DNA of 64,000 nt, taken from contig JAIUNR010000003.1 of NCBI GenBank assembly GCA_020161575.1, forward strand, positions 186,001-250,000. The letters are read 5' to 3'. The notes below the pieces were generated by a model, which was given only the letters and a program-made list of their open reading frames with translations, made no database searches and was not told the DNA's origin. Source of the DNA: Pseudomonadota bacterium (GTDB lineage: Bacteria; Pseudomonadota; Alphaproteobacteria; Rhizobiales; Beijerinckiaceae). Both the position numbers and the translations under genes were made by a program. This document shows positions 1 to 64,000 of the stretch, piece after piece. The stretch's first letter is position 1. Every line of letters begins with the position of its first letter.

Positions 1-450
1 GTTCGCCGGGTCCTTGCCTTCCTCGATCACGAGATCATGCGCCTCGGCGCCGCTCCCCTCGATATTGCCGCGCGTCGTGTCGAAATGGGTGTTGGAGGGG
101 ATCACACGCCCCTTCCCGCCCAGCAGATGGAACAGGATCGCCTCCGCCGCCCTGCCCTGATGGGTCGGGATGATGAAGCGAAACGGCATCAGATTGCGCA
201 CCGCCTTCTCAAACCGCGTGAACGAAGGCGAGCCGGCATAGCTCTCGTCGCCCTGCATCACCGCGCCCCACTGGCGCGCGCTCATCGCCGAGGTGCCGGA
301 ATCGGTCAGAAGGTCGATAAGCACATCGTCCGAGGCCAGCGAGAACAGGTTATAATCCGCCGCCTTGAGCAGGCGCTGACGCTCCGCGCGCGTCGTCATG
401 CGGATCGGCTCGACGGATTTGATACGGAAGGGTTCGATGATCGTCTTCAT
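1..450 (-). CDS. Tryptophanase / tyrosine phenol-lyase family enzyme, N-terminal part (cut by window edge)
   Basis: The gene reads leftwards from an ATG at 450 and runs off the window, so only about 150 N-terminal residues are visible. They carry the opening block of the PLP-dependent beta-eliminating lyases: EPFRIKSVEPI near the start, then DVLIDLLTDSGTSAMS, GDESYAGS and IPTHQGRAAEAI. These match the N-terminal blocks of tryptophanase and tyrosine phenol-lyase. Family members split tryptophan or tyrosine into indole or phenol, pyruvate and ammonia. The catalytic lysine lies outside the window, so the substrate cannot be settled; the text FRIKSVE leans slightly toward tyrosine phenol-lyase. 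A GGAG-like ribosome site lies just upstream of the start. Confidence 0.85.
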   Translation of the reverse strand, partial: MKTIIEPFRIKSVEPIRMTTRAERQRLLKAADYNLFSLASDDVLIDLLTDSGTSAMSARQWGAVMQGDESYAGSPSFTRFEKAVRNLMPFRFIIPTHQGRAAEAILFHLLGGKGRVIPSNTHFDTTRGNIEGSGAEAHDLVIEEGKDPAN

Positions 451-670
451 GGGGCTCCGTTTCCGCCCCGCTGCGAGATCATCAAACCGGGGCTGATGCG
501 CCGCGGTTGCCGGCCACCTGGCCTGCCGCGCTCAGCGCCCTGATTGTGGTGTCATGAAAACAGAAGAGGTATGCCCCCGCAAGAAAAAAGCATCCGATGT
601 TACGGTCTCGAACGCGCCCGAACGAGAGCCATGGCTGCCCGGCACGCCGGATAACCGGGCCTTCGAGGCA

Positions 671-1264
671 TCAGTATCCGGCCTTGCATTGCTGGAGCGC
701 GAGATTGCCGCCGCCTCCGGCCGGCTGGCGCCAGCTGACCTGCCCGTGCCCGGAAACCGTCGCGATGCCGCCATGCACAACGGTGCAATGGCAGGCCCTG
801 CGCGAAACCGGATTCGCGATGCGCGCGCAGGCGGCGTCCTGTGTCGCGCCAGCGGCGGAAATCGCCCGCGGTTGCGGCATATAGGCCGGAGCCGGATAAG
901 CCGGTTGCGGCGAATATCCATATGCCGGCGACGGCTGATAACGGTATCCCGGCCGGGGCGTATGATAGGCCGGGGCCGGTCGATGGACGTAGCCCGCGCT
1001 CCTGTGGTGAGGGCGATAGGCGGCATGGGCGCGGCGCGGATAGGCACGGAATTCGATCACGACGCGATGCGGCCGCCAGACCACATTCTGCCGGGGCGTG
1101 CGGTGCCTATGCACGCCCCTGTCCCTCGGGCGATAATCGCCGGAATGATGGGGATAGGCATGCGGTGTGTTATAAATAGGCCCGACGGGTGTCTGGTAAT
1201 ATTGTGCCATGACGGGAACAACCGGGGCACATAAAGCAAAGATAACGCAAAAAGCACGCAACAT
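671..1264 (-). CDS. Secreted Tyr/Pro/His-rich protein of unknown function
   Basis: A 197-residue protein with a clear Sec signal peptide (hydrophobic stretch ending ...VPVMAQ, cleavage near residue 21). The mature part falls into two regions. Residues 22-130 are low-complexity and rich in Tyr, Pro, His and Arg, with repeated AYxPxP-like units. Residues about 140-197 are compact and contain several cysteines (DAACARIAN, RRACHCTVVHGG, LQQCKAGY), which suggests a disulphide-bonded domain. A GAGGAAGAGG ribosome site precedes the ATG. I do not recognise the family; an envelope or cell-surface role is only an inference from the signal peptide. It is monocistronic, lying 166 bases past the rpsI stop. 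Confidence 0.7.
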   Translation of the reverse strand: MLRAFCVIFALCAPVVPVMAQYYQTPVGPIYNTPHAYPHHSGDYRPRDRGVHRHRTPRQNVVWRPHRVVIEFRAYPRRAHAAYRPHHRSAGYVHRPAPAYHTPRPGYRYQPSPAYGYSPQPAYPAPAYMPQPRAISAAGATQDAACARIANPVSRRACHCTVVHGGIATVSGHGQVSWRQPAGGGGNLALQQCKAGY

Positions 1265-1361
1265 GGCAACCTCTTCCTCGCAATAGGAGTATTGTCATAG
1301 GGCCATGCTGTGCAGAGCGGGTCAACAGGAAACTCGTGACTTCCTTCACCGCCGAGACAAC

Positions 1362-1390
1362 AAAAAAGCCCCGGTTCCCCGGGGCTTTTT
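1362..1390. terminator. Intrinsic terminator after rpsI
   Basis: A 7-bp GCCCCGG/CCGGGGC stem (1368-1374 with 1379-1385) and a TTCC loop, flanked by A6 on the left and T5 on the right. The symmetry means it could stop transcription in both directions. It lies 41 bases past the rpsI stop on the minus strand. Confidence 0.85.
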
Positions 1391-1430
1391 CTTTTCGATA
1401 TCCAGCCGACGCGAAGTCGGCACCGCGAGA

Positions 1431-1910
1431 TCAGCGCTTCGAGAACTGGAAGGAGCGGCGGGCCTTGGCCTTGCCGTACTTCTTGCGCTCGACCGTACGG
1501 CTGTCGCGGGTGAGGAAGCCGCCCTTTTTCAGGACAGGGCGCAGCTCCGGCTCGTAGAAGGTGAGCGCGCGGGCAAGGCCGTGACGCACCGCGCCGGCCT
1601 GACCCGAAAGGCCACCGCCATTGCACGAGATGGTGATGTCGTACTGGTCGACGCGGCCGGCGGCGACCAGCGGCTGGTTCAGCACCAGGCGCAGGACCGG
1701 ACGGGCGAAATACACTTCGAGCGCGCGGCCATTAACCGTGATCTTGCCGGAACCCGGCTTGATCCAGACCTTCGCCACGGCGTCCTTGCGCTTGCCGGTG
1801 GCATAGGCGCGGCCATGCTTGTCGAGCTTCTGGACATGGACAGGCGCTTCGGCCTGGACGGAAGCCTTGGCTCCGCCCAGATCGGCGAGAGAAGAAAGAA
1901 CCTCAGCCAT
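1431..1910 (-). CDS. rpsI: 30S ribosomal protein S9
   Basis: 159 residues. The conserved S9 core starts near residue 35 ([20 protein letters not shown]) and ends with the basic tail [16 protein letters not shown], whose final Lys-Arg reaches the ribosomal P site in known structures. The roughly 30-residue N-terminal extension before the core is usual in alphaproteobacteria. It begins 2 bases after the rplM stop, so the two are cotranscribed and probably translationally coupled. Confidence 0.98.
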
Positions 1911-1912
1911 GA

Positions 1913-2398
1913 TTACCCGAGCCTCGTATTCTTGGGATTGAGTGAAGCCACGTCGAGCACGGCAGGCTGCTGCGCCTCATGCGGATGCGAGGCGCCCTTG
2001 TAGACGCGGAGATTGCCAAGCACCTGGCGGCCGAGCGGGCCGCGCGGCAGCATGCGCTCAACCGCCTTCTCGACCACGCGCTCCGGGAAGCGCCCTTCGA
2101 GAATGAACTTCGCCGAGCGTTCCTTGATGCCGCCCGGGAAGCCGGTGTGGTGATAATAGTTCTTCTGGTTGAGCTTGCGCCCGGTGAAGACCACCTTCTC
2201 GGCATTGATCACGATGACATTGTCACCGGTATCGACATGCGGGGTGAAACCGGGTTTGTGCTTGCCGCGAAGCCGCATGGCGATGACCGAGGCGAGACGA
2301 CCCACAACGAGGCCGGTACCGTCGATCACGATCCATTTCTTTTCGACTTCGGCCGGCTTCGCCACGAACGATCGCGTGGCAGAGGTCAGGGCCTTCAT
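1913..2398 (-). CDS. rplM: 50S ribosomal protein L13
   Basis: 161 residues with the L13 signature blocks: [18 protein letters not shown] near residue 20, [16 protein letters not shown] near 54, and [19 protein letters not shown] near 115. It is the first gene of the rplM-rpsI operon. The ATG at 2398 has a good ribosome site (CGAGGAAG) and a recognisable promoter upstream. L13 binds 23S rRNA early in large-subunit assembly. Confidence 0.98.
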
Positions 2399-2463
2399 GG
2401 TCTTCCTCGAAAGGTCTGATGCGAAAACAAGAGGCGGCGCAGGAATGCGCCGCCGCTGGGGAT

Positions 2464-2492
2464 GCTATAAGCGATTGATTTTCAAGCGTCAA
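2464..2492 (-). promoter_or_regulatory. Sigma-70-type promoter of rplM-rpsI
   Basis: Read on the minus strand, TTGACG (2492-2487) is followed after exactly 17 bases by TATAGC (2469-2464). The -10 box lies 66 bases before the rplM start, in a locally AT-rich stretch. Spacing and boxes fit a housekeeping promoter. Confidence 0.6.
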
Positions 2493-2569
2493 CGCGGAAC
2501 TTCAATGATGATATCTGGAATGTGCTTTTTATTTCAATGTGTTATATATTTTGGTATTATTTTACCTCT

Positions 2570-3016
2570 TTAATCTCGCGCTCCCGGTGGTACCGAGAAG
2601 GTGCCGGTGACATGCGCGACCGGCTCCTCACCGCCTTCGGAAGTGATCGTCACCTCGCCGACGCAAAGGCGCTTTCCCGCTTTCAGCAGGCGGCATTCGG
2701 CGACAAGATCCGCCTTGTCGGGCTTGCGCAGGAAGTTGATCGAGAGGTTGGTCGTGACCGCGAGCGGCTCCCGGCCAACAGCCGAAAGAACCGCCACATA
2801 AAGCGCGAAATCCGCCAGCATCATCATCGCCGCGCCGGAGAGCGTTCCGCCGGGGCGAAGATGCTTGGGATGGTAGCGCATCCGTATCCGGCACGCGCCA
2901 TGCGCGACCGCTTCGATGAAGAGCGTGCGGGCACTGTGATGAATTTCCGGGAATATCTCGTCGATATAGTCGCGCATCGTTTCGAGATCGAGGGCAGGCA
3001 AACGAGGTTTCGTCAC
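2570..3016 (-). CDS. PaaI-type hotdog-fold thioesterase
   Basis: 148 residues, the usual size for the PaaI/YdiI hotdog thioesterases, which hydrolyse acyl-CoA or aryl-CoA esters. The visible hallmarks are HLRPGGTLSGAAMMMLADFA (residues about 51-70, equivalent to the HxxxGGxxxxxxDxA active-site helix) and the following strand VTTNLSINFLRKP. The start is GTG with no clear Shine-Dalgarno. Substrate is not predictable from sequence. It sits alone, divergent from the CoA-binding gene at 3181. Confidence 0.85.
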   Translation of the reverse strand: MTKPRLPALDLETMRDYIDEIFPEIHHSARTLFIEAVAHGACRIRMRYHPKHLRPGGTLSGAAMMMLADFALYVAVLSAVGREPLAVTTNLSINFLRKPDKADLVAECRLLKAGKRLCVGEVTITSEGGEEPVAHVTGTFSVPPGARD

Positions 3017-3180
3017 GAAATGTCCGATCTAGCTGGTTCCGGGCGGCTATCCGATCGAACCAAGCCGGAGCGGGGCTGTCAAATGGCTGGCATTCACGCC
3101 GCTTCAATGTCGGTCATGGCTGTATGAAACTCTCAGTCCGGCGATAACGTTCTACCGGGGAAAAGACGAAGGAGACCATT

Positions 3181-3603
3181 ATGCCGATCACCGCTGATTC
3201 CGATCTTCGCAACTGCCTCGCCCAGACGCGCCTCATCGCCATGCCCGGCGCCAGCGACAACCCGGAACGGCCGAGCTACGGCGTCTTCCGCTATCTGCGC
3301 GCGGCAGGGTACGAGGTCATCCCGGTCAATCCCGGCCGCGTGGGCCGCGATCTCGATGGCGTGCCTTTCGTGGCACGGCTGTCCGATATCGAAAGGCCGA
3401 TCGACATGGTCGATGTCTTTCGCGCTTCCGATGCGCTTCCGAGCCTTGTCGAGGAAATCCTAGCGCTGAAGACGCACCCGCGCTTCCTGTGGACGCAGCT
3501 CGGCGTGGTTCATCCGCAGGCGATCGCCACGGCCGAAGCGGCGGGATTGCAGGTGATCGTGGACCGTTGCACCAAGATCGAGCATCGGCGGCTCGGCTTG
3601 TAA
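3181..3603 (+). CDS. CoA-binding domain protein (YccU-like)
   Basis: A 140-residue single-domain protein of the CoA_binding_2 type (Rossmann fold). Typical blocks are TRLIAMPGASDNPERPSYGVFRYL (quoted in two parts: GASDNPERPSYGV and YLRAAGYEVIPVNP), then FLWTQLGVVHPQAI and VDRCTKIEHRRL at the end. These small proteins resemble the N-terminal domain of succinyl-CoA synthetase alpha; their cellular role is not established. A strong ribosome site (AAGGAGACC) precedes the ATG. It converges on the TetR gene with a 9-base gap. Confidence 0.88.
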   Translation: MPITADSDLRNCLAQTRLIAMPGASDNPERPSYGVFRYLRAAGYEVIPVNPGRVGRDLDGVPFVARLSDIERPIDMVDVFRASDALPSLVEEILALKTHPRFLWTQLGVVHPQAIATAEAAGLQVIVDRCTKIEHRRLGL

Positions 3604-3612
3604 TCACGGACC

Positions 3613-4212
3613 TCAGGGCGCCGCGAGCAGCGGCGGCAGCAGCAGCGACACCGTACGCCCGTAGGAATCCCGGTCGCCGGACATGCGGGCGACCAGCAAT
3701 GCGCCTTCAGCCAACGCCAGCACCGCCTCCCCCACGCGGGCGGGGCCGGCCTCCATGTCCCGCTCTGGATCCTGCGGGCGGGTCGCCCGGAACTGGGTGG
3801 CGACCCAGCCGGCGAAAACACTCCTGAACCTGTCGACCCCGGCGAGAACGCCCTCGGGCAATTCGTTGCTGCTCGCGGCGAGGACACCGGCGAAGCAGAA
3901 TTCCCCCTGCGCGCTCTTGGTCTCGCCGAACAGGGAGACAAGACGGGCGATCCGCGCGCGCGGATCCTCCGTTTCCGCCTCGATCGCGCCGAGGAAGCCG
4001 CGCAAATTCTCCACCGACGCCGCCAGCGCCGCCGCGACGAGATCCGCCTTGGTGGGGAAATGATGGAAGATCGCAGCGGGGCGGAGCCCGGCCTTGGCCG
4101 CGATATCCTTGATCGCCACACCCTCATAGCCGCGTGCGCTCATCAACCGCTCGGTGATCGCGAGCAGCCGCGCCTTCGTGCTCCCCGGAGGCTTCACCGC
4201 CGAAATGTTCAT
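3613..4212 (-). CDS. TetR/AcrR family transcriptional regulator
   Basis: 199 residues from the ATG at 4212, preferred over one further upstream because GAGGGCAGG lies just before it. The N-terminal helix-turn-helix is clear: TKARLLAITERLMSARGYEG, then IKDIAAKAGLRPAAIFHHFP and TKADLV. The C-terminal ligand-binding part (FCFAGVLAASSNELP...) resembles regulators of small-molecule detoxification. It is transcribed away from the AhpD-like gene, and the shared 180-base gap contains palindromes that could be its operator, so it probably represses that gene and itself. The inducer is unknown. Confidence 0.92.
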   Translation of the reverse strand: MNISAVKPPGSTKARLLAITERLMSARGYEGVAIKDIAAKAGLRPAAIFHHFPTKADLVAAALAASVENLRGFLGAIEAETEDPRARIARLVSLFGETKSAQGEFCFAGVLAASSNELPEGVLAGVDRFRSVFAGWVATQFRATRPQDPERDMEAGPARVGEAVLALAEGALLVARMSGDRDSYGRTVSLLLPPLLAAP

Positions 4213-4320
4213 CCTGCCCTCGTTACAACCGCGCCGGACCCAAGGACGGACCTCGCCCGGCATCAAAAACTCGGCGCGACCTCACGCGCTCGTGATCCGC
4301 CGCCGTGCATTCTCCTCTTT

Positions 4321-4365
4321 ACCGATCGATCAGTCAAATCTATATCCAACTTACTGATCAGTCAG
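4321..4365. promoter_or_regulatory. Candidate operator palindromes between TetR and AhpD-like genes
   Basis: Two related dyads, ACCGATCGATCAGT (4321-4334) and the perfect palindrome ACTGATCAGT (4353-4362), share the half-site GATCAGT and lie 31 bp centre to centre, about three helical turns. A further CAGT follows. The position just before the AhpD-like ribosome site and the divergent layout fit autoregulation by the adjacent TetR protein. This is inferred from symmetry only. Confidence 0.5.
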
Positions 4366-4392
4366 TCACTCATTAAAGAGCAGGAGATTCCA

Positions 4393-4917
4393 ATGCCCCG
4401 TCTGTCCCCCGTGACCAGCCCGACCGGCGACACCAAGACGATCCTTGATGGCGTGAAGGCCAAGATCGGCATGGTGCCCAATCTCTACGCCACGATCGGG
4501 CATTCGCCGGTTGTTCTCGGCGCCTTCCTCAATTTCAGCGGCGCGCTGGCCGGCGGCAAGCTGAGCGCGAAAGAGCGCGAACTCATCGCGCTCGCCGTGG
4601 GCGAGGCCAATAGCTGCGCCTATTGCCTCGCGGCGCATACGGCCATCGGCAAGGGCATCGGCCTCGGCGCGGAGGACATCGCTGCCGCCCGCAAGGGCAC
4701 CCCGGCGGATGCGCGCGGCGCGGCCATCGTCACGCTGGCCCGTGCCATCGTGGCGACCAAGGGTCATGTCGCGGACAAGGACCTCGCAAATGCCCGCGCC
4801 GCCGGGCTGGACGATGCCCAAATCGTGGAAGTTCTGGCCCTGAGCGTGGTCAACATCTTCACGAACTACGCCAACCATGTCTTCGACACGGAAATCGACT
4901 TCCCCAAGGTCGCCTGA
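4393..4917 (+). CDS. Carboxymuconolactone decarboxylase / AhpD-like peroxidase-related protein
   Basis: 174 residues, starting at the ATG behind AGGAG. The AhpD-type motif EANSCAYCLAAHT (residues about 76-88) has the redox CxxC pair and the downstream histidine, as in alkylhydroperoxidase AhpD and its relatives. Upstream, KAKIGMVPNLYATIGHSP is typical of the 'uncharacterised peroxidase-related' subgroup. Members protect against peroxides or take part in aromatic ring metabolism. Control by the divergent TetR protein suggests induction by an electrophile or oxidant. A strong terminator follows. Confidence 0.9.
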   Translation: MPRLSPVTSPTGDTKTILDGVKAKIGMVPNLYATIGHSPVVLGAFLNFSGALAGGKLSAKERELIALAVGEANSCAYCLAAHTAIGKGIGLGAEDIAAARKGTPADARGAAIVTLARAIVATKGHVADKDLANARAAGLDDAQIVEVLALSVVNIFTNYANHVFDTEIDFPKVA

Positions 4918-4938
4918 TCCTGCGGGAAACACTCGAAA

Positions 4939-4970
4939 GGGGCGCGCGGAGATCTTCGCGCCCCGTTCTT
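4939..4970 (+). terminator. Terminator after AhpD-like gene
   Basis: An 8-bp stem GGGGCGCG/CGCGCCCC (4939-4946 with 4957-4964), a 10-base loop, then GTTCTT. It lies 21 bases past the stop codon. Confidence 0.7.
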
Positions 4971-5043
4971 CAAATCAAATAATCCGTCTTGACGAACGAA
5001 TATCCGTTGTTTAGAACGACCCTATCCGAATGAGGAGTTCACA

Positions 5044-6327
5044 ATGACGGATCGCGCACCTGGTTTTGCCACCCTCTCAGTCCATGCCGGCGCCCAGCCG
5101 GACCCGACGACCGGCGCCCGTGTGACGCCGATCTACCAGACCTCCTCCTTCGTCTTCGACGATGTCGATCACGCCGCCTCGCTTTTCGGGCTTCAAGCTT
5201 TCGGCAATATCTACACGCGCATCGGCAACCCCACCAACGCGGTGCTCGAGGAGCGCGTCGCGGCGCTTGAAGGCGGCACGGCGGCTTTGGCGGTGGCGTC
5301 CGGCCATGCGGCGGAGCATCTCGTGTTCCACACCCTGCTGGAGCCGGGCGATGAATTCGTCGCCGCCAAGAAGCTCTATGGCGGGTCGATCAACCAGTTC
5401 AACCATGCCTACAAGAAATTCGGCTGGAATGTCGTCTGGGCCGAGAACGACGATGCCGCGAGCTTCGAGAAGGCGATCACGCCGAAGACCAAGGCGATCT
5501 TCATCGAATCCATCGCCAATCCGGGCGGCGTGATTTTCGACATTGCCGCGATCTCCGCCGTGGCGAAGAAGGCCGGCATTCCGCTCATCGTCGACAACAC
5601 GCTGGCCAGCCCCTATCTCATCCGCCCGATCGAGCACGGCGCCGATATCGTGGTGCATTCGCTGACGAAATTCCTCGGCGGCCACGGCAACTCGATCGGC
5701 GGCATCATCGTCGATGGCGGCTCGTTCGATTGGGTGAAGGCGGGCAAGCGCTATCCCTCGCTCACGGCGCCGCGCCCGGAATATGCCGGGATGGTGCTGG
5801 GCGAGACCTTCGGCAATTTTGCCTTCGCCATCGCCTGCCGCGTGCTCGGCCTGCGCGATCTCGGCCCGGCGCTCTCCCCCTTCAACGCCTTCCAGATCCT
5901 CACCGGAATCGAGACCCTGCCGCTCAGGATGCAGAAGCATTCGGACAACGCGCTCGCGGTGGCGAAATTCCTCGCGAAGCACCCGGCGGTGAGCTGGGTC
6001 TCCTATCCCGGTCTCGAAGGCGACAAATATCACGCGCTTGCGAAGAAATACGCGCCCAAGGGCGCCGGCGCGGTCTTCACCTTCGGCCTCAAGGGCGGCA
6101 ACGAGGCGGGTGTGAAGCTGGTCTCCAGCCTCAAGCTTTTCTCGCATCTCGCCAATGTCGGCGATACGCGCAGCCTTGTGATCCATCCGGCCTCGACGAC
6201 GCATCGGCAATTGACCGACGCGCAGAAGATCGTCGCCGGCGCCGGACCGGATGTCGTTCGCCTGTCGGTCGGCATCGAGGATGTCGAGGATCTCATCGCC
6301 GATCTCGATCAGGCGCTGAAGGGGTAA
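5044..6327 (+). CDS. metY: O-acetylhomoserine (thiol)-lyase / sulfhydrylase
   Basis: 427 residues, the usual length for MetY. It catalyses O-acetylhomoserine + sulfide (or methanethiol) to homocysteine (or methionine) in the cytoplasm. Landmarks: [18 protein letters not shown] at the N-terminus, [20 protein letters not shown] (residues 57-76), and the PLP-binding lysine K209 in [16 protein letters not shown]. The C-terminus has [17 protein letters not shown], typical of this Cys/Met-metabolism family. TGAGGAG gives a good start. The 125-base leader was examined for a SAM riboswitch and none is convincing. Confidence 0.96.
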
Positions 6328-6332
6328 TTTCC

Positions 6333-6421
6333 CGTCATTGCGAGGAGCGTCAGCGACGAAGCAATCCAGAAGAACGGCTGGATTGCCGCGTCGGATGCCG
6401 TGCATCCGCCTCGCAATGACG
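6333..6421. repeat. Dispersed palindromic repeat (type A)
   Basis: The outer arms CGTCATTGCGAG (6333-6344) and CTCGCAATGACG (6410-6421) are perfect reverse complements, and inner arms containing GCAATCC and GGATTGC form a second stem. The element fills the gap between convergent metY and ctaA. This pattern is familiar as an intergenic repeat in alphaproteobacterial genomes. It could act as a transcript end or mRNA stabiliser. Confidence 0.75.
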
Positions 6422-6422
6422 C

Positions 6423-7478
6423 TCAGACGCTTCGCGCCGCGTGCATCACGCCATAACCCAGCACCAGCATCGCCATGGCCTGATGCGCAAGCCCGGCCCA
6501 TAGCGGGACGACCAGCAGCAGCGTGACGATGCCGAGCACGCCCTGCGCCAGAACCAATGCGAAAAGATGCCAGGCAGAACGCGCATGCGCCGTGCCGCGC
6601 GCGGCCACCGCGTGCCAGAGCGCGAAAGCAAGCAGGAGATACGCGCCCAGCCGGTGGTTGAACTGCACGAGCGTCGGGTTATCGACGAAATTCTCCCAGA
6701 ACGGCGTCATCACGAAGAGCTTGGCGGCGGTCGGCACCAGAGCGCCGTCCATCAGCGGCCAGGTATTGTAGGTCAGGCCCGATCTTGATCCCGCAACCAG
6801 CCCGCCCAAAGCGATCTGCGCGAGGATCGCCGCGACCATCGCCCAGGCGGCGATGCGAAGCCCATGCGTCGCGGCACGCGAGGCTCCGAAAGCCCCCGCC
6901 CGGACAGCCATCACGATCAGGCCGATAAAGAACAGGCAGGCGAAGGTGAGATGTAGCGTCAGCTTCACCGGCGCCACTGCGATCATGCCGGGCTTGAGCC
7001 CGCTCGCAACCATGATCCAGCCGATCGTGCCCTGAAGGCCGAGGAGCAGCCCGAGGCCGAAAGTCGCGGCCGCCAGCGCGCCGCGGATCGCGCCGGAAAG
7101 CCAGAACCAGAGAAAACCGGCGAGCATCACCAGCCCGATGAAGCGGCCGAGCTGGCGATGCCCCCATTCCCACCAGTAGATGAACTGGAATTCGCCAAGG
7201 CTCATGCCCGAATTGAGAAGCTGGTATTGCGGGCTTGCCTTGTAGAGGGCGAATTCGCGCGCCCAATCCTGCGCGCTCAATGGCGGAATGGCGCCGAGCA
7301 CCGGCTTCCATTCCGTGATCGAGAGGCCGGAGCCGGTGAGCCGGGTCGCCCCGCCCACCGTGACCATGACGAGCACCAGCACGATGAGCGTGAGCAGCCA
7401 GAACCGGAATGCCGGCGCGGAGTCGGATCTGAGCCCCACCAGTGCTTCCATATGCAAATTTTTGCCGCCCACGCGCAT
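6423..7478 (-). CDS. ctaA: Heme A synthase (COX15/CtaA)
   Basis: 351 residues with eight predicted membrane segments, as expected of COX15-type heme A synthases, which hydroxylate the C8 methyl of heme O to make heme A for cytochrome c oxidase. Conserved parts: TVGGATRLTGSGLSITEWKP near the first helix, EFQFIYWWEWGHRQLGR with a heme-ligand histidine, VAPVKLTLHLTFA, SGLTYNTWPLMDG, and VQFNHRLGAY. ATG at 7478 has a GCGGAG ribosome site; another ATG nine codons later is less well supported. It converges on metY across the type A repeat. Confidence 0.96.
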   Translation of the reverse strand: MRVGGKNLHMEALVGLRSDSAPAFRFWLLTLIVLVLVMVTVGGATRLTGSGLSITEWKPVLGAIPPLSAQDWAREFALYKASPQYQLLNSGMSLGEFQFIYWWEWGHRQLGRFIGLVMLAGFLWFWLSGAIRGALAAATFGLGLLLGLQGTIGWIMVASGLKPGMIAVAPVKLTLHLTFACLFFIGLIVMAVRAGAFGASRAATHGLRIAAWAMVAAILAQIALGGLVAGSRSGLTYNTWPLMDGALVPTAAKLFVMTPFWENFVDNPTLVQFNHRLGAYLLLAFALWHAVAARGTAHARSAWHLFALVLAQGVLGIVTLLLVVPLWAGLAHQAMAMLVLGYGVMHAARSV

Positions 7479-7589
7479 GCTCCGCTTGTCCTTGCCGCCC
7501 GGAAGGTCGATATGCTCCCCGGACGGCGAAGGGCAAGCCCGTTCTTGATCGAACAGCCCCTCGCCCGCTCCAGCATTCAGGGATACCCC

Positions 7590-7796
7590 ATGAACCCGCG
7601 CATCAAGAAGCTGATCGGCACCATAGCGATGATCCTCTTCGTGATCTTCTATGCTCTTGTCGTGATGGGGCTTGCGCCGCGCGTGCTCACCGGCGCCTCG
7701 AAGCCCGTAGAACTGGTCTTCTATCTGGTCGCGGGGCTTGCCTGGGTTCTCCCGCTCATGCCGCTGATCCGCTGGATGGAGAAAAAGCCGCGCTGA
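7590..7796 (+). CDS. DUF2842 small membrane protein
   Basis: 68 residues with two membrane helices (about 8-28 and 40-60) and a basic end (RWMEKKPR). It matches the alphaproteobacterial DUF2842 family in size and in text such as NPRIKKLIGTIAMI and LAPRVLTGASKP. Function is unknown, but the family is commonly seen near ctaA, as here. The ATG at 7590 fits the full family length. Confidence 0.8.
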   Translation: MNPRIKKLIGTIAMILFVIFYALVVMGLAPRVLTGASKPVELVFYLVAGLAWVLPLMPLIRWMEKKPR

Positions 7797-8840
7797 TCAG
7801 CGGGAAAACGCGAAAGGCACGCCGGAGATCAGCGCCGAGAGATAATCCTCGCGCTGGAACAGCCCGTTCAGTGAGATCCGCGGCAGGGCGCTCGGCGTCT
7901 CGCGATGCGCCGCGTGCAGCACGCCGGGGCGCGTTGTCACCGCCAGCCGATAGCCCGCTCCGTTGACGAAATCGAATTCGCGCTGGCCCGCCGAGGCAGG
8001 ATCGCCGACGGGATAGGCGAAATCGCGCGTGATCACCCCAAGTTCTACCGCGATTCGCGTCCGGCTGCCCTCGATTTCCTCAAGCGCATCGAGCGTATCG
8101 AGCATAGCGAGGCGCGGATGCGAAAGGCTATGCGCGCCGATGCTCGCAAGCGGCTCGTCGCGGATGGTTTTCAGCCCTTCCCAATCGAGGCAGAGCCGCG
8201 CGGTTCGCGCAAGCTGGTCGATGCCCGCCTGCCGGCACAAGGCCGCGACCGCCGCGCGCAACTCCTTCTCCGGCAGCGCGCGCAAGCGCCAGTAAACCGC
8301 GCGGAAAGCCGCGTATTTTTCCGCCAGATTGCGCGCGGGCGCCTCGATGAGGCCGAGCGGCGTTTCGAGCCGGATGAGCGCGAGCCGCATCACCGCTTCT
8401 TCCAGATCAAGCCACCAGAGCGGCGCCGTGCGCTCCGCGAAGCCGGGGCAGACGAAAAGCGTGAACGGCGCGCGATGGGCCCTGAGCACCGGCAACGCGC
8501 AATCGAGCGTATCGCGATAGCCGTCATCGAAGGTGAGCGCCGCGAAAGATCGCGCGCCGGGATCGGCGAGGCGCGCCGGAACCTCGGCAAGCGGGACGAG
8601 ATCGTAGCCGCGTGCGCGCAGCAGCCCCAGCGCCCTGTCGAGGAAGGCGGGCGTGATGCCGAGCCCGGCATTCTCGGGGAAGCGCGCGGGGGAATCCGGC
8701 CGCACATGATGCAGGGTGAGGATCACGCCCCGCCCGCCAAAGCGCGGCGCCAACGTCCGATCAAGCCCGCTCGCCGCGATTCCCGCCAGCATCAGCCGGA
8801 TCGCGCGATAGCGCAGGTTGAGGATTTCGTGCTCAGCCAT
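7797..8840 (-). CDS. Polysaccharide deacetylase (NodB-type) family protein
   Basis: 347 residues from ATG 8840, which has AAAGGGG upstream. The NodB domain is visible: ILTLHHVRP near residue 40, the metal-binding motif LTFDDGYRDT near 104, HSLSHPRLAML (HxxxH, metal ligands) near 239, and DFAYPVGDP. Family members remove N- or O-acetyl groups from polysaccharides. It is the first gene of the exopolysaccharide region and is divergent from the GNAT-like gene, so it may trim the exported polymer. No signal peptide is obvious. Confidence 0.88.
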   Translation of the reverse strand: MAEHEILNLRYRAIRLMLAGIAASGLDRTLAPRFGGRGVILTLHHVRPDSPARFPENAGLGITPAFLDRALGLLRARGYDLVPLAEVPARLADPGARSFAALTFDDGYRDTLDCALPVLRAHRAPFTLFVCPGFAERTAPLWWLDLEEAVMRLALIRLETPLGLIEAPARNLAEKYAAFRAVYWRLRALPEKELRAAVAALCRQAGIDQLARTARLCLDWEGLKTIRDEPLASIGAHSLSHPRLAMLDTLDALEEIEGSRTRIAVELGVITRDFAYPVGDPASAGQREFDFVNGAGYRLAVTTRPGVLHAAHRETPSALPRISLNGLFQREDYLSALISGVPFAFSR

Positions 8841-8897
8841 GTCCACCCCTTTGCGCGCATTATCGGATTTTTCGTAGCTTGGCGCCATAGAAGAGCG

Positions 8898-10010
8898 ATG
8901 AGCGCCGATATTCCCGCCAGAAAGGATAACGTCGCCGGCGCCGCGATGCGGGTCCTCGCCGGCACAGAGGCCTGGGACGCGCTCGCGGGTCTTGCCGCCA
9001 CGCCCTATCAATCCACGCGCTGGCTGCGCCTCTGGCTTGAGGCGAACAGCGCCCTGGACCCTTTTCGCGTGCTCGCGATCCGTGATTCCTCCGGTATCCG
9101 CCATGCGCTGCCGCTGGTTCTCCGGCGCAAGGCCGGGCTGGTTCTGGCGGCAAAGCCCGGCGATGCCCATGCCGGGTTCTATTTCCCGCCGATGCGCGAA
9201 GACGCCCCATCGCCCCCTGTCCCGGCCCTGCCCCGCGGCGCCCTGGCAGCCGCGCTTCGGGAGGGAGGAATCGACGCGCTGTTGCTGGCCGACACGCTCG
9301 CCAGCTGGAGGGAGCGGCCCAGCCCGCTCTTCTCCCTCGCCTCCCCCGCGCCGGACAGCGCCTATTTCCTTGCGCTCGACGCCGCCGACCCGCTGGCCGG
9401 ATTGCTCGATCGCGACGAGCGCAAGAAGCATCGCCAGAAACGCGCAAAACTCGCATCCCTGGGAGAGATCGTCTCGGAATGGGTAAATGCGGACGAGGTC
9501 CCCGCGTTTCTGGATCGTCTTTTCGCGTGGAAAGCGGCGCAATTCGCCGCGACCGGCGTTGCTGATCCTTTCTCGGAGGCGGCGATACGTCGCTTTTTTG
9601 TCGATGCCGCGAAAGCGCAAGGCCCGCTCCGCCTTTTCGCGCTGCGCGCCGGCGCAAGGCCGCTCGCGATCCTTGTGGGCGCTGCGGGCGACGGGCATTT
9701 CTCGGGCATGGTCACGGCCTATGATCCGGCGCCCGATATCGCCCGCAACAGCCCCGGCGATCTCATGCTGGCCGATCTCATTCCAGCGCTGAAGGCGCGG
9801 GGTTTCACGAGCTTCGATCTCGGCGCCGGCGATGCGCGCTACAAGCAGCGTTATTGTCCGCGCAGGGAACCGCTTTTCGATATCGCGCTGGGCGCATCAT
9901 GGCCGGGCGCCCTCGCGGCGCGTCTCTGGCTTGGCGCACGCGCCGTGAAACGCTTCGTCAAGGCGCATCCGGCGCTTCTGGCGGGAATGCGGCGGCTTAG
10001 AAGGCGCTGA
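8898..10010 (+). CDS. GNAT-superfamily (BioF2/CelD-like) protein
   Basis: 370 residues. The C-terminal half has the CelD/BioF2-like acetyltransferase pattern: RDERKKHRQKRAKLA near residue 175, LFAWKAAQF, then RNSPGDLMLADLIPALKARG and FDLGAGDARYKQRYCP. Such proteins occur in exopolysaccharide and cellulose loci and are thought to acylate sugars or a lipid-linked intermediate. The start is supported by position only. It ends exactly where the minus-strand co-polymerase gene ends, so the two converge without a gap. Confidence 0.85.
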   Translation: MSADIPARKDNVAGAAMRVLAGTEAWDALAGLAATPYQSTRWLRLWLEANSALDPFRVLAIRDSSGIRHALPLVLRRKAGLVLAAKPGDAHAGFYFPPMREDAPSPPVPALPRGALAAALREGGIDALLLADTLASWRERPSPLFSLASPAPDSAYFLALDAADPLAGLLDRDERKKHRQKRAKLASLGEIVSEWVNADEVPAFLDRLFAWKAAQFAATGVADPFSEAAIRRFFVDAAKAQGPLRLFALRAGARPLAILVGAAGDGHFSGMVTAYDPAPDIARNSPGDLMLADLIPALKARGFTSFDLGAGDARYKQRYCPRREPLFDIALGASWPGALAARLWLGARAVKRFVKAHPALLAGMRRLRRR

Positions 10011-12371
10011 TCAGGCGTTCTGGACCTGCCCCATCGGCGCCGCATCATTGGCGGCCGCGAATTCCGATCCGCTCTCCTCGGACATGACGAAAACAGGCGC
10101 ATCGCGCAGCGCCTCGAGCCGCGCGGCAGCCTCGACCAGCAGATCGTCATCGGAGCGCGCATTCGCGAGCAGAATGATCGCATCGGCCTTTTCCGCGACG
10201 AACTCGCCCGCCCCGCCCAGAGGGCCGGCATCGATCAGCACATGCGTGTAGGAACGCGAAAGCGCGTCGATAAGCCGGGCGATATCCTGCCGCACCGGGC
10301 CAGATGCCATGCGCTGGGTCGCGCTGCCGCCCGCAGGCACGATATGCAACCCGGAGCGCTGGTCGCGGTGGATGATATCGCCCAGGGCCGCCACGCGGTC
10401 GAGATAATCGCACAGGCCCGCGCAACGCTCGCGCCCGGCGACCCGCGCGATGACGCGGGTATAGAGATTGCTGCGACCAAGGCCGGATTGCCCGCTGCCG
10501 CAAAGGTCGATCACCATGGCCGCCCCATCGGCAGCGAGACGGCGCGCGAAGCGCAGGGTGGTCAGCGCAGACTGGACCTCCGGCCCCGCGGCGAGAACCG
10601 CGACAACCTTGCCGCCATCGTGGAAATCAAGTCGGGCCAGTTGACGCGCGAGTTCGTCCGCCGCGCTGTCCTGCGCCGCGCGATTGCGCGAGGGTAGAGG
10701 CAAGGACATGTGCGAGGAGCTGGTCGCGATCGCTGTCGGCTCGGCGGAAAACCCGGCGGACCAGGTTGCCTGTGGCAGCGCTTCCGGCGCGGATGCGAGG
10801 CCGAGCCGGCGCGCGGCTTTTTCCCACCAGCGGGCCGGCCTGAGCAAGGAAGGCGCTTCCGGCGTGGGCTGGAAATCCTGGCGGGAAGCGGCGCGGATCT
10901 CTTCGCCCTGCGCGGGGTGATCGGCCGTCGCGTGGGCTTCGAAGGCAGGGTCGAGGGGCAGCGGATATTCCGCCCTGCCCATGCGCATCAGCGCCTGCGT
11001 CGCGACCAGCGCGCAGCACAGGACGAAGGTCGCGAGCGTCGCCAGAAGCACGATCGGCAGCTTCTTGGGATAGGTCGGTTCGCTCTGCGGAAAGGCGCGC
11101 GAGATGATGCGGCCATCCGCCGGCTGGGCGCTCTCGCCCGAGCGGGCGGCGGCATCGAGGAACTTGTTGCGATAGGAATTGAGCTGCTCGCGCAGCGCCG
11201 CCGCTTCGCGTTCGAGCACGCGCAGCTGGACCTCATCCTCGTTGGAAAGCGCGGTCGCCTTTTTCTGGCTGTCGAGTTCGGCCTGCATGGAGGCAACGCG
11301 GGCGCCCGCCGTCCGGGCGTCATTCTCGAAAGCGCGCGCGGCCCGCTCGGCGGCGGCGCGGATCTGGCCTTCGAGATCGGCGAGCTGGGATTGCAGCTCC
11401 TTCATGCGCGGATGCTGGGGCAGCAGGTTGCGCTCCTCGAGCGCGATCTGTGCCTTGAACTGCGCCCGCTGTTCGAGCAGGCGGCGCACGAGTTCATTGT
11501 TGTTGATTTCCGAGGTCTCGAACACCTTGCCCAGCCGCAACGCCTCGCGGATAAGTTTCGCGCGCGCCTGAAGATCAGCCTGCTGCGAACGCGCGAGGGA
11601 GAGCTGGGTATTGAGCTCCGAGAGCTGCTGGGAGGAGATGGAGGTGTTGTTCGCGCCCACGAACAGCCCCTTGGAAGCGCGGAACGCCTCCACGCGGCCC
11701 TCAGCGGCGAGCACCTTCTTCATGAGCGGATCGATGGCCTTGTCGAGCCATTCGGAGGTGGCGCGGCTCGTCTGGTTCTTGGCCCCTTCCTCGCGCGAGA
11801 GATATTCCTCGGCGATGCGGTTCGCGACATCGGCGGCGAGCTTGGGATCCTCGGACTGAAACTCGATCGCGATGACCCGGCTCTTGCCGAGCGGATAGAC
11901 CAGCAGGCGCTTGTAATAGACTTCCAGCACCCGCTCTTCCTGCGGAATCGTGCGAGGATCGGGCTGAAGCCCGAACATCACCAGCAGCGCGCCCTTGAGG
12001 CCCAGCCCCTTCTGGACAGGATCGAACTCCTCGCGCCGGGCCAATGCCATCTCCCGGATGACCTTGAGCGCGAGATCCTTGGAATTGACGACCTGGACCT
12101 GGCTCGCCACCGCCTCGGGGTCGATCGCGGGATCGCTTGCGCGCACATCGCGATCCGGGCGAGAATAGACGGTATCGCGGTTCTCGAGCAGGATGCGCGC
12201 CTCGCCCGTGTAACGCACGCTCATCAGGTTCACGACAAGGATCGACAGAACGAGCGCGATCAACGTCGGAATGAGGATCCAGAATTTGCGCCGCCAGAGC
12301 GCACCGGCGACACTCTCGATGCCGGCATCGCTCGCATAAGGCGTGTAAGAGGCCGGCCGCGCCGCGTCCAT
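10011..12371 (-). CDS. Polysaccharide co-polymerase (Wzz/ExoP-like) with degenerate kinase domain
   Basis: 786 residues. Residues about 20-50 hold the first transmembrane helix and the Wzz domain start; residues 200-420 are a long coiled coil; a second helix is at about 450-470 after SEPTYPKKLPIVLLA, the usual PCP proline-rich motif. Beyond that lies a BY-kinase-like fold. Its Walker A site is missing: where a G-K-[ST] loop is expected the text is VLAAGPEVQSALTTLRFARR. Walker A' is altered too (AAMVIDLCG), while the Walker B strand (THVLIDAGPL) remains. There is no C-terminal tyrosine cluster. It probably controls chain length without being an active kinase. GGGAGAA precedes the start. Confidence 0.93.
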   Translation of the reverse strand: MDAARPASYTPYASDAGIESVAGALWRRKFWILIPTLIALVLSILVVNLMSVRYTGEARILLENRDTVYSRPDRDVRASDPAIDPEAVASQVQVVNSKDLALKVIREMALARREEFDPVQKGLGLKGALLVMFGLQPDPRTIPQEERVLEVYYKRLLVYPLGKSRVIAIEFQSEDPKLAADVANRIAEEYLSREEGAKNQTSRATSEWLDKAIDPLMKKVLAAEGRVEAFRASKGLFVGANNTSISSQQLSELNTQLSLARSQQADLQARAKLIREALRLGKVFETSEINNNELVRRLLEQRAQFKAQIALEERNLLPQHPRMKELQSQLADLEGQIRAAAERAARAFENDARTAGARVASMQAELDSQKKATALSNEDEVQLRVLEREAAALREQLNSYRNKFLDAAARSGESAQPADGRIISRAFPQSEPTYPKKLPIVLLATLATFVLCCALVATQALMRMGRAEYPLPLDPAFEAHATADHPAQGEEIRAASRQDFQPTPEAPSLLRPARWWEKAARRLGLASAPEALPQATWSAGFSAEPTAIATSSSHMSLPLPSRNRAAQDSAADELARQLARLDFHDGGKVVAVLAAGPEVQSALTTLRFARRLAADGAAMVIDLCGSGQSGLGRSNLYTRVIARVAGRERCAGLCDYLDRVAALGDIIHRDQRSGLHIVPAGGSATQRMASGPVRQDIARLIDALSRSYTHVLIDAGPLGGAGEFVAEKADAIILLANARSDDDLLVEAAARLEALRDAPVFVMSEESGSEFAAANDAAPMGQVQNA

Positions 12372-12395
12372 GCGGTGTTCTCCCGATCAAATTCC

Positions 12396-12421
12396 AAACC
12401 ATCCTTGAAGGATCTTGGTTT
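12396..12421. promoter_or_regulatory. Dyad in the divergent exopolysaccharide promoter region
   Basis: The palindrome ATCCTT-G-AAGGAT (12401-12413) is flanked by AAACCA on the left and TGGTTT on the right. It lies 25 bases upstream of the co-polymerase start, between two divergent export genes, where a common regulator could bind. The regulator is not known. Confidence 0.35.
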
Positions 12422-12509
12422 CCGTCGGGTTAAGGCGCCTGGAAATTGAGCAAGTATTAACCATGAGGCGCCATGCTGGCCACGGGTACCCAAGCCATTG
12501 AATGTCACC

Positions 12510-13073
12510 ATGCGCAAGAACAGCCTCCTGTCCGTTGTCCTCCTGTCGCTCGCACTCGCGGGCTGCGCCGCGACACCGCGCCTTTCGCCGGAATTCCTCG
12601 GCTCGGATCTTGGCGAGCCTTACACGCTCGCGGGCGGCGACCGGCTGCGCGTCATCGTCTTCGGGCAGGACAGCCTGTCGAATTCCTATGCGGTGGACGG
12701 CTCCGGCCGCATCGCGATGCCGCTGATCGGCACGGTCGAGGCGCAGGGCCGCACGACGCTCCAGCTCGCGCGGGCGGTGGAAGAGAAGCTTCGCAACGGC
12801 TATCTGCGCGAGCCGAAGGTCTCGGTGGAGGTGGAGCAATACCGCCCGTTCTTCGTCCTGGGCGAGGTTGCCACGTCGGGTCAGTTTCCTTACGTGAATG
12901 CGATGACCGTCCAGACCGCGATCGCCATCGCCGGCGGGTTCGGACCGCGCGCGAACCGCAATTACGCCGAGATCACCCGCGCCATACGCGGCGAGGTCTA
13001 TACGGTCGCGGTGCCGCTCAACACGCCCGTGAAGCCCGGCGACACCATCGCCATCAAGGAACGCTTCTTCTGA
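12510..13073 (+). CDS. Polysaccharide export lipoprotein (Wza/ExoF-like)
   Basis: 187 residues with a lipoprotein signal (LSLALAGC, lipidated Cys near residue 18). The polysaccharide-export domain follows: YTLAGGDRLRVIVFGQDSL, YAVDGSGRIAMPLIGTVEAQ and a SLBB-like segment FFVLGEVATSGQFPYVNAMT. It is expected to form an outer-membrane or periplasmic export channel with the divergent co-polymerase. It is shorter than Wza, as in many alphaproteobacterial export proteins. I take the ATG at 12510; a TTG four codons earlier is possible. Confidence 0.93.
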   Translation: MRKNSLLSVVLLSLALAGCAATPRLSPEFLGSDLGEPYTLAGGDRLRVIVFGQDSLSNSYAVDGSGRIAMPLIGTVEAQGRTTLQLARAVEEKLRNGYLREPKVSVEVEQYRPFFVLGEVATSGQFPYVNAMTVQTAIAIAGGFGPRANRNYAEITRAIRGEVYTVAVPLNTPVKPGDTIAIKERFF

Positions 13074-13177
13074 TCCGCTCCAGCCTTTTGTCTTGATGCA
13101 TTTTCTTTCGATCAACCGGCATCCACTTGATCGGAAAATGCTCTGGACGCCGGCGGGCTTTTCTAAGGAAACCGCGC

Positions 13178-14335
13178 GTGAAAAGACTGCGCATTCTCTT
13201 TGTGTTCCGCGCCCCGGTCGGTGGATTGTTCCGCCACGTCTTCGATGTCTCGCGCGCTCTGGCGGAACGGGGCCACGAGATCGGCATCCTGTGCGATTCC
13301 ATGACCGGCGGCGAGCGCGGCGAGACCCTGCTGGCCGAGCTTGCGCCCCTCATGGCCCTGGGTATCCATCGCATGCCGATGCATCGCAACCCGCATTGGA
13401 GCGATGTCGCCGCCTTGCGCAAGGTCGCGGCGCTAACCCGCAGCCTCGGGCTCGATGTCATCCATGGCCACGGCGCGAAAGGCGGACTCTATGCCCGGCT
13501 CGGCGGCGTCCTGACGCCGAATTCCGGCCCCCTGCGTTGCTATACGCCGCATGGCGGCAGCCTCAATTTCTATCCCGGCTCGCTCTCGCACAGGCTGTTC
13601 ATGAAAATCGAGCATCTGCTCGAAAAGGGAACGGATCTCTTCCTGTTCGAAAGCGCGTTCATCGCCGCGCGTTTCCGCGATTTCGTCACCGACACGAAGC
13701 GCCCCGCCCGTATCGCGCTCAATGGTCTTTACGAGCACGAATTCGAGCCGGTCCAGCCTCTCGAGGATGCGACGGATTTTCTCTATGTCGGCGAATTCCG
13801 CGAAGCCAAGGGCATCGATACCCTGATCGAGGCGATGGTGCTGCTCGCCCAGCGGGGCCTCCACCCTTCGGTCACGCTGGTCGGTTCCGGCCCCTCGGAA
13901 GGCAAGATCCGCGCCCTCGCGGCGGAGCGCGGCATCCAGGACCAATTGCGCTGGTTTCCGGTGATGCCCGCCGCGAAGGCTTTCCGCCTCGGGCGGGTGA
14001 TGGTGGTGTCCTCGCGCTTCGAGAGCCTGCCCTATATCGTGCTCGAAGCCGTGGCCGGTAAACTTCCGCTGATCACCACCAATGTCGGCGGCATTCCCGA
14101 GATCGTCCCGCGCGACTACCGCCACCTCATCGAACCGAACGCGCCGGAACAACTCGCCGGCACCATGCAGGCGATGCTCGAACGGCCCGGTGCCGAAGCG
14201 CGCCTGGAAGCCGCAATCCTCTCCGACCAGCTCAGGCAGCGCTTCACCGTGCCGCTCATGGTCGAGACCATCCTGCATGGCTATGGCGAGGCTTTCGTGG
14301 CGCGGCGCAAGCCCCGTATTTCTTCAGAAACCTGA
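13178..14335 (+). CDS. Glycosyltransferase family 4
   Basis: 385 residues from a GTG at 13178, chosen because AAGGA lies 8 bases before it and because MKRLRILFVFRAPVGG is a typical GT4 opening. The glycine-rich N-terminal loop binds the acceptor; the C-terminal GT-B domain has FLYVGEFREAKGIDTLIEA, LVGSGPSEGKI and the nucleotide-sugar motif SSRFESLPYIVLEAVAGKLP (the E-x7-E pattern). It transfers a sugar from an NDP-sugar during repeat-unit assembly. Sugar and linkage are unknown. Its neighbours are the export lipoprotein and the polymerase. Confidence 0.92.
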   Translation: MKRLRILFVFRAPVGGLFRHVFDVSRALAERGHEIGILCDSMTGGERGETLLAELAPLMALGIHRMPMHRNPHWSDVAALRKVAALTRSLGLDVIHGHGAKGGLYARLGGVLTPNSGPLRCYTPHGGSLNFYPGSLSHRLFMKIEHLLEKGTDLFLFESAFIAARFRDFVTDTKRPARIALNGLYEHEFEPVQPLEDATDFLYVGEFREAKGIDTLIEAMVLLAQRGLHPSVTLVGSGPSEGKIRALAAERGIQDQLRWFPVMPAAKAFRLGRVMVVSSRFESLPYIVLEAVAGKLPLITTNVGGIPEIVPRDYRHLIEPNAPEQLAGTMQAMLERPGAEARLEAAILSDQLRQRFTVPLMVETILHGYGEAFVARRKPRISSET

Positions 14336-14420
14336 TCCCTTTCCGCGTTTAACGGCTTCTTGAGCCCGTCTGGCTACCTTTGCGCTCCGGTCTTGCCTTG
14401 AAGACCGCGGAGTAAATGGC

Positions 14421-15758
14421 GTGTTGCGTTCGTCTATCGGTGTTGCAGGCTGGGCCCAGCCGGCCTTGCGCCCCATCCCCAGCGGGTTGATGTATCCGCG
14501 TCATCCCGGCGAGCCTCTCCTGCTCGTCATGCTGGGATTGATGGTCTTCACAGGGGCCTTCGTGGTCTATGACATCGCCTACAATGCCGCGAGCCTCGCC
14601 ACGATCGGGCTGTTCGCGCTGCTGGGCCTGCGCATCGACCGCGCCAACATGCCGCTGGTTTTCTTTCTGGTATTGTTCAACCTGGCGGGACTGATCGCCC
14701 TGCAACCGCATCTGGACTTCGACGACAGCCGCGAATTCGTCATCGGCACCTGTTTCGTGGCCGTGACCGCGATCTTCTTCTGCACCGCGCTCAACCAGAA
14801 CGCCCTGCCTCGACTTTCCGCCATGAAATGGGGGTTGATCGCCGGCGCGCTCGCCGCCTCGCTCGCGGGGATTGCGGGCGTGCTCGATATTGCCGGTCTG
14901 AGCGCGCGCTTCACCATGCATGAGGGGCGCCTTTCCGGTACGTTCCGCGACCCCAACGTCATCGGCTCCTTCCTCATTCTTCCCGCGCTCTATCTCGCGC
15001 AGGATTTCCTGGCGCAGCCGCGTCGGCGCCTGCTGACCGCCGTGCTGCTCGCGCCGATCCTGCTGGCATGGTTCCTCACCTATTCGCGCGGTTCCTGGAT
15101 CGCCATGATTGTGGGGCTGGCCCTTCTCGCCGCGCTGAACTTCATCACCGCCCGCGACGAGAAAACGCGGCTGCGCCTTCTCCTGCTGGTCGTTCTGGGG
15201 CTCGCGGGGATGGCGGTTGCCTTTATCGTTCTGATCTCGAACGAGAATATCGCCGCAGTTTTCGCCGACCGATTCACCCTCCAGAAGGATTATGATTCCG
15301 GCCCCTCGGGCCGCTTCGGCAACCAGCTGCGCGCCATCCCGGAACTGCTCACCCTGCCCTTCGGCCACGGGCCGAACCGGCATTGGCTCTATTACCCGGA
15401 GAATCCGCACAATACCTATATGATGGCCTTCACATCCTATGGGTGGCTTGGCGGCATCCTCTTCTTCGCCTTTATCGGCACGACATTGGTCATCGCCTGC
15501 CGCACCGTGCTGCTGCGGACCCCGTTCCAGAGCCATGCCATCGTGGTTTTTTCGGCGCTGATCCCGCATCTGATCCAGAATTTCCAGATCGATACGGATC
15601 GCTGGCGCCATCTCTTCATGATCTACGGGCTCACCTGGGGGCTGGCGGCGATTTCGCTGCGCTGGCTCAGGGAATATCGCTTCTATGCCCATGCGGCCTA
15701 CCGCGCCGCGCGCGAGCGCCCGCGTGAGGCACCAACGGCTGTGGAAGCTTCCGCGTGA
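14421..15758 (+). CDS. O-antigen ligase / Wzy-like polysaccharide polymerase
   Basis: 445 residues with about 10-12 membrane segments and a large periplasmic loop. The O-antigen ligase family pattern is visible: GTFRDPNVIGSFLILPALY, then TYSRGSWIAMIVGLA with the conserved arginine, and a loop ending LPFGHGPNRHWLYYPENPHN. The inner-membrane protein would join repeat units or attach polymer to its acceptor. The start is GTG with AGTAAATGGC before it. Together with the co-polymerase and export lipoprotein it supports a Wzx/Wzy-type pathway, although no flippase is in the window. Confidence 0.9.
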   Translation: MLRSSIGVAGWAQPALRPIPSGLMYPRHPGEPLLLVMLGLMVFTGAFVVYDIAYNAASLATIGLFALLGLRIDRANMPLVFFLVLFNLAGLIALQPHLDFDDSREFVIGTCFVAVTAIFFCTALNQNALPRLSAMKWGLIAGALAASLAGIAGVLDIAGLSARFTMHEGRLSGTFRDPNVIGSFLILPALYLAQDFLAQPRRRLLTAVLLAPILLAWFLTYSRGSWIAMIVGLALLAALNFITARDEKTRLRLLLLVVLGLAGMAVAFIVLISNENIAAVFADRFTLQKDYDSGPSGRFGNQLRAIPELLTLPFGHGPNRHWLYYPENPHNTYMMAFTSYGWLGGILFFAFIGTTLVIACRTVLLRTPFQSHAIVVFSALIPHLIQNFQIDTDRWRHLFMIYGLTWGLAAISLRWLREYRFYAHAAYRAARERPREAPTAVEASA

Positions 15759-16973
15759 TCAACGCCCGAGGAGGGTGGAATAAACCGCCTCCAACCGCTG
15801 GCTATGGCGTTCCAGCGTGAACGGCTCGGCCCAATAACGCCGGTAGGCCTGCGCAGAAAGCCGCGCGACCAGCGCATCATCCTGAATGCGTGTCAGCGCG
15901 CGGGCGAGATCCGCGACATCGCCCTGCCGGAACCACAGGCCCGTCTCGCCATCGACAACGCTCTCGCGGCCGGCGCTGCCGTCTCCCGCGATCACGGGCG
16001 TGCCGAGGGCCAACGATTCGAGCACGGTCAACGGCTGCCCCTCGTACCAGAGCGAGGGAAAGACCAGAGCCCGCGCTTCACGAAGACGTTGCCGCACGCC
16101 TGCTGCATCATGCCACCCGAGCAGCCTGGCCTGCGGGAATCGCGCGGCCAGTTCCCCGGCGAGCGGTCCGTCGCCGACGAAAACAGGCGTAATTCCGGCT
16201 CGTTCCGCCGCTTCCGCAAACAGGAACACGCCCTTTTCCATGGAAATCCGCCCAAGGAAGATCACCTCCCCGCGCGTCGGCTCGGTTTTCGGGCCGAGAT
16301 CCGCTGCCTCAACCGGATTGGCGATTTCGTGCAGACGCGCCGTGACGGGCAGGTGCTTTTCGATGATCCGGCGCTGGAATGGATGAAAATAGGCGATATC
16401 GCCGAACACATCCGGCAAATGGTGGAGATGCTTCATCACGCCGGTGCGCACCGATCGCCAGGCCTTGTGCACCATGGAGCGGGAATCGCATTGCGTCATC
16501 AGGCAGGCCGGCGAGAGCGGCGACAGGCCGCAATGGCGATGTGCGCGGTAATCGTAGAAGCCGCCATTCGGGCAGAGCAGGAAATACTCGTGCATCGTGT
16601 AGAGCGCAGGCAGGCCCGAGCGCCGGATCGGCCCCGCAATGGCGGAAGAGAGCGCCTTCGCCCAGCCATGAACGTGAATTACGCTCTCGCCGCGTGGCAT
16701 TTCCGCCAACACTTCTCCCAATGCGGCAGCGGCGGCGCCATTGTGGATGCCGCGCCAAGCGGCGGCGATCGGTGACGCATCCTTGAGCAATTCCGGCTGA
16801 TCGAGACAATGCACGCGAATGCCAGCCTCGATCAGCGCGGGCATGACCGGCCCGGCCGCGGCGAAAACCGTGACATCATGTCCCCGCGCCTTCAGGGCGA
16901 AGGCGGAGTCAAAACACACCTTCGCCTGCCCGCCATTCACATAGGCGGTATCGAGAACAAGAACGACATGCAT
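15759..16973 (-). CDS. Glycosyltransferase family 4
   Basis: 404 residues. N-terminal GT-B domain: VLDTAYVNGGQAKVCFDSAF and ALYTMHEYFLLCPNGGFYDY, with a cysteine-rich stretch HCGLSPLSPACLMTQC. C-terminal domain: EVIFLGRISMEKGVFLFAEA, PVFVGDGPLAGEL and FPSLWYEGQPLTVLESLALG (the E-x7-E donor site). It resembles GT4 enzymes of capsule and exopolysaccharide clusters. It lies tail to tail with the polymerase gene, whose stop is adjacent. Confidence 0.92.
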   Translation of the reverse strand: MHVVLVLDTAYVNGGQAKVCFDSAFALKARGHDVTVFAAAGPVMPALIEAGIRVHCLDQPELLKDASPIAAAWRGIHNGAAAAALGEVLAEMPRGESVIHVHGWAKALSSAIAGPIRRSGLPALYTMHEYFLLCPNGGFYDYRAHRHCGLSPLSPACLMTQCDSRSMVHKAWRSVRTGVMKHLHHLPDVFGDIAYFHPFQRRIIEKHLPVTARLHEIANPVEAADLGPKTEPTRGEVIFLGRISMEKGVFLFAEAAERAGITPVFVGDGPLAGELAARFPQARLLGWHDAAGVRQRLREARALVFPSLWYEGQPLTVLESLALGTPVIAGDGSAGRESVVDGETGLWFRQGDVADLARALTRIQDDALVARLSAQAYRRYWAEPFTLERHSQRLEAVYSTLLGR

Positions 16974-17044
16974 CGGCAGACCATTTCTTCCTTCGCTCCC
17001 TCCCTATTAGGGCGGATTGGTGAAGAAATGGGTGGATCACGGGC

Positions 17045-17440
17045 TCAGGAATTCAACGGAATTTCGGCGGGCCACCAGCGCGCGTCGAATGCGCCGATAT
17101 CGAGCCGGACGCCCTCTTCCGTCTCGAAGATATGCATTCCGGTCAGGAACCCGGCGAAATCCGCCGCGCTCTCGTCGCTCTGGGTCGCGATGCGCAGGAT
17201 GGAAATCAGGACAGGACGCGGCAAGGACTCGTAGAACGCGCTGAGCCGCAACGCCGCCTCCAGCACCACATGGAGCGAAACGCTCATTTCAAGCCCATGC
17301 TCCTCAACGGCCGCCATGATCCTGTCCAGAGCATCTTCGCGGCGCTCGAGAACACAGGCGATGACGGAAGCAACGAGCCGTTTGTCGGGGCCAGGCGAAT
17401 TGATGCGGTCAATCAGCCGCTCGTCACGAAGCAAGCTCAT
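17045..17440 (-). CDS. Hypothetical protein
   Basis: 131 residues, mostly predicted helical and acidic, with no signal peptide or membrane segment. AGGGGG precedes the ATG and codon use fits the region, so it is probably a real gene. No family is recognised. The pattern of short amphipathic helices (residues 20-80) followed by HIFETEEGVRLDIGAF does not point to a function. It sits between the exopolysaccharide genes and the signalling module. Confidence 0.55.
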   Translation of the reverse strand: MSLLRDERLIDRINSPGPDKRLVASVIACVLERREDALDRIMAAVEEHGLEMSVSLHVVLEAALRLSAFYESLPRPVLISILRIATQSDESAADFAGFLTGMHIFETEEGVRLDIGAFDARWWPAEIPLNS

Positions 17441-17965
17441 CCGGCCCCCTTCGATAAAATCCTTTTACCTGACCTGCCGCCTGCATTCTGCACGAGGGGC
17501 GTAAGCCGTTGAATATGCATTGGGTAACCGGAATGACCGCTTTGGGCAAGCCACGTATGCAGGTTTGTCTGCACGATACGCCTTGTAAAGCCCTATGGGG
17601 CGCTCGAAGCCGCCATGCAACCTGAAAGAAGATCGGATTTGGGGGATTTGAGCCCGGCATGAGCCGGAGGCTGTATTTCTGGGATGATACCGCCGCCAAG
17701 CGCTTCTTCTCCAATCGCAAGGGCGGCGGATAGGCGGAATGCTTAGCACTGGCCGGTCTCTTCTGCGTCGAGGGGACTTGCGCACCCTCCTCCCGGCCTC
17801 GCCTGATCGGCGCATCAACACTCTGGAGGTGTTCAGCTTTACGAATCAGAGAGGGTATGCACATAAATATTCAACCTTAGCGTGCATTTTGAGCACGACT
17901 CGTCGCTACTACGTAACCGTTTTTGACTTTTCTATTAGCGCTTATTTGGAGGCAAGCTGATCACG
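17441..17965. other. Intergenic stretch without a convincing gene
   Basis: 525 bases. Reading frames exist on both strands but have neither family resemblance nor third-position GC bias. The right half becomes AT-rich toward the kinase gene, and GGAGG at about 17949 is the likely ribosome site for that gene, with unusually long spacing (about 13 bases). This is where base composition drops, and it marks the left edge of the signalling module. Confidence 0.5.
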
Positions 17966-19423
17966 ATGGAACGGGGCGAGACAGTCATTGATCATCTTGG
18001 CGCAGCCTCTCTGGTGGATTTTCTGCCGATCGGCGTGGTGATCGTCGATTCAACCGGCAAGATCATTTTCCTCAATGCCGAGCTGAGCCGGATGACCGGA
18101 CACGAGAAATCCAGCCTGATCGGAAAGAACATCGATACGCTCGTCCCTGATCGGAACCGGGAGGGACATGCGCGAGACCGGGCAGCCTTCATGCAGGCGC
18201 CCGAAATTCGCCACATGGGGGCTGGTCGTGAATTGTTCGCGCGGCGCGCGGATGGCAGTGAATTTCCGGTCGATGTCGGGCTGCGGCCAATGACGATCGG
18301 CGCGCAAAAGGCGGTTATGGCGTCGGTTGTCGATGTCTCGGCACGACGAGACCTGGAACGGGGGTTTCAAGCCATCGTCGCCTCAGCGCCGTATGGACTT
18401 GTGCTGGTCGACGCAGACGGCCGCATCACAATGACCAACCCACAGCTCGATACGATGTTCGGCTATTCCGACAGGGAATTGGAAGGCAAGCCAATCGAAA
18501 CGCTCATTCCCGTCCGCCAGCACAAGAACCATCATCAATATCGAGCAAACTATGCTGCAGCGCCAACGACACGGGTGATGGGCGCAGGCAGAGACCTGAC
18601 GGGTTTGAGGAAGGATGGTGTGGAGATCCCGGTCGAAGTCGGGCTCAGCGCGGTCCAAACGCCAGCAGGGCCTGCTGTCATGGCTTCGATCGCGGATATT
18701 ACCTTGCGCAAAAGAGCAGAGATGCGACTGCGCGAGGCGAATGGGCGGTTGGAGGAATTCGCCTATGTGGTTTCCCATGACCTGCGCTCGCCGTTGCGCG
18801 GCATTTCGAACCTCATTGACTTCATCCACGAGGATTACGGCAACGAAGCACCCGAATCCGTCCTCACAAACCTCCAGCGAATGCGAGAAAGAGTACGAAG
18901 AACGGAAGCTCTTATCGAAGATCTTCTTTCATACGCTCAGTCATCTTACCTCAATTTTTTTGTTGAAGAGATCAACATCAATTCAATTGTTGATGAAATT
19001 ATTAGCATAGACCCGCCGCCTTCACACTTTTCAATTGTTGTGAATAACAATTCTAATCCATTTAAAGGAGTAAAAGCACCAATATCAACAATAATTAGAA
19101 ATCTTTATTCTAACGCAATCAAGCATCACGGCAAGAAAAAGGGAAAAATCGAAATTCACGCGCAGGATGATGGCGATTTTTGCGTGGTTGACTTTCGAGA
19201 TGATGGTCCCGGCATCCCCGCTGAAGCGCGGGAACGGATTTTCAAATTATTCCAAACGCTGGCCCCGGCAAGCGGCAATGGGACAGGGCTTGGCCTGGCG
19301 GTCGCGCGAAACCAGGCGGAAATGCATGGCGGACGCATTCAACTCATACCTGAACCTGATCGCGTCGGCAGTTGCTTCAGAGTCACTTGGCCCAGGGTAA
19401 TACGAGCAGATTTCGGCATGTAA
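17966..19423 (+). CDS. PAS-PAS sensor histidine kinase
   Basis: 485 residues, no membrane segment, so a cytoplasmic sensor. Two PAS domains of similar text occupy about 14-125 and 135-248; each carries an MGAGR(E/D)L element and a following I/V-P-V-x-V-G-L, which suggests duplication. The H-box VSHDLRSPLRG puts the phospho-accepting histidine at H271; the ATPase domain has an N-box around N383 (YSNAIKHHGKK), G1 DDGPGIP and G2 GNGTGLGLAVAR. It has no receiver of its own. It lies 104 bases before a hybrid kinase carrying receivers and Hpt, its likely partner. The segment 18900-19140 is markedly AT-rich. Confidence 0.94.
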   Translation: MERGETVIDHLGAASLVDFLPIGVVIVDSTGKIIFLNAELSRMTGHEKSSLIGKNIDTLVPDRNREGHARDRAAFMQAPEIRHMGAGRELFARRADGSEFPVDVGLRPMTIGAQKAVMASVVDVSARRDLERGFQAIVASAPYGLVLVDADGRITMTNPQLDTMFGYSDRELEGKPIETLIPVRQHKNHHQYRANYAAAPTTRVMGAGRDLTGLRKDGVEIPVEVGLSAVQTPAGPAVMASIADITLRKRAEMRLREANGRLEEFAYVVSHDLRSPLRGISNLIDFIHEDYGNEAPESVLTNLQRMRERVRRTEALIEDLLSYAQSSYLNFFVEEININSIVDEIISIDPPPSHFSIVVNNNSNPFKGVKAPISTIIRNLYSNAIKHHGKKKGKIEIHAQDDGDFCVVDFRDDGPGIPAEARERIFKLFQTLAPASGNGTGLGLAVARNQAEMHGGRIQLIPEPDRVGSCFRVTWPRVIRADFGM

Positions 19424-19527
19424 TTCTCAAACAATGCAACACGAGAACAGCATCTGTAAATATGAACCAGTATCATGGACAGCAAAATGTAGGATGAAAT
19501 CATCCGCTCTGAAATGAGGCTCAAACT

Positions 19528-21600
19528 ATGAGTGCAACAAAAAAAATTCGAGTTCTCCAAGTCGACGATGATGATGTAGAACGTGAAAGACTGCGGCGAA
19601 TGCTGCAGGGAATAGGCCAGAGCGTAGAACTGGACGAAGCAAACACTCTAGATAAAGCGCGAAAGCTTCTTAACAAGAATCAGTACGATTGCGTATTGCT
19701 TGACTATCAACTCCCCGATGGGATTGGATTCGAACTCGTTGCTGCGATCAGAACACACCGCGCGGAAGTATGCCCGGTAATTCTCGTCACCATGCGCGAG
19801 AGTGAAGCGCTGGTGGTTGAGGCCATGCGCAACGGCTTTACCGATTACATCGTGAAGACCAATCTTGATCCTGCCAAACTCAAGGAGGTGATTGATCACG
19901 CCCTGAACTGGGCATCTGCCGAGCGCGCCAAGCAGGAGGCGGAGAACCGATTGAAAGAAATCAAGCGGAGCCGGCAGAGGAAATATCAAAAATCACTTCG
20001 AATCGCGGTGGCACGCGCCGAGAACGCCAGCAAGGCAAAGAGCATTTTCCTGGCAAACATGAGCCACGAAATTCGCACGCCGATGAACGCGGTACTTGGC
20101 TTCCTGCACCTTCTTGAAAAAACAAACCTGGACGTAAATCAAACTGAACTCGTCACAAAGATAAAGACGGCAGGAAAACTTCTTTTGTCTGTCATCAACG
20201 ATGTTCTTGATCTCTCTAAAATCGAAGCCGGTGAATTGAATTTTGATTGCTCAAGTTTCAATATTAGATCAACAGCCTATGAGATAGCAGATTTGATACA
20301 CGCAAGAATTAAAGAAAAATCACTTGATTTTGAATTCATTTTCGACAATCAAGTTCCCGAAATTGTTATTGGAGACCAAGTTAGAATACAGCAGATAATA
20401 TTAAATATACTATCAAATGCCGAAAAATTCACAGATAGTGGCTCCATAAAATTTCATGTGAAGCCGCTCAGCGTTTCAGGTGAATCTGCCAAGATCCGCT
20501 TCATGGTCAGCGACACTGGCGTAGGAATCGCTCAAGCGGATATCGAAAGGCTGTTCGCGCCCTTCATTCAGGTTGATTCCTCCAACACTCGGCGTGTGGG
20601 CGGTACCGGCCTTGGATTGGCGATTGTCCGTCACCTCGTGTCGCTCATGGGAGGAGATATCGGCGTCAGGAGCAAGCTGGGATCGGGCAGCGAGTTCTGG
20701 ATCGATCTGGAGCTCCCGGTCGCACGCCAGAATGCGCTGCCGGATGCCGTGCCTGAACAGCAGGACGGCCCTCCCTTGCAAGGTATCCGCATTCTCATCG
20801 CGGATGACAGCATCCTCAATCTGGAGGTCGGAACCCAGATTCTCGAGCAGGAGGGCGCGGAGGTCCATGCGGTGCAAAACGGGCAGGAAGCAGTGGATAT
20901 TCTTCTTTGCAGCCCGGATGACTATGACGTCGTGCTGATGGACATCCAGATGCCTGTTCTGGACGGACTTGATGCCTTCAAGCAACTGAACGAGGCACTT
21001 GGCGACAAGTGCCCGCCAGTGATTGCGCTGACAGCCGGTGCGCTGACAAGCCAGCGACAGCAGATCAACGCTTCAGGAATGGCCGATTTCGTGAGCAAGC
21101 CATTTGTGGTCGAGAATCTGGTGAGCGTGATCCGTCGCCAGGTCGCCACCAAGGGAGGGAAAGCGGGAGCGTCACCGGATGGCAACTACGAGAAGGCATT
21201 CTTTGTTCCGGTTGTTCCCATCCACTCGATTGGCCTGTTCGATACCAGCATCGAGAGACCCGTCGTGGACGAACTGGTCCGGCGAGTGGGCGCCAAAAAG
21301 GCAGCCGATCTCTTCCTTTTGCTTGAAAGCAGCCTGAGAAACCGGATCGCATTCACGCCCGATATCCCGTCGACACAAATCGCGCAGAAGATCCATCATT
21401 TCTGCTCCCAGCTCGGCTTCATGGGGTTCACGAACCTGTCGAGCGCATGCAGGGAGCTGGAAAATGCCGTGCTGGAAGGGGAAGCAAGCACGGAAGAGCT
21501 GGTGGCTTTCGGAGCGGCGCTGGAGCAAGTCGAGGAAATCGTCCGCCATGAGATCGCGCGGCTTCGCGAGGAGCACGCCTTCGGATCCATCGCCGTCTGA
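19528..21600 (+). CDS. Hybrid histidine kinase (REC-HisKA-HATPase-REC-Hpt)
   Basis: 690 residues. REC1 at 5-125 with phospho-site D59 (VLLDYQLPD); a coiled linker 130-165; HisKA with H180 (FLANMSHEIRTPMN); HATPase about 285-398 (N-box LNILSNAEKF, G1 SDTGVGI, G2 GGTGLGLAI); REC2 at 418-540 with D472 (VVLMDIQMPVLDG); and a C-terminal Hpt-like domain with the probable phospho-histidine H623 in KIHHFCSQLGFMG. The usual lysine of the Hpt HxLKG motif is replaced by cysteine. No membrane segment. The start has GAGG 8 bases before it. It likely relays phosphate from the upstream PAS kinase to the REC protein at 24021-25730. Confidence 0.95.
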   Translation: MSATKKIRVLQVDDDDVERERLRRMLQGIGQSVELDEANTLDKARKLLNKNQYDCVLLDYQLPDGIGFELVAAIRTHRAEVCPVILVTMRESEALVVEAMRNGFTDYIVKTNLDPAKLKEVIDHALNWASAERAKQEAENRLKEIKRSRQRKYQKSLRIAVARAENASKAKSIFLANMSHEIRTPMNAVLGFLHLLEKTNLDVNQTELVTKIKTAGKLLLSVINDVLDLSKIEAGELNFDCSSFNIRSTAYEIADLIHARIKEKSLDFEFIFDNQVPEIVIGDQVRIQQIILNILSNAEKFTDSGSIKFHVKPLSVSGESAKIRFMVSDTGVGIAQADIERLFAPFIQVDSSNTRRVGGTGLGLAIVRHLVSLMGGDIGVRSKLGSGSEFWIDLELPVARQNALPDAVPEQQDGPPLQGIRILIADDSILNLEVGTQILEQEGAEVHAVQNGQEAVDILLCSPDDYDVVLMDIQMPVLDGLDAFKQLNEALGDKCPPVIALTAGALTSQRQQINASGMADFVSKPFVVENLVSVIRRQVATKGGKAGASPDGNYEKAFFVPVVPIHSIGLFDTSIERPVVDELVRRVGAKKAADLFLLLESSLRNRIAFTPDIPSTQIAQKIHHFCSQLGFMGFTNLSSACRELENAVLEGEASTEELVAFGAALEQVEEIVRHEIARLREEHAFGSIAV

Positions 21601-21615
21601 TGAGTTGGCCCGACT

Positions 21616-21649
21616 GGCGGCGTAACACCCTCGCGGGCGTTATGCCGCC
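21616..21649. terminator. Hairpin between convergent kinase and polysaccharide operons
   Basis: A 15-bp stem (21616-21630 with 21635-21649) with two G-T wobbles and a TCGC loop, in the 58-base gap between the hybrid kinase stop and the HlyD-like stop. There is no T run, so it may act as a shared stop or as a mRNA 3' stabiliser. Confidence 0.55.
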
Positions 21650-21658
21650 GACGGCACG

Positions 21659-22738
21659 CTAATCAGCGTGACGCATCGCCATTGATTTTGGCTTGTCCGT
21701 CGCGATCCGCGTCCATTCCGTGGGCGTGAAAGAGTTCCAGCACCACCCCCAGAAGCATCCGGTTATCCGTACTTTCTGCTGCGTGGCGAAAGGCTGTTCC
21801 TTCTCCAGTTTGATGCGGAACAGCCGGTTTCGATCTCGCGGGCGGAACAGGTTCTGGAATTCCGCCGGCAGCGCATCCGTGACCGGCAGGAGACTTTCGA
21901 CCGTGCCCTGAACCGAGAAGGCGCCGGATTGGATCGTGACCCTGTCGCCCTCCTTCAGCTTGAAGAGGTACGAATCCGGCAGGTATCCCAACACATATGG
22001 TTCTGATCCATAGATCTGGAGCAACTCCTCGCCGAACTCGAAACCCTGCCCCACCACCGGCACGCGGGGACCAACAATCCCATCCGCCTGCGCGACAACC
22101 TGTCCATCCGCGTAACTCGCTTCGAGCTTATTCAGCGTCTGGGTTGCCCGGCGCCGCTCACGCTCGATCACGGAGAGCTGTTCGCCGATGACATTGACCT
22201 GGCCACGAAGCTCCGCAAAGCGTGCCGCGTTTTCGTAGCGCGTCGCAAGCGCCTGATCGATGCGCGAGGCCGGGATGAGCCCCTGGCTCGAGAGAGTGTC
22301 GATCCGCTCCACGATCTGCGCACTTTCCACCGCGCTACGCTCGGCAAAAGGCAGCAGGGAATTCGCGGTGACGAGGCGCACCTTGAGGTCGGAAACACGC
22401 GCGGCCAGCTCCGCGTCGCGGAAAGCGAGATCGGCGATGTTGCGCAGCATCTCGGTCGATTCCAGCGTCGCCAGAACCGTGCCGCGCTGGATTGTCGCTC
22501 CCTCGCGAGTGAAGAGCTGCGTGACCCGCCCAGGGTAATTGGCCGCGACGACGATCTTGTCGGCAGCGACCAGGCCATCCGCACGCAGGAAAACTAGACT
22601 GCCAAGTACGAAATCTGCGCCGAAAACAATCAGCGCAATCAGAAGCAGGAAATAGACGCGTCGGCTCCAGGAGCCCGCGACCATGCGTTGCTGGTTCTGC
22701 AATGTCTCAAGTTTCGGGCGTTTCCTGATGCGCTCCAT
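21659..22738 (-). CDS. HlyD/Alg44-like membrane fusion protein
   Basis: 359 residues. One membrane anchor at about 29-52 after a basic cytoplasmic start, then a biotinyl-lipoyl-like half motif (VVAANYPGRVTQLFTREG), a coiled hairpin (about 95-205) and the second lipoyl half plus barrel (DGIVGPRVPVVGQGFEFG, LKEGDRVTIQSGAFSVQGTV). The layout resembles periplasmic adaptors of alginate or related polymer systems. It is the last of three overlapping genes: the GT2 stop and its start region share bases (TAGTGATG), so translation is coupled. It probably links the GT2 synthase to an export path. Confidence 0.88.
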   Translation of the reverse strand: MERIRKRPKLETLQNQQRMVAGSWSRRVYFLLLIALIVFGADFVLGSLVFLRADGLVAADKIVVAANYPGRVTQLFTREGATIQRGTVLATLESTEMLRNIADLAFRDAELAARVSDLKVRLVTANSLLPFAERSAVESAQIVERIDTLSSQGLIPASRIDQALATRYENAARFAELRGQVNVIGEQLSVIERERRRATQTLNKLEASYADGQVVAQADGIVGPRVPVVGQGFEFGEELLQIYGSEPYVLGYLPDSYLFKLKEGDRVTIQSGAFSVQGTVESLLPVTDALPAEFQNLFRPRDRNRLFRIKLEKEQPFATQQKVRITGCFWGWCWNSFTPTEWTRIATDKPKSMAMRHAD

Positions 22739-22740
22739 CA

Positions 22741-24024
22741 CTACCAGATCCTCAAGCTGCGAACGCGTTGCGGGACGTAATTGTCGTTACGGGATTGGGA
22801 AAACGCGAGCTCGGCGACATAGGCCACCGCGCGGACGGGCTTCATGATCCATGTCGAAAAAAGGAGGTAGCCGGGTATGAAGACCGCGAGCCGCGCAAGT
22901 TCCTGTGGGCTCGTGATCGCGATGGAAAACGCGACAACCGGAACCTCCACGATGAACAGAACAAGCTGGACCGCAAGCAGGATGTAAAGGCCGAACTCCC
23001 CGTAGGTCGCGAACAGCCAGGCAATGTAGATCGGGAACATGAGCGCCCCGAGGAGATTGAAAACGATGAAATCGACCTGGTGAACCGCCTCCCGCCAGGA
23101 AAACGCATGGCCGAAAAGCGAGCGTGCGTGCTTGCGCAGGCGAATCCATACCGCGTCACGCTCCCAGCGAAGCCGCTGACGGACAAGTGCGGGGAGTGTC
23201 GCGGGAACATCGGTGTAGCAGATAGCATCCTCCGCGAAGGCCACGAGCCAGCCCGCTCGCCGCAGGCGAAGGGTCAGATCGAGGTCCTCGCCCCCGCCGA
23301 CATCGTAGCCCTCGATCCCGATCAGGGCATCGCGCCGGAAAGCGCCGAATGCACCCGACACGCAGGAGACCTGACCGAGCGCGGAGGTAAGCCGCTTCGT
23401 CATGGAGATGGAGAGGATATACTCGACCTCCTGAAAGGCCGCGAGCAGGTTGTGGCGGCTGTTGCGCGGTACGATATCCGCCGCGACGGCCCCGACGGCA
23501 GGATTGGCGAAGGGCTGCAGGATGCGCTCGATCGCGTCGTATTCAAACGAGCAATCACAATCGACAATGATGATGATATCGCCACTCGCGGAACCCAATC
23601 CGAGATTGAACCCGGCGGATTTTCCGCATCGCACATCCGTTCCCAGAACAGCATGGATCAATCCGGCGCTCTTGAGCCTGAGAGCGACGGAGACCATGCG
23701 ATCCGTGGAACCGTCGCTGACGACGATGATCTCGTCGGCCGGACGGGATTGATCGTTGAGGGAGCGGACGCATCTTTCAAGGCTCCCCGCCTCGTTATGT
23801 CCCACAATCACGATGCTGACGCGCTCGGCAGCCCCGAGAGCAAGCTCGCGCGGGTATGTTGAACGCGGGCGCATCACGGCGATGGCCGCGCCCGCGCCGG
23901 TCGCGATGAAGCCGAACAAGTAGCGCGGCACTTCGAAGACCAGCACATACCAGAACGCCGTGCCGATATGGGAGCTGCCATCCGTGAACAAGTAATTGAT
24001 CGCGGTCAGCACCCCTTCGGTCAT
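22741..24024 (-). CDS. Processive family 2 glycosyltransferase (PgaC/HasA-like)
   Basis: 427 residues. N-terminal membrane helices (about 20-50), then the GT2 catalytic domain: SIVIVGHNEAGSLERCVRSL, VVSDGSTDRM, IIIIVDCDCSFEYDA (the D-x-D site), GGGEDLDLTLRLRRAGW (the ED acceptor site) and RQRLRWERDAVW (the Q/RxxRW motif of processive synthases). Further helices follow (about 290-400). This fits synthesis and membrane passage of a beta-linked polymer; the sugar is not determined. The start overlaps the upstream stop as ATGA (24021-24024). Confidence 0.93.
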   Translation of the reverse strand: MTEGVLTAINYLFTDGSSHIGTAFWYVLVFEVPRYLFGFIATGAGAAIAVMRPRSTYPRELALGAAERVSIVIVGHNEAGSLERCVRSLNDQSRPADEIIVVSDGSTDRMVSVALRLKSAGLIHAVLGTDVRCGKSAGFNLGLGSASGDIIIIVDCDCSFEYDAIERILQPFANPAVGAVAADIVPRNSRHNLLAAFQEVEYILSISMTKRLTSALGQVSCVSGAFGAFRRDALIGIEGYDVGGGEDLDLTLRLRRAGWLVAFAEDAICYTDVPATLPALVRQRLRWERDAVWIRLRKHARSLFGHAFSWREAVHQVDFIVFNLLGALMFPIYIAWLFATYGEFGLYILLAVQLVLFIVEVPVVAFSIAITSPQELARLAVFIPGYLLFSTWIMKPVRAVAYVAELAFSQSRNDNYVPQRVRSLRIW

Positions 24025-25730
24025 GGCAGGCGGGCGATATTCTTGGCCAGAAACGAACGGGAACGGGGATGGATCTCGCTGGCGATCGAACGCGAGCACA
24101 GTTTCAGCAAGGTGGTGACAAGCCCCGGCAGCTCGCTAATCTCGCTTTCATCCACAACGAGATAATCGCTTTTGAAGCCGCAGATCACCTTGCCGTATTC
24201 CCCGCTCAGGGTGCGGACCTGCTCAAGGAAATAGCGGCGCATTTCGGCATGCTGATCCGCCGTGAGGCCGCTGCCCGGAATATCCGGTGTGACGTAGCTG
24301 ATCTCCGCGAGGGCGAAGGAGTCAAAGTCGACTCCCGTATCCGTAGCATATCGCTCAATGGCCTCGAGCGCGACCGGATCAATCGAGATCGTTACGAGAT
24401 CCGATGTCAGGCGATCGGCCGGAAAGCGTGGCCGACGCAGGAAGGCGACGGCTTCCTCCGTATAGTCGAACGCGAAGACGTCATCGTGTTTGGTGTGGTT
24501 TCCGTCCGTATGCGCACCGCAATCGACGCAGGAAAACGCGATCGAGGGCTGCGAATTCACCTTGCGGCAATGATTGCAATAGAGCGAGTTGCCCGGACGC
24601 TCGTAATCGCCCCCATAGTGCCGCAGCGAGAGTCGGCATTTGGGACATACGAGATTGGGGCCATCGAGATAGTCTTCCTCAGGGCCGATATGGGCGCATC
24701 TGAAGTGATGAATGAGCGGCGTATCCCGCAGGTTGGGAGAACCGCAATTGATGCATTCTTCACGGACGTTCAGACGATGCGAGCCACAGGTCCCGCAGGC
24801 ATGAAACCTGTCCATGAAGCGCTTGCGCATCAATCCGCGCGCAACAAGCCACTCCGCGTCATCAGCGATATCCTTGCTGGAGATCCCGCCCCGATACTGG
24901 ATGTAGGATCGTTTGCTGGCATCGCGCAAAGGCTCGATCGAGCGCTGCGACAGATAGGCATAGACAAGCAGGCGGATACTGGCGTTCGTATCCGCGGGAG
25001 AAGCCTTGATATCGTCGCGCCTGATCTTGAAGGCCTGGATAACATCCGCAACGCGCTGCCACGTGGCATGGTCTTCATGGCGGAACTTGGCATCAGCGTA
25101 GCTGACGCTGGAATCCGTAATATCGACCACCGGGACGCCAGCGAACCCTTGCCGCAGGCGGATATCCACGATGTGATCGCTCGATGAGGTCGCGAGGAGG
25201 AGATCGCAATCTGCGGTTTCAACCAGCTCGAAATAGATGGAGAGCGCGATCCGTTCCTCTAGCCGCGGGAGCGGAAGCGCAACCGCGCGCGGTCTGCCGG
25301 CGAGACCGCAGTTCCGCCACATCGCATCCGCCGCGGCAACGGCCTGACGATAACCGTCGCTTCTGAGCGAATTCTCCACGATGTCGATGATCGCATCGGG
25401 CTTGAAGGGTTTAGGCAGAACACCATCGAAGGGAGATTCCTCTTCGTTGATATGCGACTTCAATCGGTCGGGCTGAGCGGTGACGGCGAAAATCCGTGGC
25501 GGCGCGGCACCTTCCCTGACCATTTTCGCCATTTTGGCCGAGGAATAGCCGTCAATATCCGGAAGATTGTAATCAACCAGCGCCACGTCGTAGAGGTTGT
25601 CCTTGACCTTGCGGATCGCGGAAAATCCATCGGCGACGACATCAACGTGATACCCGCGGGTTTCCAGGGTCTCCTTGATGATCTCTTGTGAAATGGGGTC
25701 ATCCTCGACGACCAGAATGCGCGCCTTCAT
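24021..25730 (-). CDS. Response regulator with zinc-ribbon (TackOD1-type) output domain
   Basis: 569 residues. REC domain 1-122 with acidic pocket E9, D10, D11, phospho-site D53 (VALVDYNLPDIDGY) and K107 (LPKPFK). A middle region 140-300 has no recognised fold. Residues 312-404 hold five CxxC pairs (312/315, 326/329, 362/365, 385/388, 401/404) plus C345, with CPKCRLSLRHYGGDYERPG between them. That spacing and wording fit the TackOD1 domain described for archaeal and bacterial signalling proteins, a match made from memory. The C-terminal 430-569 is unassigned. There is no DNA-binding domain, so it probably acts on the coupled GT2/HlyD proteins rather than on transcription. It is first in the operon. 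Confidence 0.85.
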   Translation of the reverse strand: MKARILVVEDDPISQEIIKETLETRGYHVDVVADGFSAIRKVKDNLYDVALVDYNLPDIDGYSSAKMAKMVREGAAPPRIFAVTAQPDRLKSHINEEESPFDGVLPKPFKPDAIIDIVENSLRSDGYRQAVAAADAMWRNCGLAGRPRAVALPLPRLEERIALSIYFELVETADCDLLLATSSSDHIVDIRLRQGFAGVPVVDITDSSVSYADAKFRHEDHATWQRVADVIQAFKIRRDDIKASPADTNASIRLLVYAYLSQRSIEPLRDASKRSYIQYRGGISSKDIADDAEWLVARGLMRKRFMDRFHACGTCGSHRLNVREECINCGSPNLRDTPLIHHFRCAHIGPEEDYLDGPNLVCPKCRLSLRHYGGDYERPGNSLYCNHCRKVNSQPSIAFSCVDCGAHTDGNHTKHDDVFAFDYTEEAVAFLRRPRFPADRLTSDLVTISIDPVALEAIERYATDTGVDFDSFALAEISYVTPDIPGSGLTADQHAEMRRYFLEQVRTLSGEYGKVICGFKSDYLVVDESEISELPGLVTTLLKLCSRSIASEIHPRSRSFLAKNIARLP

Positions 25731-26281
25731 AACCCCTCCTCTCGGATCAGAGAGAAGAAAACTGACACATATTTGTTACTGCGACATAACCAGAGGTTGT
25801 ATAACGGGAATTATTCCTCTCCTCGCCCCCTCAGCGCTCAGGAAGGCCGCGATAAGGTAAACGAAGTGGGACTTGCGCTCGCCGGCTTCGCCTAAAAGCA
25901 GCCGGGATCTTGGCGGCGCATTGCGGCGGAAGAGGAAGCCAGCGCGCGCTTTGACCCGCCCCCTGGAGGCCGGCCGGCACGTCATCCACACGACCAGGAG
26001 CAAGCTACGATCGGGCGTTTCGCCCGAGGCGGCGGCTAGGCGATACGCGCCACGACCACAATAATTTTGGTTTCGAACTCTATCCCGCATTATTTCTCCG
26101 CCCGCTGTGCGCATGGGAAGCGAGCCGATGGCCACGCTGCGCAGATCAGGCGCACTCGACACCGAGAGAGCGCATCCTTTTGTAACATATGCACTAATCC
26201 TGCTCACCGCAGAGCATCATCGTCTTCTCCCGAGCCATTGGGAAAATTCACCCCGACGCTTGATCGTTCAGCGCACATTAT

Positions 26282-26297
26282 ACAAAAAATTTTTTGT
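26282..26297. promoter_or_regulatory. A6T6 palindrome upstream of the ABC operon
   Basis: The perfect 16-bp palindrome ACAAAAAATTTTTTGT lies 12 bases before a TTGACA box. It may be an operator, or a bent UP-element-like sequence that boosts the promoter. Confidence 0.4.
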
Positions 26298-26309
26298 TTT
26301 TAAAAAAAG

Positions 26310-26339
26310 TTGACAGAAAGAACGGGGCCACGCGATAGT
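26310..26339 (+). promoter_or_regulatory. Probable promoter of the amino-acid ABC operon
   Basis: TTGACA (26310-26315) is followed after 18 bases by GATAGT (26334-26339), leaving about a 90-base leader to the ATP-binding protein start. The -35 box is a consensus match; the -10 box is weak. Confidence 0.45.
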
Positions 26340-26433
26340 CCGCCAAGGGTGGCCAAGCTTAAATCACGAGCGATCAATTCCGCTCGGAAGCCGAGTTCCC
26401 TCCAACTGTGTTTTGCTAGCAAGGGCGCCAAAC

Positions 26434-27207
26434 ATGCTGACCAACAATGCCGCGTCTTCTGGCCCTGCCATTGTGGTCGAAGGCGTCACCAAGACTTTTG
26501 CGCCCATTGGCGGCGGCGCGCGCTGCCGCGCGCTCGATCATGTCTCGCTCACGGTCGCCGCGAGCGAGGTCGTGGTCATCATCGGCCCGTCGGGCTCGGG
26601 TAAAAGCACGCTCCTGCGTACCATCAACGCGCTGGAGAAGGTGGATGAGGGCCGCATCGTGGTCGCCGGAATCGAAGCGACCAGCCCCAAAGCAAATCTG
26701 CAAACGCTGCGGATGGGCGTTGGCATGGTTTTCCAGCACTTCAACCTTTTCCTGCACAAGACCGCGCTCGAGAACGTCATGCTGCCGCAGATCATCGTGC
26801 GCAAGAAATCGCGCGCGGAAGCCATGGAGATCAGCAAGGCCTTCCTCGACAAGGTCGGTGTGCTCGATCGGGGCGATCACTATCCAGGCCAGCTTTCCGG
26901 GGGGCAGCAGCAGCGCGTTGCCATCGCTCGTGCACTGGCGATGCAGCCGCAGGTGATGTTGTTCGACGAGGCGACTTCGGCGCTCGACCCGGAAATGGTC
27001 GGCGGCATTCTCGACCTGATGGCAGAGATGGCGGCTGACGGCATGACAATGGTGGCCGTCACGCACGAGATGCGCTTTGCGCGCAGCGCCGCGGATCGCG
27101 TCGTCTTCATGGACGGTGGCACCATCATCGAGCAAGGCGCGCCGGAAGACATCTTCGATCGCGCCACGAACGAACGGACCCGGAAATTCCTATCGCAGAT
27201 CCACTAG
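26434..27207 (+). CDS. Polar amino-acid ABC transporter, ATP-binding protein
   Basis: 257 residues. Walker A GPSGSGKST (about 50-58), Q-loop MVFQHFNLF, signature LSGGQQQRVAIARAL, Walker B VMLFDEATSALDP and switch His in AVTHEMRFA. The wording matches the GlnQ/HisP/ArtP subgroup. The ATG at 26434 has AAGGG 8 bases before it. It is first in an operon with a periplasmic binding protein, two permeases, a regulator and a PLP enzyme. Confidence 0.96.
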   Translation: MLTNNAASSGPAIVVEGVTKTFAPIGGGARCRALDHVSLTVAASEVVVIIGPSGSGKSTLLRTINALEKVDEGRIVVAGIEATSPKANLQTLRMGVGMVFQHFNLFLHKTALENVMLPQIIVRKKSRAEAMEISKAFLDKVGVLDRGDHYPGQLSGGQQQRVAIARALAMQPQVMLFDEATSALDPEMVGGILDLMAEMAADGMTMVAVTHEMRFARSAADRVVFMDGGTIIEQGAPEDIFDRATNERTRKFLSQIH

Positions 27208-27277
27208 GGCGCCGCCCTTGGGACCGCCCTCCCGGCGATATCGGGCCGGCGGAGAACTTAAGAAACAGGAGGAAATG

Positions 27278-28078
27278 ATGACCAAGATGCTACGTAGAGC
27301 GTTCAGCATGATGGCGCTGGCGGTGCTTGCGCTGGCTGCGCCGATTGCCGCTTCCGCCCAGACGGTGATGGACGAAATCCTCAAGCGCGGCGAGCTGCGC
27401 GTGGGTGTGCAGACGCAGGGCGCGCCGGTGAGCTTCGTCAACAAGAACGGCGAACGTACCGGCCTTGCCATTGAAATCGTCAAGAGCATGGCCAAGGATC
27501 TCGGGGTCAAGCTGGTTCTTCAGGATTATGACTGGAAGGGCCTCATTCCCGCGCTCCTGGCCGGCAAGGTCGATTTCATCGCCGCCGACATGACGCCGAC
27601 GCCGCAGCGCACCGCGCAGCTTCTTTTCACGAAGCCGATCTTCTTTTCCGAGACGGTCGCCTTCGCGAAGAAGGATGCCCCGTTCAAGACATGGCAGGAT
27701 CTCAATAAGGCCGGCCTCAATATCGGCGGTGTCCAGGGCGGCACCTACGTGAGCGCAATCAAGGAATACATGCCGAGCGCGACCGTCAAGGAATTCGCCT
27801 CTGGTCCGACGATCGCCCAGGCCGTCGCCGCCAACCGGCTCGACGCCGGCGTCACCGACCTCGGCAATGCCGGTGGCTACGTGCGCGAACACGGCAACCT
27901 GAAGGTTCTCGAAGGCGTGATGACGCGTGAACCGCTCGGTTTCGCAATGCGTGCCGATTCCGCTCATCTCAAGTTCTGGCTCGACAACTACTTCGAGCTT
28001 ATGGCCGCCAACAACCAGCTGAAGAAGCAGCTCGATTATTGGTGGCACTCTACCGCCTGGGTGGCTGACCACAAGTAA
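27278..28078 (+). CDS. Periplasmic amino-acid binding protein of the ABC transporter
   Basis: 266 residues with a signal peptide (about 1-25, ending AAPIAASAQ). The family 3 solute-binding fold shows in VMDEILKRGELRVGVQTQGAP, NGERTGLAIEIVKSMAKDLG, FIAADMTPTPQRTAQLLFT and NIGGVQGGTY. Such proteins bind polar amino acids or related compounds and deliver them to the two permeases. AGGAGG lies ideally for this ATG; an ATG one codon earlier is less well spaced. A 12-bp hairpin follows the gene. Confidence 0.95.
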   Translation: MTKMLRRAFSMMALAVLALAAPIAASAQTVMDEILKRGELRVGVQTQGAPVSFVNKNGERTGLAIEIVKSMAKDLGVKLVLQDYDWKGLIPALLAGKVDFIAADMTPTPQRTAQLLFTKPIFFSETVAFAKKDAPFKTWQDLNKAGLNIGGVQGGTYVSAIKEYMPSATVKEFASGPTIAQAVAANRLDAGVTDLGNAGGYVREHGNLKVLEGVMTREPLGFAMRADSAHLKFWLDNYFELMAANNQLKKQLDYWWHSTAWVADHK

Positions 28079-28093
28079 GCCAAAAGCAGGCAC

Positions 28094-28124
28094 GGGGCGC
28101 CGATAACCTTCCTATCGGCGCCCC
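28094..28124 (+). other. Hairpin after the binding-protein gene
   Basis: The perfect 12-bp stem GGGGCGCCGATA/TATCGGCGCCCC (28094-28105 with 28113-28124) and a 7-base loop, without a T run, lie between the binding protein and the first permease. Such structures protect the upstream mRNA end and so raise binding-protein output over the permeases. Confidence 0.65.
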
Positions 28125-28139
28125 CATTGGAGCTTCTGA

Positions 28140-28859
28140 ATGTCGAACTTTGAATCCTTCACCGCCTGGTTGGTCGATTTCTACAACTTTCGGATCGTTC
28201 TCCAGTATGCTGACCAAATCGCGGCCGGGCTGTGGAACACGCTGTTCGCGGCCGGCGCGAGCCTTGTGTTTTCGCTGATCTTCGGAACGTTGCTGGCCTT
28301 CGCCCGCCGCTCCGGAAACGCGCTGATCTGGCGCCCGGCGGACGCCTATATCCAGTTCATCCGCGCGACGCCGCTGCTGATCCAGATCTATCTGGTCTAT
28401 TTCGGCTTGCCGAGCCTCCTGCCCTTCACCGGGCGCTGGCCGGAACTCTGGCTGGGCATCATGGCGCTGACGATCCACACCACGCCCTATATGGCGGAGA
28501 TCATCCGCTCGGGGATCAACGCGGTGCCCAAAGGCCAGATCGAAGGGGCGATGGCGGTCGCCATGTCGCCGCGCCAAAGGATGCAATATGTGATCCTGCC
28601 GCAGGCTTTCACCAACACCCTGCCCGCCTTGCTCGGGCAGACCGCGATCCTGATCAAGGATACCTCGCTTCTCTCCGCGATCGCCGTTTTCGACCTCCTC
28701 AACGCCGGATTGCTGCTCAACAGCGAGCGCGTTCGCCCCAAGGAGGGTTTTCTGACCGTTGCGGCTATCTACCTGGCGATTTACGCCGTGCTGGTCGTCG
28801 TCTCCCGACGGGTCGAGCTCAAGCTTGGCGGTGCCGCATGGAACAGGAGGCCCGCATGA
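28140..28859 (+). CDS. Amino-acid ABC transporter permease 1
   Basis: 239 residues with about five membrane helices. The HisM/GlnP-type text is clear: AAGLWNTLFAAGASLVFSLI, FIRATPLLIQIYLVYFGLP, and the EAA loop AEIIRSGINAVPKGQIEGAM followed by QYVILPQAFTNTLPALLGQ. It forms the inner-membrane channel with permease 2, whose start overlaps its stop by 4 bases (ATGA). Confidence 0.95.
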   Translation: MSNFESFTAWLVDFYNFRIVLQYADQIAAGLWNTLFAAGASLVFSLIFGTLLAFARRSGNALIWRPADAYIQFIRATPLLIQIYLVYFGLPSLLPFTGRWPELWLGIMALTIHTTPYMAEIIRSGINAVPKGQIEGAMAVAMSPRQRMQYVILPQAFTNTLPALLGQTAILIKDTSLLSAIAVFDLLNAGLLLNSERVRPKEGFLTVAAIYLAIYAVLVVVSRRVELKLGGAAWNRRPA

Positions 28860-29527
28860 GCACGTCCGCGCTTCAGGTTGCCATTTCCGTCATGCCCGCG
28901 CTGATGGCCGGACTTGTCGAGACGCTGAAAATCTCCGCCGCCGGCATCGTTGTCGGGTCTGCCCTCGGCCTTCTGCTCGGCGTGATCCGCGGTCAGCAAT
29001 TCCGCTATGCCAGCCCCGCGATCGGCTTCTATCTGCATGTGCTGCGCGGAACACCCTTCCTCGTGCAGCTCTATATCGCCTATTTCGTGCTCCCGAGCAC
29101 CGGAATTTCCTGGCTTAAATGGGATTCCACCACCGCGGCACTGGTTGCGTTGTCGATCTATACCTCGAGCTACGTCACGGAGATCGTCAGCGGCGGCATC
29201 CGCGCCGTTCCGGCCGGCCAATGGGAAGGCGCGATGGCATGTGCGATGAACCGCTGGCAAAGCCTGCGATACGTCATTCTGCCGCAGGCATTGAAGCTGA
29301 TCCTGCCGTCCCTTGCCGGCGTCTATGTCAACTTGATCAAGGCGACGTCGATTGTATCTGTCGTCGGAATCACCGAGCTAACGCGACAGGGCGAAATATC
29401 GATCCTGCGCTTCCCGGCGGATGTTCTGCTTATCTACGGGATCGTTGCCGCAATCTATTTTTCTTACTGCTTTCCTGCTCTGAAAGCGGTGGAATGGCTC
29501 GAACGGCGCGCCGCCCGTGGTTCATGA
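28856..29527 (+). CDS. Amino-acid ABC transporter permease 2
   Basis: 223 residues, about five helices, same family as its neighbour: MAGLVETLKISAAGIVVGSA, VLRGTPFLVQLYIAYFVLP, EIVSGGIRAVPAGQWEGAMA and RYVILPQALKLILPSLAG. The ATGA overlap with permease 1 and AGGAGG upstream support coupled translation. A 14-bp palindrome TGCGCCCGGGCGCA follows at about 29547. Confidence 0.95.
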   Translation: MSTSALQVAISVMPALMAGLVETLKISAAGIVVGSALGLLLGVIRGQQFRYASPAIGFYLHVLRGTPFLVQLYIAYFVLPSTGISWLKWDSTTAALVALSIYTSSYVTEIVSGGIRAVPAGQWEGAMACAMNRWQSLRYVILPQALKLILPSLAGVYVNLIKATSIVSVVGITELTRQGEISILRFPADVLLIYGIVAAIYFSYCFPALKAVEWLERRAARGS

Positions 29528-29597
29528 ATTCGAACCGACGGCGTGCGCCCGGGCGCATGGCGCCATGGTAACCCAATTGGAGCACGAAAGGTAGAAG

Positions 29598-30329
29598 ATG
29601 GAAGACTTCAGCGCGAATGACCGGGTGCTCGAGTCCTGCGCCCGGCTCGTTGGGACGATTGTTGCGCAATTCGGGACCAATTGTCAGGCCACACTCTATG
29701 ACATGCGCGGCGGCACGCCCTCTCTGGTCGCGACCGCCGGTTCCGTGATGAAACCCAAACTGGGCTCCCCGCTGCCTGCCCGGTTGGCCGAGCGCCTGAT
29801 GCGTAATGACCGAGAGAATACGGGCCGGCTGCTCTTCACCTCCACGGCTCCCGACGGACGGCGGCTCAGTTCTTCGATCACCTCGCTTTCTGGCGCAGGC
29901 GGTGAGCTGATCGGCTATCTTTGCATCGATCTTTGCATCGAGCACCTGATCGCCAGCATCGATCTGCTGCAGAATTTCTGCAACATGGACCCCGGCACCA
30001 AGGCTGGAGCAGAGCCTCCGTCCGGCGAGGGCGACGTGATCAGCATGGTCGATGCGATCATCACCGAGGTTCTCGGCCAGCATGGCGCAACCCTCAGTGG
30101 CAAAGTCAAATCCGACCGCATGAAGATTGTCGCCGCGCTAGATCAGAAGGGCGTCTTCCTGATCAAAGGTGCCGTCGAGTTGATCGCGCAGAGGCTCAAT
30201 GTCTCCAAGTTCACGCTCTACAACGATCTGGATCAGTTGAAAGCCCCCGAGGAAACGGCAAGCCTCGGTGGAAAACGCTCGTCCCGTCGTCAACCGCGCC
30301 TTCCGCGCAATCCGACAGGTGTATCATGA
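29598..30329 (+). CDS. YheO-like PAS / DauR-like helix-turn-helix regulator
   Basis: 243 residues. The N-terminal 1-125 fits the YheO-like PAS domain (ARLVGTIVAQFGTNCQATLYD, SSSITSLSGAGGELIGYLCI). Residues about 170-220 fit the DauR-like HTH: KMKIVAALDQKGVFLIKGAV (written here without the native RM before K) and IAQRLNVSKFTLYNDLDQLK. DauR regulates D-arginine breakdown in Pseudomonas, so a role in sensing a D-amino acid or its product is reasonable. It sits between transporter and enzyme, and its stop overlaps the enzyme start (ATGA). Confidence 0.85.
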   Translation: MEDFSANDRVLESCARLVGTIVAQFGTNCQATLYDMRGGTPSLVATAGSVMKPKLGSPLPARLAERLMRNDRENTGRLLFTSTAPDGRRLSSSITSLSGAGGELIGYLCIDLCIEHLIASIDLLQNFCNMDPGTKAGAEPPSGEGDVISMVDAIITEVLGQHGATLSGKVKSDRMKIVAALDQKGVFLIKGAVELIAQRLNVSKFTLYNDLDQLKAPEETASLGGKRSSRRQPRLPRNPTGVS

Positions 30330-31330
30330 CTATCGCCGACTTTCCGAGATATACGTTTCTGCACGAACCGACACTTCTGCAGCCATTGCGGCGCACCGGC
30401 AAAGCTCTCGGCCATCCCAGCCTTTACGTGAAGCGCGATGACCTGATGCCGATCGCCGTGGGCGGCAACAAGCTTCGCAGCCTTGAATTCTGGGTTGGTG
30501 CGGCCATGCAGGAAAAGGCCGATGTCCTGCTGGTGGCAGGTGCGCCGGTCTCGAACCAGTGCCGCTTGACAGCGGCGGCGGCCTCCATCGCTGGGCTTGA
30601 TTGCCACATCTATCACAATGCCGAAGATGGGCTAGAGGCCCGCCGCGCGAGCTACCTCAGCCGGCTGTTCGGCGCCTCCCTGCATTTCCTCGGTCCGCTC
30701 GACGAGCATCAGCGTGGGATAGAGGTCGAAAACGCCGCCGCCGAGTTTCGTCGCGCGGGCCGTCGCCCCTACATTATCGGCAATGCCGCCATCGGCGGCC
30801 TAGGCTATGTCCGCGCCGCAGAAGAATTGCTTGTGCAGTCGCGCGCGAGCGGCGCCGATATCCGGCATGTGTTCCTGCCGGGCTCAATGGGACCGACGGA
30901 AGCCGGCTTCATCTTCGGCAATGCGTTGCTCGGCCACCCCTTCCAGGTCCATCTGGCGAGCGTTGAATACGGGCAGGCGGAATTCTCCGCACGGGTGCAG
31001 CGGATCTACGAAGCGATCGCCGAGCTCGCGGGGCCCGACGCGCCGGAATTCAACGATGCTGTGATCCACTATCACATGGATTTCCTGGGCGACGGTTACG
31101 CACGTCCTTCACCGGAAAGCGAGGCGGCCATCATCGCCTTCGCAAGAACCGAGGGCATCCTGCTCGAGCATACCTATACCGGCAAGACTTTCGCCTGCTT
31201 CCTCGACCTGGTGCGTCGGCGCGTCATTCCGGCCGATGAGCCGGCCTGCATCATTCATACCGGCGGGGTGCCGTCCCTCTTCACCCAGTTCGGCCTGTTC
31301 CGCGAGGTCCCGCTCATGCCGGGAAGTTGA
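30326..31330 (+). CDS. D-cysteine desulfhydrase / ACC deaminase family PLP enzyme
   Basis: 334 residues. PLP lysine K49 in AVGGNKLRSLEFWVG; substrate loop GAPVSNQCRLTAAAA; phosphate loop LPGSMGPTEAGFIFGNAL; IIHTGGVPSLFTQFGLF near the end. The family contains D-cysteine desulfhydrase, L-cysteate sulfo-lyase and ACC deaminase, which release ammonia with sulfide, sulfite or 2-oxobutyrate. Genomic partners (polar amino-acid ABC importer, DauR-like regulator) fit import and deamination of a D-amino acid or sulfonated amino acid. The substrate remains open. Confidence 0.9.
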   Translation: MTIADFPRYTFLHEPTLLQPLRRTGKALGHPSLYVKRDDLMPIAVGGNKLRSLEFWVGAAMQEKADVLLVAGAPVSNQCRLTAAAASIAGLDCHIYHNAEDGLEARRASYLSRLFGASLHFLGPLDEHQRGIEVENAAAEFRRAGRRPYIIGNAAIGGLGYVRAAEELLVQSRASGADIRHVFLPGSMGPTEAGFIFGNALLGHPFQVHLASVEYGQAEFSARVQRIYEAIAELAGPDAPEFNDAVIHYHMDFLGDGYARPSPESEAAIIAFARTEGILLEHTYTGKTFACFLDLVRRRVIPADEPACIIHTGGVPSLFTQFGLFREVPLMPGS

Positions 31331-31771
31331 GCGGTGCCCACCGCCCGCACGCTTAGCGGATCAAAAACCGCTGATCCGGTCGGTGTCGCACCCTGGCACC
31401 CAATCGACCGGATTGCATGTGAATCTCTCGGGCGGCCTTTGGCCGCCTGAAATGTTTTGGACTGTGCCTAGCGATTGGAGCAAGGACAGAAAAATTCGTG
31501 CGGCGAACGGCATCCCGGCCCGCGATAGGGCAGCCACGCCATAGCGCCCGATCTGATCTCCCGATTCCACGAAAATCGTCCAGAGACCCGCCCATCGCGC
31601 TCTGCGGACGGTAAGCGCTCAAAGGCGCCGAAAAACGCTACGCCCATGCGGCTGCGCGGCCAATTATCACGGCATCGCCATGAACTTCAGCGCGATAGAT
31701 CAGCGCCAGAACGGCACCATTCACCGGCGCATACGACAGCACGTTCTGCAATTTCCGATGGCGGGTAAAGA
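31331..31771. other. Intergenic stretch with one hairpin
   Basis: About 440 bases with no supported gene on either strand. A hairpin GGCGGCC/GGCCGCC with a TTT loop (31431-31447) may end the D-cysteine operon transcript, though only TGAAATGTTTT follows. Nothing else is seen before the tRNA. Confidence 0.45.
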
Positions 31772-31849
31772 TGGTCGGAGTGGCGGGATTCGAACCCACG
31801 ACCCCTAGTCCCCCAGACTAGTGCGCTAACCAGGCTGCGCTACACTCCG
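31772..31849 (-). tRNA. tRNA-Pro (anticodon GGG)
   Basis: Read on the minus strand. The acceptor arms CGGAGTG and CACTCCG pair perfectly (31849-31843 with 31782-31776), the anticodon stem CTAGT/ACTAG encloses the loop CTGGGGG, giving anticodon GGG, and the T arm has GGTTCGAATCC. CCA is encoded at the 3' end (31774-31772). It reads CCC and CCU proline codons. Confidence 0.95.
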
Positions 31850-31929
31850 ACGCGAGTGGCGCTTATAGGCACTCGCATCGGCACTGGCAATCGCTTTTAG
31901 AGGCAAGGATCGAGAATTGATCTTGCCCG

Positions 31930-33420
31930 TCACCCCTCGAGATAGCGCCGCTTCAGATGCGCCTTGAAAACCGAGGCATCCAGCGGGCGACCGGTCGCGC
32001 GGGTCATCAGCTCGTCCACGGTGTGGAGCGAGCCCTGCGAATGGATATTCGCGCGCAGCCAGCGCATCAGCGGTGCGAAATCGCCGCGCGCGATACCCGG
32101 CTGGATGGTCGGGTCCGCCTTCACCGCCGCGTCAAAAATCTGCGCCGCGCTCATCGCCCCGAGGGAATAGGTCGAGAAATAACCCCAGAGCCCCGCCGGC
32201 CAATGGATATCCTGCAGGCAGCCGAGCCTATCGTCGGGCGGCGCAATGCCGATCAGGCCCTTCAGCGCGTCATTCCAGGCGCCCGGCAGATCCTTGAGCG
32301 CGAGATCGCCCGCGATCATCGCCTTTTCCAGCCGGTAGCGCATGATGACATGGGCGGGATAAGTGACCTCGTCGGCATCGACGCGGATCAGGCTGGGCTT
32401 TACCTCGGAATAGAGGTCGACCAGCGCGTCCACCTCCCAGGGCGCCCCCTGACCGCCGAAGGCCTCGCGCATCAGCGGCGCGGCAAAGGCAATGAAATCG
32501 CGGCTGCGGCAGACCTGCATCTCGATGAGCAGGGACTGGCTCTCGTGGATGCTCATGCCGCGCGCCTTGCCCACGGGCTGGTTGAGATAGGCCTGGGGGC
32601 GCCCCTGCTCGTAGAGCGCATGCCCCGTCTCGTGGAGCACGCCCATCAGCGCGCGGGTGAAATCGTTGAGGTCGTAGCGCGTGGTGATGCGGACATCATT
32701 CGCCGCCCCGCCACAGAAAGGGTGGGTCGAGATATCGAGCCGGCCACGGTCGATATCGTAGCCGAGCACGCCCATCAGCTCCAGCGCCAAGGCGCGCTGC
32801 TGCTCGATGGGGAAAGGCCCCTGCGGACGCGGGCGCTTCGGCCTTTTGGCCTGATGCGCCATCACCTCGGCGAGAAAGCCTGGCAGAAAGGCCGCGTAAT
32901 CGTCAAAGATTGCATCGATCCGTGATGATTGTCCGCCCGGTTCGTAATCGTTGAGCAGCGCATCGTAGAGCGGAACGCCGAGCCGCGCGCTCTTGATCGC
33001 GGCAACCTCGCGCTTGCGGGCGAGAACCTCGGCGAGATAGGGGACCAGCGCCGCGTAATCGTTGTTGGCGCGCGCCTCGCGCCAATGCAACTCGCTGGCG
33101 GAAACGGCCCTGGAGGTCGCTGCCACCAGATCCGCTGGCAGGGCGGTCTCGCTGGTCCATATGCGGCGGATTTCGCGCAGATTGGCGCGCTCCCATTCGC
33201 CGAGCGTATTGTCGCCCTCGGCCTTTTCGAGCCATTCGCCGACACGCGGATCGCACAGCATGTCGTGCCTGACGACGCGGATCACCGCCATGGACTCGGC
33301 GCGGGTCTGCGCCCCGCCCTTCGGCATGACGACCTCGCTGTCCCACTGGAGGATGCCGACAGCGTTCTGAATGGCTGCGATACGGCCGAAATGGGCCGCC
33401 AAGTCGGAATAGGCGCTCAT
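31930..33420 (-). CDS. Carboxypeptidase, M32 (Taq) family
   Basis: 496 residues, the standard length for M32 metallocarboxypeptidases. The zinc motif HETGH is at 263-267, and the third ligand is probably E293 in GMSIHESQSLLIE. Other family blocks are DVRITTRYDLNDF, YPAHVIMRYRLEKAM and DIHWPAGLWGYFSTYSLGAM. It trims C-terminal residues from peptides in the cytoplasm. It lies alone, 80 bases past the tRNA on the same strand. Confidence 0.97.
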   Translation of the reverse strand: MSAYSDLAAHFGRIAAIQNAVGILQWDSEVVMPKGGAQTRAESMAVIRVVRHDMLCDPRVGEWLEKAEGDNTLGEWERANLREIRRIWTSETALPADLVAATSRAVSASELHWREARANNDYAALVPYLAEVLARKREVAAIKSARLGVPLYDALLNDYEPGGQSSRIDAIFDDYAAFLPGFLAEVMAHQAKRPKRPRPQGPFPIEQQRALALELMGVLGYDIDRGRLDISTHPFCGGAANDVRITTRYDLNDFTRALMGVLHETGHALYEQGRPQAYLNQPVGKARGMSIHESQSLLIEMQVCRSRDFIAFAAPLMREAFGGQGAPWEVDALVDLYSEVKPSLIRVDADEVTYPAHVIMRYRLEKAMIAGDLALKDLPGAWNDALKGLIGIAPPDDRLGCLQDIHWPAGLWGYFSTYSLGAMSAAQIFDAAVKADPTIQPGIARGDFAPLMRWLRANIHSQGSLHTVDELMTRATGRPLDASVFKAHLKRRYLEG

Positions 33421-33522
33421 GAGGGTCCTTCGGAAAAACGATTCCGTCGGATTGGACGCCGCCGCGCGCGGCTAATCAAGCCCCGCGCGGCATTTTTCCT
33501 CGACTTCGCTGCCTATCGACGC

Positions 33523-34635
33523 TTACGCGACCTTGAGCCCCGCTTCCGGCTGCGCATAGGCCCGGCCGAAACGGTTGGCGAGGAAAGCGTCGAGCGCGAT
33601 ATCCTCCTGGCGGACGAAGCCCTGCCGCGGCAGATGGCCGTCTTTCAGCATGTCGAGCACGGTGCAGATGCCGGCGGCGGTCGTGATCTGGATCGCGCTG
33701 CGCGTCTTCGCGCCGATACGGCCGGAATAGACCTTGTTGGCATAGGTCTGCTGCATGAAGCGCCCGCCCTTCATGCCGCTCACGGTCACGAAGATCACCA
33801 CCACATCCTGCATCGTCGCCGGCAGGGCGTGTTCGAGAATGTCCTTGAGCACATGCCGACGCTCGGAAAGGCGGAGATCGTTGAGGAGCGCCTTCATGAT
33901 CGCGGCGTGGCCGGGATAGCGGATGGTACGGTAATTGAGCGTGCGAACCTTGCCCTTGAGCACCTCGCACAGCGAGCCGAGCCCGCCCGAGGTGTTGAAC
34001 GCCTCATAGGTCACGCCGTCGAGCGAGAATTCCTCGCGCTCCTCCAGCGGCGGCACCTCGACGATCTCGCCGTTCACGATGGCCTCGCAAGGCTCGCAAT
34101 ACTCGTTGATCACGCCATCCGTCGACCAGGTGAGATTGTAGTTGAGCGCATTGGACGGATATTGCGGCAGCGCGCCGACACGCAGCTTCACGCTTTCCAG
34201 CGTGTCGAACTGGCGAGCGATGTCGTTGGCGACAATCGAGATGAAGCCCGGCGCCAGCCCGCATTGCGGAATGAAGGCGCCTTTCGCGCCCTTCGCGAGT
34301 TCCTTCACGCGGCGCGTCGAAGCCACATCCTCGGTCAGGTCGAGATAATGGGTGCCGGCCCGCGCGGCCGATTCGGCGATCTTCGTCGTGAGATGGAACG
34401 GCGCGGCGCTCAACACCGCGAATTTGCCCGCAAGAACCCCGTCCAGCGCCCCGGCTTCGCCAACATCGGCAACAAGGGTCTTGACCGGCTCGACCGTATC
34501 GAGCGTCGCGATCTGCTCGGCGGAGCGATCGACGATCGTGACATCATATTCGCCCGAACCGCCGAGCATATCGGCGATGGTCGCACCGATCTTGCCAGCG
34601 CCGACAACCACGATTTCCTTCTTCGATGCTGACAT
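33523..34635 (-). CDS. Saccharopine dehydrogenase family oxidoreductase
   Basis: 370 residues from the ATG at 34635, supported by AGAGGGAA. Rossmann start EIVVVGAGKIGATIADMLGG, then HYLDLTEDVASTRRV and CGLAPGFISIVANDIA, followed by the family's second domain. Relatives include lysine 6-dehydrogenase, carboxynorspermidine dehydrogenase and saccharopine dehydrogenase. The divergent Lrp/AsnC regulator suggests amino-acid control; lysine catabolism is plausible, not shown. Confidence 0.88.
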   Translation of the reverse strand: MSASKKEIVVVGAGKIGATIADMLGGSGEYDVTIVDRSAEQIATLDTVEPVKTLVADVGEAGALDGVLAGKFAVLSAAPFHLTTKIAESAARAGTHYLDLTEDVASTRRVKELAKGAKGAFIPQCGLAPGFISIVANDIARQFDTLESVKLRVGALPQYPSNALNYNLTWSTDGVINEYCEPCEAIVNGEIVEVPPLEEREEFSLDGVTYEAFNTSGGLGSLCEVLKGKVRTLNYRTIRYPGHAAIMKALLNDLRLSERRHVLKDILEHALPATMQDVVVIFVTVSGMKGGRFMQQTYANKVYSGRIGAKTRSAIQITTAAGICTVLDMLKDGHLPRQGFVRQEDIALDAFLANRFGRAYAQPEAGLKVA

Positions 34636-34745
34636 CGGTAATTCCCTCTCATGCGCGGCCCTGTCGGCCATTCGTTTCGCATTCAAGAATCACAGCAAGC
34701 GCAACCAAAAAGAAGCTGGATATCGAACAATATGACGCTAGAATT

Positions 34746-34766
34746 TTGTACATTCCGACGATACAA
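34746..34766. promoter_or_regulatory. Lrp-like operator in the divergent region
   Basis: TTGTA (34746-34750) and TACAA (34762-34766) form an inverted pair with an 11-base spacer, bordered by A/T tracts. This resembles Lrp/AsnC binding sites and lies just before the Lrp-type start codon. Confidence 0.45.
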
Positions 34767-34774
34767 TTTGCGAT

Positions 34775-35203
34775 ATGACGACATCCGCTGATATCGCCCT
34801 GATCGAATTGCTGCGCGAGAATGCCCGCGCCTCCACCAGCGAACTCGCGCGCCGGCTCGGCGTTTCACGCACCACGGTGCAAAGCCGCCTTGAAAGACTG
34901 GAACGGCAGGGGGTGATCGCGGGCTATACGATCCGCCTCGCGGGAGAGTTCGAGCGCAACCTCGTGCGCGCGCATATCCTGCTCACCGTCTCGCCCAAGG
35001 CCGCGCACAAGGTCGAGGCGGCCTTGCGCCGCATCGCCGGCGTCAGGCTGCTTCATTCGGTCAGCGGGTCCTTCGATATGATCGTGGTGGTGGAGGCAGG
35101 CTCCATCGGCGATCTCGACGGCCTGATCGACGAGATCGGCGCGCTGGAAGGCGTGGAGCGCACCATGTCCTCGATCATCCTGTCCACGCGCATCGAGCGG
35201 TAG
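34775..35203 (+). CDS. Lrp/AsnC family transcriptional regulator
   Basis: 142 residues. HTH at about 5-55: ALIELLRENARASTSELARR and LGVSRTTVQSRLERLERQGV. The RAM/ligand domain follows (RAHILLTVSPKAAHKVEAAL, HSVSGSFDMIVVVEAGS). It likely regulates the divergent saccharopine-dehydrogenase-like gene and itself. There is almost no room for a ribosome site, so the mRNA may be leaderless or short-leadered. Its stop touches the convergent Na/Pi gene. Confidence 0.94.
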   Translation: MTTSADIALIELLRENARASTSELARRLGVSRTTVQSRLERLERQGVIAGYTIRLAGEFERNLVRAHILLTVSPKAAHKVEAALRRIAGVRLLHSVSGSFDMIVVVEAGSIGDLDGLIDEIGALEGVERTMSSIILSTRIER

Positions 35204-36889
35204 TTATTGCGCCGGCGCGGCGCTTTCCCGCGCCCGTCCCGCCGCGCGCACGCGCAGCCGTGTCTCGGCCAACTCGCCCTCCGCTTCCAGAATCGGATAG
35301 GCGACCGAGGTGAGATGGCCGATGATCCGCTTGAGATCGCGGATCACATCGAGATGGATGGCGCTGGTCTCGATGGATTCCGGCCTGCCGTCCTTGAGCC
35401 TTGCGAAATGGTTGGCGGCCGCATCCCGCTCCGCGCTGCGGATCACGATCTTGTCCTCGATCAGGCGCCGGGCAAGGCCGACATCGCGCGTCGCGAAGAC
35501 ATTGAGCGCCAGGCGCATCGTGTCCATGACGCGGGCATGGAAAGCCTCGATCTCCGCCATGCCCTCGGGCGAGAAGGAATAGCCGTTCTTCACCTTCTTG
35601 GCCGCGAGTTCCATGAGATTCTTGTCGATGATATCGCCAATATGCTCGAGGTTCATCGTGAAGGTCAGGATCTCGACATAGCGTCGGCTTTCCTCGTCGC
35701 TCATCTCGGCCTTGGACGCCTGAACAAGGTAGAGCTTGATCGCCTCGTGCAGCCGGTCAATGGCGTCATCGCGTGCTTCGACCTCCTTCACCACCTCCAT
35801 CGTGCCGCCGAGAATGGCGCCAAGCGCCCCTTTCATCATGTCCCCGACCCTCTCGCCGAGGCCAAGTGTCTCGCGCATCGCGCAGGCAAGCGCCTCGGAG
35901 GGCGTATCGAGCACATTGGGATCGAGATGGCGCGGGGCGATCTCTTCCGGGGCCGCATCATCCGCGACATAGCGTTCGAGCAGCCGCGTCAGCGGCTTGA
36001 GCGCGATCAGTCCGAACAACGCGACAACGAGGTTGAAGAGCATATGCGCGCTCACCACCAGCCTTGCGGGGTCCGCGATATGCGCACCGAGCAGTTCCGC
36101 GACCGGCTGGGTGAAGGGAATCGCCACCAGCGCGCCCATGCCGCGCAAGGCCAGATTGCCGATAACCATGCGCCGCCCCGCGGCGGGCCCCTTCGCGAGC
36201 GCGGTCCAGGGCGAGAAGGCACCGCCGATATTCGCGCCGAGCACCATCACCAGCGCCACCGGCGCGCTGACGGCACCGGACCCCGCAAGCGACATGATGA
36301 AAAGCACGATGGCGAGGCTCGAATGCGCGAAATAGGTCAGCAGCGCGATCACGACCATCGCCAGCGCTGTCTCCGCGCCCAGTTGCGCGAGTACACTGCG
36401 TACGAGCTGTGAATCGCGCATGGCCGCCGCAGCGCCGGAAAGCTCCTGAAGCGCCAGCAGCATCAACGCAAGACCGATGAAAATCCGCCCGATACCCTTC
36501 GCGCGGTCGCTGTCATGCGAAAGGAACACGATGACCCCGATTGCGGCGAGAACCGGCCAGGCGGAGGAGATACGGAAGGCGAGTAGCTGGGCGGCGATCG
36601 TCGTGCCGACATCCGCGCCGAGCATCACCGCCAGCGCCGCCGAGAGCCCGATCAGGCCCCGGCCCGCGAAGGAGCCGACAATCATCGCCACGGCGGTCGA
36701 GGATTGCAGCATCACCGCCGCAGCCAGCCCCGAGAAGAAGGCGCGGAACCGATTGCGCAGGGCTGTCGCCACAAGCTTGCGCAATTGCGGCCCGAGCGCG
36801 CGTGTCACCCCCGTGCGCACCATGCGGATGCCCCAGACGAGCAGCGCGACGCCGCCGATGATCAGCAGCAGAACCTCGGTTCCGATCAT
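35204..36889 (-). CDS. Na/Pi cotransporter family protein with PhoU-like tail
   Basis: 561 residues from ATG 36889. Two inverted NptA-type repeats in the membrane part: AAVMLQSSTAVAMIVGSFAG with GADVGTTIAAQLLAF, and YFAHSSLAIVLFIMSLAGSG with MVLGANIGGAFSPW. The C-terminal 200 residues are helical and PhoU-like (EILTFTMNLEHIGDIIDKNL). Such proteins import phosphate with sodium or affect phosphate signalling. The upstream frame extension lacks coding character, hence the chosen start. Confidence 0.92.
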   Translation of the reverse strand: MIGTEVLLLIIGGVALLVWGIRMVRTGVTRALGPQLRKLVATALRNRFRAFFSGLAAAVMLQSSTAVAMIVGSFAGRGLIGLSAALAVMLGADVGTTIAAQLLAFRISSAWPVLAAIGVIVFLSHDSDRAKGIGRIFIGLALMLLALQELSGAAAAMRDSQLVRSVLAQLGAETALAMVVIALLTYFAHSSLAIVLFIMSLAGSGAVSAPVALVMVLGANIGGAFSPWTALAKGPAAGRRMVIGNLALRGMGALVAIPFTQPVAELLGAHIADPARLVVSAHMLFNLVVALFGLIALKPLTRLLERYVADDAAPEEIAPRHLDPNVLDTPSEALACAMRETLGLGERVGDMMKGALGAILGGTMEVVKEVEARDDAIDRLHEAIKLYLVQASKAEMSDEESRRYVEILTFTMNLEHIGDIIDKNLMELAAKKVKNGYSFSPEGMAEIEAFHARVMDTMRLALNVFATRDVGLARRLIEDKIVIRSAERDAAANHFARLKDGRPESIETSAIHLDVIRDLKRIIGHLTSVAYPILEAEGELAETRLRVRAAGRARESAAPAQ

Positions 36890-36990
36890 AGTCCCATCAG
36901 TCTCCCAGCGATAATCATGTAGCCGACTTATTAACTTCGCGGAAATTGTACCGCTGCGCAAGCGGCACATGCATGAGCGACAGCTTTTGA

Positions 36991-38166
36991 TCAGATAAAA
37001 TGCTTCAACCGCCCAGGAAGTTCCGAGAGAACCTCGACCCCGACATTCGCGAAGGCAAAGCGCAGATGCGTCTCGCGCCCCGGCCCGAAATAAGGGCCCG
37101 GCAGGGTGAGGATACCGAGTTCGGTCGCGAGCCGGCGCCCCGTTTCAATGGCTGTCTTCTCAGGAAACGGATGCGCGACAAAGGCGAAATAGGCCCCCAC
37201 CGAATCAACCCGCCAGGCATTGAGCGGCGCGAAAGCCGCACGACACGCCTCTGCCCGGCGGCGCAATTCGTCGCGCTGTGCCTCCCGCCACGGGCGAATG
37301 CCCTCGATCGCCCAGGCGACCGCCTTCTGCGCGATGCGTGGCGGGCAGATCTGGATGTTGTCGAGCACCTTGGCCAGTTCCGCCATAAAAGCAGCATGCG
37401 CGGTGATGGCGCCGAGGCGATAGCCCGGAATCGCATAGGCTTTCGAGAATGAATAGAGCTGGATCACGTGATCCGCCCAATCCGGGTTGGCCAGCTCCTC
37501 ATGCGGGCGCCCCGAGCCCGCGGGCAGGAAATCGCGGTAGGTCTCGTCGAGCACAAGCGCGATTCCCTTCTCGCGCGCGAGCTTCGCGAAGGCGGCGATC
37601 GTCGCGGGCGGATAGATCGCGCCGGTCGGGTTGTTTGGCGTCACCAGCAGGATCGCCTTGACGGAAGGATCGATCAGCCCTGCGGCCTGCTCGACATCCG
37701 GCACGAAACCGTCCTCCGGCCGACAGTGAAGCGGGACCACCCCGACTCCCAGCATGTCCAGTGACATCTTGTGGTTGAAATACCAGGGCGCGGGGAGAAT
37801 CACCCGCTCGCCCGGCGCCGCCAGGGCAAGCATCGTCGCTACGAAAGCCTGATTGCAGCCGGCCGTGATGGCGACCTGCGAATCGGGCACGCTGGTGCCA
37901 TAGGTCGTGCTGACATCCGCCGCATAGGCTGCGCGCAGCTCGGAATCGCCAAGGATCGGGCCATAGCGGAAAGCTTCCCCGGCAGCCTCCTCCACGAGTT
38001 TGTCGAGCAGCGCATCGGGGGGCGGCGTGCCGGGAACCGCCTGCGACAGATCGATCAAGGGGCCGTGGCGCCCGTCATATTGCGTGATCCAGCCCTTGGC
38101 TTCGGGAATCGGCGGGGTATCGACAGCGCGGATATTCGCGCTGAAACGGAAGGCAGGAACGGACAC
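36991..38166 (-). CDS. Class I/II aminotransferase
   Basis: 391 residues from a GTG start with GAGG 6 bases before it. PLP site K242 in SFSKAYAIPGYRLG; D207 in LVLDETYRDF contacts the pyridine nitrogen; TPNNPTGAIY is present and the substrate-carboxylate arginine is probably in THLRFAFAN. It belongs to the AspC/aromatic group of fold type I enzymes. The substrate pair is not predictable. Confidence 0.93.
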   Translation of the reverse strand: MSVPAFRFSANIRAVDTPPIPEAKGWITQYDGRHGPLIDLSQAVPGTPPPDALLDKLVEEAAGEAFRYGPILGDSELRAAYAADVSTTYGTSVPDSQVAITAGCNQAFVATMLALAAPGERVILPAPWYFNHKMSLDMLGVGVVPLHCRPEDGFVPDVEQAAGLIDPSVKAILLVTPNNPTGAIYPPATIAAFAKLAREKGIALVLDETYRDFLPAGSGRPHEELANPDWADHVIQLYSFSKAYAIPGYRLGAITAHAAFMAELAKVLDNIQICPPRIAQKAVAWAIEGIRPWREAQRDELRRRAEACRAAFAPLNAWRVDSVGAYFAFVAHPFPEKTAIETGRRLATELGILTLPGPYFGPGRETHLRFAFANVGVEVLSELPGRLKHFI

Positions 38167-38301
38167 GGGAACCTCGTCGCCTGTGGATTTTCGGCAAGCT
38201 TAGCCGGGTACTGAGCATCGGCAAGCAGGATTCGCACCGGATTGACGGCGCATGGTTTCGTGCGATGCTGGCGAGTGCTCCGCTATCGGGGAGAGACGGC
38301 G

Positions 38302-39105
38302 ATGAAGCGCGTACTTTCGACCCTGCTATGCCTGTCCGCTATCCTGCCTGCCTTCGCCGGCCCAGCTTGGGCCGATTCCTGTCTCGGTCCCATCGCCCGC
38401 GCCCCCGCGCTCTATCATGCGGAATCCGCCCTCCTCCGGCCCGCTGCGCTCGCGGCCGGCGAGGTCGCTATCACCTATATCGGCCACTCGACCTTCACGA
38501 TCGAGACGCCCGGCGGTGTCATCGCCGCAACCGATTACAACGATTACGTTCGTCCGCAGGCCCTGCCGGACGTCGCCACGATGAACCATGCGCATCTGAC
38601 GCATTACACGCCGCGACCGGACCCGGCGATCCGCCATGTCCTGCGCGGCTGGAGCTTCGACGGGCGCAAGCCGAGCCACGATATCCAGGAGCGCGATCTC
38701 CGGGTGCGCAATGTGCCCACCAACATCCGGGGAGAAGGCGGCACGGAATATGCCGGCAACTCCATATTCATCTTCGAGGCCGCCGGCTTGTGCATCGCCC
38801 ATCTCGGCCATCTCCACCATACGCTGACCCCCGAGCATCTCAAGGCGATCGGCCAGGTGGATATCGTCCTCGCGGCGGTGGACGGCTCCTGGACCGTCGA
38901 TCTCGACGGCATTGTCGAGGTGATCGGCCAACTGAACCCCAAGCTCGTCATCCCGATGCATTACATGTCGCGGAGCGTGCTGGAACGCTTCCTTACCCGG
39001 ATGCGTGACACGGCGGAGATCCGCCATGCCGGCAATGCGAGTATGGTCTTCTCACGTGCGAAATTGCCAACTAGCTTGGCAATTTTGGTTCTAGATGGGC
39101 GATGA
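38302..39105 (+). CDS. Exported MBL-fold metallo-hydrolase
   Basis: 267 residues from ATG 38302 (GGGGAGAG upstream). A signal peptide occupies 1-25 (ending AGPAWADS). The L-ascorbate/UlaG-like MBL fold shows in VAITYIGHSTFTIETPGGV, VIAATDYNDYV and LCIAHLGHLHHTLTPEHL; the metal-binding HxHxD motif is degenerate (NHAHLTHYT). PKLVIPMHYM supplies a late histidine. Substrate unknown. Its 3' end carries a perfect inverted repeat. Confidence 0.85.
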   Translation: MKRVLSTLLCLSAILPAFAGPAWADSCLGPIARAPALYHAESALLRPAALAAGEVAITYIGHSTFTIETPGGVIAATDYNDYVRPQALPDVATMNHAHLTHYTPRPDPAIRHVLRGWSFDGRKPSHDIQERDLRVRNVPTNIRGEGGTEYAGNSIFIFEAAGLCIAHLGHLHHTLTPEHLKAIGQVDIVLAAVDGSWTVDLDGIVEVIGQLNPKLVIPMHYMSRSVLERFLTRMRDTAEIRHAGNASMVFSRAKLPTSLAILVLDGR

Positions 39106-39121
39106 AATTGCGAATTCGCAA
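39061..39121. promoter_or_regulatory. Two inverted repeats before the dioxygenase gene
   Basis: AAATTGCCAA and TTGGCAATTT (39061-39070, 39076-39085) form a 10-bp-armed repeat with a 5-base spacer. 22 bases later lies the perfect palindrome TTGCGAATTCGCAA (39108-39121), 14 bases before the ATG. Both have an AATTGC-type half-site. They look like paired operators for one regulator; the first could also form a hairpin ending the MBL transcript. Confidence 0.5.
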
Positions 39122-39135
39122 ATTATATTGCGGGT

Positions 39136-39951
39136 ATGAACATTCATCTCCCGCATGACACCGCCGCAACCCCGACCATGCCTGTCCTCTTCATCGGACA
39201 TGGCAGCCCCATGCACGCCATCGAGGATAGCGCTTTTTCGCGCGCCTGGCAGGAAATGGGCGCCTCCCTGCCCGCGCCGCGCGCCATCCTCGTGATTTCC
39301 GCGCATTGGATGACACGCGGCACGAGCCTCGTGCATATCGGCGCGCGCCCCCGCACCATCCATGATTTCGGCGGTTTTCCACGCGCATTGCACGAAATGC
39401 ATTATCCGGCGCCCGGCGCGCCCGATCTCGCGGCGGAGACGCTCGAGCTTCTCCATGCCCATCACGCAGAGGCGGATGTCGAATGGGGGCTAGATCACGG
39501 CGCCTGGTGCATCCTCTCGCGCCTCTATCCCAAGGCGGACGTGCCGGTCTACCAGCTCTCGCTCGATCTCTCGCGCCCGCTGGCGGATCACCTGACGCTG
39601 GCGCGCGACCTGCGCCGCCTGCGCAAGCGCGGTGTGCTCATCGTCGGCTCCGGGAATATCGTGCATAATCTGATGGCGACCCGGCACGGCGCGACGCCCT
39701 ATGAATGGGCGGCGGAATTCGACGATCTCGTCGCGACGGCGATTACCGACCGTGCCCATGGCCGCCTCGCGGAGTTCTCTCCCGGTGATCCCCTGTTCCG
39801 TGCCTGCCATCCGACGCTGGAGCATTACCTCCCGCTGCTCTATTCGCTCGGCGCGACCGAAGGCGGCGACAAGCCGGAATTCTTCACACAGGGCATCGAA
39901 AGCGGCGCGCTTTCGATGCGTTCGGTGATTTTCCGCCCGGAAGCGCCCTGA
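39136..39951 (+). CDS. Class III extradiol dioxygenase (DODA/YgiD-like)
   Basis: 271 residues. Metal and active-site blocks of the 4,5-DOPA dioxygenase family: VLFIGHGSPMHAIED (first His), VISAHWMTRG (second His), GLDHGAWCILSRLYP, and GSGNIVHNLM (third region). These enzymes use a single metal to open catechol rings, although many bacterial members have unknown substrates. AT-rich palindromes upstream suggest tight control. It ends at the chemoreceptor stop (convergent). Confidence 0.92.
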   Translation: MNIHLPHDTAATPTMPVLFIGHGSPMHAIEDSAFSRAWQEMGASLPAPRAILVISAHWMTRGTSLVHIGARPRTIHDFGGFPRALHEMHYPAPGAPDLAAETLELLHAHHAEADVEWGLDHGAWCILSRLYPKADVPVYQLSLDLSRPLADHLTLARDLRRLRKRGVLIVGSGNIVHNLMATRHGATPYEWAAEFDDLVATAITDRAHGRLAEFSPGDPLFRACHPTLEHYLPLLYSLGATEGGDKPEFFTQGIESGALSMRSVIFRPEAP

Positions 39952-41892
39952 TCAGGCGACAAGCTTGTTGAGCGCCGCATCCAGCGGGGCTTCGAGCTGC
40001 ATCTGCTGCCGACCGCCGCTCGTGACCACGCGGGCACCGCGCCGTTCACCATCAACGAATTCGAGCGTGACAGCCTGCCCGTCCGGCAGGCCAGCGATCG
40101 GTACGACACCGAGACGAGTGCCGCCCGTTTCAAGGATCGTCGTCGGGTGCCGGTGTCCTTGCGCATCGATCACGACAAGCTGGCGCAGCTGGCGCCGGCT
40201 CTCATTCCGGCGCGCCTCAAGATCGGCGGCGAGATCGGCAAGCAGCTTGTCGACAGCCCCGGACAGGCCCTCCGCCGCGCCGCCGAGCTTGTCGGATGTG
40301 CCGGCAAGGCGGTTGGCCTGCTCGTTCGTGCGGTTGATGGACGAGGTAACACCGAGAACATTCGAGGCTGCCTGCGTCGAGCCTTCGGAGGCGGCGGAAA
40401 TCGAGCGCGCGATCTCATGCGTCGCGGCTTCCTGCTCCTCCACCGCCGCCGCGATCGCAGTCGTCTGCGCATCGATTTCCGAAACGGTATGGGTGATCGC
40501 CTTGAGCGAGCTGACGGCATTGTCCGTCGCACCCTGGATCGCGGAAATCTGCTGGGAGATTTCTTCCGTCGCCCGCGCGGTCTGATCGGCGAGATTCTTG
40601 ACCTCGGAGGCGACCACCGCGAAGCTACGCCCGGCATCGCCGGCGCGCGCCGCCTCGATGGTCGCGTTGAGGGCGAGCATGTTGGTCTGCTCGGCGATGG
40701 AATTGATGAGGCCGACGATCGCGCCGATCCGGTTGCCGAGTTCGACCAGGCCGGAAATATCCGAATCCGTCTGGCGCGCGGCATCCATCGCGACGCGGAC
40801 GCGCTCCGAGGTCTTGTGAACCTGTTGCGAGATTTCACGGCTCGCCGAGGTCAGCTCGCTCGCCGCCTTGCCAACCGTCTCAAGATTGGAGGAGGAAAAT
40901 TCAGCGGCTTCCCGTGCTTTCTCCGCGCCATTGGACGCTTGCGAAGCGATGCCGATCAGATGCCCGGATGTATCGCGCATCGTCCCGAATTCATTGTCAA
41001 AGGTCTTGCGAACGGAAGCCACCGCCTCACGGAACTGCGCCAGCATCGCCTCGATCGCGCCCAGCCGGTCGCGCTCGAGCAGGCGCGTCTTCCGGCCCTC
41101 GGCTTCGAGGCGGCGACGCTCGATCTCGTTCTGCTGGAACGACAGGACCGCACGCGCCATCGCGCCGATCTCGTTGCGTCTCTCGGCTTCATCCAGCCGA
41201 ATTCCGGTATCGCCGGCGGCGAGCGTTTCCATCTTGTCGCGCAACCCCATCAGCGGCGCCACCACCGCGCGCGACACGAAGAACAGCCCGCCCGCGAGAA
41301 CAACCAGAAGGACCACGCCCCCCGCGATCTGCAGGGTGACGGCGACCGCTCCGTTGCCCTGGGCCGTCATCATGTTCTTCTCGATGGAAGAAAGCTGGTG
41401 CTTGATCAAACCGTCGATTTTCTCGGTCAGCGGATCGATCGCTGGATAAAGCTCCTTCTGGGCGAGCAGCTTGAGGGCATCCTGATCCTTCTTCTCCATT
41501 GTGGCGATAATCTTCGCGATCAGGTAGGCGGAGCTGTGCATCATCGCGTCATATTCACGCGCCAGCGCCTTCTCCTCCTGTGCGAGGTTTTTCTTCATGA
41601 AGGCGTTCCAGTTGTCGCTGATCTCCTTTTCAGAGGCGCGGACCAAATTGAGCCCCTCTTCCCAGCTTATCGCCTGCGCCGCCGTCTTGTGCGTCGTATC
41701 CACGATGGTGACGGCGTAGGAATCGGAAATACCCTTGAGAAGCATCAGCGGTTTGACATGCTCGGTGCTGATATTCTGGATGGCATCCGTGAGCTGCCGG
41801 ATGGCGAACACCGCGATCCCCCCTCCGATAGCCCCGAAGAGCACGAGGACCAGCATGACGGCCTGAAGCGAGCGACGTATGGAGAAGGACAC
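39952..41892 (-). CDS. Methyl-accepting chemotaxis protein with PilZ-like C-terminal extension
   Basis: 646 residues from a GTG start with AGAGG just before it. Transmembrane helix 1 at about 11-33, periplasmic four-helix sensor to about 185, helix 2 at about 188-210, HAMP 210-262, then the signalling domain with the hairpin tip [20 protein letters not shown]. After the usual end (about 560) comes an 80-residue extension beginning [15 protein letters not shown] and ending [13 protein letters not shown], which resembles a PilZ domain, a known c-di-GMP binder. It reports a periplasmic stimulus to CheA. Confidence 0.94.
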
Positions 41893-41948
41893 GTTAACCT
41901 CTTCGTTTATCGTATAAATTCTACCTTGAGTTGTGTTAATGCTATGTA

Positions 41949-41975
41949 AAATGCCCGCTGAATCGGGCGGGCACT
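41949..41975 (-). terminator. Terminator of the opgH operon
   Basis: On the minus strand, GCCCGC (41972-41967) pairs with GCGGGC (41958-41953), followed by ATTTTAC. It lies 30 bases past the stop of the secreted-protein gene at 42003. Confidence 0.65.
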
Positions 41976-42002
41976 CAATCTTTTCAGCTACTTGCCTATC
42001 AG

Positions 42003-43034
42003 CTACTTGGAGAAGCGCGAGAAGGTCATGTCGGGCGAGGACATGTTATGGCGCGAAGGCGTGTAGCGCCCGGCCCAGAACTCGGTCGTATCGCCGCCCT
42101 TGTAATCTAGGATGTGTTCCTCGCCCCAGCGCGTGACCCCCTTGCGGCGATACGCCACGCGCGAGGCATCGTTATTGATCTCGGTGACATACATCGAGCG
42201 CAGGGCCGCGAAGGGCTTGTCCTTGGGCAGATTGCCGGAAAGCTCGACCTCAAGGCTGATATGGTCGAAGTCCAGCTTGTCGAGCTTGAGGCTGCCCTCG
42301 CCACCATCGCGGAAGGGGAAATGGAAGGTCAGCGTTTCCGGCTCGAAGCGGATTTCCTTGAACGCCACGACAGGGCGACCTTCCATCGTCACCGGCCCGA
42401 CCATGAAGGAGGAGCCATAGGCGGTCCAGTTCATGTGCTTGGCCGGCAGCGGCCGGGCGCGCCAATAGCCATCCGGCGGGTAGACCACCAGCATCTCCTC
42501 CATGCGCTGACCGATGCGCTGGTAGACCTGAACGAGGTGGATGCCGTGCTCGACCTTGTCGCCCACCTTCACGGGCACATCCGCCGGGCGCCAGAATCCG
42601 GGATACACCTGCCCGACGATCCACAGCCATGGGGTTTCGTAGAGCGTCACCTGCCGCGGCTTGCCGGGATTGAAGACCGGATCGGAGGACATGTCGCAAT
42701 CGGTGAAATCCGGCAGAGCCAGATCTTCCTTGAGCGTGCCGATATAGGCCGGGTGGATCGCCTGCACCCGGAACTTGCGGATCTCGGGTCCCAGGAAGCG
42801 GATGTCGATATTGTCCTTCTCGGCGCAGACTTCCGGCTCCGAATGGTTCTCGACCCGCACTGTCTCGCTCGGCGGCTTCTTGTTATGGGCGCCGAGGGTG
42901 GTTTGGTCGGGCGCGGAAGTCTGGGCTTGCGCAGTATCGTCGCAGCACATGAGAACACCTGTCAGAAGAAGGAGGGAGGAAAGGAAGGCGAAGTGTTTTT
43001 TCGGCCAGGCGCCAAAGCGCGACGCGCCGTTCAT
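42003..43034 (-). CDS. Secreted protein of unknown family in the opgH operon
   Basis: About 343 residues from ATG 43034; ATG 43064 is an alternative that would overlap the upstream gene. Signal peptide: basic start, hydrophobic [13 protein letters not shown], then [11 protein letters not shown]. The mature part is beta-rich with conserved-looking pieces such as [57 protein letters not shown] and [15 protein letters not shown]. No catalytic motif or known fold is evident. As last gene after the glucan synthase and methyltransferase it may bind or process periplasmic glucan, by context alone. Confidence 0.75.
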
Positions 43035-43050
43035 CGCAAGGGCTCCGATC

Positions 43051-43815
43051 TCAGAGGAAGGCATAGACATCCCCCGAATTCGCATCATGCGGCAGCGAGG
43101 CGATATGCGCGGCCATGTCGCCGGCGGGAACGGGATCGGAAAAGTGCATGTGCTGGCTTTCCCCGAGCGCGACATTGAACCTGTAGGGTCCCAGCGCCGC
43201 GATCATCGCGATGCATTTGGCCGCAACATCGCGCTGGATTGTCGTGAACTCGAAGGAAAGCGCACGCACGGGCTTCGTGAGTCCGGCAAGGACATCCGCC
43301 TCGAAACCCTCGACATCGATCTTGATGAAATCCGGCATCCCGTGCCGGGCGATCAGCGCGTCGAGCGTCGTCACAGGCACTTCGATCGCGCGGTCCCAGA
43401 CCTGCCCTTCCCAGCCTGCCGCGCCATCCGCCGCCTTCACGAAATCGGACGAAGCGGTGGTCACGGTCGGGTTGGCCGAATTGACATGCAGCGTCAGCGT
43501 GCCCGCCTTCGGGCCACACGCACCTTCCAACAGGGTGACGCCGGCATCCTCCGCATAGACCGCGCGGATCGCGCCGGCACAATCCGGCTGCGGCTCCAGC
43601 GCGACGACGCGCACGCCCAGCCGACGGAAAGAGCCGATCCGGTCGCCGACATGGCTGCCGATGTCGAAGGCCAGCGCGCCGGATTTGAGGATGCGCCCGT
43701 AGAGCGCATCCATGGCATCATCGCGTGGCTGGTCCCCGTAATAGACCTCGAAGGAGCGCGTGAGGCGCGGCCATTGCGCGCCAAGCGCCGCGATACGATC
43801 AGCCGGGAGGGTCAC
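43051..43815 (-). CDS. FkbM family methyltransferase
   Basis: 254 residues from a GTG at 43815 that overlaps the opgH stop as GTGA. SAM motif I: ALAFDIGSHVGDRIGSFRRL; motif II: VVALEPQPDCAGAI; then the FkbM hallmark DALIARHGMPDFIKIDVEGF. FkbM-type enzymes methylate hydroxyl groups of sugars and natural products. The overlap with the glucan synthase suggests methylation of the glucan or its precursor. Confidence 0.9.
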   Translation of the reverse strand: MTLPADRIAALGAQWPRLTRSFEVYYGDQPRDDAMDALYGRILKSGALAFDIGSHVGDRIGSFRRLGVRVVALEPQPDCAGAIRAVYAEDAGVTLLEGACGPKAGTLTLHVNSANPTVTTASSDFVKAADGAAGWEGQVWDRAIEVPVTTLDALIARHGMPDFIKIDVEGFEADVLAGLTKPVRALSFEFTTIQRDVAAKCIAMIAALGPYRFNVALGESQHMHFSDPVPAGDMAAHIASLPHDANSGDVYAFL

Positions 43816-45614
43816 GAATGGGCCTCCGGGCTCTCGATGGCCTGCGCCTTCAGCACGATTTCCGGCTTCTCGATTTCCTCGGGGATCGCATAGAGGCCGG
43901 CCCGGACCAGCTTCTCGCCCAGGGCCGGATCGGCGCTCCAGACCGCGAAGGGAATGGCGATCAGGAAGCCGAGCGTCAGCGGCAGCGACCACAGCGCGAA
44001 GCTCACCGAGGTATAGGCCATCAGCCCCACCACCACGACGCCGAACAACGTCTGCGGCCAGAGATTCTCGGTCGCGACATCCCACGGCACGCCATGCGCG
44101 TCGCGCGCCTGACCGCCCCAGGTGATCGACTTGCCGATCAGCAGCCCGAGGATGAAGACGGTGGTCTTGAACGTATCCGCTGCGCCGAGCACCCAGGCGA
44201 AGAAGATCTCGGTGATGCCGGCGAAAAGGAATTTCGACGTGCCACCATAGCGCGCCGTGCCGCCGGGGGTCAGCAGGATATCGATCAACCCGGCGATCTT
44301 CGGCATCAGGTTCATGATCGTGAAGAGGATATACAGCGTCAGCGCCGAGGCGGCAGGGAAGAGCGCGAGGCTTTCTCCGTCGAAGGGTTTGAGCGCCGCG
44401 AGCGGGAGCATCAAGGTCCAGGCCGGGATGCCGAGGAACATCAGGATGGCCCAGATCAGCTGGAAGCGCGAGCTGGGGTAGAGCCCCTTGGTGTCGAGCA
44501 GCTTCACATATTGCAGGTTGCCCTGGCACCAGCGCGTGTTGCGCTTCATGAATTCGAGGATGGTCGGCGGGTTTTCCTCCCAGGAGCCGCCCTCCTCCGG
44601 CATCACGCGCACCTCATAGCCCGCGCGGCGCATGAAGGTGGCCTCGACCTGATCGTGGCTGAGAATATGCCCGCCGAAGGGCGGCTCGCCCTTGAGCACC
44701 GGCAGATGGCACTGATCGCGGAAGGGAGCGATGCGCGCGAGCGCGTTATGGCCCCAGAACGGGCCGCATTCGCCCACCCACCAGGCCTGCCCCATCGTGT
44801 AGGAGCGCATGCCCTGGCGCATGCCGAACTGGAAGATGCGCGCGAAGGCGCTCTTCGACGGCATGCCGACAACGAGGCTCTGGAGGATGCCCAGCTTCGG
44901 GTTGGCCTGCATGATGCGCACATGATGGAGGATCGTCTTCGCATCCATCAGGCTGTCGGCATCGAGCGGCAGCATGAGTTCGAACCCATGGCCCCAGCGT
45001 TCGAGGAAATCGCGCACGTTGCCGGCCTTGAAGCCGGTATTGTCCGTGCGGCGGCGATAGGTGATCGGCGCGCCCTCGCCCGCTTCCGCCTTCCACTTGG
45101 CGACCCCCGCCTCCTCTTCGGCCGCGACATCGTCGCGGTTGGTGTCGGAGAGCAGGAAATAGGCGAAATGGGCGCCCTCGCCCGTCGCGTCGATATCGGC
45201 CTTGATCAGCTTCATCCGGTGGAGCGCGCGGGCCGGGTCCTCGTTGCGCAGGGTCATGAAGATCGCGGTCTTCACGCCGATCGGCGCTTTAGGGTCCGGC
45301 AGGTCGGCGAAGGGCGCGACCTCTTCCATCGCGTTTTTCCCGCCATGAAGCAGCCAGAGGCCGATCACGGAGTTCCAGAAACCGAGCACCGCCCAGGGCG
45401 TGCCGAAGATCATGCAGATGAACAGCAGGATGTCGATGACACTCCACCCTCCCGCGCCGAGAATGGAACCGGCCCAGATGAGAATCGCGCCATAAAGGAC
45501 GATGTTGAGCACCGCGATGATCGTGCGGCGCAAGGTGAGAACCTCGGCGCTCTGGGTGCCGGTCGGCGTCAGCGTGATCTTTGGTTTCGGGGAGGTGGCG
45601 TTGTCCGCGGACAT
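43812..45614 (-). CDS. opgH: Glucans biosynthesis glucosyltransferase (OpgH/MdoH-like)
   Basis: 600 residues. N-terminal helices (about 28-95), the GT2 catalytic core with SDTNRDDV, RRTDNTGFKAGNVRDF, the DxD site LPLDADSLMD and NTRWCQGNLQYVKLL (Q-x-x-R-W-like), then C-terminal helices. OpgH makes the beta-1,2-glucose backbone of osmoregulated periplasmic glucans from UDP-glucose and moves it to the periplasm. It is shorter than the 850-residue E. coli protein, in keeping with alphaproteobacterial forms. No opgG lies nearby. The start at 45614 is the likeliest; an earlier ATG at 45632 cannot be excluded. Confidence 0.92.
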   Translation of the reverse strand: MSADNATSPKPKITLTPTGTQSAEVLTLRRTIIAVLNIVLYGAILIWAGSILGAGGWSVIDILLFICMIFGTPWAVLGFWNSVIGLWLLHGGKNAMEEVAPFADLPDPKAPIGVKTAIFMTLRNEDPARALHRMKLIKADIDATGEGAHFAYFLLSDTNRDDVAAEEEAGVAKWKAEAGEGAPITYRRRTDNTGFKAGNVRDFLERWGHGFELMLPLDADSLMDAKTILHHVRIMQANPKLGILQSLVVGMPSKSAFARIFQFGMRQGMRSYTMGQAWWVGECGPFWGHNALARIAPFRDQCHLPVLKGEPPFGGHILSHDQVEATFMRRAGYEVRVMPEEGGSWEENPPTILEFMKRNTRWCQGNLQYVKLLDTKGLYPSSRFQLIWAILMFLGIPAWTLMLPLAALKPFDGESLALFPAASALTLYILFTIMNLMPKIAGLIDILLTPGGTARYGGTSKFLFAGITEIFFAWVLGAADTFKTTVFILGLLIGKSITWGGQARDAHGVPWDVATENLWPQTLFGVVVVGLMAYTSVSFALWSLPLTLGFLIAIPFAVWSADPALGEKLVRAGLYAIPEEIEKPEIVLKAQAIESPEAHS

Positions 45615-45812
45615 GGAAGAAGAAGCCCTCATGAATGGTCTGCCGGCGAGCCGGCCAATCTGGCGCAAGGCTGGACGGGAGGAAAGCGGCCGGCAAGATT
45701 TTGCCGTCCCCGCTTCCCTCTTGCCAAGCCTTTCACGGAATGAAAAGGCTTCGCCAGCTTCGCCCATGCCCTATCGCGTTTCAAACCTGAACGAAAGCAA
45801 ACCGGGACGCTC

Positions 45813-46814
45813 ATGACACAGCAAACTTCGCCGAAAACCGCGCGCGCCCTGTTCTATTCCGGCCCGATGCAGGCGGAACTGCGCGCGGTGCCGCTGGAAA
45901 CGGCGAGCGAATCACGCGCGATCGTCAGAACGGAATTCACGGCGCTTTCGCGCGGCACCGAGCGCCTGATCGCCTCCGGTCTCGTGCCGGAAGCGGAATA
46001 TGAACGCATGCGCTGCCCTTTGCAGGAGGGTGATTTCCCCTTCCCCGTGAAATACGGCTATTGCGCCGTCGGCGTGGTGGAGGATGGTCCTGCCGCATGG
46101 CTCGGAAAGCGCGTCTTCGTGCTTCATCCGCATCAGGAACGCTTTTCGTGCGACGTAGGCTGGCTCAACCTCGTGCCTGATTTCGTCTCGCCGGCGCGGG
46201 CGAGCCTTGCCGCCAATATGGAGACCGCGCTCAACGCGATCTGGGATTCGGGCGTCTCGGCGGCGGACAGGGTGGTTGTCGTCGGCGGCGGGCTTGTCGG
46301 CCTGCTCGTGACCTACCTCGCCGCGCGCATGCCCGGTACGGAGGTGACCCTCGTCGATATCAATGCCGAGCGCGCGCAGATCGCGGGCCATCTGGGCGCG
46401 CATTTCGCGCTGCCGGAACACGCGCCCAAAGGCGCGGATGTGGTTTTCCATACTTCGGCCAGCCAGGCGGGGCTCGCGACCGCGATCGGCGCCGCCGGCA
46501 AGGAGGCTCGCGTGATCGAGCTTTCCTGGTATGGCGACAAGGTGATCGCCGCGCCGCTCGGCGGCTTGTTCCATGCCGGGCGGGTCAGTCTCGTCTCCTC
46601 GCAGGTCGGCACGATTTCTCCCGGCCATGCCGCGCGCGGCTGGACCTATTCATCGCGCCTTCAGGCAGCCTTGCGCTTATTGGCGGATGACAGGCTCGAC
46701 GCGCTCATTACCGAGCGCCTTGCTTTCGACCAGCTCGCACCGGCCATTCCGAGGCTTCTCGCCGCGGATGCGCCGGGGCTGGCGACACTGGTGACCTATC
46801 GTGAGAAGGAGTGA
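45813..46814 (+). CDS. Medium-chain (zinc-type) dehydrogenase-like protein
   Basis: 333 residues with the medium-chain dehydrogenase/reductase layout: N-terminal GroES-like part (TEFTALSRGTERLIASGLVP), then a Rossmann domain with VVVVGGGLVGLLVTYLAARM and VTLVDINAERAQIAGHLGAH. The catalytic zinc cysteine of classical enzymes is not evident where AREFTALSRGTE-like text stands instead of a GxCxTD motif, so it belongs to the bacteriochlorophyllide/threonine-dehydrogenase-related branch without a typical metal centre. It is divergent from opgH and opens the pterin-like cluster. Confidence 0.82.
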   Translation: MTQQTSPKTARALFYSGPMQAELRAVPLETASESRAIVRTEFTALSRGTERLIASGLVPEAEYERMRCPLQEGDFPFPVKYGYCAVGVVEDGPAAWLGKRVFVLHPHQERFSCDVGWLNLVPDFVSPARASLAANMETALNAIWDSGVSAADRVVVVGGGLVGLLVTYLAARMPGTEVTLVDINAERAQIAGHLGAHFALPEHAPKGADVVFHTSASQAGLATAIGAAGKEARVIELSWYGDKVIAAPLGGLFHAGRVSLVSSQVGTISPGHAARGWTYSSRLQAALRLLADDRLDALITERLAFDQLAPAIPRLLAADAPGLATLVTYREKE

Positions 46815-46840
46815 CCATGCAGGGGATATATGAAACCCGC

Positions 46841-46925
46841 GTCATGGCCGGGCTTGGACCGGCCATCCACGCCTTCATCCGGCCGGGTCAAAGTCGTGAA
46901 TGCCCGGCCTGAAGCCGGGCATGAC
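46841..46925. repeat. Dispersed palindromic repeat (type B)
   Basis: The ends GTCATGGCCGGGCTT (46841-46855) and AAGCCGGGCATGAC (46912-46925) are near-perfect reverse complements, with GGCCGG-rich inner stems. It lies between the dehydrogenase and PTPS-like genes. Text of this kind recurs in alphaproteobacterial intergenic regions. It may fold in RNA and reduce read-through between the two genes. Confidence 0.7.
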
Positions 46926-46969
46926 GAAAAAGAATTGCTCTCCTCGTTCTATCGACAAAGGAAATATCC

Positions 46970-47371
46970 ATGTTCGCCGTAGAAGTCCGTGACCGCATCA
47001 TGATCGGCCATTCGCTCCCCGACCCGTTCTTCGGACCGGCGCAGGCGATGCATGGCGCGACCTTTGTGGTCGATGTCGCGTTTTTCCGCGAGAAGATGAC
47101 CAAGCAGAACGTGGTGGTCGATATCGGCGCGGCGCTGGATACCTTGGCCGCCGTGCTCAAGCCGCTGAAATACCAGAATCTCGACAATCTGCCCGAATTC
47201 AAGGGCAAGCTGACGACCACCGAGTTTCTCGCGCATCACATCTTCGAGGAAATGGCGAAGGCCGCCAAATCCGGCGCCCTGGGCGAGGACGGCAAGGGCC
47301 TGACGAAGATCCGCGTAACCTTGCACGAAACCGACCTCGCCCGCGCCTGGTTCGAAGGCCCCCTCGCCTGA
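46970..47371 (+). CDS. 6-pyruvoyl-tetrahydropterin synthase / QueD-fold protein with altered active site
   Basis: 133 residues, the length of QueD and PTPS. The fold is evident: VRDRIMIGHSL, VVDIGAALDTLAAVL, NLDNLPEFKGKLTTTEFLAH and IRVTLHETDLARAWF. H14 and H28 match two zinc ligands and E120 the substrate-binding glutamate. However, the third zinc His is Ala30 (MHGATF in place of HGH), the catalytic Cys position is Ala24, and the Asp-His pair is replaced (LKYQN, Y68). Ordinary PTPS or QueD chemistry is therefore unlikely. The start has AAGGAAA upstream. Confidence 0.82.
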   Translation: MFAVEVRDRIMIGHSLPDPFFGPAQAMHGATFVVDVAFFREKMTKQNVVVDIGAALDTLAAVLKPLKYQNLDNLPEFKGKLTTTEFLAHHIFEEMAKAAKSGALGEDGKGLTKIRVTLHETDLARAWFEGPLA

Positions 47372-47383
47372 GGCCGCACGATC

Positions 47384-48445
47384 ATGGCTTCCGTTGCCTT
47401 CCTGATCCCCGGCGATCTCAGCCTGCCCACCGGCGGCTACGGCTATGACCGCGCGGTCATCCGCCTGCTGCCGGGGCATGGCGTCGAGACCATGCATGTC
47501 GCGCTGCCGGGCAGTTACCCCACCCCTTCGGCGGCGGATCTTAGCGATTGCGCCGCCATCGTCGCCGCGCTTCCGGCCGATTGCATCCTGCTGATCGACG
47601 GGCTGGCCTATGGCACGATGCCGGCGGATCTCATCCGCGGCTTCGGGCGCAAGGTGGTGGCCCTGTGCCACCATCCGCTCGCGCTCGAAAACGGCATCTC
47701 GGCCGAACGCGCCGAAGCCCTGCACGCTTCCGAGCGTCAGGCTCTGGCGCTGGCGGATCATGTCATCGTCACTTCCGCATTGACCGGCAAGATCCTGACC
47801 GGCGATTTCGGCGTGCCCGCGCAGAAAATCACCGTCGCCGAGCCCGGCACCGCCCGCAAGGCGCGCGCCACCGGGTCCGGCACGGCAGGGCTCGATCTCC
47901 TCGCCGTCGGGTCGATCGTGCCACGCAAGGGCTATGGCGTGCTGATCGAAGCGCTTTCGGGGCTGAAAAAGCGTGATTGGCATCTCAGAATCGTCGGCGC
48001 CGCACGCGCGCCGGAGAGCGTCGCCGCGCTTCAGGCGCAGATCGAGCGCGAGGGGCTGACGGCGCGTGTCGAGCTGCTCGGCGCGGTCCGCGAGAAGGAA
48101 CTCGACAGCCTTTTCGAGAAGGCCGATCTCTTCGTCATGTCCTCGCTTTTCGAAGGCTATGGCATGGTGCTCGGCGAAGCGCTCCAGCGCGGCCTGCCGA
48201 TCGTCACCACTACCGGCGGGGCGGCGAGCGAGACCGTGCCGCAAGGCGCGGGCCTCAAGGTGCCGCCCGGCGATGCCGACGCACTGCGCATCGCGCTCGA
48301 CAAGGCGATGGGCGACCCTGCCCTGCGCGCTGAACTCGCGCGCGCGGCCTATGCCGCCGGCGAAAAACTCCCGACCTGGGAAGATACCGCCCGCATCGTC
48401 GCCGGCGCGCTTTCCCCTTATCTTCTGCACAGAAAGGCTTCGTAA
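47384..48445 (+). CDS. Glycosyltransferase family 4 of the pterin-like cluster
   Basis: 353 residues, GT-B fold. The C-terminal donor domain has LDLLAVGSIVPRKGYGVLIE, LRIVGAARAPESVAAL and SSLFEGYGMVLGEALQRGLP (the E-x7-E site), plus TTGGAASETVP. The N-terminal domain starts MASVAFLIPGDLSLPTGGYG. It begins 12 bases after the PTPS-like stop and shares one base with the methyltransferase start (TAATG), so the three are one operon. The acceptor may be the small molecule made by the cluster, as in known pterin glucosyltransferases; this is inference. Confidence 0.9.
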   Translation: MASVAFLIPGDLSLPTGGYGYDRAVIRLLPGHGVETMHVALPGSYPTPSAADLSDCAAIVAALPADCILLIDGLAYGTMPADLIRGFGRKVVALCHHPLALENGISAERAEALHASERQALALADHVIVTSALTGKILTGDFGVPAQKITVAEPGTARKARATGSGTAGLDLLAVGSIVPRKGYGVLIEALSGLKKRDWHLRIVGAARAPESVAALQAQIEREGLTARVELLGAVREKELDSLFEKADLFVMSSLFEGYGMVLGEALQRGLPIVTTTGGAASETVPQGAGLKVPPGDADALRIALDKAMGDPALRAELARAAYAAGEKLPTWEDTARIVAGALSPYLLHRKAS

Positions 48446-49299
48446 TGAGCGGTTTTTCCGCCTCCTGGCTCGCGCTCCGCGAGGGCGCCGACCATCGCTC
48501 GCGCCATGACGGCCTCGCCAAAATTCTCGCGAGCCGCCTCGCGGGCAAGGATTGCGTTCGCGTCATCGATCTGGGCGCCGGCTCCGGCTCCAACCTGCGC
48601 GCCACCGCGCCCGCCTTGGGCCCGAAGCAGGAATGGGTTCTGGTCGATTACGATCGCAGCCTGATCGCCGCCGCCAAGGCCACGCTCTGTGCCTGGGCGG
48701 ACAAGGGTGTGGAAACCGGCGACGGCTTGACGCTTGAAAAGGACGGCAAGGTCATCAGCGTGTCCTTCCGCGAGGCCGATCTCAACCGCGAGCTTGATGC
48801 CGTGCTCGGCATCCCGGCGGATCTCGTGACGGCTTCGGCCCTGTTCGACCTGATTTCCGAACGCTGGATGCAGCGTTTCGCCCGCGCGCTCGCCGCGAAG
48901 GGCTGCCTGTTCTACACCGTGCTCACCTATGACGGGCGTGATGACTTCGCCCCCGCCCATCCGCTCGATCCCGCGGTGATCCATGCCTTCAGCCTGCATC
49001 AGAAGCGCGACAAGGGGTTCGGCCCCGCCGCCGGCCCCGATGCCGCAGAGGCGCTGGCGGAAGCCTTCCGCGCCGCCGGCTATACGGTCGAAACCGGGGA
49101 TTCGCCCTGGATTCTGGGCGCACAAGACAATGCGCTCGTCGGCGAATTGCTCGGCGGCATTGCCGGTGCCGTGCAGGAAACCGGCCTTGCGAGCAAAGCC
49201 GATCTCGACGCCTGGCTCGCCTTCCGGCGGCAAGCCGCGACGAAAGAGGGCGCGCGCCTTGTCACCGGCCATACGGATATTCTCGCCAGCCCGAAATGA
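48445..49299 (+). CDS. Class I SAM-dependent methyltransferase
   Basis: 284 residues. SAM motif I VIDLGAGSGSNLRATAPAL, acidic strand EWVLVDYDRSL, then LVTASALFDLISERWMQRFA. The opening SASWLALREGADHRSRHDGL is not a family I can name. It is translationally coupled to the glycosyltransferase. Small-molecule O- or N-methylation is the likely chemistry; substrate unknown. Confidence 0.88.
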   Translation: MSGFSASWLALREGADHRSRHDGLAKILASRLAGKDCVRVIDLGAGSGSNLRATAPALGPKQEWVLVDYDRSLIAAAKATLCAWADKGVETGDGLTLEKDGKVISVSFREADLNRELDAVLGIPADLVTASALFDLISERWMQRFARALAAKGCLFYTVLTYDGRDDFAPAHPLDPAVIHAFSLHQKRDKGFGPAAGPDAAEALAEAFRAAGYTVETGDSPWILGAQDNALVGELLGGIAGAVQETGLASKADLDAWLAFRRQAATKEGARLVTGHTDILASPK

Positions 49300-49319
49300 A
49301 GGCGCGAGGCGGAAGCTCC

Positions 49320-49868
49320 TCAGGGCAGCATCCGCTTGAGCACCCCGTCTTTCAGCACGAAGCGATGCATCAAAGCCGCGCCGATATGGGCGGCGATGAG
49401 CACCGCCATCGCGAAGGCGGCATAGCCATGGTATTTCAGGATGAGCTTGCCGAGATCGGGATTGGGCGCGAGCAAGGCGGGAAGCTGGAAACCGCCGAGT
49501 ATCCCGCGCGCATCGAAGGCGGAGACGCCGAGCCAGCCGAGCAGCGGCACCGCCAGCAGCAGCAGATAGAGCAGGCCGTGAACCGCCTCCGCTGCGATCA
49601 CCTGGAGCCGGCTCAGCCCCGGCTCCGGTAGCGGCGTGCCGCGCCGGGTGCGGACGATCACGCGCAGGATCACCAGCATCAGCACCAGAAAGCCGAAGGT
49701 CTTGTGCGCGGTATAGAGCTGGTTCGTCACCGCGTCGAAATTGGTCGCGAGCCCCCGCCGGACCATGTTGACGCCGACGGCAATCAGCACAAGCACGATC
49801 ACCGCAATGACCCAGTGGAGCAGCTTCTGGAGGCCGGAATAGCCGGCGGGGCGGTTGGCGGCGTTCAT
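49320..49868 (-). CDS. Cytochrome b561
   Basis: 182 residues, four membrane helices, from ATG 49868 behind GGGAGGAA. Heme-ligand histidines lie in GLQKLLHWVIAVIVL, LYTAHKTFGFLVLML, AAEAVHGLLYLLLL and AAHIGAALMHRFVLKDG, the usual pattern of the bacterial b561 family. It moves electrons in the inner membrane, for instance from quinol to an acceptor such as superoxide. It follows the RibD-like gene by 26 bases. Confidence 0.92.
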   Translation of the reverse strand: MNAANRPAGYSGLQKLLHWVIAVIVLVLIAVGVNMVRRGLATNFDAVTNQLYTAHKTFGFLVLMLVILRVIVRTRRGTPLPEPGLSRLQVIAAEAVHGLLYLLLLAVPLLGWLGVSAFDARGILGGFQLPALLAPNPDLGKLILKYHGYAAFAMAVLIAAHIGAALMHRFVLKDGVLKRMLP

Positions 49869-49894
49869 CTTTCCTCCCGCCGCCTTGAGGCGGC

Positions 49895-50587
49895 TTATCG
49901 TCTCAGGTCGCAATCGAATAGCACATCCCCCTCGCCGAGCGAAATCACCTCGGTTTTCGGGCGGATCGCGTCGCGCAGCATGTCGATCGGGGCGAGATCG
50001 AGCCCGGCCTGCCCCGAACCGATGATGACGGGCGAAATCATCAGATGGAGCCGGTCCACGATGCCGGCATCGATCGCAAGGCTGATGATGCGCGCGCCGC
50101 CCTCGATCAGCACTTTCCCGAATCCGAGTTCCGCCAGCTTGCCCGCAAGCACCGGCAGGGCGAAATGCCCCTGCGCATCGACGGGAAGACGCACGGTTTC
50201 AACCCCTTCCGGCAGCGTGCCCTCCACGCCTTGCGGCCGGAAGACGATGCGCCGCGCGCCATCCGCCCCGGAGAGGCATTTGGCGTCGAACGGGAGCTTC
50301 CCCTTCGCATCGATCACGAGACGCGCGGGGTTGTTTCCCTCGCAGCGCCGGACATTGAGCTGCGGATCATCGGCCAGGACGGTGCCGATCCCCACCAGCA
50401 CCGCATCGACATGCGCGCGAATGCGGTGAAGGTGGTCGAGCGAGGGCGCACCGCCGATATAGCGGCTATCGCCCGTGCGCGTGGCGATGCGCCCGTCGAG
50501 CGATTGGCCGAGCTGGGCGACGATGAACGGGCGCTCGCGCGTTTCCCGGATGAAATGACGGAATGGGGCCAGAACATTCTGCGGCAT
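49895..50587 (-). CDS. RibD C-terminal-type pyrimidine reductase
   Basis: 230 residues with only the reductase half of RibD: RPFIVAQLGQSLDGRIATRT, HRIRAHVDAVLVGIGTVLADD, GFGKVLIEGGARIISLAIDA and RLHLMISPVIIGSG. RibD reductase converts the ribosylamino- to ribitylamino-pyrimidine with NADPH; the related dihydrofolate-reductase fold is used for pterins. No deaminase domain is present. It is divergent from the GTP cyclohydrolase II gene, which would supply its substrate. Confidence 0.9.
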   Translation of the reverse strand: MPQNVLAPFRHFIRETRERPFIVAQLGQSLDGRIATRTGDSRYIGGAPSLDHLHRIRAHVDAVLVGIGTVLADDPQLNVRRCEGNNPARLVIDAKGKLPFDAKCLSGADGARRIVFRPQGVEGTLPEGVETVRLPVDAQGHFALPVLAGKLAELGFGKVLIEGGARIISLAIDAGIVDRLHLMISPVIIGSGQAGLDLAPIDMLRDAIRPKTEVISLGEGDVLFDCDLRR

Positions 50588-50786
50588 TTTCTTGAATTCA
50601 TTCCTTCGAGGAGCCGTTTTTCCCAGCAGGCGCGGGGATCAGGTCGATTTCTTTTTCCTGCCCGCTTTCAGACAGGTACCGTTCATCTTCAGCTTCGCAT
50701 AAATAGCGCCATCTTCGGAACACGGTGTCCATCCGGTGGGATAATCCCAGCCGACAAGACCGTTAACATGGACGAAAGAGGCGTAA

Positions 50787-51908
50787 ATGGGTGACTTTGG
50801 TCAAATTCTCGGGCTTTTCGACACAGCGGGCGAGCGTGCGGTGGACCGCGCGATCGCGGAATACCGCGCCGGCCGCCCGGTGGCAATTCTTGAAGGCGGC
50901 GAGGCCCTCGTCGCGCTGAATGTCGAGGCGCTCGATGCGCGCGTCGCTGCGGCGCTCGACACATTGGCGCCGGGCCGCGCGCGTCTGGCGCTGCCTGCGG
51001 CACGCCTGCGCCGCCTCGGTCTCGACCGGACCCAGCCCGGTATCGTGGCTTTCCCGGTTCCCGATGCGGCACGTGCGGAAACGCTTGCGCTCAAGATCGA
51101 CGCGCGGATCGATGCGCCGGTCGCGCCGGTCGTTCCGCTCGACGAGGCCGCGCTCGAACTCGCCCGCGTCACGATGGTGACGCCGGCCGTCTACGTGATC
51201 CCGGTGGAGAAAAGCGCGCTCGGCGCGGGGATCGCCACCGTGGACGCCGCCGATATCCGCGATTACCGCGCCAGCCAGGTCAAAGCGATGAAGATCGTCG
51301 GCCGCGCGCCGGTGCCGCTGGAATTCGCGGCGGAAACCGAATTCGTCGTCTTCCGCGGCGGCGAGGGCCTGCGCGATCAGGTCGCGATCATCGTCGGCAA
51401 GCCGGATCTGTCGAAGCCCGTGGCCATCCGCATGCATTCCGCCTGCCTGACCGGGGATCTTTTCGGCTCGCTCAAATGCGATTGCGGCGACCAGCTGCGC
51501 GGCACCGTCCAGAAAATGGCGGAGAGCGATGGCGGCATCCTGCTCTATCTCGATCAGGAAGGACGTGGCAACGGCATCTCGAACAAGATGCGCGCCTACA
51601 AGCTTCAGTCGCAGGGCTGGGACACCTATGACGCGGACGAGGTCCTCGGCTTCGGTCTCGACCAGCGCCGCTTCGATTTCGCTGCCGTGATGCTGCGTCA
51701 GCTCGGTGTCTCGACCGTGCGCGTGATGACAAACAACCCCGAGAAGATCGGCGCGCTGAAGGCAGCCGGTCTCGAGGTGGTCGCCGATCAGCGGGCCTTC
51801 GGTCGGCAGACGGCGGAAAACATCCGCTACCTTGCCTCGAAGCGTGATCGCGCTGGCCATTTCATCGATTTCGATGCCATGGTCGCCCACGCGCCGGTCA
51901 ACGGCTAG
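50787..51908 (+). CDS. GTP cyclohydrolase II with a non-canonical N-terminal domain
   Basis: 373 residues. The C-terminal half is RibA: zinc ligands C220, C231 and C233 in MHSACLTGDLFGSLKCDCGD, then LYLDQEGRGNGISNKMRAYK, and VRVMTNNPEKIGALKAAGLE. It opens GTP to the riboflavin-type pyrimidine. The first 130 residues occupy the place of the RibB domain in RibBA but lack RibB motifs such as the acidic and cysteine active-site loop, so dihydroxybutanone phosphate synthesis is not expected. This suggests a dedicated enzyme for the neighbouring pathway. GAGGCGTAA precedes the start. Confidence 0.9.
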   Translation: MGDFGQILGLFDTAGERAVDRAIAEYRAGRPVAILEGGEALVALNVEALDARVAAALDTLAPGRARLALPAARLRRLGLDRTQPGIVAFPVPDAARAETLALKIDARIDAPVAPVVPLDEAALELARVTMVTPAVYVIPVEKSALGAGIATVDAADIRDYRASQVKAMKIVGRAPVPLEFAAETEFVVFRGGEGLRDQVAIIVGKPDLSKPVAIRMHSACLTGDLFGSLKCDCGDQLRGTVQKMAESDGGILLYLDQEGRGNGISNKMRAYKLQSQGWDTYDADEVLGFGLDQRRFDFAAVMLRQLGVSTVRVMTNNPEKIGALKAAGLEVVADQRAFGRQTAENIRYLASKRDRAGHFIDFDAMVAHAPVNG

Positions 51909-51915
51909 GCATCCG

Positions 51916-51932
51916 GGGCGCAAAACGCGCCC
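51916..51932 (+). terminator. Weak hairpin after GTP cyclohydrolase II
   Basis: GGGCGC and GCGCCC (51916-51921 with 51927-51932) with an AAAAC loop, 8 bases past the stop. There is no T run. Confidence 0.35.
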
Positions 51933-51964
51933 TGGACTCGCGGGAACATCGTCGGGGAGTTGCG

Positions 51965-54352
51965 ATGCTTCAGCGCCTTTCACGCAAAAAAAATGCCGCG
52001 TCTTCGAAGGAAGACGCGGCTTTCGTCTATTCGCCAGGCCGTCCGGCCAGCGCCAACCGTCAATGGTTCGCGGTCATAGGGCTGCTTCTGGCTGTCTCGG
52101 GGCTGCTATGCTGGCCATGGCTTTTGGGACAGGTCACCATTCCCTGGGATGCGAAAGCGCATTTTCAGGCACAGATCGCCTTTCTCGCGCAGTCGATCCA
52201 TTCCGGCCAAAGCCCTTTCTGGGCGCCTTATGTCTTTTCGGGCCATCCCCAGATCGCGGATCCGCAATCGCTGATCTTCTCGCCCGGCTTCGTGCTGCTG
52301 GCCCTGTTCACCCCGAATCCCGGCTTTGCGATGGTGGATGGGGTCGTCTTCGCCAATCTGGTCTTCGGCGCGCTGGGAATGATCGGCTTCGCGCGTGACC
52401 GGCGCTGGCATCCCGCCGCCGCGATCATCGCGGCCCTGTGCTTTGCTTATGGCGGCAGCGCGGCATGGCGCATCCAGCATGTCGGGCAGATCCTCAGCCT
52501 CACCTTTTTCCCCTGGGCGCTCTGGATGCTGGAGCGCGGGCTTCGTCTCTCCTCCGCGCGTTACGGGGCGCTCTCCGGCCTTTTCGCGGGGCTGATGGTG
52601 CTCGGCCCGGATCAGGTCGCGTATCTCGGCCTTATCGCGCTCACCCTGTTCACGCTGGCGCATATCGTTTCCGGGCCGGGCATGCCGGCGCGGATGCGCG
52701 CGGCGATCCGCCCGCTTTTCTCCGGCGCGGTGATCGGCGGCGCCATCATCTCGGTCCAGCTTCTGATGGTGCTGACTTTCGCGGATGGTTCCAACCGCGC
52801 CCAGTTCGGTTTTGACGAGGCGGCGAAAGGCTCGCTCCACCCATCGAGCCTGCTGACCTTCGTGATCGCCAATCTCTTCGGCACCATCGGGCCGAATGAG
52901 GAATTCTGGGGCGCCCCCTCGGTGCATTGGCCCTATATCGTCGATTCCAACGTGGCGCGGAACATGGCGAATTTCTACATGGGCGCGCTGCCGCTGATCG
53001 CGGCGCTGGGCTGGCTGACAAGCCGCCTCGCCTATGCCCGGCGCATGGTGACATTCACCCTGATCTTCGGCGTGATGCTGGCTTACGCGCTCGGGCGCTA
53101 TACACCGGTTTTCGGCACCCTTTATGCCCTTCTGCCGGGCGTCGATCTCTTCCGTCGTCCCGCGGATGCCACCTTCCTGATCGGCGCGCTGGGCGCCATT
53201 CTTGCCGGATTTGGGCTCAATGCGCTGCTCTCGGCGCCACAAGGCACAGCGTTGCGGCGTGTATTGCTGGTGGCCGGGCTCTTTGCGGCTCTGAGCCTTT
53301 GCGCCGGTCTCGGGATGGCGCTGTGGCTTGGCAAAACCACCAGCGCGCTACCGGAAATCGGTATCGCCATGGCGACCTTTGGCGCCTCGGCGCTAGCGCT
53401 GGTCTATGCCTGCCGCCATGCCCGCGCTCACCCGATGCGCGCGGCCGCGATCCTGGCAGCAACGCTTGCGGCGGACCTTGCCTGGAATATCCGCCCCAAC
53501 GATTCGACCGGACTTCCCCCCTCGGTCTATGCCGAGTTGCGCCCCGACGCGCCCAACGAGACGCTCGATTTCCTCAAGGCGCATGTCGTGAGGAGCGACA
53601 CCCGCCGCGATCGCGTGGAACTGGTCGGGCTCGGCTTCGAATGGCCGAATATCGGCTTGATCCACAAGCTGGAAAACACGCTCGGCTACAATCCCTTGCG
53701 CGTGGCGAGCTATGCCGCCGCCGCCGGCGCGCCCGATCAGGTCGCCTCGCCCGAACAGCGCAAATTCTCGCCGCTCTTCTGGGGGTATCGTTCGCCCTTC
53801 GCCAATCTCCTGGGGCTTCGCTATATCGCGACATCGGTTCCGATTGAAAAGATCGACCCGGCTCTAGGGGAAAGCGCGCTGCCGCTCGTCGCCCGCACCG
53901 CGGAAGGCTATATCTACGAGAATCCCGATGCTCTCCCGCGCGTAATGATCGTGCCAGAGGCTCAGGCAACCGATCAGGACTGGCTGATCTCTTCCGGCGA
54001 ATGGCCCTCGACCGACCTCACCAAAGTCGCCTTCGTCGAGCCGAGCGCACTTCCCCTGCCTCGACGGAACTTCCGCGGCGGCACCAGCGCCGCACGTATC
54101 ACCCGTTATACGAATACCGAAGTCGAGATCGAGGTGTCGGCCAGCAGGGGCGGCGTGCTGCTGCTCAACGATATTTGGCACCCTTGGTGGTTCGCAGAGA
54201 TCGATGGCAAACCCGCCAAGGTTTTGCGCGCTAATGGCGTGTTCCGCGCGGTGATCCTGCCCGCCGGCGCGCAGAAGGTGGTTTTCACCTTCGAACCGAT
54301 GCGCGGGCTGATCCGACGCTATCTGCTCAAGCGCGGGTTGATCTCCGGCTGA
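51965..54352 (+). CDS. Large YfhO-like integral membrane protein
   Basis: 795 residues. About 13 membrane helices fill residues 35-500, followed by a soluble C-terminal region ending in a beta domain (VEIEVSASRGGVLLLNDIWH, KVVFTFEPMRGLIRRYLLKR). The layout and WDAKAHFQAQIAF near residue 60 resemble YfhO-type GT-C proteins that glycosylate lipoteichoic acid in Firmicutes; the function in alphaproteobacteria is unknown. The ATG has a good GGGGAG ribosome site. Codons 8-20 overlap a strong hairpin. Confidence 0.82.
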   Translation: MLQRLSRKKNAASSKEDAAFVYSPGRPASANRQWFAVIGLLLAVSGLLCWPWLLGQVTIPWDAKAHFQAQIAFLAQSIHSGQSPFWAPYVFSGHPQIADPQSLIFSPGFVLLALFTPNPGFAMVDGVVFANLVFGALGMIGFARDRRWHPAAAIIAALCFAYGGSAAWRIQHVGQILSLTFFPWALWMLERGLRLSSARYGALSGLFAGLMVLGPDQVAYLGLIALTLFTLAHIVSGPGMPARMRAAIRPLFSGAVIGGAIISVQLLMVLTFADGSNRAQFGFDEAAKGSLHPSSLLTFVIANLFGTIGPNEEFWGAPSVHWPYIVDSNVARNMANFYMGALPLIAALGWLTSRLAYARRMVTFTLIFGVMLAYALGRYTPVFGTLYALLPGVDLFRRPADATFLIGALGAILAGFGLNALLSAPQGTALRRVLLVAGLFAALSLCAGLGMALWLGKTTSALPEIGIAMATFGASALALVYACRHARAHPMRAAAILAATLAADLAWNIRPNDSTGLPPSVYAELRPDAPNETLDFLKAHVVRSDTRRDRVELVGLGFEWPNIGLIHKLENTLGYNPLRVASYAAAAGAPDQVASPEQRKFSPLFWGYRSPFANLLGLRYIATSVPIEKIDPALGESALPLVARTAEGYIYENPDALPRVMIVPEAQATDQDWLISSGEWPSTDLTKVAFVEPSALPLPRRNFRGGTSAARITRYTNTEVEIEVSASRGGVLLLNDIWHPWWFAEIDGKPAKVLRANGVFRAVILPAGAQKVVFTFEPMRGLIRRYLLKRGLISG
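51986..52023. other. Terminator-like hairpin inside the YfhO-like 5' coding region
   Basis: An A8 run (51986-51993) precedes the perfect 11-bp stem GCCGCGTCTTC/GAAGACGCGGC (51995-52005 with 52010-52020), GAAG loop, then TTTC. On the minus strand it is a textbook intrinsic terminator; on the plus strand the T run is short. It lies within codons 8-20 of a gene with a convincing ribosome site, so it may act as an attenuator or slow the ribosome, or stop antisense transcription. Confidence 0.7.
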
Positions 54353-54355
54353 TCC

Positions 54356-55177
54356 TTACGCCGTAGCCGCGCGCTTGCGAAGGAGCTGCTCCACCATGCC
54401 CTTGCACGCAAGCAGCTCCTCAAGCGCGGTGCCGAGAAGCGCGCGCTGGTTCTGATCCGGCATCGGGAGTGGTTGGAAAACCGGCGGCGCAGGCGGCAGG
54501 GCATGTGGTGCCATACGCTCGCGCTCGAGCTTCTCACGCAGTTCGGCGGCGAAATCCGCATCGGCCTCGCTGGTGCTGGCTTCGCCGCGCATCAGGCCAC
54601 CACGGAACATCGATACCTGCGGCCGTGCGGCAGGCGGCGGCACCGGAATTTCAGCCGGCGCGGGATGAACGATTTCAACCGCCGCAGCGGGTGCAGGGGT
54701 TTCTGTTTCCTCCGGAACCGCAGCGGAGACAGGCAGCGGCGTCCAGCCCGGCATTGTGGCAGGCTGGGGGGGCGTGACCGGAGGCGCAAGTGGGGCAGGA
54801 TTTGACAGAACCGAGGCCTGCGGTTCCGGCGCAAGAGGCGACTCGACCGGAGGCCGCACGGGTACAGGCTCGGGCGCTTCCGGGATCTGCCAGTCATCCG
54901 GTTCCGGCGGACGCGCCACGGACTGGACCGCCCGCGCACCCTGCTCCTTCAGGATGCGCTGCACGCCCTTGATCGTGTAGCCTTCCTTGTAGAGCAGGTG
55001 GCGGATGCCCTTGAGAAGCTCGACATCATCGGGTCGGTAATAGCGCCGACCGCCGCCGCGCTTGAGCGGCTTGATCTGAGTGAAGCGGGTTTCCCAGAAA
55101 CGCAGGACATGCTGCGGAAGATCGAGATCTTCCGCGACTTCGCTGATCGTGCGGTAAGCGTCAGGCGCCTTGTCCAT
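54356..55177 (-). CDS. MerR family transcriptional regulator
   Basis: 273 residues. N-terminal MerR helix-turn-helix: [40 protein letters not shown] and [20 protein letters not shown]. After about residue 80 it is Pro/Glu-rich and low complexity to about residue 215, then a short helical end. It lies in the fabH-ihfA neighbourhood where alphaproteobacteria keep such a gene. The effector is unknown. Confidence 0.92.
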
Positions 55178-55199
55178 TCAGCGTTCTGCCTTCCAGGAA

Positions 55200-55511
55200 T
55201 CAGTCCTCGTCATCCACGGTCTGCCCATTGATGCGGGCGCGCATGACATTCGACGGTTTGAAGACCAGCACCTTGCGCGGCGTGATCGGCACTTCGACGC
55301 CGGTTTTGGGGTTGCGGCCGATTCGCTCGCCCTTCTGGCGGACGATGAACGAACCGAAGGAAGACAACTTCACGGTCTCGCCCTTGGCGAGCGTATCGCT
55401 GATCTCGCGCAGGACCGCCTCGACGAGATCCGACGATTCAGCGCGGCTCAAGCCCAGCTTCTGATAGACAGCCTCGCAAAGATCCGCTCGCGTTATCGTC
55501 TGCCCTGCCAT
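55200..55511 (-). CDS. ihfA: Integration host factor subunit alpha
   Basis: 103 residues from ATG 55511, giving the standard start [20 protein letters not shown]. The DNA-minor-groove arm is [17 protein letters not shown] and the body has [12 protein letters not shown]. It pairs with IhfB and bends DNA at many promoters. An in-frame TTG further upstream would add eleven unusual residues. Confidence 0.97.
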
Positions 55512-55597
55512 AGCCAGCTTTCCGTTTCCTTCAAATCGATTCAAATCTATCTTACTGATTTTGAACGTTAATCGCCCCGACCTTCCGGGTCAAGCGC

Positions 55598-56572
55598 TCA
55601 ATAGCGGAAGAGCGCGGAGCCCCAGGTGAAGCCGCCGCCCATCGCCTCGATCAACACGACATCGCCGCGCTTGATGCGTCCATCGCGCATTGCGGCATCC
55701 AGCGCAAGGGGGATCGAGGCCGCAGAGGTATTGCCGTGATCCTGCACCGTGATCACCACCTTTTCGGGGGCGATCCCGAGCTTGTCGGCACTCGCGGTGA
55801 TAATGCGACGATTGGCCTGATGCGGCACGAACCAGTCGATCGTCTCAGCCGAATAGCCGGTCGCCGCGAAGGCATCGACGATGACATCGGTGATCATGCC
55901 CACCGCATGTTTGAAGACTTCCTTGCCCTCCATGCGCAGATGCCCGACCGTCTTCGTGCTTGACGGCCCGCCATCGACATAGAGCTTCTCGCGATGGCGC
56001 CCGTCCGAGCGCAGATGCGTGGTCAGGATCCCCTGATCCTGCATCGTCCCCGGCGCATCGTAAGCTTCCAGAACCGCCGCGCCCGCGCCGTCGCCGAAGA
56101 GCACGCAGGTCGTGCGGTCCTCCCAGTCGAGGATGCGAGAGAAGGTCTCGGCGCCGATGACGAGCGCGCGCTTCGCCGAGCCGGCGATGAGGAACTTCTC
56201 CGCCGTCGAGAGTGCGAAAACGAAGCCGGAGCACACCGCCGCCACATCGAAGGCAACGCCATGGGTGATGCCGAGCGCGGCCTGCACCTGCGTCGCCGCG
56301 GCTGGGAAGGTATAATCCGGCGTCGCGGTGGCGAGCACGATAAGGTCGATATCCGCCGCCTTGAGCCCGGCATTTTCCAGCGCGCGTTCCGCGGCGCGCG
56401 TCGCGAGCATGGAGGTTGTCTCCCCCTCCGCCGCGACATGACGCGCCTTGATCCCCGTGCGCTGGGTGATCCATTCGTCCGACGTATCGACCCGCTGGGC
56501 AAGTTCCTCGTTGGTCACGCGGCGGGCAGGAAGGTAGCTTCCGAGGCCGAGAATTCTGGCACGACGCATCAT
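55598..56572 (-). CDS. fabH: 3-oxoacyl-ACP synthase III
   Basis: 324 residues. The catalytic triad is visible: C114 in [12 protein letters not shown]251 in VPHQANRRI and N281 in [11 protein letters not shown]. It starts type II fatty-acid synthesis by joining acetyl-CoA to malonyl-ACP. The start codon overlaps the plsX stop as ATGA. Confidence 0.98.
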
Positions 56573-57708
56573 TGTTCTTCCGTCTTTGTGACCGGGTTTT
56601 CCGATGGTTTGCGCGCTGAAGTCGCCTCGACCATGCTCGATGAGGCGCCGGGGAGCACCCACTCGCCCCGCTCAGCCAGTGCCTTCGAAATCTTGCCGAG
56701 CAATTCGTATTTCACCATGTCATAGGCGACATCGATCGCGGCGGCGAAGCCCGTTTCGTCCGTGCCACCATGGCTCTTGACGACGATGCCGTCGAGACCG
56801 AGGAACACCGCGCCATTGACGCGGCGTGGGTCCATCTTGTGGCGCAACGCGCGGAAGGCGCCGCGGGCAAAGAGGTAACCGATCTTGGCGAGAAAAGAAC
56901 GTTCGATCGCCGAACGCAGGTATTCCGCCATCTGTCGCGCGGTTCCTTCTGCGGTCTTGAGCGCGATATTGCCTGCAAATCCTTCCGTGACGACGACATC
57001 CACCGTGCCCTTGCCGATATCGTCACCCTCGACGAAGCCGGCATAGGCGAGGTTCGGCAGCTTCGCCTCCTTGAGGATGCGGGCCGCTTCCTTGACCTGC
57101 TCTATCCCCTTGACCTCCTCGACCCCGACATTGAGCAACCCGACGCTGGGCCGGTCGATATCGAAAACGATGCGGGCCATGGCCGATCCCATGATCGCCA
57201 TATCAACCAGGTTCTCGGCCTCCGCGCCGATCGAGGCGCCGACATCGAGAACGATGGATTCACCGCGCGCCGTCGGCCACATGCAGGCGAGCGCCGGCCT
57301 GTCGACGCCCGCCATCATGCGCAGGCAGAAGCGGCTCATCACCATCAGCGCGCCGGTATTGCCTGCGGAGAGGCAGGCGGAAGCCTCGCCTTTCTTGACG
57401 GCCTCGATCGCCTGCCACATCGAGGATTTGTAGCGCCCCTGACGCAGCGCCTGGCTCGGTTTCTCATCCATCGAAACCGCGACATCCGTGTGGTGGATTG
57501 TGGACCGGGCGCGCAAGGCGGGAAACCGCGCAAGTTCGGCTTCGATCAGGTCTGAACGGCCGAAAAGCAGGAATTCGATATCGGGGTGGCGTTCGAGCGC
57601 GCGCGCCGCGCCGGGAATGGTGACGGAGGGACCATGATCGCCCCCCATCGCGTCGAGCGAAATCCGCATCTTGCCAGATGCGCCCTGGCCGGCCGCCGCC
57701 TGATTCAT
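56569..57708 (-). CDS. plsX: Phosphate acyltransferase PlsX
   Basis: 379 residues. The family blocks are [57 protein letters not shown] and [20 protein letters not shown]. It makes acyl-phosphate from acyl-ACP for phospholipid synthesis. The ATG at 57708 is one option; an ATG 13 codons on gives the canonical [10 protein letters not shown] start. Confidence 0.97.
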
Positions 57709-57879
57709 GTAGAAATTCGCCCCTCGTCGCGACCGCTGGCCGTGATCGCCGCCCTGAACAGCCGGCGACGGTCTGTCGGCATAGAAGGTGTATCTTCACC
57801 ACGCAAGACAGAAACCGTCATTTTCAGTGACCTTGCTATGAAAGCTGCTGATTCCATCGAAGAATTGGGAAAGGACAGC

Positions 57880-58404
57880 TCAGGACTCGTCTTTGAGCGC
57901 CTTGAGAGCGGCAAACGGGGAGACGGTGCCGGCATCCTCGATCAACCCGGAAAACGCCGCGCCAGGCTTGCGCGGATAGGGATCAAGCGCCAAGGCCAGC
58001 ACCTCGACGAGCAATGCGCCGAAATCGATCGCGCCATCGGTGATGGCATCGGGCGGCTCGAAATCCTCGTCCTCATTTTCCTCGGCGCGTTTGGTCATCT
58101 TCTCGATCAGCCCTTCCGGCGCGAAGCGGATGGCGATTTCCACGCGCAGATGCTGGTCGAATGCTTCGAGCGAGACGACGCATATCGGGCGGATATCCGC
58201 CTCGAAGGCGCCTCCGACCGTAACAAGGCCGCTGGCGGCATGTGAAATCTCGAAATGCCCTTCGAGTTTCTCCACCCTGTCGAGCTGGAGATGCCGCGCG
58301 ATGCGCTGACGCGCCTCCGCATTCGGCGCCAGCTTGAGATGCGTCTCGCCGTGCAGGGTGGCGACCGCCACGGGATGCGTGAAAGGAAGGGAGATCTTCG
58401 TCAT
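57880..58404 (-). CDS. DUF177 / YceD family protein
   Basis: 174 residues. The text RICVVSLEAF appears here as RPICVVSLEAFDQHLR, the DUF177 core, followed by an acidic stretch (KRAEENEDEDFEPPDAITDG) and DFGALLVEVLALALDPYPRK. DUF177 proteins often sit near rpmF and plsX and are linked to 23S rRNA accumulation in plants and bacteria. Its start overlaps the chaperone stop by 4 bases (ATGA). Confidence 0.9.
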   Translation of the reverse strand: MTKISLPFTHPVAVATLHGETHLKLAPNAEARQRIARHLQLDRVEKLEGHFEISHAASGLVTVGGAFEADIRPICVVSLEAFDQHLRVEIAIRFAPEGLIEKMTKRAEENEDEDFEPPDAITDGAIDFGALLVEVLALALDPYPRKPGAAFSGLIEDAGTVSPFAALKALKDES

Positions 58405-58958
58405 GAGGGCTCGGCTCCGCTGGCAGCGACAGATGAATATTGGGGGCTCAGCACGCGCCCCGCAAGCAGCGCATCGAGCGAAGCTTCTTCCAACGCTTTT
58501 TCGAGGCGCGTGACCTCATCGATCAGGCCGGGGGCAACGGCATCTGCCTCGACCCGGCCAGAGAAGAGATTACGCGCGAGCGCATCCCGCATCGCCGCCT
58601 CGCCCGTCGCCAGCGCCTGCGTATAGACCTCGGCGCGGCCATAAAAACCTTTCGCGAGGCCTTTCATCTTCTTGCCGACGGAGAGATCACCCACGCCCGA
58701 GCGGCGCAGACCATCATCCAGATCCGCGAAAAGGCGATCGACAAGACGCTGCGCCACATCTTCCGCCGGCGCCGGCAGCGCCTTCAGGCGGCGCAGCACC
58801 AGCGTGGCGACAAGAACCAGACGTTCGAAGCGCCCTTCGAAATCATCCGCGACGCCAAAATCGCGATAGGCCCCCGGATCGCGCGCCGCCGCCACGATAT
58901 CGCCGTAGAGCGCTGCGACAGGATCCGCCTTCTTCCTGAAAAACGGGAACGATATCAT
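58401..58958 (-). CDS. Ubiquinol-cytochrome c chaperone (CBP3/UQCC1-like)
   Basis: 185 residues from ATG 58958. Core: YGDIVAAARDPGAYRDFGVA, FERLVLVATLVLRRLKALP, RLFADLDDGLRRSGVGDLSV and KKMKGLAKGFYGRAEVY. These match the CBP3 domain, which assists cytochrome b assembly into the bc1 complex. It overlaps the DUF177 start (ATGA), so the two are translationally coupled. Confidence 0.93.
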   Translation of the reverse strand: MISFPFFRKKADPVAALYGDIVAAARDPGAYRDFGVADDFEGRFERLVLVATLVLRRLKALPAPAEDVAQRLVDRLFADLDDGLRRSGVGDLSVGKKMKGLAKGFYGRAEVYTQALATGEAAMRDALARNLFSGRVEADAVAPGLIDEVTRLEKALEEASLDALLAGRVLSPQYSSVAASGAEPS

Positions 58959-59142
58959 TCGCCTCGCCTGAATAGGGGAATTGACCCGGTTTTTGCCTTC
59001 TTCGCTCTGTCCCGGAACGAATTTTGTCGAACGGAGATTGTCTTTCCCGCCCGATTTGGGCATCCATAGCCCTGATCGCGTCAGGTGCAAAGCATGCCGC
59101 GATCCGAATATCCGCATAGGCCGTCCCGATGGAGTCCCGATC

Positions 59143-59607
59143 TTGAAATCCGTTTCTCTCCCGTTTCGCCGCAACGGCCTCGTTTTCGGTGGTATTCTCG
59201 CGGCCTCGCTTGCGCTTGGTGGATGTCTTGTCGCCGATCAGGGCGTTGGAACACGCGGCTTCGTGCTCGACGAGAAGGCCTTGGAACAGATCAAGCCGGG
59301 CTCTTCGGCGGAGCAGGTCGTGCTGGTACTCGGCACGCCTTCCACAACCTCCACCGTGGGTTCCCAGACTTATTATTACATCTCCCAGAAGGTCAGCCAG
59401 CCGGTTCTCTTCATGAACGAGCGGATCACGGACCAGCGGGTGATCGCGGTCTATCTCGACAAGAAGAACAAGGTCGAGCGCGTCGCCAATTACGGCCTGA
59501 AGGATGGCGTTGTGTTCGATTTCATTTCGCGCACAACCCCCACCGGCGGCGCGGATAACCACTTCCTCGCCAGCCTCTTCCGCCGCATCGGCGCCAGCGC
59601 GGTGTAA
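59143..59607 (+). CDS. bamE: BamE/SmpA-type outer-membrane lipoprotein (OmlA)
   Basis: 154 residues from a TTG at 59143, supported by GGAG 8 bases earlier and no ATG nearby. Lipoprotein signal ends LALGGC. The BamE fold shows in LDEKALEQIKPGSSAEQVVL, VLGTPSTTSTVGSQTYYYIS and VIAVYLDKKNKVERVANYGL. It is an accessory subunit of the BAM complex that folds outer-membrane beta-barrels. It converges on hppA across a shared terminator. Confidence 0.92.
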   Translation: MKSVSLPFRRNGLVFGGILAASLALGGCLVADQGVGTRGFVLDEKALEQIKPGSSAEQVVLVLGTPSTTSTVGSQTYYYISQKVSQPVLFMNERITDQRVIAVYLDKKNKVERVANYGLKDGVVFDFISRTTPTGGADNHFLASLFRRIGASAV

Positions 59608-59645
59608 AAGCGGCATAGCCTGCCCCAAGGGCCGGCCCGAAAAAC

Positions 59646-59676
59646 AAAAACCCCGCGATCGCTCGCGGGGTTTTTG
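59646..59676. terminator. Bidirectional terminator between bamE and hppA
   Basis: CCCCGCGA/TCGCGGGG (59651-59658 with 59663-59670), TCGC loop, with A5 before and T5 after. It serves both converging genes. Confidence 0.9.
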
Positions 59677-59736
59677 TTTGCCTTGGCGAAGTTCGGGGGC
59701 GGCCCGGCCCCTCGTGGGAGCCGGACCGTATTTTCC

Positions 59737-61869
59737 TCAATGCGCAAGGATCGCCAGCAGCAGCAAGGCCACGATGTTCGTGATCTTGATCGCCGGATTG
59801 ACCGCCGGGCCGGCGGTATCCTTGTAGGGGTCGCCGACGGTATCGCCCGTCACCGACGCCTTGTGCGCGTCCGAGCCCTTGAGATGGCGCACGCCGTCCT
59901 TGTCGACGAAACCATCCTCGAAGCTCTTCTTGGCGTTGTCCCAGGCACCGCCACCCGAAGTCATCGAGATGGCGACGAAGAGGCCGGTCACGATCACGCC
60001 GAGCAGCATCGCGCCAACGGCCGAGAAGGCCGCCGACTTGCCCGCGAGCATGTTAATCGCGAAGAAGAGGATGACCGGCGAGAGCACGGGAAGCAGCGAG
60101 GGGATCACCATCTCGCGGATCGCCGCCTTGGTCAGCATATCGACCGCGCGGGCGTAATCCGGCTTGTCCGTGCCCGCCATGATTCCGGTCTTTTCCTTGA
60201 ACTGGCGGCGAACCTCGATGACGACATCGCCCGCGGCGCGGCCGACGGCGGTCATCGCGATGCCGCCGAACAGGAACGGGATCAACCCGCCCAGCAGCAG
60301 ACCGACGACGACATACGGATTGGAGAGCGAGAAATCGATCACGACGCCCTTGAAGAACGGATATTTGTCCGCATTCGCGACGAAGAACTTGAGATCCTCG
60401 CTATAGGCCGCGAAGAGCACCAGCGCGCCAAGGCCCGCCGAACCGATCGCATAGCCCTTGGTGACCGCCTTGGTCGTGTTGCCGACGGCGTCGAGCGCGT
60501 CGGTCGACTGGCGGACTTCCTTGGGAAGGCCTGCCATTTCGGCGATGCCGCCCGCATTGTCCGTCACCGGACCGAAGGCGTCGAGCGCAACGATCATGCC
60601 GGCGAGGCCGAGCATGGTCGCGGTCGCGATCGCAGTGCCGAACAGACCCGCGAGCTGATAAGTGAAGATCACGCCGCCGACGATCACGATCGTCGGCAAT
60701 GCGGTGGATTCAAGCGAAACCGCGAGGCCCTGGATCACGTTCGTGCCATGCCCCGTCACCGAAGCCTGCGCGATCGACACCACCGGGCGTTTGCCCGTCG
60801 CGGTGTAATATTCGGTGATCCACACGATGAGCGCGGTCACGGCGAGGCCGATCAGCCCGCAATAGAACAGCGCCTGCCCGGTAATGACCTTGCCGGCGAC
60901 CGTGCCGATGGCGCCCCAGCCGATGGTCAGCGAGGTTGCCGCGCCGAGACCGACGACGGAAAGCACGCCGGTGGCGATCAGCCCCTTGTAGAGCGCGCCC
61001 ATGATCGAGCCATTGGCACCGAGCTTGACGAAATAGGTGCCGATGATCGAGGTGACGATGCAGGCCGCGCCGATCGCCATCGGGTAGAGCATCGCCGCGC
61101 CGAGCGAGGGCGCCGTGGCGAAGAAGATCGCCGCGAGAACCATCGTCGCAACAAGCGTCACCGCATAGGTCTCGAACAGGTCGGCCGCCATGCCGGCGCA
61201 ATCGCCGACATTGTCGCCCACATTGTCGGCGATCACGGCCGGATTGCGCGGATCATCCTCCGGGATGCCGGCTTCGACCTTGCCCACCAGATCCGCGCCG
61301 ACATCGGCGCCCTTGGTGAAGATGCCGCCGCCGAGGCGCGCGAAGATCGAAATCAGCGAGGCGCCGAAGCCGAGCGCGACCAGCGCGTCGATCACGGTGC
61401 GGCTGGCGGGCGCCAGCTTCAGGATTTCAGTGAGAACGAGGTAGTAAACCGCCACGCCCAGCAGCGCGAGGCCAGCAACCAGCATGCCGGTCACCGCGCC
61501 CGCCTTGAAAGCGAGGTCGAGACCGCCGGCGAGGCTCTTCATCGCGGCCTGCGCGGTGCGCACATTGGCGCGGACCGAGACATTCATGCCGATGAAGCCG
61601 GCGAGGCCGGAAAGCACGGCACCGATCGCGAAACCGATCGCAACCTGCCAGCCGAGCAACGCCCAGGCAGCCGCGAAAATCGCGACACCGACAATGGCGA
61701 TGGTGTTGTATTGCCGCTTGAGATAGGCACTCGCGCCTTCTGCGATGGCGCCGGCGATTTCCTGCATGCGCGCATTGCCCGCATCCTGTGCCATCACGGA
61801 TTTGATCGTGATGATCGCATAGAGGATGGAGAGGGCACCGAGCGCGATGATAGCGAGAAGAGCTGTCAT
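59737..61869 (-). CDS. hppA: Membrane-bound H+-pyrophosphatase, K+-independent type
   Basis: 710 residues, about 16 membrane helices. Hydrolytic motifs [20 protein letters not shown] and [20 protein letters not shown] are intact. In the loop [16 protein letters not shown] the residue that is Ala in K+-dependent enzymes is Lys (K467), the known mark of the K+-independent H+-pumping subfamily. It uses PPi hydrolysis to pump protons and helps in low-energy states. The start at 61869 is preferred over a TTG upstream. Confidence 0.97.
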
Positions 61870-62035
61870 GGTTTTACTCGTTTTTTGGTGCTCGAACTCG
61901 GGCAACGAGGGCCTCCCGCCCCCTTTTCCGCCCGCCGATCGGCAAGGGTGTTAACAAACCTTTAACCCCAAATCCACGCCCCCTGGGTCGAATGTGGCAA
62001 TTTTAAGCGCCAACGGCCGGTTTATCGACCGGTTT

Positions 62036-63232
62036 TCATCCGCCTCGCACGGTCCTGCGCTCGCCCGCCGCCAGCCAGATCACCATTCCCGCCGCCACGA
62101 CAAGGAAGGGGAACATCGTGAGGTTGAGGCTGGACCAGCCGAAAGCCGCGAGGATCTTGCCCGAGGACAGCGAGGCGATCGCCGTGATGCCGAAGATGAC
62201 GAGATCGTTGAAGCCCTGGATCTTGTTGCGCTCGTTGGGTTTCTGCCCCTCCGCGACCATGCTTGTCGCGCCGACGAAGGCGAAGTTCCACCCCACGCCG
62301 AGCAGGATCAACGCAACGAAGAAATGCTCGAGCGAGATGCCGGATATCGCAACCAGCGCGCAGGCCCCGAGAATCGCGAGCCCCGTCAGCATCACGGGGT
62401 AAACACCCCAGCGCGCGATAAGATGGCCGGTAAAGAAGCCGGGCAGATACATCCCCACGATATGCCACTGGATGCCCAGCGCGGCATCGGTGGTCGTGAG
62501 CGCGCAACCGATCATCGCAAGCGGCGCGGCAGTCATGATCAGGTTCATCAACGCCTGCGCGATGGCGCCGGACAGGATCGCGACCTTGAGCCGGTGTGAT
62601 TTGAGGATCTCGCGCAAGGGGCGCGCCGGCGCCTGGTTGTTGACAGCCGGCGGCGGGCCGTCGCGGTAGGCGAAGAGGCACAGGAGGGCCAGAAGCGCGA
62701 CAGCCGACTGGAAAAGATAGCTCGGCAGGAAGGTGAAGGGCGGGAAGAGATCCTTGGAGTAGATGACAAGCTGCGGCCCCACGAAAGCCGATGCCACCCC
62801 GCCCAGAAGCACATAGGAAATCACGCGCGGCCGAAAGGCCGGGCTGGCATTGTCGGTCGCCCCGAAGCGATAGGAGATCACGAATGCCTGATAGGCACCG
62901 CACAAGGCCGCAGCCAGCATGAAGGTAACGAACAAGCCTTCGCGGATTGAATAGGCAGCAACCAGCCCCGCGAGAATGCCCAGAACCGTGCCGGTCTGGT
63001 AGGCGAGGCGACGACCGAACCGGCGTGCGAGAAACGCTGCGGGCATGGTGGTCGCCGCCGTTCCGAGCACGAAAGCGGTGATCGGCGCCGTCGCCCATTC
63101 CGGCGAGGGGCCGAGGCTCTGGCCGACAATCGCGCCGGTTGAAAACAGCACGGCGGCATTCGCGCCGGCGAAAACGGAGGCGAATGCCAGGACAACGGCA
63201 TTCCTGCGCGCCAGCGCATCATCAAAGGGCAT
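62036..63232 (-). CDS. Major facilitator superfamily transporter
   Basis: 398 residues from ATG 63232, twelve predicted helices. Between helices 2 and 3 the MFS loop reads ARRFGRRLAYQTGTVLG; helix 7 follows a cytoplasmic stretch starting ARPLREILKSHRLKVA. The second half has TSMVAEGQKPNERNKIQGFN between helices 10 and 11. The substrate is not predictable. It lies 53 bases downstream of thiL on the same strand. Confidence 0.93.
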   Translation of the reverse strand: MPFDDALARRNAVVLAFASVFAGANAAVLFSTGAIVGQSLGPSPEWATAPITAFVLGTAATTMPAAFLARRFGRRLAYQTGTVLGILAGLVAAYSIREGLFVTFMLAAALCGAYQAFVISYRFGATDNASPAFRPRVISYVLLGGVASAFVGPQLVIYSKDLFPPFTFLPSYLFQSAVALLALLCLFAYRDGPPPAVNNQAPARPLREILKSHRLKVAILSGAIAQALMNLIMTAAPLAMIGCALTTTDAALGIQWHIVGMYLPGFFTGHLIARWGVYPVMLTGLAILGACALVAISGISLEHFFVALILLGVGWNFAFVGATSMVAEGQKPNERNKIQGFNDLVIFGITAIASLSSGKILAAFGWSSLNLTMFPFLVVAAGMVIWLAAGERRTVRGG

Positions 63233-63285
63233 GTCAGATCCTGCGGCTGCGTGGGAGGGGCAGACGGAAGCCGCCGCTCCACGCG

Positions 63286-64000
63286 CTAGAAATGGGTGTA
63301 GGAACGCCGGGCGAAATCGCGCGGCCGGCCATCCGGGCCAAGCCAAGTCTTTTCCGTTCCGACGCTGTCGAGTTGGCCTATCTTCGCAACCGGAACGCCG
63401 GCGCGCAAGGCTTCTTTGATGAAACGCATCTCCTTGCCCGGCGGGATGGCCGCCAGGATTTCGTAGTCGTCACCGCCTGTGAGGATGACGTCGATCAGGG
63501 ATGCATCGAGCGCTAGCGCCGCGCGGGCCGCATCCGAAAGCGGGACATCGCCGATCGAGATGGTCCGGCCGAGTGCCGCGGCGAGCTTGTCGCAATCCCC
63601 CACCAGCCCGTCGGAGATATCCATCGCCGCGCTGGCATGGGCGAGCAGCACGGGCGCAAGCGCAAGACGCGGTTGCGGATGAAGATAACGATCGAGCAGG
63701 AAATCGCGATGGTTCGGGAGAAGCGCCTTCGCCCAGGCGGAATCTGGCTCAAGGCGCAGCCGCAATCCCAGAGCGGCATCGCCGATCGTCCCGGAGACAT
63801 AGAGCGCATCTCCGGCTTCGCCGCTCTGGCGTCGCACCATCCGCCCGGTCGGCACCTCCCCGAAAGCGGTGATGCAGAAAAAGGCCTGCCCCGTCTTCAC
63901 CGTATCCCCGCCGAGCAGGACGCAGCCATGCGTCCGGCTCTCCTGCGCAAGCGCCGGCGCGAAGACCTCGAAAAACGCCTCGTTCTGCCTCTTCCCGCGC
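63286..64000 (-). CDS. thiL: Thiamine-monophosphate kinase, C-terminal part (cut by window edge)
   Basis: About 238 codons are visible and the N-terminus lies beyond position 64000. The reading frame runs off the right edge without a start. Family blocks: LLGGDTVKTGQAFFCITAFG, GDALYVSGTIGDAALGL, AMDISDGLVGDCDKLAAALG (metal and substrate residues) and LTGGDDYEILAAIPPGK. It phosphorylates thiamine phosphate to thiamine pyrophosphate with ATP. Confidence 0.95.
   Translation of the reverse strand, partial: RGKRQNEAFFEVFAPALAQESRTHGCVLLGGDTVKTGQAFFCITAFGEVPTGRMVRRQSGEAGDALYVSGTIGDAALGLRLRLEPDSAWAKALLPNHRDFLLDRYLHPQPRLALAPVLLAHASAAMDISDGLVGDCDKLAAALGRTISIGDVPLSDAARAALALDASLIDVILTGGDDYEILAAIPPGKEMRFIKEALRAGVPVAKIGQLDSVGTEKTWLGPDGRPRDFARRSYTHF

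Follow-up and report, generated by a model that had tools for sequence, protein, structure and literature searches.

In the archaeal and fungal branch of riboflavin synthesis, represented by the reductases MjaRED (2azn) and ScRIB7, reduction precedes deamination. According to passages of PMC3631187, a Lys at the specificity site of bacterial RibD selects the deaminated substrate, mutagenesis links this site to the choice of substrate, and the site holds Asn in archaea and Thr in fungi. In Rhizobiales, riboflavin is served by BrbF, a bacterial formamidase of the creatininase family that acts on a formylated intermediate and whose partner cyclohydrolase is described as undiscovered in PMC9478397. 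Further points of comparison are the genes of osmoregulated periplasmic glucans (OpgGH and OpgC) and the PTPS homolog SCO6650 of Streptomyces coelicolor, whose solved structure (3d7j) is still labeled uncharacterized in the PDB. The paper on that structure reportedly found neither zinc nor PTPS activity.

The gene cluster analyzed here was not described in the titles and abstracts of the open-licence literature, among the matches listed. We give roughly even odds (a probability of about 0.5) to the reading that its MDR, PTPS-like, GT4, MT, b561, RibD_C and GCHII genes form one dedicated branch of GTP metabolism apart from riboflavin, the product of which would be a glycosylated, methylated 2-amino-4-oxo-pyrimidine or pteridine.

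Gene content and conservation of the cluster

The cluster lies in a 64-kb stretch of DNA, the whole of which is called the window here. Its plus strand encodes a BchC-like medium-chain dehydrogenase/reductase (MDR; 45813..46814, 333 aa), a PTPS-fold protein (46970..47371, 133 aa; PF01242, 73.6 bits), a GT4 glycosyltransferase (47384..48445, 353 aa; PF00534, 105.7 bits) and a class I SAM methyltransferase (MT; 48445..49299, 284 aa; PF08242, 29.9 bits against a cut-off of 30), the last two reading frames overlapping by 1 base. The minus strand then carries cytochrome b561 (49320..49913, 96.3 bits, start codon uncertain), which overlaps by 19 bases the frame of a 230-aa reductase made up of the RibD C-terminal domain only (RibD_C; 49895..50587, 127.9 bits), and the plus strand continues with a GTP cyclohydrolase II (GCHII) of the NF006456 type (50787..51908; 168 bits, and 494.8 bits against the NF006456 cut-off of 464). 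Profile matches confirmed all six genes that an earlier note had placed between 45813 and 51908, but the extent it gave the cluster was too small: b561 inside it was overlooked, as was the neighboring pair of an OpgH/MdoH-type membrane glucosyltransferase (43812..45767, minus strand), just upstream of MDR, and an adjoining FkbM-family methyltransferase (43051..43812, minus strand). On the other side lies a weakly matched YfhO-like membrane protein (51965..54352, plus strand). The window held no riboswitch at gathering scores, its sole Rfam match being a tRNA. MDR scored 30.6 bits against ADH_zinc_N, slightly below the cut-off of 31.8, and its best NCBIfam match, BchC, reached 45.5 bits against an equivalog cut-off of 291.25, which leaves it outside BchC itself; the stretches SRGTE and LHPHQ recur in its relatives. 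MT matched no NCBIfam family at E 0.001.

Besides the window, 142 fetched loci contained a PTPS match. After dropping 28 with less than 7 kb on a side, and 3 of the remaining 114 in which the same gene had been fetched twice, 111 distinct loci remained, each flanked by 7 kb or more in both directions; all were selected for the PTPS-like gene and are silent on genomes without it, and the genes compared at them were chosen by homology guidance. MDR, GT4 and MT all lay close to the PTPS-like gene in 97 of the 111 loci, which represent Alphaproteobacteria, other Pseudomonadota and Actinomycetota, and taken singly they stood beside it in 107, 105 and 105 loci, respectively. The grouping of these genes around the PTPS-like gene is not chance, and the search for the same genes together in other genomes that the earlier note had proposed thus came out in its favor. 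RibD_C was present at 69 loci and missing from 42, b561 was present at 57, and GCHII was present at 54 and missing from 57. The YfhO-like gene was near the core in just 14 of 111 loci and is probably peripheral to the cluster. Gene order varies by lineage and much of the gene content is retained; large actinobacterial genomes also carry the MDR-PTPS-GT4-MT run. In Ancylobacter aquaticus DSM 101 (L124), a single locus carries all seven genes (MDR, PTPS, GT4, MT, b561, RibD_C and GCHII). Outside the class, RibD_C and GCHII once more accompany the core at L192, L193 and L197, and they also do so at the actinobacterial loci L188 and L190. Eight second loci were fetched apart from PTPS, and in seven of these, two or all three of b561, RibD_C and GCHII remain together. 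At one of the 111 loci, L045, all the core partners are missing. Another, L162, from a metagenome-assembled genome titled Aquiluna, resembles a number of Rhodobacteraceae loci in layout and could be a binning error.

Within the order, this RibD_C type (matches of 153 bits or more, with the next one down at 97.8) was found in 42 of 199 genomes, 41 of which were PTPS positive (Fisher p 7e-30, without correction for relatedness). This GCHII type, taken as matches of at least 190 bits from a search whose match list mixes GCHII with RibBA, was found in 36 genomes, one of them (G171) with a match spanning only residues 121-360, and 30 of the 36 were PTPS positive (Fisher p 3e-15, phylogeny ignored). 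Conversely, 13 of the 54 PTPS-positive genomes lacked this RibD_C, and in 24 no GCHII match reached 190 bits, with weaker ones occurring in some of the 24, so neither gene is strictly required. The GCHII type was also present in six PTPS-negative genomes, and in two of the three that were fetched, it lay within 4 kb of a RibB/RibBA gene, showing that this subfamily can belong to riboflavin synthesis.

Predicted activities of the encoded proteins

The best PDB match of the PTPS-fold protein was SCO6650 (residues 1-130 aligned, 130 bits), which together with the Pfam match points to a PTPS fold. At what we take to be the zinc-binding positions of PTPS/QueD, the third His is replaced by Ala in 128 of 129 aligned relatives, with one gap, and the other two His positions are kept (residue counts on this alignment and on those of RibD_C and GCHII include duplicate sequences). 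The presumed catalytic Cys position is likewise Ala, and the presumed Asp-His pair is also lost in the alignments of relatives. The protein thus has neither the three-His zinc site nor the catalytic residues of PTPS/QueD, and in this respect the earlier reading was not right. A C-terminal Glu, presumably the pterin anchor of the PTPS fold, is present in all 129 aligned sequences.

RibD_C has no deaminase domain and carries Gln at the site of Lys151 in BsRibG, while the riboflavin RibD of the same genome has both the deaminase domain and the Lys, so that the cluster protein differs from bacterial RibD on both counts. Among readable sequences, the site is Gln in 77 of 79 and Ser in 2, the first Asp of the ADDP stretch is kept in 79 of 79, and Glu-Gly-Gly is kept in 80 of 81 (the RibD_C of L199 and the GCHII of L193 were excluded from the counts because the text pattern matched another place). 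The PDB entry that best matches RibD_C bears the name of a ribosylamino-pyrimidinone phosphate reductase, and the archaeal model TIGR01508 gave 105.8 bits, below its cut-off of 186.45. RibD_C is like the archaeal and fungal enzymes in lacking the deaminase domain and the Lys, with a residue that would be compatible with a non-deaminated substrate, and unlike them in having Gln rather than Asn or Thr. The replacement of Lys by Gln points to a pterin-like product that would keep the 2-amino group.

GCHII appears to combine a degenerate RibB-like N-terminal half with an intact GCHII domain. RibB can be aligned with the N-terminal half (hhalign probability 97), which is shorter and is missing the acidic motif, and PF00926 did not match the protein at E 0.001. 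The three zinc Cys residues (SACLTGDLFGSLKCDC), a catalytic-site Tyr in RAYKLQ and the NF006456 score would be consistent with a working cyclohydrolase. All 67 aligned GCHII sequences have the three Cys, and the catalytic-site position is Tyr in 59, Met in 5 and Leu in 3.

If the genes form one dedicated branch, GCHII, judged by its intact active site, would convert GTP to 2,5-diamino-6-ribosylamino-pyrimidinone 5'-phosphate, and RibD_C, judged by its Gln, would reduce the ribosyl to the ribityl chain before any deamination, so that the 2-amino group stays. The PTPS-like protein might hold this ring through its kept Glu and shape it, perhaps closing a ring, with no zinc chemistry involved, and MDR might oxidize or reduce a side-chain carbon. 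GT4 and MT would, from their families, add a sugar and a methyl group, and b561 might connect either an intermediate or the product with electron transport in the membrane. The co-location of the genes in many genomes bears out the earlier note in part; that a GTP-derived ring is reduced, glycosylated and methylated here, as it proposed, we infer.

Alternative readings

A true pterin route, in which the PTPS-like T-fold protein rearranges the GCHII product and closes it into a dihydropterin, and RibD_C reduces the pterin in place of the ribosylamino-pyrimidine, is possible but doubtful. Such a ring closure would resemble the latter half of GTP cyclohydrolase I catalysis, RibD_C and DHFR share a fold, the putative pterin-anchoring Glu is invariant, and RibD_C is missing from some PTPS-positive genomes and loci, as an accessory step might be. 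Against this route stand the incomplete zinc site of the PTPS-like protein and, in RibD_C, the kept Asp and Glu-Gly-Gly residues and the name of its best PDB match.

Two unrelated modules, with b561-RibD_C-GCHII as a second supply of riboflavin precursors and MDR-PTPS-GT4-MT making an envelope glycoconjugate without a GTP-derived part, are unlikely. The window genome contains a complete ribD, with ribE and ribH, 12-15 kb downstream, so the cluster RibD_C is an extra copy, and a plain riboflavin duplicate is rejected for it. Relatives of the genome's RibE, RibH and RibD deaminase domain were found at 0 of the 142 PTPS loci and nowhere in the window (tblastn, E 1e-5), unlike in the archaeal and fungal riboflavin branch. 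GCHII is a different case: the genome encodes two PF00925 proteins, and only the one in the cluster has an intact GCHII zinc site, the other RibBA having lost the three GCHII cysteines. It is thus not a plain duplicate and may, judging from the two sequences, also feed riboflavin. The suggested look for a rib set elsewhere therefore found ribD, ribE and ribH but a RibBA without its GCHII cysteines, and the view of both enzymes as duplicates removed from riboflavin supply stands for RibD_C and not in that simple form for GCHII. The decayed RibBA favors the two-module reading, since the cluster GCHII could then be needed for riboflavin, as does the separation of the two gene sets in several genomes. 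However, three sister-genus genomes have only a RibBA without the GCHII cysteines, no other GCHII being found in the search of the order, so riboflavin there seems independent of an intact GCHII. This RibD_C is also nearly confined to PTPS-positive genomes, lacks the bacterial specificity Lys and recurs with GCHII and the core outside the class and in actinobacteria.

A 7-deazaguanine or queuosine-type route with the PTPS-fold protein as QueD has the fold and a weak QueD match in its favor and is very improbable, its simple form being contradicted by the score (30.4 bits against a cut-off of 89.25) and by the lost catalytic Cys, zinc His and Asp-His pair, with neither QueC nor QueE named among 14 neighbor families scanned with Pfam.

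Creatininase-family and envelope-type neighbors

Five actinobacterial loci differ from the window cluster: in these, Met replaces the catalytic-site Tyr of GCHII, a creatininase-family gene is adjacent in 5 of 5, and RibD_C was looked for at the locus and not found. The link with Met is not exclusive, since five loci with a Tyr-type GCHII (L058, L064, L167, L192 and L197) have a creatininase gene close by too; in all, such genes accompany the core at 14 of the 111 loci. The BrbF route (PMC9478397) involves the same GTP-derived intermediates in the same bacterial order, but its function is riboflavin synthesis, and tblastn found no creatininase gene in the 64-kb window.

At many loci the core is bordered by genes of envelope type, be it OpgH/FkbM or a CDP-alcohol transferase with others; an OpgH-type relative lies near it in 67 of 111 and an FkbM relative in 44 of 111. 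Core neighbors in other lineages are a CDP-alcohol transferase, a UPF0104-type flippase-like protein and a sulfatase-fold protein (14 recurring non-window families were scanned with Pfam by one representative each, and 2 gave no family). The OpgH-type enzyme beside the core and an OpgC-type gene that recurs in 4 of 45 loci compared resemble the genes of osmoregulated periplasmic glucans; unlike OpgGH systems, the window genome and its sampled genus-mate lack the partner OpgG (PF04349). This context suggests that the product may be destined for the cell envelope. A more specific version, which we regard as quite unlikely, is a new redox-active 2-amino-pyrimidine or pteridine glycoside of Pseudomonadota and Actinomycetota, transported to the envelope and anchored there on an OpgH-type glucan or on a CDP-alcohol-transferase/flippase lipid, depending on the group, with b561 as its electron partner.

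Implications

A gene set conserved this broadly usually reflects a compound made by many bacteria. If the dedicated branch is real, it would be an overlooked part of GTP metabolism, apart from folate, riboflavin and queuosine, and SCO6650 would be given a pathway that can be tested. The complementary decay of the two RibBA relatives is also relevant to the identity of the first enzyme of riboflavin synthesis in Rhizobiales, a cyclohydrolase being still undiscovered there according to PMC9478397.

Results

All six genes named in the earlier note are present at the positions it gave (45813-51908): a BchC-like medium-chain dehydrogenase (MDR), a PTPS-fold protein (PTPS-like), a glycosyltransferase (GT4) and a SAM methyltransferase (MT), which together form the core, and a RibD C-terminal reductase without a deaminase domain (RibD_C) and a GTP cyclohydrolase II (GCHII). 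The GT4 and MT reading frames overlap by 1 base and only 12 bases separate the PTPS-like gene from GT4, so PTPS-GT4-MT reads as an operon, with MDR 155 bases upstream of the PTPS-like gene. On the opposite strand, RibD_C overlaps by 19 bases with a cytochrome b561 gene that the note did not mention, and GCHII is divergent from RibD_C. An OpgH-type glucosyltransferase gene and an FkbM methyltransferase gene lie upstream of the cluster and divergent from it. The layout is the same in Rhabdaerophilum calidifontis, the nearest named relative among the matches listed, whose PTPS-like protein is 90% identical.

Within the 155-base gap lies an inverted repeat (46843-46866, arms ATGGCCGG and CCGGCCAT), which resembles dispersed palindromes and is the sole match to its own pattern in the 64-kb window with up to 3 mismatches allowed. 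At Rfam gathering scores, the whole window matched nothing besides a tRNA gene (31775-31849, minus strand). A 390-aa reading frame (42003-43175, minus strand), overlapping the FkbM gene by 125 bases as listed, matched no family of Pfam or NCBIfam at E 0.001.

The PTPS-like gene was found in 54 of 199 sampled genomes of the order Rhizobiales and, at E 1e-20, in 27 of 398 genomes of a phylum sample, 11 of them outside the Alphaproteobacteria. Within the Beijerinckiaceae, two other genera carry it, and it was not found in eight listed genomes of further genera. A second phylum sample, centered on a genome taken as Actinomycetota (G199), gave matches in 54 of 296 genomes at E 0.001, most of them weak, with 8 of the genomes, G199 itself counted, at 97.7 bits or above. 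Among genomes of named species, at least 596 stretches matched and at least 587 encode a relative, of which the best 80 loci were taken forward.

The genes were found together in many other genomes. Of 111 distinct PTPS loci that extend 7 kb or more to either side of the gene, 107 have MDR, 105 GT4, 105 MT, and 97 all three. RibD_C (69), opgH (67), b561 (57), GCHII (54) and FkbM (44) recurred less often, followed by genes for a CDP-alcohol transferase (29), UPF0104 (24), a sulfatase-fold protein (16) and a creatininase (14). The cluster is real, and its spread is wider than could be known from the window.

Gene order varies between groups of bacteria. In several Rhodobacteraceae loci, GT4 and an inositol-phosphatase-like gene lie upstream, and PTPS is followed directly by MT and then RibD_C. 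Outside the class, all eight fetched loci (L191-L198) have the CDP-alcohol transferase, MDR, PTPS, GT4 and MT; the fullest (L192 and L197) add UPF0104, RibD_C, GCHII, creatininase and FkbM, and OpgH relatives occur in L194, L196 and L197. Five large genomes taken as actinobacterial by their size and the sample they came from (L183-L187) carry the core with the CDP-alcohol transferase, UPF0104, creatininase and GCHII, and GCHII accompanied by RibD_C occurs in two further such loci, L188 and the short L190. Genes for CDP-alcohol phosphatidyltransferase, sulfatase-fold and UPF0104/LPG_synthase_TM proteins recur near one another beside the core in several lineages (for example, L154 15438-18681 and L176 4475-6133).

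The cluster's RibD_C type, set apart by scores of 153 bits or more from a next match of 97.8, occurred in 42 of the 199 genomes of the order, 41 of them PTPS-positive, the lone exception (G123) being 56% complete. The GCHII type (at least 190 bits) occurred in 36, of which 30 were PTPS-positive. Counting against such a link, the two types were missing from 13 and 24, respectively, of the 54 PTPS-positive genomes. Eight second loci away from PTPS were compared; seven (L086-L092) keep two or more of the genes b561, RibD_C and GCHII together, and in L093 RibD_C was the sole one found.

Discussion

The earlier note held the RibD and GCHII genes to be duplicates dedicated to this path. RibD_C is indeed an extra copy, as 12-15 kb downstream of GCHII the genome has ribD, ribE and ribH in a row with nrdR and nusB (nrdR-ribD-ribE-ribH-nusB), and this RibD is full length, with deaminase and reductase. 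Neither the window nor any of 142 PTPS loci has a relative of this genome's RibE, RibH or RibD deaminase domain. GCHII is no plain duplicate, being the intact one of the two PF00925 proteins found in the genome. The other, a RibBA encoded on a different contig (L036 4062-5357), is complete in its RibB half (PF00926, 265 bits), and its GCHII half has TRLHRANALSDVFGGG at the position expected for the three cysteines. In the cluster's GCHII (50787-51908) it is the GCHII half that is intact; the N-terminal half can be aligned with RibB (hhalign probability 97, E 1e-10) but is shorter and has no acidic motif. With each intact where the other is degraded, the two proteins are, as judged from their sequences, mirror images of complementary decay.

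Three genomes of the same family, from genera without the cluster (G042, G117 and G196), have a RibBA with the same cysteine loss (L079, L080 and L082), no further match to the cluster's GCHII in the order-wide search and a retained RibD match; riboflavin synthesis in those genera therefore seems not to depend on a GCHII of this kind. A Sinorhizobium meliloti study reports that S. meliloti without RibBA is not a riboflavin auxotroph, that the formamidase BrbF is needed and that the cyclohydrolase is undiscovered (PMC9478397). The window genome has two creatininase-family genes, an assignment at the family level that does not imply identity with BrbF.

The three cysteines are kept in all 67 aligned GCHII sequences, and the catalytic-site position is Tyr in 59, Met in 5 and Leu in 3. 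The five Met enzymes are those of L183-L187, each with an adjoining creatininase gene. Since SCO6655 of Streptomyces coelicolor reportedly has Met at this site and yields a formylated intermediate, a Met GCHII with an adjoining formamidase would reach the same product as the Tyr enzyme. The rule is not strict, because five loci with a Tyr GCHII also have creatininase genes. In a passage of PMC2853524, SCO6655 itself is simply listed under riboflavin metabolism as a GTP cyclohydrolase II.

In RibD_C, the residue corresponding to BsRibG Lys151 is Gln in 77 and Ser in 2 of the 79 sequences that could be read, two more being gapped; of eleven others read by pattern, ten have Gln, and for the remaining one the pattern did not hit this site. 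According to PMC3631187, selection of the deaminated substrate is due to this Lys, its counterpart is Thr in fungi and Asn in archaea, and T35K in ScRIB7 switched substrate preference. Because Gln replaces this Lys, the cluster's RibD_C probably acts on a 2-amino compound.

The PTPS-like protein, closest in sequence among solved structures to SCO6650 (3d7j), keeps two of what we take to be the zinc histidines; of the 129 sequences aligned, 128 have Ala in place of the third and one has a gap. The Glu near the C-terminus is retained (129 of 129), and the presumed catalytic Cys and Asp-His are lost. The note's interpretation finds partial support: a dedicated GTP branch with reduction, sugar and methyl steps agrees with what we infer.

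Counting loci as independent, OpgH occurs near the core without the CDP-alcohol transferase in 64 of the 111 loci, the reverse holds in 26, both occur in 3 and neither in 18. The transferase falls outside the core, since only 15 of the 199 genomes have it and just 9 of these are PTPS-positive. Across the order, OpgG was found in 41 of 54 genomes with PTPS versus 63 of 145 without it, and it directly adjoins GCHII in one (G167); of 45 loci compared, 4 share an OpgC-type gene. Neither the window genome nor its sampled genus-mate has OpgG, and the window's OpgH-type glucosyltransferase (43812-45767) thus stands in a genome without OpgG.

In conclusion, the cluster, which is not described in the title or abstract of the literature found by our searches, is most likely a dedicated GTP branch. 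GTP would first be ring opened and the product reduced with its 2-amino group retained; the T-fold protein with its incomplete zinc site and MDR might then, speculatively, reshape the ring compound, and a sugar and a methyl group would be added, as the enzyme families suggest. The destination of the product, to judge from the neighboring genes, would be the cell envelope.
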